35,866 nucleotides of DNA. It comes from a virus. Positions 1-35,866 of the stretch are shown here, one piece after another. The notes under the pieces are model-generated. The model ran no database searches and was not told the origin of the DNA. It saw only the letters and a list, made by a program, of their open reading frames with translations. The position numbers and the translations under genes are program-made. Positions within the stretch are counted from its first letter, which is position 1. Each line of letters begins with the position of its first letter. Location: positions 1 through 35,866 of the IMG/VR virus record IMGVR_UViG_3300025128_000153. The stretch is one strand, 5' to 3'.

Positions 1-1674
1 GGGACACTTCAGCGGACAAACTATTAACCGCTGGTGGTGCAACTATAGATATAGTTAAAGACAAGTTGCTGATCGGCGGGGTAGCTGTAACAACTACTGC
101 TGCCGAGCTTAATTTTTTAGATACAGCTTCTGCTGGGACGGTAGTGGCATCGAAGGCTGTAGTCGTAGATAGCAATAAAGATATTGCCTCCTTCCGCAAT
201 GTTACATTGACGGGCGAACTGGATGCTGCCACAGGCGATTTTAGTGGCGATGTCGATGTTGACGGGACGCTTGAAGCCGATGCAATTACGCTTGGCGGGA
301 CGGCCCTTGGCTCCCTCTACTCTCCTATTGCTGGCAGTAGTAGCATTACTACAGTTGGCACGATAGGCACGGGCACATGGCAGGGCACTGCGGTAGCTTT
401 AGCCTATGGCGGCACAGGGCTTGTAGGTGCAACAGATGGCAAGATCGTAATAGCGGACGGTAGCGGTGCGCCTGTTCTATTGGATGTAGGCTCAAGCACT
501 GCCATAACCGTATTAGGGACGGTAGCCACAGGCACGTGGCAGGGCACCGCAGTAGCCTCGGCCTACCTTGATGCCGACACCGCGCACCTATCCACTACGC
601 AGACCTTTTCCGGTGCCAAAACCTTCTCGGCGGCTGCTCAATTTTCTAATACTGTAACAGTTGGCGTAGATGACACGGGTTACGATGTCCAATTCTTCGG
701 TGCAACCAGTGGGTCGAGCCTGTTATGGGACGAGTCGGCTGATGACTTGATCCTAACCAATGCCGGGCTGGCTGTAGGCAGCGATGCAACGGGTGATGTC
801 TACTACCGAGATGCTAACGGCTTCTTGGCGCGGCTCGCCATAGGGTCCGATGGGCAGGTACTCACCAGCACTGGCACCCTGCCTAATTGGGAGGCCGCTG
901 GAGGAGGGAGTGGTGGTGATTTTAGTGGTCCCGGCAGCAGCACGGATAATGCTGTATTAAAATTCGATGGCACTGGGGGCAAGACCGGCCAGAACTCAGG
1001 CATCATCATTGACGATAGCAACAACATCACAGGCGCAGCCAATGTAACACTGAGCGGTGAACTGGATGCGGCTACGGGCGATTTCAGCGGCGATGTAAAT
1101 GTGGCTGGCGAGGTGCAAACGGCGAGTATCGGCTACACTGATGGCGATAATGCGATAACGATAGCGGATGGTGGCGGTGTCACGACCTCCGGCGCGTTAA
1201 CTGTGGGGGGTAGTCAGGTCATTACGGGACAAAGCATCGGGGTGGGCGAAACGCCATCAACGTGGGCATCGGCGTTCGATTTCGTTCAGATCGGCGGCAC
1301 ACTGGCCCTCGCATCACAGCCGGGAGTGCAAGCCTCGCAAGCCGCATATATTGTTCAAAACGCGCATTACGATAGTGATGGCTCGTGGGAATATCAAGCG
1401 ACAGACGAGGCTTCGCGCATCGGAATGTCATCAGCCAATATTACGTTTGATAACGCCGCCAGCGGCACTGCGGGTAATGATATTACATGGTCCGAGCGTA
1501 TGCGGATTTTGGCTGGCGGTGGCCTCACATTCAACGGCGATACTGCGGCGGCGAACGCGTTGGATGACTACGAAGAAGGTACTTGGACTCCAGTTTGGAA
1601 ATTCGGCGGCACAGGCGGCACAGCGAACACACAGACAGACAATGTTGGGTGGTATACTAAAATCGGCAACATGG
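1..1674. repeat. Terminal direct repeat, copy 1 (genome self-overlap)
   Basis: Bases 1-1674 match 34193-35866 at a constant offset of 34,192 with no indels. I saw 14 substitutions, all between positions 20 and 158, and none after that. The repeat lies inside a structural gene and its frame continues across the junction, so it is most simply the overlap of a circular or permuted genome assembly rather than a physical T7-type terminal repeat. Confidence 0.93.
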
Positions 1675-1967
1675 TCACGGTATGGTACCGAGGAGCACTT
1701 GCGAACTCGCCATCTGGTTCGGGTGCACTGGTAATTACGGGTTTGCCGTACACAATACAAAACACAACAAATCAGTACCCCGGCACTGGAGCATGGTCGA
1801 ATTTGATCGCGTTTGGCGATGGTATTGCCTGCGACGGAAACCCCAATGGCACATATGTAAATATTGAAAAATTATCCTCGTCAACAAGCACAGGCGTTAC
1901 AAATGTGACCAACTCTGATTGCACCCAATACTCGCAATTACGATTCATACTTCAGTATACTGTTTAG
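1..1967 (+). CDS. Tail fibre protein, C-terminal part (5' end lies across the circular junction)
   Basis: The frame is open from base 3 to the stop at 1965-1967, and its true start is at 33472. The TTG at 66 is only the first start-like codon inside the window. Joined across the junction the protein is 895 aa. It is a string of fibre modules: two TGTWQGTAV segments, an LSTTQTFSGAKTF segment, two ELDAATGDFSGDV segments, and a second copy of the VGVDD-x-GYDV-x2-FG module near residue 461. It ends in a domain that begins DDYEEGTWTP (about residue 762), a hallmark of marine phage fibres that probably marks the distal, receptor-facing tip. Host recognition is inferred from family and position. The small gene at 1981 follows after 13 bases. 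Confidence 0.85.
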   Translation, partial: DTSADKLLTAGGATIDIVKDKLLIGGVAVTTTAAELNFLDTASAGTVVASKAVVVDSNKDIASFRNVTLTGELDAATGDFSGDVDVDGTLEADAITLGGTALGSLYSPIAGSSSITTVGTIGTGTWQGTAVALAYGGTGLVGATDGKIVIADGSGAPVLLDVGSSTAITVLGTVATGTWQGTAVASAYLDADTAHLSTTQTFSGAKTFSAAAQFSNTVTVGVDDTGYDVQFFGATSGSSLLWDESADDLILTNAGLAVGSDATGDVYYRDANGFLARLAIGSDGQVLTSTGTLPNWEAAGGGSGGDFSGPGSSTDNAVLKFDGTGGKTGQNSGIIIDDSNNITGAANVTLSGELDAATGDFSGDVNVAGEVQTASIGYTDGDNAITIADGGGVTTSGALTVGGSQVITGQSIGVGETPSTWASAFDFVQIGGTLALASQPGVQASQAAYIVQNAHYDSDGSWEYQATDEASRIGMSSANITFDNAASGTAGNDITWSERMRILAGGGLTFNGDTAAANALDDYEEGTWTPVWKFGGTGGTANTQTDNVGWYTKIGNMVTVWYRGALANSPSGSGALVITGLPYTIQNTTNQYPGTGAWSNLIAFGDGIACDGNPNGTYVNIEKLSSSTSTGVTNVTNSDCTQYSQLRFILQYTV

Positions 1968-1980
1968 AAAAGAGAATAAA

Positions 1981-2232
1981 ATGGCAATCGAAAAAACTAT
2001 TGAGCAAGACAAGATTGAAGTCGTTGGTCAATACAAAGCGGTTCAAGTGCGCGAAGCGTCCGTGATTAAAGAAGACGGCACCGAGTTGACGCGCAGTTTT
2101 CGCCGCTACGTATTGCACCCCGACGCAGATATTAGCGGCGAAACCGCTGAAGTCCAAGCAATCTGCAATGCAGTCTGGACGGATGACATCAAAACGGCGT
2201 GGACTGAGTTCCAAGCCGCACAAGCTGCGTGA
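1981..2232 (+). CDS. Small conserved-looking phage protein after the tail fibre
   Basis: 83 aa, ATG start after an A/G-rich leader and 13 bases beyond the fibre stop, so it is probably co-transcribed with the fibre. The sequence is acidic and soluble, with no signal peptide, membrane segment or cysteine cluster. Its tone (EDGTELTRSFRRYVLHPDAD) resembles small proteins often found directly after tail-fibre genes, and a fibre-assembly or accessory role is possible. I do not recognise a named family and give no function. Confidence 0.7.
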   Translation: MAIEKTIEQDKIEVVGQYKAVQVREASVIKEDGTELTRSFRRYVLHPDADISGETAEVQAICNAVWTDDIKTAWTEFQAAQAA

Positions 2233-2325
2233 GTCACTGCGAGATCGGGTTTGTTACATTGCTGGCGATAATATCGTTATGCAGTATTGGAATTGTAATG
2301 CGGTCAACCTTGAACCGCTATAGAG

Positions 2326-2760
2326 ATGTTTCGGATTAACTGGAGCAATTTGCCGCCCGATCCAGATGGCATGTCCTTGGCAGACGTAAAAAAGGCTTAT
2401 AGGCAACTCTATAGCCAACTGGAAGAAGCCAAGCGGCAGAAACGAGCGATTGCCTCGGTCTCTAAGGCTAACCGCAAAGACCTGCTGGCTTCACGCAGCG
2501 AGGCCAAGGCAGCAAAAGGCCAGCTTGTAACACTGAGCAAAAAGCAAAAGGCGCGTGACGAGGCCAATAAGGCAGGGTATTGGTCGGGCGCAGCGGCTAT
2601 AACTGTTACAATATTTTACGAGGCATTCAAGGTGGTCGGGTTTCCCGGCGGCAGGGCATGGGCCGAATTTTGGGGCCACGAAGCAGTCTACGGAGTAATC
2701 GTATGGACTATGACAATGACATTTGGCTGGGCGTATCGTGCGACTCATAGCGGGAGTTAG
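2326..2760 (+). CDS. Membrane protein with charged coiled-coil N-terminus, possible holin
   Basis: 144 aa. Residues 18-80 are charged and helical (many K, R, E, A). Two hydrophobic segments follow, at about 85-107 and 120-140, with a short aromatic loop between them. The C-terminus is short and polar. This topology, together with its place in a row of small membrane proteins after the tail fibre and before the terminator, suggests a holin or a membrane anchor of the lysis module. The ribosome site before the ATG is weak (TAGAG). The next gene starts 2 bases after its stop. Confidence 0.65.
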   Translation: MFRINWSNLPPDPDGMSLADVKKAYRQLYSQLEEAKRQKRAIASVSKANRKDLLASRSEAKAAKGQLVTLSKKQKARDEANKAGYWSGAAAITVTIFYEAFKVVGFPGGRAWAEFWGHEAVYGVIVWTMTMTFGWAYRATHSGS

Positions 2761-2762
2761 GC

Positions 2763-3146
2763 GTGGACGAAAAGGGCGCAGAGGAGGCTCTACGAAGTTT
2801 TGGGGCGCAGTCGGGACTCTCGCACTTGGTGGAGCAATATATATGGTTTTTCGTAGTCGGTTTCGCGCTGCTGTTTTTGAAGGACTCGGTGACGAATGCC
2901 TTGGCTGGGATAGCCATGTTTTTAGGGAGCAACTATGACGAAAACATGGTTTGTTACATCCATACCAACGGCACCCGCAGGCCCGCCCGCATAACCAAGA
3001 CCACTCTTTTTAGCACTTCATTCTACCTATATGATATAGACCACAAGAAAATTTGTGGTGGAACCCTCTTGACAGTTCCCAACTCAGAGCTTAAATCATT
3101 ACGAATCGAACGTCCATTAGACACCTTACAGGAGATAGGAAAGTAA
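2763..3146 (+). CDS. Mini MscS-like mechanosensitive-channel protein
   Basis: 127 aa, GTG start preceded by GGAG at good spacing inside the end of the upstream gene. A hydrophobic segment at about 25-39 leads into DSVTNALAGIAMFLG (41-55), which corresponds in pattern to the pore-lining TM3 of MscS. A small beta domain follows, containing FSTS (83-86) and the TVPNSEL stretch with Pro-Asn at 106-107. These match the positions of the FSTT and IPNGKI segments of MscS. The usual first two helices and the large cytoplasmic cage are absent, so this is only the pore helix plus beta domain. In the lysis region it may act as a pore or holin-like protein, or protect the host envelope during infection. 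The family call is from motif memory and the role is inferred. Confidence 0.68.
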   Translation: MDEKGAEEALRSFGAQSGLSHLVEQYIWFFVVGFALLFLKDSVTNALAGIAMFLGSNYDENMVCYIHTNGTRRPARITKTTLFSTSFYLYDIDHKKICGGTLLTVPNSELKSLRIERPLDTLQEIGK

Positions 3147-3147
3147 C

Positions 3148-3369
3148 ATGTCACAAGATGCACTGAAGCAGAAGATAGAGGAAATGGAAAAGCAGCAGGC
3201 CGAATCCTTGCAGATCAAGCAGGCGGCGTTACAAAAGATGAACGAAGCTGATGCCATGATTCAGCGGCAGCAGGGCTACCTCATAGCACTTCGTGAACTA
3301 CTGCAATCTCCCGACAATAACAAACTTGACCCAAATGAAGCACCCGAACCCGAAGAGGTTGAAATATGA
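3148..3369 (+). CDS. Small coiled-coil protein
   Basis: 73 aa, with AGGA upstream. Residues 3-55 form an almost uninterrupted charged helix with heptad spacing, rich in Q, K, E and M. The last 15 residues are acidic and proline-rich (DPNEAPEPEEVEI). There is no signal peptide, lipobox or membrane segment, so a spanin is unlikely. Its TGA overlaps the ATG of the next gene as ATGA, which implies translational coupling to the membrane protein that follows. Function unknown. Confidence 0.7.
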   Translation: MSQDALKQKIEEMEKQQAESLQIKQAALQKMNEADAMIQRQQGYLIALRELLQSPDNNKLDPNEAPEPEEVEI

Positions 3370-3527
3370 AAGCGTTACTAACTAAATTAGGCAGCCGCAA
3401 GCTGGGTGTAACAGCGGTGGTCGGTGCTGTAACAACGGCAGGCATCGTAGAGCTTACGTGGCCAATGGCGGCTGTAGCATGTGCTTATCTAATCGGGCAA
3501 GCTCTGGTCGATATTAGAGAAGGGTAA
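3366..3527 (+). CDS. Short holin-like membrane protein
   Basis: 53 aa, starting in the ATGA overlap with the upstream stop. A basic N-terminus (KALLTKLGSRK) is followed by a hydrophobic stretch at 13-29, a turn at ELTWP, and a second hydrophobic stretch at 34-47, ending in a charged DIREG tail. Two short membrane spans with a basic start fit a small class II holin or a similar last gene of a lysis cassette. Two TGTAACA sites 21 bp apart lie in the gene (3407, 3428), where they encode its two Val-Thr pairs. It is the last gene before the bidirectional terminator. Confidence 0.65.
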   Translation: MKALLTKLGSRKLGVTAVVGAVTTAGIVELTWPMAAVACAYLIGQALVDIREG

Positions 3528-3636
3528 ACCGCAATCTTGCCTGTTGTAATGGCGGGCGGCTACATTGGTTTGTGGAATGGGGAGTTTTGCAGGCTGGTGT
3601 AGTGGGGAGAGTTCGTTGTTACACGCAAAGGCAAAG

Positions 3637-3667
3637 CCCCCGCCTTCGGAAAGACCGAAGACGGGGG
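3637..3667. terminator. Bidirectional terminator between converging operons
   Basis: The hairpin pairs CCCCCG at 3637-3642 with CGGGGG at 3662-3667 and CTTCGG at 3644-3649 with CCGAAG at 3655-3660. There is one internal C/A mismatch and a 5-base loop AAAGA. It lies between the plus-strand gene ending at 3527 and the minus-strand gene ending at 3682, and each side has moderately T-rich flanks. A TGTTACA site sits just before it (3617-3623). Confidence 0.8.
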
Positions 3668-3681
3668 TATTCTATGGCCCG

Positions 3682-4512
3682 CTACTTAGGCCCCTTGCGC
3701 CTTCCTAATAGCCCGTCAAACGTCCTGTAACGCGATTTGGCGGGTGCTGGGGCCGTAGCCTCGTCAATGAGCGCGTATAGCTCCTTCGCCTCTCTGACGG
3801 CATCCTCGTGGCTCTCCTCCAGTGCTGACACCCTACTCTCCATCATCATTATCACATCACGCAGCCGCTTACTCTCTTTCGATAGGTGGCTGTAGGCTTC
3901 CTTGGCGGTCTTAGCCTCTTTAGCCAACTGTTGCGCCAAGTTATCCTGTTTCTGAGAATGCTTAGACTTGGCAAGGCAATCTGTTAAAAATTCGTTTTGC
4001 TTTTTCTTGGCCGATAACGCGGCTTGCTTGAACTCCCACGCAAAATCTTCTGACACTCGAAAATTAAGCCCAACGGAGTCATCACTGGCCGTTTTTATTA
4101 CTTCTTTTTCCAACTTATTCTTGCCAAGGTCGCGGTGGTGGGTATAGGCCCGCTCTGAGTGCTCAACGTAGTGACCCTTCATATTCTTGTATTCTGGCCA
4201 ATGGCGTAGGATCTCTTTCGTAGGCCAGCATCCGTTGTCTTGCACGTAACGACCAATCCTACGAAACAAATATTTAACTTTGTCATCTACGCCCGCCGAA
4301 AACTTAGTGCACATGATGCTAAGATATTCAGCGTTGATGCCTTCTTTTGTAAGCCCCAACTCCTTGGCGATGACTTCCATTGCAGGCTTTACAGGCTCGC
4401 CATCATTGGCTTTGACTAAAGCATCTTTCGTGAGCGTTAGGAGTCGGGCAATGTAGGTCTTGCCACCCTTGTGGTTACCCGCTTCAAACACTACTTTATA
4501 TTGATGTAACAT
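3682..4512 (-). CDS. Unrecognised 276-aa protein with C-terminal coiled coil
   Basis: The N-terminal two thirds are mixed alpha/beta with a patch that could be a winged helix (AKELGLTKEGINAEYLS and onward). Residues from about 165 to 250 are a long K/E/A-rich helix, probably a coiled coil. The tail is basic (RRKGPK). This shape recalls KfrA-type DNA-binding coiled-coil proteins, but I see no firm family motif. It is the last gene of the minus-strand operon and ends at the shared terminator. The ATG at 4512 overlaps a TGTAACA site (4505-4511). The region upstream of the start is A/G-rich (GGGGAAAGAAG). Confidence 0.7.
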   Translation of the reverse strand: MLHQYKVVFEAGNHKGGKTYIARLLTLTKDALVKANDGEPVKPAMEVIAKELGLTKEGINAEYLSIMCTKFSAGVDDKVKYLFRRIGRYVQDNGCWPTKEILRHWPEYKNMKGHYVEHSERAYTHHRDLGKNKLEKEVIKTASDDSVGLNFRVSEDFAWEFKQAALSAKKKQNEFLTDCLAKSKHSQKQDNLAQQLAKEAKTAKEAYSHLSKESKRLRDVIMMMESRVSALEESHEDAVREAKELYALIDEATAPAPAKSRYRTFDGLLGRRKGPK

Positions 4513-4524
4513 AACTTCTTTCCC

Positions 4525-4875
4525 CTATGGGTTGTGGTTGGTTGTTAGAACGCTTGGGTCGCACCCCTTGCGTTTTAGTTCTCGGTGCATTTGATCTACT
4601 ATCGAAGTCGCTTCCAGTGATATGTAATTCGTCCACGGATTCTTCTCGCTCAACAACTCGCACCGTATAGCTGAGAGCCGTGCTTTTAGCTCTTTACACT
4701 CCTTTCTTTTTCTGCGCTTCAGAGCGGACGTAGCGTCCATCGCTACTTTCATATACTCCCTGCCAGCATTAGTCAGCACGGCACAGCATAACAGGTTGTG
4801 CGGATCGCCCGTGTGTGCATTGTCTCTAATCCCAGCATGGTTAAAGCTGGTGCTATAGGACTTTCTCTTCGCCAC
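4525..4875 (-). CDS. Small basic protein of unknown function
   Basis: 116 aa. The start is GTG at 4875, chosen because an AGGAGG ribosome site lies 9 bases before it. The gene overlaps the end of the upstream helicase-loader-like gene by 23 bases. The middle is very basic (SALKRRKRKECKELKARL) with several cysteines but no clear zinc-knuckle spacing. A nucleic-acid-binding role in the replication block is possible but not shown. I do not recognise the family. Confidence 0.65.
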   Translation of the reverse strand: MAKRKSYSTSFNHAGIRDNAHTGDPHNLLCCAVLTNAGREYMKVAMDATSALKRRKRKECKELKARLSAIRCELLSEKNPWTNYISLEATSIVDQMHRELKRKGCDPSVLTTNHNP

Positions 4876-5473
4876 TTACCATTGCCTCCTTTCTTGTTTC
4901 GTATAATTTAGTAGCTACCGTTATAGCCTCGGCTATTGGATCCTCATAAGCCAAAACCATTGCCATTTCAATGGTCATCAAATCAATCGTATCCAACACA
5001 ATCTTGATATGTTCGGGCTTCTTGTAACCGATCCGCAGATGTGACAGTATTGCCCGCCTTACGGCGAAGCTCATCGCCTTCTCTTCTTCCATGACCTTAG
5101 ACCAGTTACGTATCAGTTGCTCGCTGTTGGCTGCTTCGCCATGAGCCTTGCGCTCTGCCTGCTGCGCTGCTTGACGCTGCTTACGCTCATGCTCTTGGCG
5201 GGGAGTCATCTGCCGCGCCATTTGTAACAACTGCCCCGGCTTGGGCCGCCACTCGCTGTTGCTGAGTAGCCAGTTGTCGATGGCGTTCATCCAAGCGTCA
5301 TCTGAAAGCCAGCCCAAGATGCGATACCACTGCCGCAACTGCGACTCATCGGGCTTCCAGTTATACTCGCTCATAATAACCTTAATGCCCGCCTTGAAAG
5401 CGTCTTGACTCAGTAAAGAACTTTTACTGGAAGTCGAGGTCGTCAACGAAGGCACCTGCATCGCTTGCGTCAT
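4853..5473 (-). CDS. Helicase-loader-like replication protein
   Basis: 206 aa, ATG at 5473 with GGAG upstream. It overlaps the preceding gene by 50 bases. Residues about 25-90 (an alpha-helical stretch with WYRILGWLSDDAWMNAID and later SEWRPKPGQLLQMA) resemble the G39P-like loader/inhibitor domain of phage replicative helicases: a helix with W or H plus LL, then an FPP/RPKP-like turn. The central section is a Q/R/A/E-rich coiled coil. The C-terminal third is helical. It sits directly downstream of the replication-type domain, as O/P-type gene pairs usually do. The assignment rests on pattern and context and is moderate. Confidence 0.55.
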   Translation of the reverse strand: MTQAMQVPSLTTSTSSKSSLLSQDAFKAGIKVIMSEYNWKPDESQLRQWYRILGWLSDDAWMNAIDNWLLSNSEWRPKPGQLLQMARQMTPRQEHERKQRQAAQQAERKAHGEAANSEQLIRNWSKVMEEEKAMSFAVRRAILSHLRIGYKKPEHIKIVLDTIDLMTIEMAMVLAYEDPIAEAITVATKLYETRKEAMVSGEEKVL

Positions 5474-6803
5474 CGGTGATCTCTCCTTTCATTTGGCCCT
5501 GCATGATCTCGTAACATTTCTTTTCGGGATACGCTTTTGACGGTTGTCGAAATTTAGTCGGGGATTGCATAAATCGCGGCACCCACGACTTGAGGGCAAA
5601 ATCACTGATCTCCCTAATCTCACTCCATTCCAATTTGTCGATGCGGTGGAGATCATCAAAAACTTTACACCATGCCATTTTGTATTTCGCCTTATAATCT
5701 AATTCGGGATGCTTTTTCCACTGGATGTGGAGCATATCAGCTTCGATAGAAGGCGAATAGGACTTGCGGTATTCCGTCATGTAATGCTTATGGCAGTAGC
5801 CGCCCCGCTTCGCTTCAGTATTGCAGCCTGCCTTCTTGCAAAAAGGCGATGATCCGTTTTTAGTAACAATCGGTGGCTTCGGAAGTTCACTACTCGTAGT
5901 TCTAAGTTCTAAGTTAGTACTAGTGTCTTGGTCTAAGTTACTAGTACTAGTACTAGTGTCTTCCTCTTGCAGGTTTGCTTCGACAATCGGTAACAATACT
6001 ATCTCCTTGTTACTAACTTTGTTACCATCCTCGTCTTCATTAGTAACAATTCTGGTGTCGATATTGACCTCTATGATTATTTTCATATGATTGCTTTCCT
6101 CTCGCTCCTTTATGAGTTGTGCTATGGTAGCTGTAATGTGTGGGATGCAGCTATTGCCTAATCCTCTAAGTCGGTCCACCCTATTGGAAACCCCATCAGA
6201 TATTCGGATAGGTGGGGGTTCAGCTTCCCACCCGCCAAGTAAGCCATGTCGTATAGTGTTTGCCCCAATACGATCTTCGATCCCTCCTTGCGGTTTGCTG
6301 TTATATTCCGGCCCTGCGATACGGTTGGGGTAGGATATGATCCACGTACGTGAGCGTGTGTGCGGGGCACCAACGTCTGCACCCGATATAATATTCCATT
6401 CTGAACTATACCCGATCTCGGCCAAAGACCCGCATAATCGGTCGAGTCCTCCATTGACGAGTCGGGATACGTTTTCCACGACAACGTATCGTGGTCGAAG
6501 CTCGCTAACGACTCGTAACATTTCCCACCACAAACCGGAGTTTTTTCCATCTAACCCTTGTCCTTTCGCATTTGCCATTGACAAATCTTGACATGGAAAC
6601 CCGCCAACTATAACATCGACAGGCTGTAATGTAGTGCTATCCACTTCGCGGATGTCATTGTAACGAGGAACATCGGGCCAATGCTTTGCCAGCACCGCTC
6701 GGCAATACGGGTCAAGTTCGACTTGCCATGCGATGTCAAATCCCGCAACGGTAAAGCCCAAATCAAAGCCACCAATCCCCGAAAACAATGACCCTACTCG
6801 CAT
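5424..6803 (-). CDS. Dcm-family cytosine-C5 methyltransferase fused to a replication-type protein
   Basis: 459 aa. Residues 1-237 are a compact C5-cytosine methyltransferase. Motif I is SLFSGIGGFDLG (5-16), the catalytic GGFPCQDLS has Cys71, ENV is at 110-112, PHTRSRTW is at 147-154, and GLGNS is at 214-218. The target-recognition segment is short (about 155-210). The frame then runs without a stop through KEREESNH into Met240. From there a different protein begins: an acidic/Thr-Ser-rich linker (281-305), a C-x4-C-x9-C-x2-H finger (C322, C327, C337, H340), and a helical domain like a replication initiator. Met240 (6086) has GAGG upstream and could also start a separate product. The fusion could be real, or could come from a lost stop. 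Confidence 0.82.
   Translation of the reverse strand: MRVGSLFSGIGGFDLGFTVAGFDIAWQVELDPYCRAVLAKHWPDVPRYNDIREVDSTTLQPVDVIVGGFPCQDLSMANAKGQGLDGKNSGLWWEMLRVVSELRPRYVVVENVSRLVNGGLDRLCGSLAEIGYSSEWNIISGADVGAPHTRSRTWIISYPNRIAGPEYNSKPQGGIEDRIGANTIRHGLLGGWEAEPPPIRISDGVSNRVDRLRGLGNSCIPHITATIAQLIKEREESNHMKIIIEVNIDTRIVTNEDEDGNKVSNKEIVLLPIVEANLQEEDTSTSTSNLDQDTSTNLELRTTSSELPKPPIVTKNGSSPFCKKAGCNTEAKRGGYCHKHYMTEYRKSYSPSIEADMLHIQWKKHPELDYKAKYKMAWCKVFDDLHRIDKLEWSEIREISDFALKSWVPRFMQSPTKFRQPSKAYPEKKCYEIMQGQMKGEITDDASDAGAFVDDLDFQ
6158..6550 (-). CDS. Candidate overprinted +1-frame ORF inside the methyltransferase gene
   Basis: 130 aa, entirely inside the methyltransferase coding region but one base out of frame. 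Its translation carries motifs I know from a widespread family of phage proteins found near Dcm genes: LSWKTY, WPRSG-x3-NG-x2-Y, LVPRT followed by GSYPTPT, and a C-terminal KLNP then YLMGFPIGWTDLE. The same bases read in the main frame give methyltransferase motifs: LAEIGYSSEW, VGAPHTRSRTW and DGVSNRVDRL. Both frames therefore look meaningful. The ATG directly follows a TAG, and AAGG lies upstream. Whether it is translated here is unproven; it may instead reflect an ancient frame relationship between two families. Confidence 0.4.
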   Translation of the reverse strand: MEKTPVCGGKCYESLASFDHDTLSWKTYPDSSMEDSTDYAGLWPRSGIVQNGILYRVQTLVPRTHAHVRGSYPTPTVSQGRNITANRKEGSKIVLGQTLYDMAYLAGGKLNPHLSEYLMGFPIGWTDLED

Positions 6804-7171
6804 GTGATTAGTGTTACGTCAACGCCGGGATTATCCCGATCCAATCTAAAATTATCTTCAAATCCAACGATAAATTTAGCGTTGTCATCGGGTATAATCT
6901 CGGCCTTAACTAATCCATCCAAAATGTACTTGACCATAAATCCGCGTAATCCATCGGGATCTCGGCGCATATTCGGCATGCGCCAATCAAAGACCACCCG
7001 TATAGGTGTCTCCATCGGCACAAGCCGCTGCGCCTTGGCTTCGGCCCACACGCGCTCGGTCCATCTACGCTTTTCGTTGGCGTATCCAGACCAATGCCCC
7101 TTCATCTTCTTAATCGAAGCATTCATCGCGGGCCAATCCCCGTCAATCGTCAGTTTTTGTTTCTTTGACAC
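6794..7171 (-). CDS. rusA: RusA-family Holliday junction resolvase
   Basis: 125 aa, the usual length for RusA. RusA enzymes are dimeric, Mg-dependent nucleases that cut four-way junctions formed in replication and recombination. The acidic catalytic pattern is visible: D71 and D73 in RRDPDGL, K81, D85 in ILDGL, and D95-D96 in IIPDD followed by NAKF. The start is GTG at 7171, inside the end of the excisionase-like gene; an internal ATG (Met16) is too late because the N-terminal strand would be lost. Its end overlaps the methyltransferase start by 10 bases, so the two are translationally coupled. It probably resolves branched DNA before packaging. Confidence 0.85.
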   Translation of the reverse strand: MSKKQKLTIDGDWPAMNASIKKMKGHWSGYANEKRRWTERVWAEAKAQRLVPMETPIRVVFDWRMPNMRRDPDGLRGFMVKYILDGLVKAEIIPDDNAKFIVGFEDNFRLDRDNPGVDVTLITCE

Positions 7172-7328
7172 CGAATATCATTTCTTCAACATCCGCTTTG
7201 TTTACGCGGATAAGCCGCTTCCCCAATCTGCGATACGGTATAACATTGCGAACTACTACCCAATCGCGCATTGTGAAGTAGCTGACCCCCGCGAATTTCG
7301 CGGCTTGGGCCAGCGTCATCCATTCCAC
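7143..7328 (-). CDS. Excisionase/MerR-type small HTH protein
   Basis: 61 aa, GTG start at 7328 immediately after the stop of the upstream gene, with GAGG about 8 bases before. The protein is a single winged HTH of the helix_turn_helix_17/excisionase type: TLAQAAKFAGVSYFTMRDWV is the HTH and the later YRRLGKRLIRVNKADVEE is the wing plus final helix. Proteins of this family bend DNA as excisionases or act as small regulators. No integrase is visible in the genome, so a regulatory role in the early operon is more likely than excision. Confidence 0.8.
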   Translation of the reverse strand: MEWMTLAQAAKFAGVSYFTMRDWVVVRNVIPYRRLGKRLIRVNKADVEEMIFGVKETKTDD

Positions 7329-8018
7329 TTAGAAGTCCTCTAATGCCAATTCGATGGCCGCATCGCGCTCGCTCAACTCTTCCTCTACGACCTTCGGCTT
7401 CTCGGCTCTAATCCCCAATCGCGTGGCTTGATTGAACATCGACTGCCCCAAGCTGATGGCAGTCTGAGTATCGACATCCCAACCCGCTTCCCCAAACTTA
7501 CGCATAATGCCAGAGGCGCGGTGCATACATTGCTCGGCCAAGTCACCCAAATCTTGCAACTCATAGGCACCCGATGTTACAGGTGTTACAGTTGCAGCAG
7601 GGGCTGCGGCGGTAGTTTTCCCGGCAGGCGGTGCCTGTATCTGAATAGCTGGTCCGGTCCCGTCAATCTCATTGGGACAAGTCTCGCCTGTTGCCACTGG
7701 AGCAACCGTGTTGAAGCTCCGCGCAGCGGCATTGTATTCTTCCAATTTCGGCGGCTGGCCATCACCCGCTGTAACGACGGACGAAGAGAAATCCTCGGCA
7801 CCCGTCCGCGTAATCGCCATAACGCCACCCGATCCCGGCCAGCACTCCAGCATACTCCAAATCAAATGCGCGGTGCCTTGCAGCTTATCGCCACCCGCAA
7901 AGCTCCCTTTAATTGAGTAGTACCAAGTGCCGTGGGCCTGCTGACTTGGCCCCCTGCTGATAGAGTTATAAGCCCCTACTGTAAAGTTTACAGTTTCACC
8001 GATTTTAATTTGTGGCAT
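7329..8018 (-). CDS. Unrecognised early protein, possible ssDNA-binding or recombination accessory
   Basis: 229 aa, ATG at 8018 with GGGAG 7 bases upstream. The first 90 residues look like a small beta-barrel (alternating hydrophobics: KIGETVNFTVGAY, then GTWYYSIKGSF). The middle, about 115-150, is an Ala/Pro/Thr-rich linker. The C-terminal 80 residues are helical and end in the acidic AAIELALEDF. A beta-barrel, a flexible linker and an acidic tail are the layout of single-stranded-DNA-binding proteins, and it sits upstream of RusA. I see no diagnostic SSB motif, so this is only a suggestion. The linker carries two TGTWACA sites 9 bp apart (7575, 7584). Confidence 0.65.
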   Translation of the reverse strand: MPQIKIGETVNFTVGAYNSISRGPSQQAHGTWYYSIKGSFAGGDKLQGTAHLIWSMLECWPGSGGVMAITRTGAEDFSSSVVTAGDGQPPKLEEYNAAARSFNTVAPVATGETCPNEIDGTGPAIQIQAPPAGKTTAAAPAATVTPVTSGAYELQDLGDLAEQCMHRASGIMRKFGEAGWDVDTQTAISLGQSMFNQATRLGIRAEKPKVVEEELSERDAAIELALEDF

Positions 8019-8190
8019 GTGTAATCTCCCTTTGCTTAGTTTTGTGGAGGCGGCGAATCCGCTCCATTACTACGTTATTATTACAGTTGTCGCAACAACG
8101 ACCCGCAGCAAGCGGCTCGGCGTTGTGGCCCTTGTCCCACCCACTCAACGGCTCTACCGTTATCTGACTATCACATAGACAGCAATCCAC
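8005..8190 (-). CDS. Small zinc-ribbon-like phage protein
   Basis: 61 aa. The start is GTG at 8190, supported by GGAG eight bases upstream in the end of the preceding ORF. Two cysteine pairs, C3-x2-C6 and C33-x2-C36, flank a 26-residue stretch containing HNAEPLAAGRCC. This is the layout of a common small phage protein (CxxC, then NPxPL-GRCCDxCN). It probably folds round one zinc ion. Function unknown. It overlaps the next gene's start by 14 bases. Confidence 0.75.
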   Translation of the reverse strand: MDCCLCDSQITVEPLSGWDKGHNAEPLAAGRCCDNCNNNVVMERIRRLHKTKQREITHATN

Positions 8191-8191
8191 C

Positions 8192-8338
8192 CTATAAACT
8201 CCTTAGTATATGTGCCCCGATATACAAGACGGTGCAACCCAAAAACGCCCACACCAGTTTATCCGTCCGCGAAATCAGCGGGCGAGTGCATCGGTAGGGC
8301 TTGCGCGAATCTAATTTAGTTCGTAACTTCTTAGTCAT
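8192..8338 (-). CDS. 48-aa single-span membrane protein
   Basis: Too short for a standard ORF list. The ATG at 8338 has GGAG nine bases upstream, and the TAG at 8192 lies one base before the GTG of the next gene, whose ribosome site lies inside this ORF. The first 27 residues are basic and polar (KKLRTKLDSRK). Residues 28-44 (LVWAFLGCTVLYIGAHI) form one membrane span. The likely orientation is N-terminus inside. Function unknown; small early membrane peptides are common in phages. Confidence 0.65.
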   Translation of the reverse strand: MTKKLRTKLDSRKPYRCTRPLISRTDKLVWAFLGCTVLYIGAHILRSL

Positions 8339-8366
8339 AATCCGTTATCTCCTTATGGGTTTTGGT

Positions 8367-8384
8367 TGTGTGTGTGTGTGTGTG
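8367..8384. repeat. (TG)9 dinucleotide microsatellite
   Basis: Nine uninterrupted TG units in the leader between the XRE gene and the 48-aa membrane protein. Such pure dinucleotide runs are uncommon in phage genomes and may vary in length between isolates. Confidence 0.95.
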
Positions 8385-8402
8385 CATTGCCTGCCCCTCG
8401 TT

Positions 8403-8411
8403 GGCCTATCC
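8403..8411 (-). promoter_or_regulatory. GGATAGGCC element 1 (operator or hairpin)
   Basis: Minus strand reads GGATAGGCC. The flanks can extend the pairing (CGTTGG before and CCAGCG after the CCTAT centre on the plus strand, one G/T wobble). It lies about 20 bases downstream of the predicted minus-strand promoter at 8431-8459. Confidence 0.5.
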
Positions 8412-8430
8412 AGCGGGGGGCGTTTATTTT

Positions 8431-8459
8431 AATATAGGGATAGGCCCTAATCTACGCAA
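8431..8459 (-). promoter_or_regulatory. Predicted minus-strand promoter with embedded GGATAGGCC element
   Basis: On the minus strand TTGCGT (8459-8454) is followed by a 17-base spacer and TATATT (8436-8431). The spacer contains TAGGG-CCTAT-CCCTA-type symmetry; the plus-strand element is at 8438-8446. A protein bound here would block the promoter. The promoter would drive the genes from 8338 leftward. The -35 match is weak and the -10 is good. Confidence 0.45.
8438..8446 (+). promoter_or_regulatory. GGATAGGCC element 2 (operator or hairpin)
   Basis: Plus strand TAGGG-ATAGG-CCCTA: a 5-bp perfect inverted repeat round the invariant ATAGG centre. It sits in the spacer of the predicted promoter at 8431-8459 and 29 bases from the end of the XRE regulator gene. 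Confidence 0.5.
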
Positions 8460-8474
8460 CTAAAAACAATCAAA

Positions 8475-8663
8475 CTAATCTAATTTATTAATCTCCGATT
8501 GCCGTTTAGCCTTCGCCAATCCAAGCAATCCAAGCGGCACCGGACGATTGACCCCCCGTTCCCATCGGGATATTGTTATAGAACTAACTCCTATTCGTTG
8601 GGCAAACTCTACCTGTGTTAATCTTAATTTATCCCGCAGTTCTCTAATCTCATCGGCTTTCAT
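8475..8663 (-). CDS. XRE/Cro-type transcriptional regulator
   Basis: 62 aa, ATG at 8663 with GAGG seven bases upstream. Residues 15-37 form a textbook XRE helix-turn-helix (LTQVEFAQRIGVSSITISRW, then ERG). The length is that of Cro-like single-domain regulators without an oligomerisation or cleavage domain. Its gene is flanked by the cluster of GGATAGGCC elements, which are plausible operators. It may control the early leftward operon and the divergent promoters near 9.9-10.3 kb. The operator assignment is inference. Confidence 0.85.
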   Translation of the reverse strand: MKADEIRELRDKLRLTQVEFAQRIGVSSITISRWERGVNRPVPLGLLGLAKAKRQSEINKLD

Positions 8664-8688
8664 ATTTCAACCTCTTATTGGTTGTAAC

Positions 8689-8724
8689 AGCCCCCGCCCA
8701 AGTTGTAACACTCGGGCAGGGGCT
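8689..8724. terminator. Intergenic hairpin with TGTAACA in its loop
   Basis: AGCCCCCGCCC (8689-8699) pairs with GGGCAGGGGCT (8714-8724), 10 of 11 bases. The 14-base loop contains a complete TGTAACA (8704-8710). A second TGTAACA (8683-8689) abuts the stem 21 bp away. It separates two minus-strand genes. Neither side has a long T run, so it may be an attenuator or processing hairpin rather than a strong terminator. Confidence 0.6.
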
Positions 8725-8728
8725 TTGA

Positions 8729-9139
8729 TTATTTGTCGAGTCCCAACTCCGCGAGGATTTCGTTCATTGTATAGTGGGTTGCGGGCGAACTATCGTCCTC
8801 TCTCGCTTTGCGCTCAAGGTGGTCCCTTATCACTGTCAATCCAGTTCTGACAATCTCGCCCGCGTTTTCTTCGCCGTGCTCTTTGACCAACTGCTGGAAA
8901 GTCCCTTCGGCGTTTTTAATCGCCATCATCATAGTATATAAGTGCGGGTTTAAATCGAAGTAACCCGCCAGCATCACGCCCAAGCTGAAGAAATCACCCT
9001 TTGTGTAAATGCAGCCCGCTGTATCGGCTGGCCCTTCGCAGCTTGTAATCGCCAGATATTCGTCTGCCGCCTTTAAATCCTCGGCAATCTCATCGGGGTC
9101 CTGCTCGCCGTCTGATTGGTCGCTTATCTCCCAAGGCAT
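8729..9139 (-). CDS. Acidic early protein of unknown function
   Basis: 136 aa. I place the start at the ATG at 9139 because GGAGA lies 8 bases upstream inside the end of the preceding gene; the longer reading from 9199 would overlap that gene by about 60 bases. The N-terminus is acidic (SDQSDGEQDPDEIAEDLKAA). The rest is predicted helical, with one moderately hydrophobic patch (FFSLGVMLAGYF) that is too polar to be a membrane span. No family recognised. Confidence 0.65.
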   Translation of the reverse strand: MPWEISDQSDGEQDPDEIAEDLKAADEYLAITSCEGPADTAGCIYTKGDFFSLGVMLAGYFDLNPHLYTMMMAIKNAEGTFQQLVKEHGEENAGEIVRTGLTVIRDHLERKAREDDSSPATHYTMNEILAELGLDK

Positions 9140-9140
9140 T

Positions 9141-9329
9141 TTATTGTCTCCAAGTTTTTTCGCCATCGTAATCTGGCGTAAAGTAAAAATCATTGTCACA
9201 CTCTTCGCACCCCTCGCATTCTTCGGGGCAATCGCAATCTGATATTCTTTTGTAACAAGTGTCGCAAGTTACAACCACTTCATACCCAAGCGGCCCGTCG
9301 CTTTTCCATATACTGTAGGATGTTGTCAT
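9141..9329 (-). CDS. Cys-rich, probably zinc-binding small protein
   Basis: 62 aa from the ATG at 9329, which overlaps the upstream TGA as ATGA; the TTG two codons earlier is less likely. Seven cysteines lie between residues 22 and 44 (TCDTC, DCDC, EECEGCEEC), enough for one or two zinc sites. The tail is acidic and aromatic. The next gene starts one base after its stop. Function unknown. Confidence 0.7.
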   Translation of the reverse strand: MTTSYSIWKSDGPLGYEVVVTCDTCYKRISDCDCPEECEGCEECDNDFYFTPDYDGEKTWRQ

Positions 9330-9460
9330 ATACAATCCCCTCCCGGCGTGATGTAATCTGCCGCGCCATCATGGAAGCAACCCTCGCAAAGCCCCCCAAT
9401 CCCGTCAACGTCAATCAACTCCTCGTCAATTTCGCCGCAAGAAACGCAATCGTTGTCCAT
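9326..9460 (-). CDS. 44-aa zinc-ribbon microprotein
   Basis: Too short for a standard ORF list. ATG at 9460 follows AAGGAGATTATT, a good ribosome site. It has C5-x2-C8 and C25-x2-C28, a classic two-knuckle spacing, with an acidic linker between. The TGA overlaps the next ATG (ATGA), so the two Cys-rich proteins are translationally coupled. Its leader carries a TGTAACA site (9477-9483) and a strong hairpin. Function unknown. Confidence 0.65.
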   Translation of the reverse strand: MDNDCVSCGEIDEELIDVDGIGGLCEGCFHDGAADYITPGGDCI

Positions 9461-9480
9461 AATAATCTCCTTAAAATGTA

Positions 9481-9519
9481 ACAGGCACCGCCAAGGGCCT
9501 ATCCCTCGGCGGTGCCTGT
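9481..9519 (-). terminator. Long hairpin, minus-strand terminator or attenuator
   Basis: ACAGGCACCGCC (9481-9492) pairs perfectly with GGCGGTGCCTGT (9508-9519). Inside the loop a second small hairpin, AGGG-CCTAT-CCCT (9494-9506), carries a GGATAGGCC element. On the minus strand the stem is followed by TACATTTT. It lies between the 100-aa gene and the two coupled Cys-rich genes, so it could cut or modulate transcription into them. Confidence 0.7.
9496..9504 (-). promoter_or_regulatory. GGATAGGCC element 3 (in hairpin apex)
   Basis: Minus strand GGATAGGCC at the tip of the 9481-9519 hairpin, with the same ATAGG centre as the other four copies and different outer stem bases. Confidence 0.5.
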
Positions 9520-9525
9520 AAGTTG

Positions 9526-9828
9526 TTAAAACTGGCTTATTATCAACCCGCCATCAAATTCAATAACGGTGGTTTTGTCTTGCAGGTCGCTCAAATCCTC
9601 GACCTCGTAATCTTCTTTGACTGCGTCTATATCCTTATACTCCGCGAACTCGCAGCAAATCCCCACTACGTCAAGCTCTATGTCCTCGCCCGTGTCGCTG
9701 CTGAGTTCGTCCAAGTATATGTAAAGGGCATACAATGCTGGTATGCTAAAGCAATCTTTATAATACTCCCATTGCGCGAACTCTGCCACGAAATCGTGGC
9801 CGTTGTCAATCGTGTTGATAATCGCCAT
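9526..9828 (-). CDS. Conserved phage early protein, first gene of the leftward operon
   Basis: 100 aa, ATG at 9828 with AGGAG about 11 bases upstream. It is strongly acidic, with the central pattern LYIYLDELSSDTGEDIELDV, then CCEFAEY, then EDYEVEDLSDL and a C-terminal TTVIEFDGGLI. I know this pattern as a small hypothetical protein seen in many phages of different bacteria. The high acidic content recalls DNA mimics and anti-restriction proteins, but there is no direct evidence for that here. It lies just downstream of the predicted early promoter, so it is likely among the first proteins made. Confidence 0.75.
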   Translation of the reverse strand: MAIINTIDNGHDFVAEFAQWEYYKDCFSIPALYALYIYLDELSSDTGEDIELDVVGICCEFAEYKDIDAVKEDYEVEDLSDLQDKTTVIEFDGGLIISQF

Positions 9829-9854
9829 AACTTTATAATCTCCTTTTTTTCGGG

Positions 9855-9863
9855 GGCCTATCC
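9855..9863 (-). promoter_or_regulatory. GGATAGGCC element 4 (5' leader of leftward operon)
   Basis: GGG-CCTAT-CCC on the plus strand (9854-9864). It lies just downstream of the expected transcription start of the promoter at 9877-9905 and upstream of the ribosome site of the 100-aa gene. Confidence 0.5.
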
Positions 9864-9876
9864 CGCCGATATTCTT

Positions 9877-9905
9877 AATCTATGGCAATCCAGTTGATTA
9901 GTCAA
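9877..9905 (-). promoter_or_regulatory. Predicted sigma70-like promoter, leftward early operon
   Basis: Minus strand TTGACT (9905-9900), a 17-base spacer, then TAGATT (9882-9877). The start point would be near 9870, about 40 bases before the ATG at 9828. Confidence 0.6.
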
Positions 9906-9930
9906 GTGCTAAATGAAAAATAAAAAAATA

Positions 9931-9967
9931 AATCCAAATCCAATCTAATCCAATCCAATCCAATCCA
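9931..9967. repeat. AATCC tandem repeat
   Basis: Seven imperfect copies of AATCC in a row, the last four exact. It forms the left edge of the candidate origin. Confidence 0.85.
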
Positions 9968-9993
9968 CCGAACCGATGCCCCGACCAAGCACG

Positions 9994-10075
9994 AATAAAG
10001 ATATTTATGATAGAAATAATAAACATATTTATAATAGGCCGACCCAAGCAAGAATAAACATATTAAGAATAGGCC
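9994..10075. repeat. Three AT-rich iteron-like repeats
   Basis: Copies start at 9994, 10018 and 10053. Copies 2 and 3 share AATAAACATATT and AATAGGCC and agree at 21 of 23 positions. Copy 1 is more diverged but shares the upstream CCAAGCA-C/A-GAATAAA with copy 3. They are candidate initiator-binding iterons. Confidence 0.65.
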
Positions 10076-10155
10076 AAAACCCTAACTTGTTACACCTTGC
10101 CTATACTTGTTACAACTTGATAACGTGCAAATATTGCAGGGGGGTAGATGGTAAT

Positions 10156-10164
10156 TGTGGATAA
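10156..10164 (-). promoter_or_regulatory. Perfect DnaA box
   Basis: TGTGGATAA on the plus strand, that is TTATCCACA on the minus strand, the strongest DnaA-binding 9-mer. Its place in the AT-rich, iteron-bearing region supports host DnaA-assisted origin firing. Confidence 0.7.
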
Positions 10165-10280
10165 CTTTTGTGGTTTTTTTAACCCTTGCCGAAAAAAAAA
10201 TAACGGGGGCTAACTTGTTACAAATAAAGAGCTTGTGACAAAGGCAAGGGGAATAGTCATAAAAAAAAATTACCTTGTGC

Positions 10281-10310
10281 TTGACTATACACTTGCCTAC
10301 CCCGCATATT
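10281..10310 (+). promoter_or_regulatory. Predicted promoter of the rightward ATPase operon
   Basis: TTGACT (10281-10286), an 18-base spacer, then CATATT (10305-10310). The start point would be near 10317, immediately before the GTCACGG-ATAGG-CCGTGAC hairpin. It shares the TTGACT -35 with the leftward promoter. Confidence 0.5.
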
Positions 10311-10318
10311 CAACGCGC

Positions 10319-10337
10319 GTCACGGATAGGCCGTGAC
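10319..10337 (+). promoter_or_regulatory. GGATAGGCC element 5, perfect 7-bp stem
   Basis: GTCACGG-ATAGG-CCGTGAC: the best-formed member of the five, with a fully paired 7-bp stem round the invariant ATAGG. It is placed at the predicted 5' end of the ATPase transcript, 26 bases before the ATG. It may be an operator or an RNA hairpin. Confidence 0.6.
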
Positions 10338-10363
10338 CCACACCACTATATAGGAGTCGCGAG

Positions 10364-11575
10364 ATGGCAACAATGAACAACCTTTGCAGCTATGATGGCT
10401 GCACAGCCCCGGCAAGGAGCAACGTATTGCATGCTATATGTGATACTCACTACATGGCAAGGCGAAGGGCCATACAGGATGGCAAGCCTTGGCCTACTGA
10501 TATGGATGGCAACTATGACCCTCACACATGCCCCGCCCACGCCATTGACAAAGGGGCAGTCGAAGCCAAGCCCAAGGTTGAGACCAAGGTCGAAGCGAAG
10601 CCCACCCCCAAGGACGAAGGCAGTGTAGTGATAAGCAAACCGCAAGCCGATGCCATCGCGGAAATTTTTGGCGGGGGCAAGGACGAACGGGTGGATGAAA
10701 TACTAGAGCGACTCTCCCGGTTGGAAAGTAGCATTTCAGCCCACTACAAAATAGATGTAACAAAGGACGGCGAAACAGTAGAAATAAAGGGCCTTAACCA
10801 TCGGATATTTCCTTGGGTCTTAGAGTTGATCAGCCGGGGGCTTAACATCTATTTATGTGGTCCATCGGGAAGTGGCAAAACTACCTTGGCCAAGCGGACC
10901 GCCGAAGCCTTAAAATTAGCCTTTTATTATACGGGGGCCATCCTACAAAAATACGAATTAATGGGCTATATGGACGCCAACGGGAACTATATAGCAACTG
11001 CATTTTATGAAGCCTATAAAAACGGGGGCTTGTATCTGTGGGATGAAATAGACGCAAGCAACCCCGGTGCCTTGGTCGCTTTTAATGCTGCCCTTGAGAA
11101 TGGCATATTAGCAGCTCCCAGTGGCGAAATGGTAGAGATACACCCAGATTTCCATTGCATTGCAGCGGCTAATACCATTGGCAAGGGTGCAACCGCCAAG
11201 CATGCGGGTCGCCAGCCGATAGACGGGGCGGTTACGGAGCGATATGCCTATGTGCAAATGGATTATGATTGGCAACTGACGGCGGCGATTGCACAGGTTG
11301 ATTTTGAGGGCGAAGAAAAGCCGATCGATTACAAAGTTAAGCGATCCTATAGTCAAGCCGATTTAGACCACTACTTCGCCGATGTTAAGGCTTGGTCCGT
11401 GGCGGTTGAGCAATTAGGGCTTAACCACATTATAAGCCCCCGCGCGGCTTTAAAGGGGATGGATCTCTTACGTGCCGATGTCAAGCGCGACTGGGTAGAA
11501 GAAGCCTTCGTCTGGAAGGGCTTAGACCCCGCACAGGTTCGTAAGATTAAAGCCAAGGCAAAGGGGGATAATTAA
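10364..11575 (+). CDS. cobS: CobS-like MoxR-type AAA+ ATPase with N-terminal zinc finger
   Basis: 403 aa, ATG with AGGAG seven bases upstream. The N-terminus has a C8-x4-C13-x12-C26-x2-H29 finger. Residues 60-90 are a charged linker. The AAA+ module has Walker A GPSGSGKT (166-173), Walker B LYLWDEID (223-230), sensor 1 AAAN (267-270), and a GAVTERY segment with a likely Arg finger (R293). This is the CobS/NorQ-like branch of the MoxR ATPases, often labelled cobS in phages. Such phage proteins are unlikely to make cobalamin alone; they probably remodel a protein partner, here perhaps the product of the next gene, which starts two bases after its stop. Confidence 0.85.
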   Translation: MATMNNLCSYDGCTAPARSNVLHAICDTHYMARRRAIQDGKPWPTDMDGNYDPHTCPAHAIDKGAVEAKPKVETKVEAKPTPKDEGSVVISKPQADAIAEIFGGGKDERVDEILERLSRLESSISAHYKIDVTKDGETVEIKGLNHRIFPWVLELISRGLNIYLCGPSGSGKTTLAKRTAEALKLAFYYTGAILQKYELMGYMDANGNYIATAFYEAYKNGGLYLWDEIDASNPGALVAFNAALENGILAAPSGEMVEIHPDFHCIAAANTIGKGATAKHAGRQPIDGAVTERYAYVQMDYDWQLTAAIAQVDFEGEEKPIDYKVKRSYSQADLDHYFADVKAWSVAVEQLGLNHIISPRAALKGMDLLRADVKRDWVEEAFVWKGLDPAQVRKIKAKAKGDN

Positions 11576-11576
11576 T

Positions 11577-12467
11577 ATGTGGGTCGATACGAAATACAAG
11601 GGCGAAGTTAAAGGGGATTATATCGCCATCGAAGCCCCCTCATTGACAAGCCTTATTGACTGGCTAAAGACAAGTGACAAGGTCTGTAGGGTCGAAGCAT
11701 CGGCAAGGAGCTATAGCGGGGGGGGTTGGGATGCTGTAGAGACAAAGGATTGCAAGGACGGCGAAGCGGTTCGCGCTAAATATTTTGAAATGGCTTTGGA
11801 CGGTTTCCCCCGCGCAACTGAGCAACTGCGAAGCCTAATGGTTGGGTCTGGCGATTCACACCTATACAAAGATGATTGGACCTTCGACGTAGCGGGGTCG
11901 ATTCCCAATGTGCCCCTTTATATTTCGGGCGAACCCGCGAATATGCAATACTTGCAACCGCAACCCGATAGGCCCCTTTGCAAGATCTTGATAGAGGGGG
12001 GTTGTGGTGGTCATACTGACGAAGCGGAAATATTCAACCGGGGGGTTGCTTTGCTATCAGCAATACAGTCATTAGAGCACCAAGGGGTAGCGGTTGAATT
12101 GCAATATATAAGCTCGTGCCAAAGCGATAGCCGACACGGGTTTCAAAATTGGTTTGTAACATTTCCGATTATCGAAATGGGCGAAGGTATGGACTTAGAC
12201 CGGGTAGCGTTTTGCTTGGCGAACCCCGGCATGCTTCGTCGTGTTATTTTTGCCTGTCAGGAGCGAAGCCGCAAGCTATTAGCTCAGACCGATGGCGGGG
12301 GCTATGGTGAGGGTAGTAGCAAGGGCTTTATCCTACCGGGCTATGACATACATATCCCCCGCATTAACACCCGTCACAGCGGGGGCAGCAAGGCGATAGA
12401 GACTTTGGATGGTGCCCATGATTACATCGGGGGCTTGTTTGCTGATGCGGGCTTTGGGGGGGTTTAG
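11577..12467 (+). CDS. Partner protein of the CobS-like ATPase, family not recognised
   Basis: 296 aa, ATG two bases after the ATPase stop, with a G-rich ribosome site (AAGGGGGAT). MoxR-type ATPases are usually paired with a von Willebrand A domain protein. I looked for the DxSxS metal-site motif and did not find it, so this is not an evident CobT/VWA partner. Visible features are a central region rich in Gly, Ser and His (IEGGCGGHTDEAE), an alternating hydrophobic segment VAVELQYISSCQ, and an Arg-rich helix MLRRVIFACQERSRKLL near 220-236. The tight coupling suggests it works with the ATPase, perhaps as substrate or adaptor. Confidence 0.75.
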   Translation: MWVDTKYKGEVKGDYIAIEAPSLTSLIDWLKTSDKVCRVEASARSYSGGGWDAVETKDCKDGEAVRAKYFEMALDGFPRATEQLRSLMVGSGDSHLYKDDWTFDVAGSIPNVPLYISGEPANMQYLQPQPDRPLCKILIEGGCGGHTDEAEIFNRGVALLSAIQSLEHQGVAVELQYISSCQSDSRHGFQNWFVTFPIIEMGEGMDLDRVAFCLANPGMLRRVIFACQERSRKLLAQTDGGGYGEGSSKGFILPGYDIHIPRINTRHSGGSKAIETLDGAHDYIGGLFADAGFGGV

Positions 12468-12469
12468 AA

Positions 12470-12607
12470 ATGGATAAGAAGCAGCGACTGTCGAAGCGCA
12501 AGCAGCTACGCAAGGCCCGCAAAGCGGAACGGCGATTGCAGCGGGAATTAGAGCGGCTGAACATCGTCAATAAAGATCGACCTTATTGGTATCAGCCGGA
12601 GGAGTAG
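12470..12607 (+). CDS. 45-aa highly basic helical protein
   Basis: Too short for a standard ORF list. ATG two bases after the upstream stop, TAG at 12605-12607. About half of residues 3-30 are Lys or Arg in a helical pattern (KKQRLSKRKQLRKARKAE, then RRLQRELERL), followed by a polar tail with YWYQPEE. It is probably nucleic-acid-binding. It is the last gene before a strong terminator. Confidence 0.6.
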   Translation: MDKKQRLSKRKQLRKARKAERRLQRELERLNIVNKDRPYWYQPEE

Positions 12608-12630
12608 ACTAAGCCCCAAAGCCCCCAAGC

Positions 12631-12672
12631 AAGCCCCCGTCAGAGTATCGGCGGGGGCTTTGTTTTGTTTGT
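12631..12672 (+). terminator. Rho-independent terminator of the ATPase operon
   Basis: AAGCCCCCG (12631-12639) pairs with CGGGGGCTT (12652-12660) round a 12-base loop and is followed by a T-rich run (TGTTTTGTTTGTT). A TGTTACA site overlaps the end of the T run (12670-12676). Confidence 0.85.
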
Positions 12673-12869
12673 TACAGTAGCCCGTTTTGAGGTAACAATT
12701 ACCACCAGGTATCCACATTTTGAAATTTTCAGCCCGATTTTCTGCAAAGTTTGCAAGCCCCAAACAAGCCAAAAAAAAGTAACAATTGCCCGTCGAAGTC
12801 CACCAGCCCCCCCCGCAAACTTGTAACAATTACTCACTTTCCAGATACAAGCCAGCCGCAAGCATGCCC

Positions 12870-12916
12870 CTAGTACTAGTCTTAGTCTTAGGCTTAGTCT
12901 TAGTACTAGACTAGTA
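12870..12916. repeat. CTAG/CTTAG-rich simple repeat
   Basis: TAGTACTAG units and CTTAG units alternate. CTAG occurs at 12870, 12876, 12906 and 12911, and again at 13011. The same TAGTACTAG pattern occurs at 5914-5956 in the linker of the methyltransferase fusion. Confidence 0.8.
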
Positions 12917-12920
12917 CTAA

Positions 12921-13005
12921 GCCCAAGGCCCCAAGGCCCAAGGTCCAAGGCAAGGCCCAAGGACCCCACCAAGGAACCAAGGAACCAAGGCCCCAAGGCC
13001 TAAGC
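12921..13005. repeat. Degenerate CCAAGG tandem repeat
   Basis: About ten CAAGG cores, most as CCCAAGG, CCCCAAGG or ACCAAGG, follow one another in 85 bases. The block is open in several frames only because it lacks stop codons. I do not think it codes. Confidence 0.85.
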
Positions 13006-13501
13006 CTAAGCTAGTGCAACAAAGCAAATGAGGGGGGGGATAACGTCAATGGGGGCTAAATCTCCCGATGGCATCCTTGTTACATACCTACAAAGCCCGC
13101 CAAGTCCGCTCAGTTGCCCCACAAGGGCCAAAGCCCGCCTTGCCCTTGCCCTTGCCTATGGGCGGGGCCGCTTGGCCATTGCAAGGCCGTTACAGGGGCT
13201 TAGACGGGGTTTAGGCTTATTCGGGGGCTTAGACTCACTATAACAGGCATTATCGTTAGTATCGGGATTATCGGGCTTGGATTGTCCTAAGTGCCCGTTG
13301 TTGCAGGATGTTACATCTATTATAAACTTATTTATAATTATTCGAGGTGACCCCCCTCGGGGGCGGCTCATCATCGAACGAACCCGTATATACTCCCACC
13401 CAAATGCCTTGCCGCTGAACCCCCTTTGTTACTCAGGGTTCATCGACCCGCCTTGGGGGGGGGCCTTTGTATCTTCGTGCACCTCCCCTAAATTTTTTGC
13501 T

Positions 13502-13530
13502 TTGACAGAAGGGGTCTGTTACAATATTAT
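13502..13530 (+). promoter_or_regulatory. Strong sigma70-like late promoter with TGTTACA in the spacer
   Basis: TTGACA (13502-13507), a 17-base spacer, then TATTAT (13525-13530). A TGTTACA site (13517-13523) fills the end of the spacer. An alternative reading is an extended -10, TG-T-TACAAT (13517-13525). With either, the start point falls at or just before the ATG at 13539, so the first message would be nearly leaderless. It heads the whole packaging and structural block. Confidence 0.6.
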
Positions 13531-13538
13531 TTTATCCT

Positions 13539-13952
13539 ATGGTTACTTCGTTTACAGAAGACAAGTTCAATAGCGATCAACGCTGGCCTTCGTTTACTTT
13601 TCGGGAGTTGAAGTGTTCCCATACTGGAGCTTGCGTCATGGACGAGGCTTTCTTGGACCGCTTGCAGGCTCTTCGTAACAAGGTGGGGCCGTTGGTTATT
13701 AGTTCGGGGTATCGTTCGGTGGCGCATCCAGTAGAGGTTGTCAAGGGTAAGCCCGGCACTCATACGATGGGTCGAGCGGTGGATGTCAGTTGTCGGGGCG
13801 AGAAGGCGGTTGAGGTGTTGAAGTATGCTTTGCAGTTAGGGTTTACGGGTATTGGTGTAAAGCAACATGGCAAGGAAGGTCGGTTCTTGCATCTGGATGA
13901 CCTTACCAGTGATTCGTATCATGGGCCTCGGCCTACGATCTGGAGTTACTAA
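13539..13952 (+). CDS. Peptidase M15-type endolysin (D-Ala-D-Ala/L-Ala-D-Glu peptidase family)
   Basis: 137 aa, typical for phage M15 (VanY/Peptidase_M15_3-like) enzymes that cut peptidoglycan stem peptides and lyse the host. The start segment FTFRELKCSHTG is family-like. SGYRS (56-60) and the zinc ligands H75 and D82 (in THTMGRAVDV) and H118 (in FLHLD) are all present. There is no signal peptide, so a holin or other pore is needed for release. The gene is separate from the membrane-protein cluster at 2.3-3.5 kb and heads the late operon directly under the predicted promoter. I see no ribosome site before the ATG, consistent with a leaderless message. Confidence 0.85.
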   Translation: MVTSFTEDKFNSDQRWPSFTFRELKCSHTGACVMDEAFLDRLQALRNKVGPLVISSGYRSVAHPVEVVKGKPGTHTMGRAVDVSCRGEKAVEVLKYALQLGFTGIGVKQHGKEGRFLHLDDLTSDSYHGPRPTIWSY

Positions 13953-13956
13953 TAGA

Positions 13957-14184
13957 ATGAAAAAAAAGAAGAAGAAGATTGATCCTTTTTTTGTTAAAGG
14001 TAGGAAACGGCGCGATGCGCGTGAGTGTGCCAAGAATAAAAGAGAAGAAGAACTGGCTATTTTTAATTTGCTAACAGTGGCAGCCGATAAAGGGTGGGAG
14101 ATAGAAGAAGTTGAGGGTGGCTTGATGCTAGTAGAACCCGGAGTAACTGAATCAAAAGTTCATTTTATAACAGCAGTTAAATAA
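13957..14184 (+). CDS. 75-aa Lys-rich protein before the terminase
   Basis: I start this at the ATG at 13957, five bases after the M15 stop; the longer reading from 13867 would be out of frame over the M15 gene. It begins with a run of lysines and an RKRRDARECAKNKREEE stretch, then an acidic helical part ending in VHFITAVK. It is probably a small nucleic-acid-binding or accessory protein. Its TAA shares one base with the next ATG (TAATG), implying coupling to the small terminase. Confidence 0.6.
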   Translation: MKKKKKKIDPFFVKGRKRRDARECAKNKREEELAIFNLLTVAADKGWEIEEVEGGLMLVEPGVTESKVHFITAVK

Positions 14185-14657
14185 TGCAATTAAAAGACAA
14201 GCACCGCGAAGCGATTCAGATGATGATACTGGATCGGTATAGCCGCCGCCGCCAGACGGGCCAGATTGCTGCACAGGTTGGCGTAACGCGTTCGGCTATT
14301 ACTCAGTGGAAGAATGACGAAGATTTTAAGGCAGAGTATCAGAAACAGCTTCGTATATACCAACAGGACTTCTCTGATATTCGCCTTGCGGATCGTAAAG
14401 AGCGGGTGCAGGTATTATCGGATATGTTTGAGCATATACCTTCTCAGCGCGTTAGTTTGCGGATGAAGGTTCTGGAGCAGATACGCGTTGAGGTAGGGGA
14501 TGACCGTATACAAGTTGAGCATACCGTAGAGGTAAAGGGGCCGAACATGCCACCTCGCGCCGAGACCTATGAGGAGTGGATCAAGCAAAACCAGCAGATG
14601 CTGGAGGCGGGCGTAGGGGAATCAGTTGAAGCGGATTTTGAAATAGAGGAAGAGTAG
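14184..14657 (+). CDS. terS: Terminase small subunit
   Basis: 157 aa. The N-terminal HTH (TGQIAAQVGVTRSAITQWKND, about 27-47) is the DNA-recognition domain of small terminases. A central helical region (KERVQVLSDMF, then VSLRMKVLEQI) is the expected oligomerisation core. An acidic C-terminal tail would contact the large subunit. It lies two genes before the large terminase, as is normal. The subunit binds the packaging site and loads the motor. Confidence 0.75.
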   Translation: MQLKDKHREAIQMMILDRYSRRRQTGQIAAQVGVTRSAITQWKNDEDFKAEYQKQLRIYQQDFSDIRLADRKERVQVLSDMFEHIPSQRVSLRMKVLEQIRVEVGDDRIQVEHTVEVKGPNMPPRAETYEEWIKQNQQMLEAGVGESVEADFEIEEE

Positions 14658-14660
14658 CCA

Positions 14661-15044
14661 ATGGCGGGGCAAAGTGCAGTGCAGCCGCAATATGCCGATG
14701 AGGAGCTTGCGTTGATTCGCAAAAAGCTCAAAGCGGACGGCATTGAGCTTACTCAACTAAAGCGGCAAGTGGTCAACAACCCCGATGGGTCTATTTCCAC
14801 CGAACGAACGGTAACCATACAAGATCCTCGGATTCATAAGGGCCTTTGGGTAAACATCCCCACATTATACGGGGGCGAGGAAGTCTCTCAGGAAAAGGCC
14901 ATAGATATTATTGCCAAGAACAAGGGCGTGGACCCGGAAACGGGCGAGGAGGTGCCTTTTTTCACGACCTTGGATGAGGCTGTTTCTTCGGCCAAGGCCC
15001 GCTCCGACTCCCTCGGAGCCGCTCATCGCCGGGGAAAAAAGTAA
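14661..15044 (+). CDS. Small protein between terminase subunits
   Basis: 127 aa, three bases after the small terminase. The N-terminal half is charged and helical, the middle VTIQDPRIHKGLWVNIPTLYGG is extended, and the rest holds DIIAKNKGVDPETG-like turns and a basic tail. The pattern PRIHKGLWVNIPTLYGG resembles short proteins seen next to terminases in related phages. Function unknown; its position suggests a role in packaging or head assembly. Confidence 0.7.
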   Translation: MAGQSAVQPQYADEELALIRKKLKADGIELTQLKRQVVNNPDGSISTERTVTIQDPRIHKGLWVNIPTLYGGEEVSQEKAIDIIAKNKGVDPETGEEVPFFTTLDEAVSSAKARSDSLGAAHRRGKK

Positions 15045-15047
15045 CCA

Positions 15048-16424
15048 ATGCCTTGGCAGCCACAGCCCGGACCGCAAGAGAAGGCTATACGCGCTTCTTT
15101 TGTAGATGAAATCTTCTTTGGTGGAGCGCGTGGGGGTGGTAAGACAGATTATCTTCTCGGAGATTTCGCTGCTGACGTAGAGCAGTATGGCGAGCATTGG
15201 CGTGGGGTGCTGTTTCGCCGCACCTACCCCGAACTGGACGAGATCGTAGACCGCAGCCGTGCGATCTACTTTGATATGTTTCCGGGGGCCGAATACAAGG
15301 TAGGATCCCATACGTGGCACTTCCCCGGTGGCGCTACGCTCAAATTACGTCATATTGAAACAGAACTGGATGCCGATCATTACCAAGGCCACCAATATAC
15401 GTGGATCGGGTGGGACGAAGTGGGTTCATGGCCTAACCTCAAGGCTTACCATCGGCTCAAGGCTTGCCTGCGCTCGGCCCATGCTGTTCCAGTAAAGCGT
15501 ATTCGTGTTACCGGCAACCCCGGTGGACCCGGCCATAACGAGGTAAAGCGTTACTTTGTCGATGTAACAGAAGAGGGTCATCTAACTACAGGGCAAGACA
15601 AGATGACGCGGATGTATATCCGCAGTCTTGTTACAGATAACAAGGTATTGTTACAAAGTGACCCCGGTTACATTGATCGCTTGAAGGCAGTAGGTGACGA
15701 GCAGTTAGTCAAAGCGTGGCTGGCGGGGGATTGGGACGCTATGGTAGGGGCGTTCTTTAGTAACTGGTATGGGGACAAGGTCGTTGTTCCCTCTTTCAAC
15801 ATCCCCAGCCATTGGCCCTTGTTTGGCGCACTTGATTATGGGGAAAGCTCGCCAAGTTCCTTCGGCCTATATACCGTAGATCACGATGATAACGTCTATA
15901 GGATCACTGAATACTACCAAGGCAACGCTTCGGCTTCGCAACATGCCGATAACATTAATGCTATCATTGAAGGTTGTCCTTTTACGGGGGGCCGCCATCC
16001 GCAAGCTATATATGCTGATCCAAGCATTTTTGTAAAGCGCAGGCTTACCGAAGCTATGAATCGCTCGCCTGCCGATGTTTTTGGCGAGCATGGCTTGTGG
16101 TTGACAAGGGCAAACAACGATAGGATCAACGGCTGGCGCGTCTGTAACGATGCGCTTATAAATGACCGCTTTCATTGCTTTGCGGGCTGGAATGATGCAC
16201 TTTGCAGGACGGTGCCGACGTTGCCGAGGTCATCGCGCAACCCCGAAGACCTCGACACCCATGCCGAGGACCATGCCGCCGACGAGTGGCGGTATGCTAT
16301 GATGCACTGTTACAAACCTCATGCTGCACCCGTAGAGCAAAACTACGAAGGCACCGCACAGCAAGCCCTCGACTCACTGTCGGCAGGGGGAAAAAGGAAA
16401 GGACGTTACAATACGGGGCTTTGA
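15048..16424 (+). CDS. terL: Terminase large subunit (packaging ATPase and nuclease)
   Basis: 458 aa. Walker A is GGARGGGKT (25-33), Walker B is YTWIGWDEVGSW with D123-E124, and the coupling motif is VTGNPGG (154-160). The RNase H-like nuclease carries ALDYGE with D263, YADPSIF (about 320), and a late acidic HAEDHAADEWRY (about 403-415). It translocates DNA into the prohead and cuts the concatemer. Three TGTWACA sites lie in 15563-15655, two of them 20 bp apart and read in different codon registers. Confidence 0.93.
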   Translation: MPWQPQPGPQEKAIRASFVDEIFFGGARGGGKTDYLLGDFAADVEQYGEHWRGVLFRRTYPELDEIVDRSRAIYFDMFPGAEYKVGSHTWHFPGGATLKLRHIETELDADHYQGHQYTWIGWDEVGSWPNLKAYHRLKACLRSAHAVPVKRIRVTGNPGGPGHNEVKRYFVDVTEEGHLTTGQDKMTRMYIRSLVTDNKVLLQSDPGYIDRLKAVGDEQLVKAWLAGDWDAMVGAFFSNWYGDKVVVPSFNIPSHWPLFGALDYGESSPSSFGLYTVDHDDNVYRITEYYQGNASASQHADNINAIIEGCPFTGGRHPQAIYADPSIFVKRRLTEAMNRSPADVFGEHGLWLTRANNDRINGWRVCNDALINDRFHCFAGWNDALCRTVPTLPRSSRNPEDLDTHAEDHAADEWRYAMMHCYKPHAAPVEQNYEGTAQQALDSLSAGGKRKGRYNTGL

Positions 16425-16456
16425 CTTTTGTTACAGGTGTTACTATTTTACAAATT

Positions 16457-16636
16457 ATGGCAACAAAAAAAACGACCTACGGGGCTTTGTTTCCTGTAGG
16501 CATACGATGGATGGATACTATGAAAGGCTTTAATGGAACGCCCAAGCCAACGAAGACCAAGCCTGCGGGCGGCAAGCGCGTTAAGCCCATGCCTGCTGGT
16601 GGTGACACCATGAAAAAGGGCAAAGGGTCCAAGTAA
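16457..16636 (+). CDS. 59-aa Lys/Gly/Pro-rich protein with KGFNGTPKP motif
   Basis: I start at the ATG at 16457; the longer frame from 16202 lies over the terminase gene. The second half is disordered and basic (repeated K, G, P, T). It contains GFNGTPKP, which recurs in the next small protein, so the pair looks paralogous or shares a binding motif. No ribosome site is obvious. It lies between terminase and portal. Function unknown. Confidence 0.55.
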   Translation: MATKKTTYGALFPVGIRWMDTMKGFNGTPKPTKTKPAGGKRVKPMPAGGDTMKKGKGSK

Positions 16637-16637
16637 T

Positions 16638-16808
16638 ATGCCCAAGGTCGGCGGTAAACATTATAGCTATGATGCCAAGGGCATGGCGCAAGCCACGGCG
16701 GCTTCGCAGCGCAGTGGAAAGCCCATGACCAATGCACGCAAGAAAAGCAGTGCAAGTGCTAAAGGGTTTAACGGCACTCCAAAGCCGCAGACGCGCAGGG
16801 GCCGATGA
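16638..16808 (+). CDS. 56-aa basic protein with KGFNGTPKP motif
   Basis: Too short for a standard ORF list. ATG one base after the previous stop, TGA overlapping the portal ATG as ATGA. The N-terminal half has MPKVGGKHYSYDAKGMAQA, a pattern I associate with small proteins near portal genes in similar phages. The C-terminal part is Lys/Arg/Ser-rich and ends GFNGTPKPQTRRGR. It is probably coupled to portal translation. Function unknown. Confidence 0.6.
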   Translation: MPKVGGKHYSYDAKGMAQATAASQRSGKPMTNARKKSSASAKGFNGTPKPQTRRGR

Positions 16809-18850
16809 AACAAGCTGATATAGATTTCTGGCGTGGTTCGATTGAAAACACCAAGGTGTGGATGCGAGCGCGTCACAAAGTTTGGCGTAGGCTGCTTAAG
16901 GCTTACGAGTTGGACTTTGAGGTCGATGGTCTGCCCGAAGACAAGACGGTAAGAGTTAGTCGCTTTTACCCGTTGTCGCGGCAGATCATTGCCAGTATCA
17001 GCTATAACTACCCCCATGTGTTTTTTCATGTAGAAGAGCCGGGCAAGGAGTTTGCCTCGGAGATATTAGAGCGAGTAGCTAACGCAGCCTTGGAGCAGAT
17101 GGACACCAAGGCTGAAGTGCAACAGGTTATCTTTGATGCGTTGTTTTGTGATGTAGGGTGGCTCAAGTTCGGTTACAACCCACCGGGTGATGCCGACATG
17201 ATTGCCCCCTATACTATCAATGATGCGCTTTCCAATGATTTCCCGTATGTCCACAGGGTAAACCCGTTTAATATCTTTATTGACCCCCTTACGCCCCCTC
17301 ATAAGTTGTCCCATGCTCGTTACATCATCGAAAAGATGGTGGTGCCGCTGGAGTACGTGCGGCAAGATGAGCGTTTTAGTAACAGGCGGCAGATACAGCC
17401 TATTGACGAAGAGGATACGACTGATACGCTGTTAGCGGATGTCGAAGGCAGCGCAGCAAGCGAAGAAGCCGATGCGGTCAAGGATGCTAAGACCCAAGGC
17501 AAGATGACGGTGCTGTATGAGGTCCATGACCGTATGCACCGCAAGCGTATTACTTTTGCCGAGTCGGTGCGCGAGCCTATTGAAGAGATTGACCACCCGA
17601 TGCTGGCGATGCGTCCTGTAACAATGCCCGATCCGTTTACGGGCGAGCCTTTGTTGACGGGGGAGTTTGAACCAGAGGGGGGCTACCTTACAAATGGCGG
17701 CTTTCCTTATTACGCATTGCAATTCGACCAGACGCAAGACTCTTTTTATGGCCAGCCGCCAATGGCTTATGCTGAAGACACGCAGAAGCTGATCGTAGAG
17801 TCCATATCGCGCCGGGCCGATCTGCTCAAGCGTTTTTCTCGCACGGTATTAGGGGCAAGGCGAGAGCGCGATGCCAACGCCGACATTGGAGAGACCTTAG
17901 AACAGGGCCGCGATGGCGATATTATTTGGGTAGAAGACCCCAGTTCTTCATTTCGTCCAATGGATTTTGGCAACCCTCCTCCCGATCAGTTGGGGATAGA
18001 GCGGGATGCGCGGGAATATGAGGAGCAGTCGCTGAACGTAAGCCAGATGGCAATGGGAGGGGGGCCAAAGCTGACCGCTACGCAAGCGAGCTTGCAGGCG
18101 AGCTTTGGTCAGTTGAACCGAGAATGGATGCAGTTGCGGGTAGCGGATTGTTACAAAACGACTGTCCATAACACGCTGCGGATGATGGCAGATGCCCGCT
18201 ATACGCCCGAAGAGTTCTTGGTCAACGTAGCACAAGACGAGATGGAACCCGTTTATGAGGCTGTAACAGCCGACATGTTACGAGTTCGGTTTAAGATCGA
18301 CATCGTAGCAGGGTCTACTTCGCCCATTACCGAGCAGTTGGAGCGAGAAGATGCACTGGCGTTGTTTAACTACACGATACAACTGCCAGAAATCAACCGC
18401 ACTGAAGCCATAAAAGGGCTATTGAAAGCATTTAAGGTCAGTGACCCGGAAAAATACCTCGGTAAACAGGCCGATGCAGACGCTATGAAGTTGGCAAGCA
18501 TGGAAAACGTGGCCTATCTGATGAAAGGTGCTAACCCCAATGTAACACCAGAAGAAAACCATCAGATCCACATGGGCATTCATGGCCAGATACAAACACT
18601 GCCAGAGTTCCAGCAGTTGCTACCTCAACAACAGCAGCAAGTCATGGCCATTGCCCAACAGCATCTTCAGCAGCACATGCAAGCCTTGCAACAAAAGGCA
18701 CAAGGTGGTGGAGGTGCGGCGGCTGCGCCCAACCCCGAAGGCAGGGAAGTTCGGGAGCGGGGTGGCCAAGAGGGCAACATTGTTTCTATGGTAAGATCGC
18801 AAGCACAAGAGATGTCACAGCAGGTTCAACGTGCGCCGGGGCAAAACTAA
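16805..18850 (+). CDS. Portal protein
   Basis: 681 aa, the size of podovirus-type portals. Portal proteins form the dodecameric ring through which DNA enters and leaves. The N-terminal helices, the ISYNYPHVFFHVEEPGKE segment, the central NPFNIFIDPLTPP and YALQFDQTQDSFYGQPP stretches, and a long Q-rich helix (QQLLPQQQQQVMAIAQQH) near the C-terminus fit the stem, clip and barrel architecture. Position after the large terminase and before the scaffold and capsid genes supports the call. It starts in an ATGA overlap and ends in a TAATG overlap. Confidence 0.8.
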   Translation: MKQADIDFWRGSIENTKVWMRARHKVWRRLLKAYELDFEVDGLPEDKTVRVSRFYPLSRQIIASISYNYPHVFFHVEEPGKEFASEILERVANAALEQMDTKAEVQQVIFDALFCDVGWLKFGYNPPGDADMIAPYTINDALSNDFPYVHRVNPFNIFIDPLTPPHKLSHARYIIEKMVVPLEYVRQDERFSNRRQIQPIDEEDTTDTLLADVEGSAASEEADAVKDAKTQGKMTVLYEVHDRMHRKRITFAESVREPIEEIDHPMLAMRPVTMPDPFTGEPLLTGEFEPEGGYLTNGGFPYYALQFDQTQDSFYGQPPMAYAEDTQKLIVESISRRADLLKRFSRTVLGARRERDANADIGETLEQGRDGDIIWVEDPSSSFRPMDFGNPPPDQLGIERDAREYEEQSLNVSQMAMGGGPKLTATQASLQASFGQLNREWMQLRVADCYKTTVHNTLRMMADARYTPEEFLVNVAQDEMEPVYEAVTADMLRVRFKIDIVAGSTSPITEQLEREDALALFNYTIQLPEINRTEAIKGLLKAFKVSDPEKYLGKQADADAMKLASMENVAYLMKGANPNVTPEENHQIHMGIHGQIQTLPEFQQLLPQQQQQVMAIAQQHLQQHMQALQQKAQGGGGAAAAPNPEGREVRERGGQEGNIVSMVRSQAQEMSQQVQRAPGQN

Positions 18851-19248
18851 TGGTATTCCATGATTTTAGATGCGAAAAATGTAACAACTTGCAAGAAGAT
18901 GTGGCATTTACTGCAATAAAAGACATAAAGCGTGAGATTGACTGCAAAAGTTGCGATGGAACGGCAAAAATGACGTTTCGTTCGGGAAACAGCATACATC
19001 AGACTAATTCCAGCATGTATGGCAACTATCATGCGGGTTTTGGGTGTGTGGTAGAAAGTTATTCCCATAAGCAGCAACTGCTAAAAAAATACAACGTAGT
19101 AGAGTCTTCGGATGCCGTAGGCGGTTCGCGCTGCCACCGGAAATCCGAAAACGACTTGAAAAAAACCAAAGTTGATGGTCCGCAATGGTCTTTTGGGGGA
19201 ACACCCGCAGAAGCTATGCAGGCTGCTCAACAGCAAATGGAGGAATAA
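18850..19248 (+). CDS. FmdB-like zinc-ribbon protein
   Basis: 132 aa. The N-terminus is a zinc ribbon of the FmdB type: FHDFRCEKC (C8, C11) and later DCKSC (C32, C35). The middle contains many polar and Gly/Tyr residues (SMYGNYHAGFGCVVESYSHK), then a sequence that reads like the short phage proteins seen between portal and scaffold (GGSRCHRKSENDL). Its ATG shares a base with the portal stop. Role unknown, possibly head assembly. Confidence 0.7.
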   Translation: MVFHDFRCEKCNNLQEDVAFTAIKDIKREIDCKSCDGTAKMTFRSGNSIHQTNSSMYGNYHAGFGCVVESYSHKQQLLKKYNVVESSDAVGGSRCHRKSENDLKKTKVDGPQWSFGGTPAEAMQAAQQQMEE

Positions 19249-19254
19249 AAAACC

Positions 19255-20211
19255 ATGTCCGAAGCAATACTGGATTTGGACTCCATATCAGCAGATGAGA
19301 CAACTTCAACGGACTCTTTGGACGGTTCTGCGGATATTTCGACCACCGTAGAGCTTTTCCCCGAAGACACTCCGACTGAAACCTCTTCTGATGACAGTGG
19401 ACACTCTGAGTCAGAAAGTGCCGAGACATTTGACCCGAATGCAGTAGATTGGGCCAGAGTAGACCCGAATACTGTACCGGAGCAGTATAAGCCCGTCCAA
19501 GAAGCAGTAAAGCAGCAGCAGGCCGATTATACGCGCAAGATGCAAGACTTGGCCGACCAGCGCAGGCAGCAAGAAGCGCAGCAAGCCCAGTTGACCAACA
19601 TGCAGCGAGAATGGGCAGATCGGGTACAGGCCGTTGCGCCTGCACCACAGCAACTTGATCCGGTGCAACAGTTGCGGATGCAGTCCACGGACGAAGAAAA
19701 TAAAGCAATGGACTTTATGGACTTTTATGTGGAACAGAGGACGCAACAGAAGTTCAACGAGCTTGAAGGTCGTTATAACGCGCTTTTGCAGCGAATGGAA
19801 CAAAACGAAGCAGTTATTGGGCCTGCAACTCAACGAATGCAGCAGCGGGAACGGGCTGAAGCCGTGGAGCGCACATCATCTGCCGTAAATGAGGCCGTAG
19901 AAGCCTACGGTGAGGATGTTCGCAACCCAAAGTGGACACCGGAAATGTTGCGGTTGATGGAGAATGATCGGAATAACAACCCCCATCTTAATCCATTGAC
20001 CGACAAGCCCTACACTGTAAAAGAAGCGTATGAAAAGGCTGCGGGCGTAACCGCAGGCAACGCAGCACAGCTTCGGGCCAGCGACAAGCAAGCTCGGAGA
20101 TCGTCAAAAAATGCGTTGCGAACTAATGCTTCTGTCAGTGCTTCAGAGGACGGATCGGCATTAACCGACAACGAAGTCTTGTCTCAACTACAGGGGCTGG
20201 GCTTTGAATAA
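19255..20211 (+). CDS. Scaffolding protein
   Basis: 318 aa. A GGAGG ribosome site is embedded in the end of the preceding gene. The first 80 residues are very acidic and Ser/Thr-rich. Residues 80-220 are a Q/R/E-rich coiled coil (QAQLTNMQREWADRVQ and onward). The C-terminal part is basic with a helical end, as expected for the segment that binds the capsid protein. It lies directly before the major capsid gene. These are the classic scaffold features; sequence identity was not checked. Confidence 0.75.
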   Translation: MSEAILDLDSISADETTSTDSLDGSADISTTVELFPEDTPTETSSDDSGHSESESAETFDPNAVDWARVDPNTVPEQYKPVQEAVKQQQADYTRKMQDLADQRRQQEAQQAQLTNMQREWADRVQAVAPAPQQLDPVQQLRMQSTDEENKAMDFMDFYVEQRTQQKFNELEGRYNALLQRMEQNEAVIGPATQRMQQRERAEAVERTSSAVNEAVEAYGEDVRNPKWTPEMLRLMENDRNNNPHLNPLTDKPYTVKEAYEKAAGVTAGNAAQLRASDKQARRSSKNALRTNASVSASEDGSALTDNEVLSQLQGLGFE

Positions 20212-20240
20212 GAGTAACAACTGTTACAGGAGAATTTATC

Positions 20241-21230
20241 GTGGCTAGTACTTCAACAACTGAGACATGGGACGCGGCATGGACCCTCACCATGAGGGCA
20301 AAGCGCAAGCGTCTTACTGACAACTTCTTCGACTCATATCCTACCTTGGAGGCTTTTCGCTCCAGTGGTGCGCTTGAGATGGAGAATGGCGGCAAAGAGA
20401 TCCAAGAAGACATCCTCTATGCTGGCAACTCGGCTGAGTATTTCAGCGGGTATGATGTATTGAACACCGATGCCGTAGACGGCATTACGGCGGCTTTTTA
20501 CCCGTTCCGTTACGCCAGTTGCCCCATTACCATCAACCATGTTGAGGAAATGGAAAACCGCAAGACGGATGCGGCCATGAAGTTGCTGGAAGCGAAGACG
20601 CAGCAGTCGATGCTGACCTTGCGCGACCAGATCAACACTTCGTTGTATTCGGCGCAGACGGGCAAGGCTCCGTTGGGGCTACAGGACATCATTGCTGATG
20701 CGCCCGGCACCACCCCGACCACCTTGGGCGGCATCACCGTTAGTGGCAATAGCTGGTGGAAGAACAAGACCAACGATGCCAGCGGCGACACCTCGTTTGT
20801 AACCATCAGTAACACGAACTTTTACGAGGGAATGTTACGGATGAGCACGACTTGGAACGACATCAGTGAAGGCAATGAGCAGCCTACCCACATTTTTACC
20901 ACGAATGACCTTTATGGCGATTTCGAGGAGATTTTTGAGGGAACGGGCTACCAGCGTCTGACGGGCAAAGACTCGCCCGGCGTTGATGGTCGCTTGCCGT
21001 CTTTCCGGGGTATTCCGGTCCAGTATGACCGCGATTGCGGTTCGGGCCGTATGTATTTTCTCAACACGAACTATCTGAAGCTGAAGATGCAGAATGGGAT
21101 GAACTTTGCGAAGACCCCGTTCCGCGAGCCAGCCAACCAGATGGCGAAGGTTGCTTTTATCATTGTTGGTCTTCAGTTGACTACTAACAATCGCCGCAGA
21201 CAGGGCGTTATTCATAGCTTGACTGCGTAA
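20241..21230 (+). CDS. Major capsid protein
   Basis: 329 aa. The start is GTG with AGGAG eight bases upstream. The protein matches the large family of phage capsid proteins that begin TETWDAAWT-TMR, contain AGNSAEYFSGYDVLNTDAVDG, EAKTQQSMLTLRDQINT and WWKNKTNDASG, and end with DRDCGSGRMYFLNTNYLKL and NRRRQGVI. A TGTTACA site overlaps the leader just before its ribosome site (20222-20228), while the gene itself contains none. Confidence 0.87.
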   Translation: MASTSTTETWDAAWTLTMRAKRKRLTDNFFDSYPTLEAFRSSGALEMENGGKEIQEDILYAGNSAEYFSGYDVLNTDAVDGITAAFYPFRYASCPITINHVEEMENRKTDAAMKLLEAKTQQSMLTLRDQINTSLYSAQTGKAPLGLQDIIADAPGTTPTTLGGITVSGNSWWKNKTNDASGDTSFVTISNTNFYEGMLRMSTTWNDISEGNEQPTHIFTTNDLYGDFEEIFEGTGYQRLTGKDSPGVDGRLPSFRGIPVQYDRDCGSGRMYFLNTNYLKLKMQNGMNFAKTPFREPANQMAKVAFIIVGLQLTTNNRRRQGVIHSLTA

Positions 21231-21296
21231 TAATCATCCGAGTCCCAAGCCAATGGGGCTTTAAGTCCGAGAAAAGGACAAAGGAGCAAGTTTCAA

Positions 21297-22061
21297 ATGG
21301 GTATTCAAAATCAAAACTTTGCCGTTAATCGCATAGGCGGTTTCGGCCAGCAAGGCGTTTTTACTGAGTCCTCGACTCCGAAATACCCAGTTGGCCAGAT
21401 CGTTGAGTTGTCTAACGGTAATCGTTATCGTTACGGCTACACGGGTGCTGCTATTGCAGCGGGCCTGCTGGTGTCACAAGACCTTTCGGCTACTTCGCTG
21501 GTTGAGACTGACAATATCGTCATCGCAGCAGCCAGTGGTTTTGACCCAGCCGCTGGGTCGAAGCAGTTCCAGATTACGCTTGCCAGCGTTACTTTGGATC
21601 AGTATTCGGGTGCGCTTCTTCAGATAACTGATGATGCGGGCGAAGGTCACCAGTATCGCATTAAGTCGAACAGTGCCACTGGTGCCACGACGAGCGGCAA
21701 GGTGGATATTTACCTGTATGACGGCATCAAAGTTGCGCTAACGACTGCAAGTGACATTGCTATCGTTGGTGAGCTATGGAGCAATGTCGTTGGGGCTACC
21801 GCAGCCACGGATTACGTCATTTCCGGTGTTACAACGATGGCAATGACCTCCGGTTATTACGGCTGGTTCCAAACGGCGGGCGTTGCTACGATTCTCGCAG
21901 ATGGCACCATCGCTATAGGCGATAACCTAACGCTGAGTGATGGCGTTACGGGTGCTGTCCAGCTTAAAGACGCTGAAACCGAGCCGTTGGTTGGCTTTGC
22001 TGCATATGCGCCCGATAATACGGGCCATGTCGGCGTAGTGATCCAAGGATTGGTTGCTTAG
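21297..22061 (+). CDS. Probable virion structural or head-decoration protein
   Basis: 254 aa with a strong AAGGAG ribosome site. It is rich in Gly, Ala, Thr and Ser with alternating beta strands. It has no cysteine, no charged coiled coil and no membrane segment. Its composition and its position directly after the major capsid gene, with a strong terminator behind it, suggest an abundant particle protein such as a decoration or cement protein. I do not recognise the family. The leader between the capsid stop and this start has a weak AAGCC-AATGG-GGCTT hairpin (21247-21261). Confidence 0.65.
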   Translation: MGIQNQNFAVNRIGGFGQQGVFTESSTPKYPVGQIVELSNGNRYRYGYTGAAIAAGLLVSQDLSATSLVETDNIVIAAASGFDPAAGSKQFQITLASVTLDQYSGALLQITDDAGEGHQYRIKSNSATGATTSGKVDIYLYDGIKVALTTASDIAIVGELWSNVVGATAATDYVISGVTTMAMTSGYYGWFQTAGVATILADGTIAIGDNLTLSDGVTGAVQLKDAETEPLVGFAAYAPDNTGHVGVVIQGLVA

Positions 22062-22076
22062 TCTTATAAAAACCAT

Positions 22077-22118
22077 TGACCGAGGTGGGGCTTTGGCCCC
22101 ACCTCGGTCAACTTTAAT
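22077..22118 (+). terminator. Strong terminator after capsid genes
   Basis: TGACCGAGGTGGGGC (22077-22091) pairs perfectly over 15 bases with 22096-22110 round a TTTG loop, followed by ACTTTAATT. It would reduce transcription from the capsid genes into the tail genes and so set protein ratios. Confidence 0.85.
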
Positions 22119-22133
22119 TAGAAAGAAACTACC

Positions 22134-22547
22134 GTGAATAAAACTCCCAAGCAGCCGCAGAGCGTTACAGCAATCGACCCACAAGAAGCACAAAAAGTAA
22201 CAGCGGCAACTGCTCCCCCTACTGTAAGTGTTACAGCCGATCAGATTGCGGAAGTAATTGCCAATGCAAGCGATGACGTAAAAGAAAAGATTCGTGTGCG
22301 ATTGGACCTCAACAAGACCCATGCTCGCGCCAAGAAAAGACCGATGAACAACCAACAGGTTCGCAATACGGTCAAGGCGTTTGGCGAAGTGTCCCATGTT
22401 GATGGATTTGTTCCCGATCCTCCGAGTCGTATTACCGAGCGGGGCCAAGAGGCTGTTGACATCTGGAGAAATAGGTGGATTGAAGGAAACGGTAACAATT
22501 TAAGCGAATATGATCTCGACCAAATAGCTTCGGAAGCAACGATGTAA
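22134..22547 (+). CDS. Unrecognised protein between capsid and adaptor genes
   Basis: 137 aa, GTG start. The first 40 residues are Thr/Pro/Ala-rich and disordered. Residues 40-75 form a helix (VTADQIAEVIANASDDVKEKI, split by a turn). The last 60 residues are basic then acidic, with PDPPSRITERGQEAVDIW. Its stop lies inside a TGTAACA site (22543-22549) that also includes the first base of the next ATG. Function unknown. Confidence 0.65.
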   Translation: MNKTPKQPQSVTAIDPQEAQKVTAATAPPTVSVTADQIAEVIANASDDVKEKIRVRLDLNKTHARAKKRPMNNQQVRNTVKAFGEVSHVDGFVPDPPSRITERGQEAVDIWRNRWIEGNGNNLSEYDLDQIASEATM

Positions 22548-22548
22548 C

Positions 22549-22767
22549 ATGGCAGACCCCGTTCATGGCGATCTAACCGTAAATGGGAACGTCTTTGCTG
22601 CTGGGTATAGGGGTGACGGGACGCAGTTTAACGCGCTCGGCGCACCCCAACTCACTGGCACTCAGCGAGATGCGTTGGCCAATGTTGCAAATGGCATAAT
22701 AATATACAATTCTACGACCAATAAGCTGCAAGTTCGGGCTAATGGAAGCTGGGTAGACCTACATTGA
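22549..22767 (+). CDS. Small protein with fibre-like repeat motif
   Basis: 72 aa, ATG one base after the previous stop. It begins HGDLTVNGNVFAAGYRGDG, like the beta-repeat modules of phage tail fibres. It then has LTGTQRDALANVANGIIIYN followed by TTNKLQVRANGSWVDLH, a motif widely found at the ends of phage structural proteins. It may be a minor virion or neck component. Its TGA overlaps the TTG start of the next gene. Confidence 0.7.
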   Translation: MADPVHGDLTVNGNVFAAGYRGDGTQFNALGAPQLTGTQRDALANVANGIIIYNSTTNKLQVRANGSWVDLH

Positions 22768-23468
22768 CTAATATTGAAGTAATACAGCTTGCGCTTCGCC
22801 GGGTTGGCCTATCTACTACTTCGACAACCTTCAAAGATGGTGCAAGGTCGTATTTAAACCTCGCAACTAAGGATCTTGCCTCAAGGGCAAAGTGGTTTTG
22901 GCTGTTTAAAGAGAGTAGCTTTACTTGCGTTAGTAGCCAGCGCAGTTACAGCCTCGCTGCGGATGTAGCCGAGCCTCTTTCCTTTAGAAACAGCACCGAA
23001 GATCATGTGCTGGTTATCTGGAGCAGCCAAGACTTAGATGCTAATGACCCGGATCACTCCGAAACAGGCGATCCTCGTTACGTTAGCATTGACGGCATCA
23101 ACTCATCCACGGGTTACATTAGCGTTGCCCTATACCCCAAGCCCGACAACAGCACGGATGTAATTAAATACCGCTACTATGGCTTCGTTCCAGACTTTTC
23201 CTCTGATGACGATAGCAACTCGCTCGACCCATATGTCCACCCCTTGTTACAGCCAGCACTTGTTTTTGGAATAAGTGCGCTATATAAACAAGAAAAAGGG
23301 GATGACCAAGGGTCTATGGTAGACAAAGCGGAGATGGAGCGGATCATCCAGCGGGGGTTGTTACAAAACACTACAGTTCAAGGCAATCGGTCTTACCGGA
23401 TGCGCCGCCGCGACAGCATGAATGGTGGTGCTTTTGACTTCAAGCCATTAGAAGGCAGCCTCTCCTAA
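22764..23468 (+). CDS. Head-tail adaptor (gp4/gp11-like)
   Basis: 234 aa. The start is TTG, coupled to the upstream stop in a TTGA overlap. The helical N-terminus (VIQLALRRVGL), the RAKWFWLFKESSF segment, a YSLAADVAEPLSFRN-type beta strand, the PRYVSIDGINSSTGYISVALYP core, YRYYGFVPDF, and the long C-terminal helix LLQPALVFGISALYKQEKGDD fit the adaptor family that sits under the portal of short-tailed phages. Two TGTTACA sites in Leu-Leu-Gln codons lie at 23245 and 23359. Confidence 0.7.
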   Translation: MTNIEVIQLALRRVGLSTTSTTFKDGARSYLNLATKDLASRAKWFWLFKESSFTCVSSQRSYSLAADVAEPLSFRNSTEDHVLVIWSSQDLDANDPDHSETGDPRYVSIDGINSSTGYISVALYPKPDNSTDVIKYRYYGFVPDFSSDDDSNSLDPYVHPLLQPALVFGISALYKQEKGDDQGSMVDKAEMERIIQRGLLQNTTVQGNRSYRMRRRDSMNGGAFDFKPLEGSLS

Positions 23469-24973
23469 TGCCTATTAACGCAAGCTCGGTTCAATACGGA
23501 CCTTGGTCAAAAGGAGTTAGATACGACCTCCCTACTGAGGACATGGGAATCGACGCATTGTATTCAATGAGCAACTGCCGAGTTGGACAGGCGGGGCAAG
23601 TAGAGAAGCGAAAAGGGTTTTCTAAGTTCAATGGCTCGGCTCTTAATAGCGGTGCTACTGTAACAGCCGTTGGCCAAGTAACATTAGCGGGCGTAGAAAA
23701 GACTTTTGCAATATCGGGTAACAAGTTTTTTGACATCACAGGCGGCACTGGGACGGATCGAACGGGCAGTGCAACTATTACTGCCGGAAATGACAATGTG
23801 TGGGAGTGGGTGCTGGCTGGATCATCGCTGGTGCTGACCAATGGCGTAGACACCGATGCAATAGCATGGACAGGCGGCACGAACAATATAGCAGCCTTAG
23901 ATGATGACGGTAGATTCACGAAGGGCGCACACATCGCCTATTGGGACAATAGATTATGGATAGGTAATGTAGATGGCGCAAAATACCAGCTTTGGAGAAG
24001 CAATACGGGCGATATTACCACATGGGGTTCGACCGATTACTACAACTTTGACTATGACATTACAGGCATTGCCCCTATCGGCAACTCTTTGGCCGTTCAT
24101 ACTGACGAAGGCGTTCACACCCTAACTCCAACGGGCAACGCTACTGTTCCGTATCAAGTTTCTCGCCGTGCGCCAGTTGGCACGGTTTCTGGTCGGGGCA
24201 TTGTTACAATTCCTTCGGGGTTACAGATTTTCCCTCGGCTTGATGGGTTTTACGCATGGAATGGCGGCGATGAAGTCACTAAGATAAGCCAAGCATTAGA
24301 TGGCAGTCGCTTTTGGGACAAGCTCAACACAGCTAAACTGAGCCTTTGCCACGGAATATATTATCCCAACATGAACGAGGTGTGGTGGTTTATTCCCTAT
24401 GGGGCCTCGCAGGCTACCAACAACTACGCGGTCGTTTATAACACGCTACTAAACTGCTGGTCTGGCCCTTATACCAATATGGCGCGGGATGCTTCTGGCT
24501 TAGTAGATGACTTGCCCCATGCGGGCGGCTTCGATGGGTTCGTCTACACCCATGACACGACAAACGCAGATGACACCTCGGCCATATCAGCTACATTTGA
24601 AACAGGATCGCCTGCGCCAATGGGGGCCGATGTTAGGCTGCGCTGGCTCTATGCCCGCCACTTTTTCGATACGCAAGATAGTGGATATGACGTTCAAGTG
24701 TTACAGCAGTCTCCCAAGATAACAGGCACAACGGAAGCTATCTTGATGGGCGAATTGAGCGCAGGTCTTGGCTCGTTTACGCTGGGAACGTCAAAGTTGG
24801 GTGGAAACACCGATGCTTTATACGCAGATACTGACTTGATAGGCTACGACAACATGAGTCAGCTTAAATATACCAACAATGCTTTAGACGAACCATTTAC
24901 CTTTAGGCGCGTAATGTTACAATACAAGCCTATTGGCCGAATGCGCCGCCGAAAAGTTATAGGGGTGGAGTAA
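23468..24973 (+). CDS. Tail nozzle or hub-like beta-propeller protein
   Basis: 501 aa, start overlapping the upstream stop by one base (TAATG). Beta-rich with repeated W and G: GPWSKGVRYDLPTEDMG at the start, HIAYWDNRLWIGNVDG, LQIFPRLDGFYAWNGGDEV and NMNEVWWFIPYG. This fits the propeller-like nozzle/stabilisation proteins (T7 gp12 or P22 gp10 roles) that follow the adaptor in podoviruses. Five TGTWACA or one-mismatch sites occur in it. The assignment is from composition and order rather than a firm family motif. Confidence 0.65.
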   Translation: MPINASSVQYGPWSKGVRYDLPTEDMGIDALYSMSNCRVGQAGQVEKRKGFSKFNGSALNSGATVTAVGQVTLAGVEKTFAISGNKFFDITGGTGTDRTGSATITAGNDNVWEWVLAGSSLVLTNGVDTDAIAWTGGTNNIAALDDDGRFTKGAHIAYWDNRLWIGNVDGAKYQLWRSNTGDITTWGSTDYYNFDYDITGIAPIGNSLAVHTDEGVHTLTPTGNATVPYQVSRRAPVGTVSGRGIVTIPSGLQIFPRLDGFYAWNGGDEVTKISQALDGSRFWDKLNTAKLSLCHGIYYPNMNEVWWFIPYGASQATNNYAVVYNTLLNCWSGPYTNMARDASGLVDDLPHAGGFDGFVYTHDTTNADDTSAISATFETGSPAPMGADVRLRWLYARHFFDTQDSGYDVQVLQQSPKITGTTEAILMGELSAGLGSFTLGTSKLGGNTDALYADTDLIGYDNMSQLKYTNNALDEPFTFRRVMLQYKPIGRMRRRKVIGVE

Positions 24974-24979
24974 AAGGTC

Positions 24980-27900
24980 ATGGCAAACGGATCATTTGAT
25001 TACAAAAAAGACCCTCGCTTTAGAAAAATACAAGAAGGGGCGAAATACGGTCAATACGATAGAGACACACTTTCAAAGGCATTGTCGGGCCAAGACCTTA
25101 TGGGTTCGGGGGGCTACAATATTCACCACGCTGGGGCACTTATTGCCGATAGTGGCTTTAACCCCAATGCGTCTTTTGCCGACTACACCAAGGGCCTTGC
25201 TGGGGTTATGGGGGATGATCCAAATGCAAGGAACCCCGGCTTCGGTGGTATGTCTTTTAATGAGTTTCAAAGCCTGTTTCCAACGCAAGCGGTGGACTTT
25301 ACCCGCAGCGACGCTTTTAAGAACATAAGTGTTCCGAAGACGGCAACGCCAAGCCAAGGCAACCCAGCCCTCGTTGTGTCTCCGGATGATTCCACTGACG
25401 AGCCTGCTTCTACCACTACTGCTACTGCGACACCAACGCCCCCGCCCCCGCCAACTTCCAGTGGCATAGATCCGGGCATGAATGAGTTCTACCAAGGCGA
25501 GTTGGAAAAGGCGCGTAACTTAGCTCGCCAAGGCCGCACCGACTTCAACCTGCAAGATGCAGCAATAGCGGCTGGTCGCATGGGTCTTCCTAATGATATT
25601 GAAAGCCTACGTGCGATGGTGATGCAAGACTTCGTTGCCCCACAGGGTGCATCAACGGGTCCATCGGCACAGCCGCAGGTAGATGTAACAAGAGAGCAGC
25701 CCGGTATAACATTTCAAGGTGCTGGTCCGTCCCAAGCCGCAGCGCAAGCCGTAGGGGGTGTTACTGACCTTGAGTTGCGGCAGCAGCAGATGGACACGCA
25801 GCGCGAGCTTATAAGCAGCGCAGAGGAAGCGGCTGCCCGCACCCGACAAGGGTTGCCCGGCCTCAAGGTAGCCGATCCAAATCTTAACATACAGATAGCA
25901 GAGGCGGCAGCCCCAACAGGCGGCCCATCTATAGGAACGGGCTTTGCGGCACCTAATATGCTTGCAACGGGTGATGTAGAATACGACCCCGAATACTTTA
26001 AATACGAAACCGATTTACAAAACTTTATGCTGGATGCCTTGCGCCAAAACCTATCGGGGCAAGGCGGCATGGACGCTGTTACATCAGCACAGATGGCAGA
26101 TGTTGCAGCCAAGCAAGCTAAAGACGAAGCTCAGACAGTAGAAGACCTTCAGCGGTATGGAGTATTGCGAGGGGGTGGGGATACGGCAGACGTATTGGGA
26201 GAATTGCGGTCTGGATACGGACGCACTTACTCCGACATATTAGCTGACCAAGCCACTCGACAGCAAAATGATCCTCGACTTGAAGCGGCAATGCAATTAG
26301 CGCAATTAGGCAGTGACCGTTACATGAGGGGCGGCGAGATGATAGGCCGCCTTGGCGGGCAAGATACACTGGCAGCGCGAGATGCCCAACAAAGGGCCAT
26401 AGAGCGACAAGAGGGCATGTCGCTGGAAGCGCAGATCGCCAATCAGCAAGCCATAGAGCGCGAAGCTGATATTAGCGGCTTCCTACGTGGAGCAAGATCG
26501 CTTGAGGGCAGAGGACAAGACATTGACGCGCAGTTTGGTCGCGCAGATCGCCAGTTAGAGCAGGCGCGGGTGCTGGCACCGCAGTATCAGTCGGCTGCCG
26601 ACATGGCTCGCAGCGATGCGATGTTACAGCAAGACGTGGCTGACAGAAACCTCGCTCGCGGGCTTACCATCACGGAGCCGACAACGCGAGAACGCTTTGA
26701 AGAGGGAGTGCGCGGAGCGCAGCAGGCTGAGTCATTAGCGGAAGCGGGTGTTACAGGCCGATTCGACGGGCAGAATACGCTTGCCAGAGATCAGATGTAT
26801 GAGGACTCAAGAAATCTCAGCAAAGAACTGGCCAACAAGGTAAGGATGGGGACCTTGGATGCTGAAAAAGCATTTTCGTTACAAGGCCTCATTAATGAAG
26901 GCAACCTTGATCAAGTCAAAGCAGAGCTTGCTTCTGCTGAGTCAATGCAAGAGGCAGACATTTCACAAGAAGAAAGACAGTCGCAGCGCGACTATTCCAA
27001 CTTCACAAAAGAACTCAACAATGCTCTTGCCTTGGCTAATATTGACCTAACAAAATCCGAAAGAATACAAGGATTAATTAATGACGGCAACCTTGAACTG
27101 GCAGAAAAAGAGCTTGAAGGCCTTGGAATAACCGTTGGACAAGAAGAACGTCAGTCGCAACGCGACTACTCATTAGCGCAAAAAGAACTTACCAACCGCC
27201 TTACCTTGGCCAACATTGATGTAACAAAAGCTGAAAGAATACAAACCCTCATTAATAACGGTCAGCTTGACTTAGCAGAAAAAGAGCTTGAAGGCCTTGG
27301 AATAACTACCGAAGCAGACAAAGAGATGCAAACCGAAAGGTTAGCAGCCGCCTCGGAAGACCTTAGAAACGAATTAGCGAATAGGGTTGAGCTTGGCACC
27401 TTGAGCATGGACCAAGCAACTACAATACAAACGCTTATCAATAGTGGAAACCTTGACTTGGCTACGGCAGAGCTTGCCTCGGCTGAAGCCATGCAAACGG
27501 AGCGGGTGGAACAAGAGGAGAGGCAGTCACAGCGCGATCACGCCAACTTCCAGAAAGAGCTTACTAACCGCCTTGATTTGGCCAATATAGACCTAACGAA
27601 GGCTGAGAGAATACAGGGGTTAATTAATAGCGGTAATTTGGAAGAGGCGAATGCTGAACTGGAATCGGCTGAACGAATGCAGACCGAAGCACTGGAATCT
27701 GGAGAACGAATGCAGACGGAGCGGGTGCTGGCATCCTCGGAAGACCTTAGAAACGAGTTGGCAAACCGGGTTGCGCTTGGCAATATTACGATGGAGCAAG
27801 CGACTTCCGTACAAACGCTTATCAATAGTGGAAACCTTGACTTGGCGCAAGAAGAGTTGCTTGGTATTAAATATACCACCGATGCTGAAAAAGAGATGCA

Positions 27901-28594
27901 AACTGAGCGCATTGACATGGACGAAAGGCAGTCGCAGCGCGACTACGCCAACTTTGAGAAAGAGCTTACCAACCGCCTTGACTTAGCTAATATTGACCTA
28001 ACGAAGGCTGAAAGAATACAGGGCCTTATTAACAGCGGGAACCTTGAACTGGCGCAAGCTGAATTGGATTCGGCTGAAGCCATGCAGACGGAAAGAATTG
28101 ACTCAGAGGAACGTATGCAGACGGAGCGCATCGTATCGCAAGAGGGTCAGTTTAACAGCGAGCTTGAGTTCCGTAGGGCTATTGAAGTAGGCGCAATAGA
28201 CGGTATGCCTACGTTACAATCTCAGTTACAAAAAGCTCAGTTGGCCGATATGCTTACCGCCCGACAGGCTGAGTCGCTTGGTCAACTCCTTGCCCTTGCC
28301 AACGCTTTACCAGACGAGCAGCGAGGAAAGGCTATGGCGGCCATATCAAAGCCCATACAGCAGTTCATGGAAGGGCGTGGTTACACCGATACCAAGGCAG
28401 CTATCGCTAATATACTTAACGTAAACGCGGAAGATTACGGTGGCGAAGCACCAAAGCCGGGGCAGCCACCGCCAGTAGACCGCGTTGAACAAAAGCGAGA
28501 ACAACTGCGCGGAATAGGACTAACTCCTGACGAGGTGCAGATGGCACTTGATGGCGTTAGCGTTGAAGAAATTTTCCGACTTAGGGATAGGTAA
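24980..28594 (+). CDS. Giant ejection or internal-virion protein with about 60-aa repeats
   Basis: 1204 aa. The N-terminal 120 residues are globular (a GYNIHHAGALIADSGFNP motif and a FNEFQSLFP stretch), followed by a Thr/Pro linker and a long helical Ala/Gln-rich region. From about residue 605 to 1055 there are seven tandem 58-68-aa repeats, each ending with a LIN-x-GNL-x2-A-x2-EL core, in two alternating types (ERQSQRDYANFEKELTNRL and SEDLRNELANRVELGTL). The C-terminus is helical. Length, helicity and position between nozzle and fibre suggest an ejected core protein such as those of T7. No lytic transglycosylase motif was found. Confidence 0.65.
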   Translation: MANGSFDYKKDPRFRKIQEGAKYGQYDRDTLSKALSGQDLMGSGGYNIHHAGALIADSGFNPNASFADYTKGLAGVMGDDPNARNPGFGGMSFNEFQSLFPTQAVDFTRSDAFKNISVPKTATPSQGNPALVVSPDDSTDEPASTTTATATPTPPPPPTSSGIDPGMNEFYQGELEKARNLARQGRTDFNLQDAAIAAGRMGLPNDIESLRAMVMQDFVAPQGASTGPSAQPQVDVTREQPGITFQGAGPSQAAAQAVGGVTDLELRQQQMDTQRELISSAEEAAARTRQGLPGLKVADPNLNIQIAEAAAPTGGPSIGTGFAAPNMLATGDVEYDPEYFKYETDLQNFMLDALRQNLSGQGGMDAVTSAQMADVAAKQAKDEAQTVEDLQRYGVLRGGGDTADVLGELRSGYGRTYSDILADQATRQQNDPRLEAAMQLAQLGSDRYMRGGEMIGRLGGQDTLAARDAQQRAIERQEGMSLEAQIANQQAIEREADISGFLRGARSLEGRGQDIDAQFGRADRQLEQARVLAPQYQSAADMARSDAMLQQDVADRNLARGLTITEPTTRERFEEGVRGAQQAESLAEAGVTGRFDGQNTLARDQMYEDSRNLSKELANKVRMGTLDAEKAFSLQGLINEGNLDQVKAELASAESMQEADISQEERQSQRDYSNFTKELNNALALANIDLTKSERIQGLINDGNLELAEKELEGLGITVGQEERQSQRDYSLAQKELTNRLTLANIDVTKAERIQTLINNGQLDLAEKELEGLGITTEADKEMQTERLAAASEDLRNELANRVELGTLSMDQATTIQTLINSGNLDLATAELASAEAMQTERVEQEERQSQRDHANFQKELTNRLDLANIDLTKAERIQGLINSGNLEEANAELESAERMQTEALESGERMQTERVLASSEDLRNELANRVALGNITMEQATSVQTLINSGNLDLAQEELLGIKYTTDAEKEMQTERIDMDERQSQRDYANFEKELTNRLDLANIDLTKAERIQGLINSGNLELAQAELDSAEAMQTERIDSEERMQTERIVSQEGQFNSELEFRRAIEVGAIDGMPTLQSQLQKAQLADMLTARQAESLGQLLALANALPDEQRGKAMAAISKPIQQFMEGRGYTDTKAAIANILNVNAEDYGGEAPKPGQPPPVDRVEQKREQLRGIGLTPDEVQMALDGVSVEEIFRLRDR
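26790..28140 (+). repeat. Tandem coding repeats in the ejection protein
   Basis: Seven in-frame repeats with 173-205-bp spacing. LINxGNL cores begin near 26888, 27075, 27248, 27432, 27619, 27819 and 28024. Copies at about 27425-27460 and 27812-27847 share more than 30 identical bases, so recent duplication or gene conversion is likely. Confidence 0.85.
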
Positions 28595-28606
28595 AGGAAG
28601 TATAAC

Positions 28607-29029
28607 ATGGACCCACTTACAATCGCACTATTAGGCTCTGCTGCTGTTAAAACAGGCGCGGGCATGTATAGCAGGCATCGCCAAGGTCGGGCAATGGAGA
28701 GCGCACAGAACAAGCAAGAAGATGAGCAGCGCAGGCTTAACGCCATTGCCCAGCTTCAGCGCAGCGCACCGCAACAAGCGGCTCTTAAATACAAAATGCC
28801 CAAAGATGCGATGGTAGCTGATGTAGTCGGTCAACTTGCTGGGCTGGGCGGGCAAGTGGCTATGATGAGAGGTGGTGGCGGGGGCGGTGATGCAATGGCA
28901 TCTGGCGGCCAAGGCCTGTCTGGTGGCGTTGTTGATCCTAGTACCCTAATGAAACCCGCCAACGCCTACACAAGGGGCTTTGGCCAGCGCAGAGCCATCG
29001 ACACATGGCAACCAAGTTATTTACGGTAG
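28607..29029 (+). CDS. Small ejection-type protein with hydrophobic start and Gly/Met tail
   Basis: 140 aa, AGGA upstream. It starts with PLTIALLGSAAVKTGAGM, an Ala/Gly-rich amphipathic or membrane-active helix. Then comes a Q/R/E-rich helix (NKQEDEQRRLNAIAQLQRS), then VVGQLAGLGGQVAMMRGGG and a Gly-rich tail. Short proteins of this type often accompany ejection proteins in podoviruses (compare T7 gp14). The role is inferred. Confidence 0.65.
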   Translation: MDPLTIALLGSAAVKTGAGMYSRHRQGRAMESAQNKQEDEQRRLNAIAQLQRSAPQQAALKYKMPKDAMVADVVGQLAGLGGQVAMMRGGGGGGDAMASGGQGLSGGVVDPSTLMKPANAYTRGFGQRRAIDTWQPSYLR

Positions 29030-29044
29030 GTAGAGGATATCATA

Positions 29045-31354
29045 ATGGCTAAAACTAATCTTACAGACCATCAGACAAATACCGGCGGGCTGCTGAACCT
29101 CGCACACAACCCAAGGGCTTTGGATAGATTTAAGTCCAAGGGGGGCAAGAGCAAGCAGGCGACGAGTGGTGGTAGCGGTCGGCCCGATTGGGTAGACAAC
29201 CCGCCAGAAGGTTTTGTCATTGCATCCAGTGACGAAGGCGTTCTTCGATCTACTGCAAGGACGCAAGCGGCAGATCGCCTGCGCCAACAAAACGCTGAAG
29301 CCTCTGGAAAGTATTGGACAGACCCGCAGTCGGGGCAAACTTTTGCCCTGGGAAAGCAAACCGCACCAGATCGGCCACAAGAACCCATAGGCGAAGGCAC
29401 TGACATTGGCTTGGGTGATTACGACCCGCCCGAACTTGAGATCGACTTAGAAGACTTAGCCCCCGAAGAGGAAGAAGAGGATCCTGTAACAGCTTTATCT
29501 GACCCACAAAGCGAAGGGCTACAGGGCGAACTGCAAGACCGCGAGCGTCTTTCTGGTGAAATCGAAGAAGACTTCGGCAACCGCAGGCAGCAGTTTCTCA
29601 AGACTGAAAGGGTAGGTCAAGATTCTGTTTTAGCCCGTGACCCAAATAGCTTAGAATCACAACTGTTACAACAGTCGGGCGTAACAAGCACCGAACCAGA
29701 AGAACCCGCATCGGAATATGAGCCAAGGCAGCCGCTGTTACAACGGTTTGCTCCGGGTTTATTTGACAGCCTCAATCGCTCGGCAGCGGATGATGTTACA
29801 GGAAACATTGTAGAAGCTGTTGATCCAAGCAAGTTCAGCGCAGGCGGCCTTACCCCCGAAGAGTATCACCAAAGAAGTCTGGAAGATGCCCAATCAAGGG
29901 TCGGGAGGGGCATGTTTGGCTTTAATAGGGACGGGCAAGATGAGGTGGATCGCGCAGCGGAGAGGCTTGACAAGTTTCGCTTTTACGAAAAGGGCCCAAC
30001 TCAAGACGAAGCTGCCTCTGGCGGCGTTCCGAGGGTAAGTCAAAACCCCCCTGCGCCGAGTGCAAGTGATTTGATGCGGGCTTCTGCGGAAAACACTTCG
30101 GGGTTCGGTTCAGCCACGCCCGGCGATTCTGAATCGCAATTCAATTTATCACAATATTACAAAAGTCAACCAAGGGTTGGCGAACAGGGCGGGGCAACCA
30201 TACAGCCCGCTCGCAAGGCTGTAACATCGGGCATAGAAGCCCCCGACATGCAGCGCGTAGAAGAGTCTGGAATGCCGAGCCAAGAGATGAGAACTGGCGG
30301 GCAGGGCATCGGAAGTCAGCTTCGTGAGCAGGGTGGCGATATTATGGGGCAACTTGCCCGCTTGGGTAGTGGCATTGGCGGGTTCGTCAAAGATAATCCC
30401 GATTTAGTGTTACAGGGGTTACAGACGGTTGGCGAATTGGGCGGGGCTTACAAGCGGAGCAAGCGCGAAGAAGAAGCGGCTCGCCGCATGGCAGAAGAAG
30501 CTCGCATGGGAACGGCTATATCGGCCCTTACAAGAGGTCGTGTAAATCCTTCTGTTGCCCCTCAAGTGCCCCGCACTACGGCTGGCGAGGGCATGTTCGA
30601 TGTGTTGGCAGGCATTGGCCGAGGTGGTCAAGAGTTTATGGCAGGGGAACGCCAGCGAGCGGACAAGATGCGAGCAGAGGGGATAGAAGAGGCTGAGATT
30701 GCTCGCCAAACAGCCCGTGATGAAGAGTTAATGGGGCTTGATCGCCACCGGGCTGAAACGGAAAGAATGGCTGTAACGGGTAAAATTAAAAAAGACCTCA
30801 AAGAGGCTTCAGACAAAGAAGCAGAAGAAGCCAAAGAGTCTAAGCTAAAACAAGAAGATGCCGATTATATAGCGGGCCAACTGAAGCGAATGAAAACCCT
30901 GTTTGACGAAGGAAACTTTTTGACAATGGGCGGGGCATCAGTAGAGCAAGGTTGGTTGCCCGGAGCAACGCGCCAAAAAGAATTTGATGCCGTAAAGGGC
31001 AGCTTGATTGGTTACATGAACCAAATTATGAGGCTGGGTCGCATGTCGGATAATGATGTTAAAATCATACAGCGGCAGCTACCGGACAGAGATAAGCCTA
31101 CGGCCTACAATGAAGGTGTATTTGCGGGCTTGATGGGGAACCTACAGGCGATAACTCCCGAATGGGAATCATCGCGCTTTAATGAAACAGGCAGCGGCTT
31201 TGAGGGTGGATCAATAGCAAAGACAAGTCGTTGGGGCGGGTTGCAATTTACTGACGATGAGCTATCAGACCTCTCTGAAGATGAAATACTTAGTCTCAGC
31301 GCAGATGATCTTAGAGAACTGAAGGCTGAAATGAATAAGAGAGGCTTACAATAA
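29045..31354 (+). CDS. 769-aa probable internal-virion or ejection protein
   Basis: Start at ATG with GAGG eight bases upstream. The N-terminal 450 residues are polar and low complexity (Gln, Ser, Gly, Glu, Pro), with an acidic stretch LEDLAPEEEEED. Residues 440-620 are helical and K/R/E-rich (RRMAEEARMG, RQTARDEELMG). The C-terminal 130 residues are a compact fold (MNQIMRLGRMSDNDVKIIQRQLP and NLQAITPEW), ending in acidic heptad-like repeats (DDELSDLSEDEIL, LSADDLRELK). It follows the small ejection-type gene and shares a base with the next start. Confidence 0.6.
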   Translation: MAKTNLTDHQTNTGGLLNLAHNPRALDRFKSKGGKSKQATSGGSGRPDWVDNPPEGFVIASSDEGVLRSTARTQAADRLRQQNAEASGKYWTDPQSGQTFALGKQTAPDRPQEPIGEGTDIGLGDYDPPELEIDLEDLAPEEEEEDPVTALSDPQSEGLQGELQDRERLSGEIEEDFGNRRQQFLKTERVGQDSVLARDPNSLESQLLQQSGVTSTEPEEPASEYEPRQPLLQRFAPGLFDSLNRSAADDVTGNIVEAVDPSKFSAGGLTPEEYHQRSLEDAQSRVGRGMFGFNRDGQDEVDRAAERLDKFRFYEKGPTQDEAASGGVPRVSQNPPAPSASDLMRASAENTSGFGSATPGDSESQFNLSQYYKSQPRVGEQGGATIQPARKAVTSGIEAPDMQRVEESGMPSQEMRTGGQGIGSQLREQGGDIMGQLARLGSGIGGFVKDNPDLVLQGLQTVGELGGAYKRSKREEEAARRMAEEARMGTAISALTRGRVNPSVAPQVPRTTAGEGMFDVLAGIGRGGQEFMAGERQRADKMRAEGIEEAEIARQTARDEELMGLDRHRAETERMAVTGKIKKDLKEASDKEAEEAKESKLKQEDADYIAGQLKRMKTLFDEGNFLTMGGASVEQGWLPGATRQKEFDAVKGSLIGYMNQIMRLGRMSDNDVKIIQRQLPDRDKPTAYNEGVFAGLMGNLQAITPEWESSRFNETGSGFEGGSIAKTSRWGGLQFTDDELSDLSEDEILSLSADDLRELKAEMNKRGLQ

Positions 31355-33468
31355 TGCCCTCTGCATTGGCGCAAAGAATAGCAAGGGCTGAAGCACGGCA
31401 GCGAGGCGGGTTGCGGTCTGCAAGTGGCGGGTCAATGCTTGCAAATAGGATTGCTCGCGCCGAAGCTCGCCTTGGGGGGCAGAAAGAGGAAGAAGAGGAA
31501 GAGAGGGGTCTGCTGTCGCGCATCTACTACGGAGAAGAGAAGGGCGAGGGCGGTAGGATGGGCATTGAAGACATACCCGGCCAATTTGCAGACGTTGTAA
31601 CATCTCCCTACGAGAAGGGGCTTAAACCACTTATCGACATAGGGGCGGGAGCAGGCAAGATTGCATTGGGCCAAGAAGAAGACGAAGACACGCGGCTGGC
31701 GCGAATGGCAGGCAGCGAGTTTGTAGATTCTGTAACAGGACTACCAGAGGCATTTAGGAGCGGATACCCCGTTGAAGGGGTAATGAATCTGGCAAGCGTA
31801 GCTACACTGCCCGTTTCGGGCGGGGCTTCGGCAGCGGGGTTGCTCGGCAAGGTGCCGAAGCTCGGCCAATTAGCCAAAGTGGCTTCCAAGCTCGACAAGG
31901 TAGCTGGAAGTAAGGCCATGAGGGCGGTAGATGCCGTTGCTGATCCAATGTCGTATGGTATTGGAAAAACTGCCAAGGGCATAGCCGCAGGGGGTCGCGC
32001 CGCCAAAGGTGCTGTAACAAGTCGCAAGCGCAATGCGGATCCGCTAATGGACGATATTCGTAAGCCGGGCCGCACCATAAGGCAAGAGGTTGCTGAGTAT
32101 ATACAAAGTTTTACAACGAGCTTGCCGCAGCCTGCCGTGGGTAGGATGTATGACTACTTGATAGATCCCGATAAGCGAACGCAGAGCTATAAAGTAATGA
32201 AAGAGGCTCGCAATAACCCCGATGAGGCGATCAAAAGCATTGTAAGCAAGATCCAAAAGAAAATAGACGATATGTCGAACAGTGAAGGCGATGCCTACAG
32301 GGGTGCAAGGGCTGAGTTTCTTGATAGTGTGAAAAAAGAAGACATGATAGAGACACATTTCCAAAAAGAGGGTGGCGATGCGATTGGCGAGAGAGTAAAT
32401 AACCTTCTCAACCCAAGCAGTGAGCAGACGGGCTTCGGCGGTCGATTGCTAATTAAATGGAAAAAAGATACTGGCAGGGTGGATGCTGATAAAAGACCGA
32501 TTTATGAAACAGTAACAAGTGAATGGGCAGGCAGGGGCAGCATACCCGAAAACGCACAGTATCAATACGACATAGAGTGGCGGGATGTAAATGGAACTGC
32601 AAGCGACCTACCCTTAGAGCAGCAAAGAGTTGTTAAAAAAGAACTCTTAGACAATGTATTGCGAAGTTCGGGTAGGTTTGAGGCTAAAAATGCACCTTTA
32701 AGCATATCGGACGCTTTTACGGAATCAATTCGATTTGAAAAAGCCCAAGACGCACCCAAAGTCCGAATGGAGATGGGGCCAATGGAAGTTCTTAGGGCCA
32801 AGCTAAAAACCTTGCGAAAAGAGGCTGTTAGGGATGCCGCAGGCAATGATATTGCAAATAAGATGGATGCTGCCAACGAGGCCTACAGCGACCACCGGAT
32901 AGAGTTAGCTCAACTTAAAGAAGATTTCGGTGCCAAAATTGGCGATGCCGATGTTGACCACAAGCAGCAAAGGTCCAAGCTATTGGGGGAAGTATTAGAA
33001 AGTGAAGGCCGCCTTGACAATTTGAAAAAATATGTTGGTGATGATGGGGTGTTACAACTACTTGGCGCGTCCCATTCTCGCTCATTCGGTGGCGGCCTTG
33101 TAGTAAGGTCCAACTTCTCCAATCTATTGAGGGGTATCGCTGGATTGGGGCTGGCTTTCAGCGCAGGGGGCCTCGGTAGTGCAATACTTGGACTTCCGCT
33201 AATGCTCGCATTTTCACCACAGGCGATGCTTTCTATCTCTAAGAGGTTCGCAGCAAGCCCAATCGCAAATAGAGCAATTAGGGGAGATAAGCCACAAATT
33301 AGTGAAATGGATATTACCAAAAAAGTGATAGGGACCGTAAAAGGGGCAGAACAGCTACTCGGCAAGCAGGGGGTGAACCTGCGGCAGTTGGCGCAACAGG
33401 GAATGACATTCGGACAACTAATGCAGCGGCTGGAACGTGAAGCCGAAAGGGAACAACGACAAGGGTAA
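31354..33468 (+). CDS. 704-aa probable internal-virion or ejection protein
   Basis: The start shares a base with the upstream stop (TAATG). The N-terminus carries a repeated LAxRIARAEAR motif (5-15 and 29-39) and a Glu run. Residues 110-230 are Gly/Ala-rich with amphipathic helices (VMNLASVATLPVSGGASAAG). The middle is mixed and charged. Near residues 578-620 there is a strongly hydrophobic segment (LLRGIAGLGLAFSAGGLG, then ILGLPLMLAF), and the tail is a Q/R/E helix. A membrane-active ejection protein is the best guess. The fibre gene starts three bases after its stop. Confidence 0.6.
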   Translation: MPSALAQRIARAEARQRGGLRSASGGSMLANRIARAEARLGGQKEEEEEERGLLSRIYYGEEKGEGGRMGIEDIPGQFADVVTSPYEKGLKPLIDIGAGAGKIALGQEEDEDTRLARMAGSEFVDSVTGLPEAFRSGYPVEGVMNLASVATLPVSGGASAAGLLGKVPKLGQLAKVASKLDKVAGSKAMRAVDAVADPMSYGIGKTAKGIAAGGRAAKGAVTSRKRNADPLMDDIRKPGRTIRQEVAEYIQSFTTSLPQPAVGRMYDYLIDPDKRTQSYKVMKEARNNPDEAIKSIVSKIQKKIDDMSNSEGDAYRGARAEFLDSVKKEDMIETHFQKEGGDAIGERVNNLLNPSSEQTGFGGRLLIKWKKDTGRVDADKRPIYETVTSEWAGRGSIPENAQYQYDIEWRDVNGTASDLPLEQQRVVKKELLDNVLRSSGRFEAKNAPLSISDAFTESIRFEKAQDAPKVRMEMGPMEVLRAKLKTLRKEAVRDAAGNDIANKMDAANEAYSDHRIELAQLKEDFGAKIGDADVDHKQQRSKLLGEVLESEGRLDNLKKYVGDDGVLQLLGASHSRSFGGGLVVRSNFSNLLRGIAGLGLAFSAGGLGSAILGLPLMLAFSPQAMLSISKRFAASPIANRAIRGDKPQISEMDITKKVIGTVKGAEQLLGKQGVNLRQLAQQGMTFGQLMQRLEREAEREQRQG

Positions 33469-33471
33469 ATT

Positions 33472-35866
33472 ATGGGAACTATAAGCCGCATTACGACATT
33501 CTCAACGGGCGATACGCTAACAGCGAGCGACCTCAATGGTGAGTTTGATAACATAATATCTACTGCCAATGGCAGCATAAACGCCGATAACTTGGGTGTT
33601 ACAGCCGGGCAGGCCAGTGCCTCAAAGGCTATTGTCCTTGATGCCAACAAAGATTTTGCCAATGTAACAACCTCCAACCAGATCCGTAACCTAACCATTA
33701 GCGGATCACTCAAAATAGGCACTACATTCTTGCCAGATGCGGCAGGCGGTGCTGATTTGGGGTCTACCTCGCTGGAATGGGGGGATGTTTACGTAGCTGA
33801 TGACAAATACCTGTATATGGGGTCCGATCAAAACATCAAGATCGGCTACGATGAAACGACCACTGACTCCCTTGCTATTTCGGCCATTGAAGGGGCAGCG
33901 TTGGCCATTACCCTTCGTGCTGACGAAGGCGATGACGCAGGCGATGAGTGGAAGCTGAATGTAGCCGATGGTGGTGTAGTAACATTTGGTAACGATATAG
34001 CTTCCGCAGGCACTTTTGTTACACACCTAACACTCACCCCCCATGCTACCGTAGCCAGTTCAACGCTGGCATTGGCGGGTGGCTTAACCGTTGCTGGGGC
34101 TACTCAAGCCAACAGCACTGTTACAGTTGGGGTTGATGACCAAGGCTACGATGTCAAGCTCTTCGGTGACACGGCTTCGGCATATCTGATGTGGGACACT
34201 TCAGCGGACAAGCTACTAACCGCTGGTGGTGCAACTATAGATATAGTTAAAGACAAGCTGTTGATTGGCGGGGTAGCTGTAACAACTACTGCTGCCGAGC
34301 TTAATTTGCTCGATACAGCTTCTGCTGGGACGGTTGTAGCCTCAAAAGCGGTAGTCGTAGATAGCAATAAAGATATTGCCTCCTTCCGCAATGTTACATT
34401 GACGGGCGAACTGGATGCTGCCACAGGCGATTTTAGTGGCGATGTCGATGTTGACGGGACGCTTGAAGCCGATGCAATTACGCTTGGCGGGACGGCCCTT
34501 GGCTCCCTCTACTCTCCTATTGCTGGCAGTAGTAGCATTACTACAGTTGGCACGATAGGCACGGGCACATGGCAGGGCACTGCGGTAGCTTTAGCCTATG
34601 GCGGCACAGGGCTTGTAGGTGCAACAGATGGCAAGATCGTAATAGCGGACGGTAGCGGTGCGCCTGTTCTATTGGATGTAGGCTCAAGCACTGCCATAAC
34701 CGTATTAGGGACGGTAGCCACAGGCACGTGGCAGGGCACCGCAGTAGCCTCGGCCTACCTTGATGCCGACACCGCGCACCTATCCACTACGCAGACCTTT
34801 TCCGGTGCCAAAACCTTCTCGGCGGCTGCTCAATTTTCTAATACTGTAACAGTTGGCGTAGATGACACGGGTTACGATGTCCAATTCTTCGGTGCAACCA
34901 GTGGGTCGAGCCTGTTATGGGACGAGTCGGCTGATGACTTGATCCTAACCAATGCCGGGCTGGCTGTAGGCAGCGATGCAACGGGTGATGTCTACTACCG
35001 AGATGCTAACGGCTTCTTGGCGCGGCTCGCCATAGGGTCCGATGGGCAGGTACTCACCAGCACTGGCACCCTGCCTAATTGGGAGGCCGCTGGAGGAGGG
35101 AGTGGTGGTGATTTTAGTGGTCCCGGCAGCAGCACGGATAATGCTGTATTAAAATTCGATGGCACTGGGGGCAAGACCGGCCAGAACTCAGGCATCATCA
35201 TTGACGATAGCAACAACATCACAGGCGCAGCCAATGTAACACTGAGCGGTGAACTGGATGCGGCTACGGGCGATTTCAGCGGCGATGTAAATGTGGCTGG
35301 CGAGGTGCAAACGGCGAGTATCGGCTACACTGATGGCGATAATGCGATAACGATAGCGGATGGTGGCGGTGTCACGACCTCCGGCGCGTTAACTGTGGGG
35401 GGTAGTCAGGTCATTACGGGACAAAGCATCGGGGTGGGCGAAACGCCATCAACGTGGGCATCGGCGTTCGATTTCGTTCAGATCGGCGGCACACTGGCCC
35501 TCGCATCACAGCCGGGAGTGCAAGCCTCGCAAGCCGCATATATTGTTCAAAACGCGCATTACGATAGTGATGGCTCGTGGGAATATCAAGCGACAGACGA
35601 GGCTTCGCGCATCGGAATGTCATCAGCCAATATTACGTTTGATAACGCCGCCAGCGGCACTGCGGGTAATGATATTACATGGTCCGAGCGTATGCGGATT
35701 TTGGCTGGCGGTGGCCTCACATTCAACGGCGATACTGCGGCGGCGAACGCGTTGGATGACTACGAAGAAGGTACTTGGACTCCAGTTTGGAAATTCGGCG
35801 GCACAGGCGGCACAGCGAACACACAGACAGACAATGTTGGGTGGTATACTAAAATCGGCAACATGG
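33472..35866 (+). CDS. Tail fibre protein, N-terminal part (runs off the window end; continues at base 1)
   Basis: ATG at 33472, open to the last base of the window (798 codons). It begins SRITTFSTGDTLTASDLNGEFDNII, which is the conserved N-terminal attachment segment of many phage fibre and spike proteins. It continues with LGSTSLEWGDVYVADD, a first VGVDD-x-GYDV-x2-FG module (about 219), and TTTAAELNLLDTASAGTV repeats. From 34193 it duplicates the start of the window, with one amino-acid difference (Leu here, Phe at 114-116). The predicted whole protein is 895 aa. It binds the tail with its N-terminus and the host surface with its C-terminus. Confidence 0.88.
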   Translation, partial: MGTISRITTFSTGDTLTASDLNGEFDNIISTANGSINADNLGVTAGQASASKAIVLDANKDFANVTTSNQIRNLTISGSLKIGTTFLPDAAGGADLGSTSLEWGDVYVADDKYLYMGSDQNIKIGYDETTTDSLAISAIEGAALAITLRADEGDDAGDEWKLNVADGGVVTFGNDIASAGTFVTHLTLTPHATVASSTLALAGGLTVAGATQANSTVTVGVDDQGYDVKLFGDTASAYLMWDTSADKLLTAGGATIDIVKDKLLIGGVAVTTTAAELNLLDTASAGTVVASKAVVVDSNKDIASFRNVTLTGELDAATGDFSGDVDVDGTLEADAITLGGTALGSLYSPIAGSSSITTVGTIGTGTWQGTAVALAYGGTGLVGATDGKIVIADGSGAPVLLDVGSSTAITVLGTVATGTWQGTAVASAYLDADTAHLSTTQTFSGAKTFSAAAQFSNTVTVGVDDTGYDVQFFGATSGSSLLWDESADDLILTNAGLAVGSDATGDVYYRDANGFLARLAIGSDGQVLTSTGTLPNWEAAGGGSGGDFSGPGSSTDNAVLKFDGTGGKTGQNSGIIIDDSNNITGAANVTLSGELDAATGDFSGDVNVAGEVQTASIGYTDGDNAITIADGGGVTTSGALTVGGSQVITGQSIGVGETPSTWASAFDFVQIGGTLALASQPGVQASQAAYIVQNAHYDSDGSWEYQATDEASRIGMSSANITFDNAASGTAGNDITWSERMRILAGGGLTFNGDTAAANALDDYEEGTWTPVWKFGGTGGTANTQTDNVGWYTKIGNM
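34193..35866. repeat. Terminal direct repeat, copy 2 (genome self-overlap)
   Basis: Second copy of the 1,674-bp repeat. It runs to the last base of the window in the same reading frame as copy 1. Joining 34192 to base 1 restores one uninterrupted tail-fibre gene. Confidence 0.93.

Follow-up and report, generated by a model that had tools for sequence, protein, structure and literature searches.

Membership of the MscS superfamily of mechanosensitive channels is defined by homology over the pore helix and the upper vestibule, i.e., the β-domain (PMC4560390). A miniature member, TcMscS of Trypanosoma cruzi, has lost TM1 and the cage and kept TM2, and is still a mechanosensitive channel (PMC12334622). 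Viral MscL genes have been reported from salinity gradients (PMC13288924), and gp51 of phage PANV1 has been noted for its matches to MscS (PMC9239159). No MscS-like lysis protein of a phage was found in the open-access literature searched.

The locus described here lies in a viral DNA stretch of 35,866 nucleotides, hereafter the window, the ends of which (1-1674 and 34193-35866) are identical at 1,660 of 1,674 positions. This match suggests that the genome, though classed as linear, is probably circularly permuted and near-complete at about 34.2 kb, in which case the late genes would run on into the tail fibre gene and the cassette at 2326-3527; the 14 mismatches may represent strain variation or assembly error. 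The endolysin, terminase, and structural genes all lie on the plus strand, and the cassette is followed by a strong hairpin and then by minus-strand genes that run toward it. The genome encodes terminase, major head, and internal-virion-type proteins, and we infer a short-tailed phage. The features to which the following text refers are:

66-1967: tail fibre gene, before the cassette
2326-2760, plus strand: partner gene, 144 aa, a coiled coil and then two hydrophobic segments (synteny, alignment)
2763-3146, plus strand: MscS-like gene, 127 aa, GTG start (open reading frame and translation, relatives, dN/dS)
2817-2927, plus strand: long helix, residues 19-55, the single predicted membrane helix (AlphaFold models, hhalign register, residue table)
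2949-3110, plus strand: MscS-type β-domain, residues 63-116, PN helix included (fold, hhalign, PF00924 matches of relatives)
3075-3092, plus strand: PN-type motif VPNSEL, residues 105-110 (family alignment)
3148-3369, plus strand: soluble coiled-coil protein, 73 aa (open reading frame, synteny)
3366-3527, plus strand: small holin-like membrane protein, 53 aa (PHROG 9987 holin, E 0.0083; homologue in contig L149, E 7.6e-4)
3637-3667: 13-pair hairpin between the plus-strand cassette and the convergent minus-strand genes, scoring as a minus-strand terminator
13539-13952, plus strand: peptidase-type endolysin, ahead of the terminase genes (PHROG 894, E 1.6e-25)

Elsewhere in the window, the product of the minus-strand gene at 5424-6803 consists of two unrelated halves: residues 1-238 form a DNA methyltransferase domain (PHROG 363, E 6.5e-69), and the C-terminal half covers about 220 aa. 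In a related contig, a tail-fibre-type gene and an assembly-type gene occur twice in tandem as diverged copies (L013:540-3287).

The open reading frame at 2763-3146 is present as the preliminary description had reported, and its translation contains the strings quoted there (DSVTNALAGIAMFLG, FSTS, and TVPNSEL). It begins 2 nt past the stop of the upstream gene, with GGGAG immediately 5' of its start. In the comparison with its nearest relative (L048), codon positions 1, 2, and 3 differ at 19, 6, and 51 sites, respectively, and dN is 0.085 against a dS of 1.18 (dN/dS ~0.07); thus, the reading frame encodes a protein, and purifying selection acts on it. Its status as a gene is further upheld by the tight spacing and by relatives on 57 other uncultured viral contigs, 37 of which were recovered in IMG/VR scans with successive alignments and 20 more, some highly diverged, in scans with the neighboring genes. 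The family comprises 47 distinct proteins including that of the window, mostly of 121-146 aa (a few reach 161 aa if the longest reading frame is used), and a full-length MscS is not among them. A search of 50,697 phage records yielded no relative, and neither did one of 84,980 bacterial and archaeal species genomes with the short patterns tried. The 127-aa protein itself matches nothing above chance in Pfam, PHROGs, NCBIfam, PADLOC, or PDB sequences, and a PF00924 search of eleven related viral records returned zero matches. The proteins constitute a conserved phage gene family without a confident Pfam or PHROG match.

The kinship with MscS emerges from profile comparison. Aligned by hhalign with 12 diverse MscS proteins, the family gives E values of 6.5e-5 with 16 sequences, 1.1e-5 with 23, and 2e-6 with 19 more diverse ones, the last covering MscS residues 109-175 at a profile identity of about 22%; the alignments of all three sets span approximately TM3b to the PN motif. 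The scores of 44-46 compare with a maximum of 24.2 over 160 column shuffles, 17 for reversed MscS, and about 12 for neighboring gene families against MscS; an earlier set of controls is in accord. Among individual relatives, PF00924 (MS_channel_2nd) is the top Pfam family for L094 (E 0.013), L182 (0.013), and L111 (0.027) and the second-ranked one for L144 (E 0.19), while the remaining relatives have no match to it; all of these matches lie below the curated cut-off of 20.2 bits, the best reaching 16 bits. When 2,537 open reading frames are searched with an HMM of 12 MscS core sequences, the family ranks near the top, but with an E value of only 0.12, which is weak support when taken alone.

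The predicted fold agrees with the profiles. The AlphaFold models, both of moderate confidence (pLDDT 67-70, pTM 0.41-0.45), contain a short helix, a long helix (residues 19-54/55), four strands, and the PN helix. The structural matches of the first model are ambiguous, generic tudor/SH3 barrels being intermixed with MscS, whereas the top 30 rows for the second model (23 sequences) are all MscS-family chains. These include 7raz_A (Z 7.1, 90 residues, 3.1 Å, model residues 19-120 on MscS 91-180), YbiO 9go3_A (Z 7.0, 87 residues, 3.0 Å), and 3t9n_D (Z 6.8, 87 residues, 3.0 Å), where Z values below 8 are not decisive by themselves; TcMscS (9bgq) also occurs among the matches. The register of the fold alignment, with N45 on N117 of MscS, matches that of the sequence-profile alignment. 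The kinship of the phage protein to MscS over TM3b and the β-domain is thus well supported. Measured against the superfamily definition, the homology extends over MscS residues 109-175 in the profile and 91-180 in the fold, although it is remote and the sequence of TM3a is not conserved. The idea of a stripped-down MscS put forward in the preliminary description is borne out by the shuffle-controlled comparison, the weak PF00924 matches of divergent relatives, and the fold; the expected β-domain appears in the model with MscS chains as top matches, and the similarity to MscS profiles does reach the PN-motif region.

What has been retained and what has been lost can be read from the family alignment. 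The family keeps the TM3b helix, the β-domain, and most of the PN motif, and lacks TM1, TM2, and the cytoplasmic cage. Residues 41-55 of the long helix correspond to TM3b, with G49 at the position of G121; the N117 equivalent is present in 18/19 aligned sequences, the G121 equivalent in 19/19, and the L109 equivalent is invariant. In VPNSEL, the N is invariant across the family and the P variable. The counterpart of TM3a is a different matter: Gly, Ala, and Ser make up 19% of it versus 44% in MscS, and Phe, Trp, and Tyr 26% versus 7%, the MscS percentages coming from only four alignment rows that cover TM3a. The L105 equivalent is mostly Gly or Ala; hence, a Gly/Ala-packed TM3a with the L105/L109 hydrophobic gate is not found, even though the L109 position is retained. 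The earlier statement that only the pore helix and β-domain remain accordingly holds for TM3b and the β-domain, but not for the aromatic-rich upper pore helix. In all 19 sequences, the N-terminal segment carries 0-3 Lys/Arg with a net charge of -2 to -6, and the part following the helix carries 7-11 Lys/Arg, a distribution that predicts an N-out/C-in topology like that of MscS TM3.

In relation to E. coli MscS (PF00924), the phage protein therefore shares the TM3b signature N..AG, the β-domain with its predicted cytoplasmic location, and the PN-type motif, with fold and register in agreement, and differs in its missing helices and cage, its TM3a chemistry, and its sub-threshold Pfam scores. 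Like TcMscS, it combines a short N-terminal helix, TM3, and a β-domain without TM1 or cage; however, TcMscS is a proven heptameric mechanosensitive channel that retains TM2, whereas in the phage family this helix is gone as well and any channel activity is putative. PANV1 gp51 resembles it, by description only, in being an MscS-like protein of a phage and in that its membrane helix is doubtful, but no lysis context has been reported for gp51 (PMC9239159). With the small phage holins of PHROG 9987, it has in common that it is a small membrane protein of the same cassette, yet the match to that group belongs to its 53-aa neighbor.

The surroundings of the gene had been described as a lysis region in which it lies between two small membrane proteins. 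Upstream this is so; the protein immediately downstream has no hydrophobic segment, and the second membrane protein, the holin-like one, is encoded by the second gene downstream. The holin-like protein likewise agrees with a lysis region, but the endolysin gene lies elsewhere, about 10 kb away in the window. The partner gene accompanies the MscS-like gene on nearly every contig, on either side, and on a rearranged 80-kb contig it is found 3 kb away on the opposite strand. The exceptions are L134, a contig-edge case, and L140, in which a one-helix coiled-coil protein substitutes for the partner; in L052, the partner is truncated at the edge. The replacement in L140 (2906-3235, directly upstream of the MscS-like gene) is a 109-aa protein that combines a single hydrophobic helix at the N-terminus with a coiled coil, an i-spanin-like layout. 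A split MscS, with the partner supplying TM1-TM2, was considered and rejected, as there is no profile similarity and the implied helix orientation misfits. On the 80-kb contig, a gene with a MotA/TolQ/ExbB match (L001:8608-9147, minus strand, PF01618, E 6.9e-6) adjoins the partner gene. Very basic small proteins of 47-95 aa recur by the cassette (L003:8502-8947, L134:35-178, L101:4395-4827), and the 52-aa one of L003 matches PHROG 31838, of unknown function.

Related phages fill the slot after the partner in different ways. Of 66 contigs with the partner gene, 47 also carry the MscS-like gene in the DNA covered, a biased sample, since the partner profile derives from contigs with the MscS-like gene. 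In L115, L127, L143, L145, and L149, the slot is occupied by a Gly-rich one-helix coiled-coil protein of 73-93 aa with no PHROG match among those searched; at L115:4437-4673, L149:3472-3708, and L127:4375-4635, it has 78-86 aa with the coiled coil at the C-terminus. In L103, L105, L113, L118, L120, L126, and L130, the slot holds a small membrane-type protein of 76-80 aa (e.g., L103:4430-4663, L120:4409-4648, L130:4409-4639), with no Pfam or PHROG match among those searched, and neither the MscS-like gene nor the gene for the 53-aa holin-like protein is present on these contigs. The slot is empty in L075 and L136. The same cassette with the holin-like gene, but without the MscS-like gene, is present in L136, L145, and L149. 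It is chiefly this interchange of slot proteins that speaks for an accessory function at the membrane or in lysis and against the role of sole holin.

We propose that the protein is an MscS-derived late membrane protein, an accessory of the membrane/lysis cassette that modulates membrane permeability or lysis, a reading to which we assign a probability of about 0.45. It builds on the observed homology, gene position, and partner association and on the predicted orientation. The single membrane helix would enter from the periplasm, pass through the TM3b elbow, and lead into the cytoplasmic β-domain, through which the protein would probably assemble into a ring as MscS does. The cassette would be expressed late, at the end of the structural genes, and the protein may act together with the coiled-coil/two-helix partner and the small holin-like protein, e.g., through a small leak in the inner membrane that it makes or tunes at or before lysis. 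Besides the MscS kinship and the charge bias, the constant partner, the cassette position, the holin-like neighbor, and the filling of the slot by other small membrane-type proteins count in favor of this reading; the lack of a family match for the protein's own sequence, the empty PF00924 search of the eleven related records, the sub-threshold Pfam scores of relatives, the moderate models with Z below 8, and the distance of the endolysin gene count against it. With the packing and gate features of TM3a gone, a pore formed by the protein is not assured. The preliminary suggestion of a holin-type pore is possible in the form of a holin-type or lysis-modulating accessory; the bolder version, in which the core of MscS has evolved in a phage lineage into a holin-type single-helix ring pore for lysis with a dedicated coiled-coil membrane partner, is offered tentatively and is rather unlikely.

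The loss of pore-lining chemistry alongside a retained β-domain and TM3b, together with the constancy of the coiled-coil partner, would also suit a non-conducting, membrane-anchored scaffold, regulator, or exclusion factor that uses the β-domain ring, e.g., to block superinfection or to act on host MscS. We consider this unlikely, as the gene has a late-type position rather than one in an early or lysogeny region, and the low identity to MscS makes mixed rings with the host channel improbable. A genuine tension-gated mini-channel, a smaller relative of TcMscS keeping the infected cell with its weakened wall from lysing osmotically too early, draws on the MscS kinship and on the mechanosensitivity of TcMscS, which has just TM2, TM3, and the β-domain (PMC12334622). 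Yet, the TM2 retained there is missing here, and gating by tension in the manner of MscS is not favored because TM1/TM2, the TM3a packing, and the gate residues are absent, L105 included, so that such a valve appears improbable. A holin proper, the helices of which make the lethal hole releasing the endolysin, would be in keeping with a small one-helix protein sharing its cassette with a holin-like gene, and in L001 the MscS-like gene has an SLT-domain gene on one side and a GTA-type holin on the other. However, neither the protein nor its relatives match any holin family in Pfam or PHROGs, and the role of sole holin is not favored because of the related phages that have the same cassette without the gene; we rate it as a poor prospect. 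Least credible by far is a common SH3/tudor-like barrel on a membrane anchor with a convergent likeness to MscS, for although tudor, PWWP, and SH3-like barrels score alike on the barrel of the first model and the 127-aa protein has no family match, the shuffle-controlled profile match keeps its register across TM3b and the PN motif, divergent relatives match the Pfam β-domain, and the MscS alignments of the second model reach into the helix.

The phage protein, proposed here as an MscS-derived accessory of the late cassette, is smaller than the miniature TcMscS by one membrane helix. Should it conduct, it would reveal how small a part of MscS suffices for a pore, and if it is active in lysis, it would connect mechanosensitive channels with phage lysis proteins.
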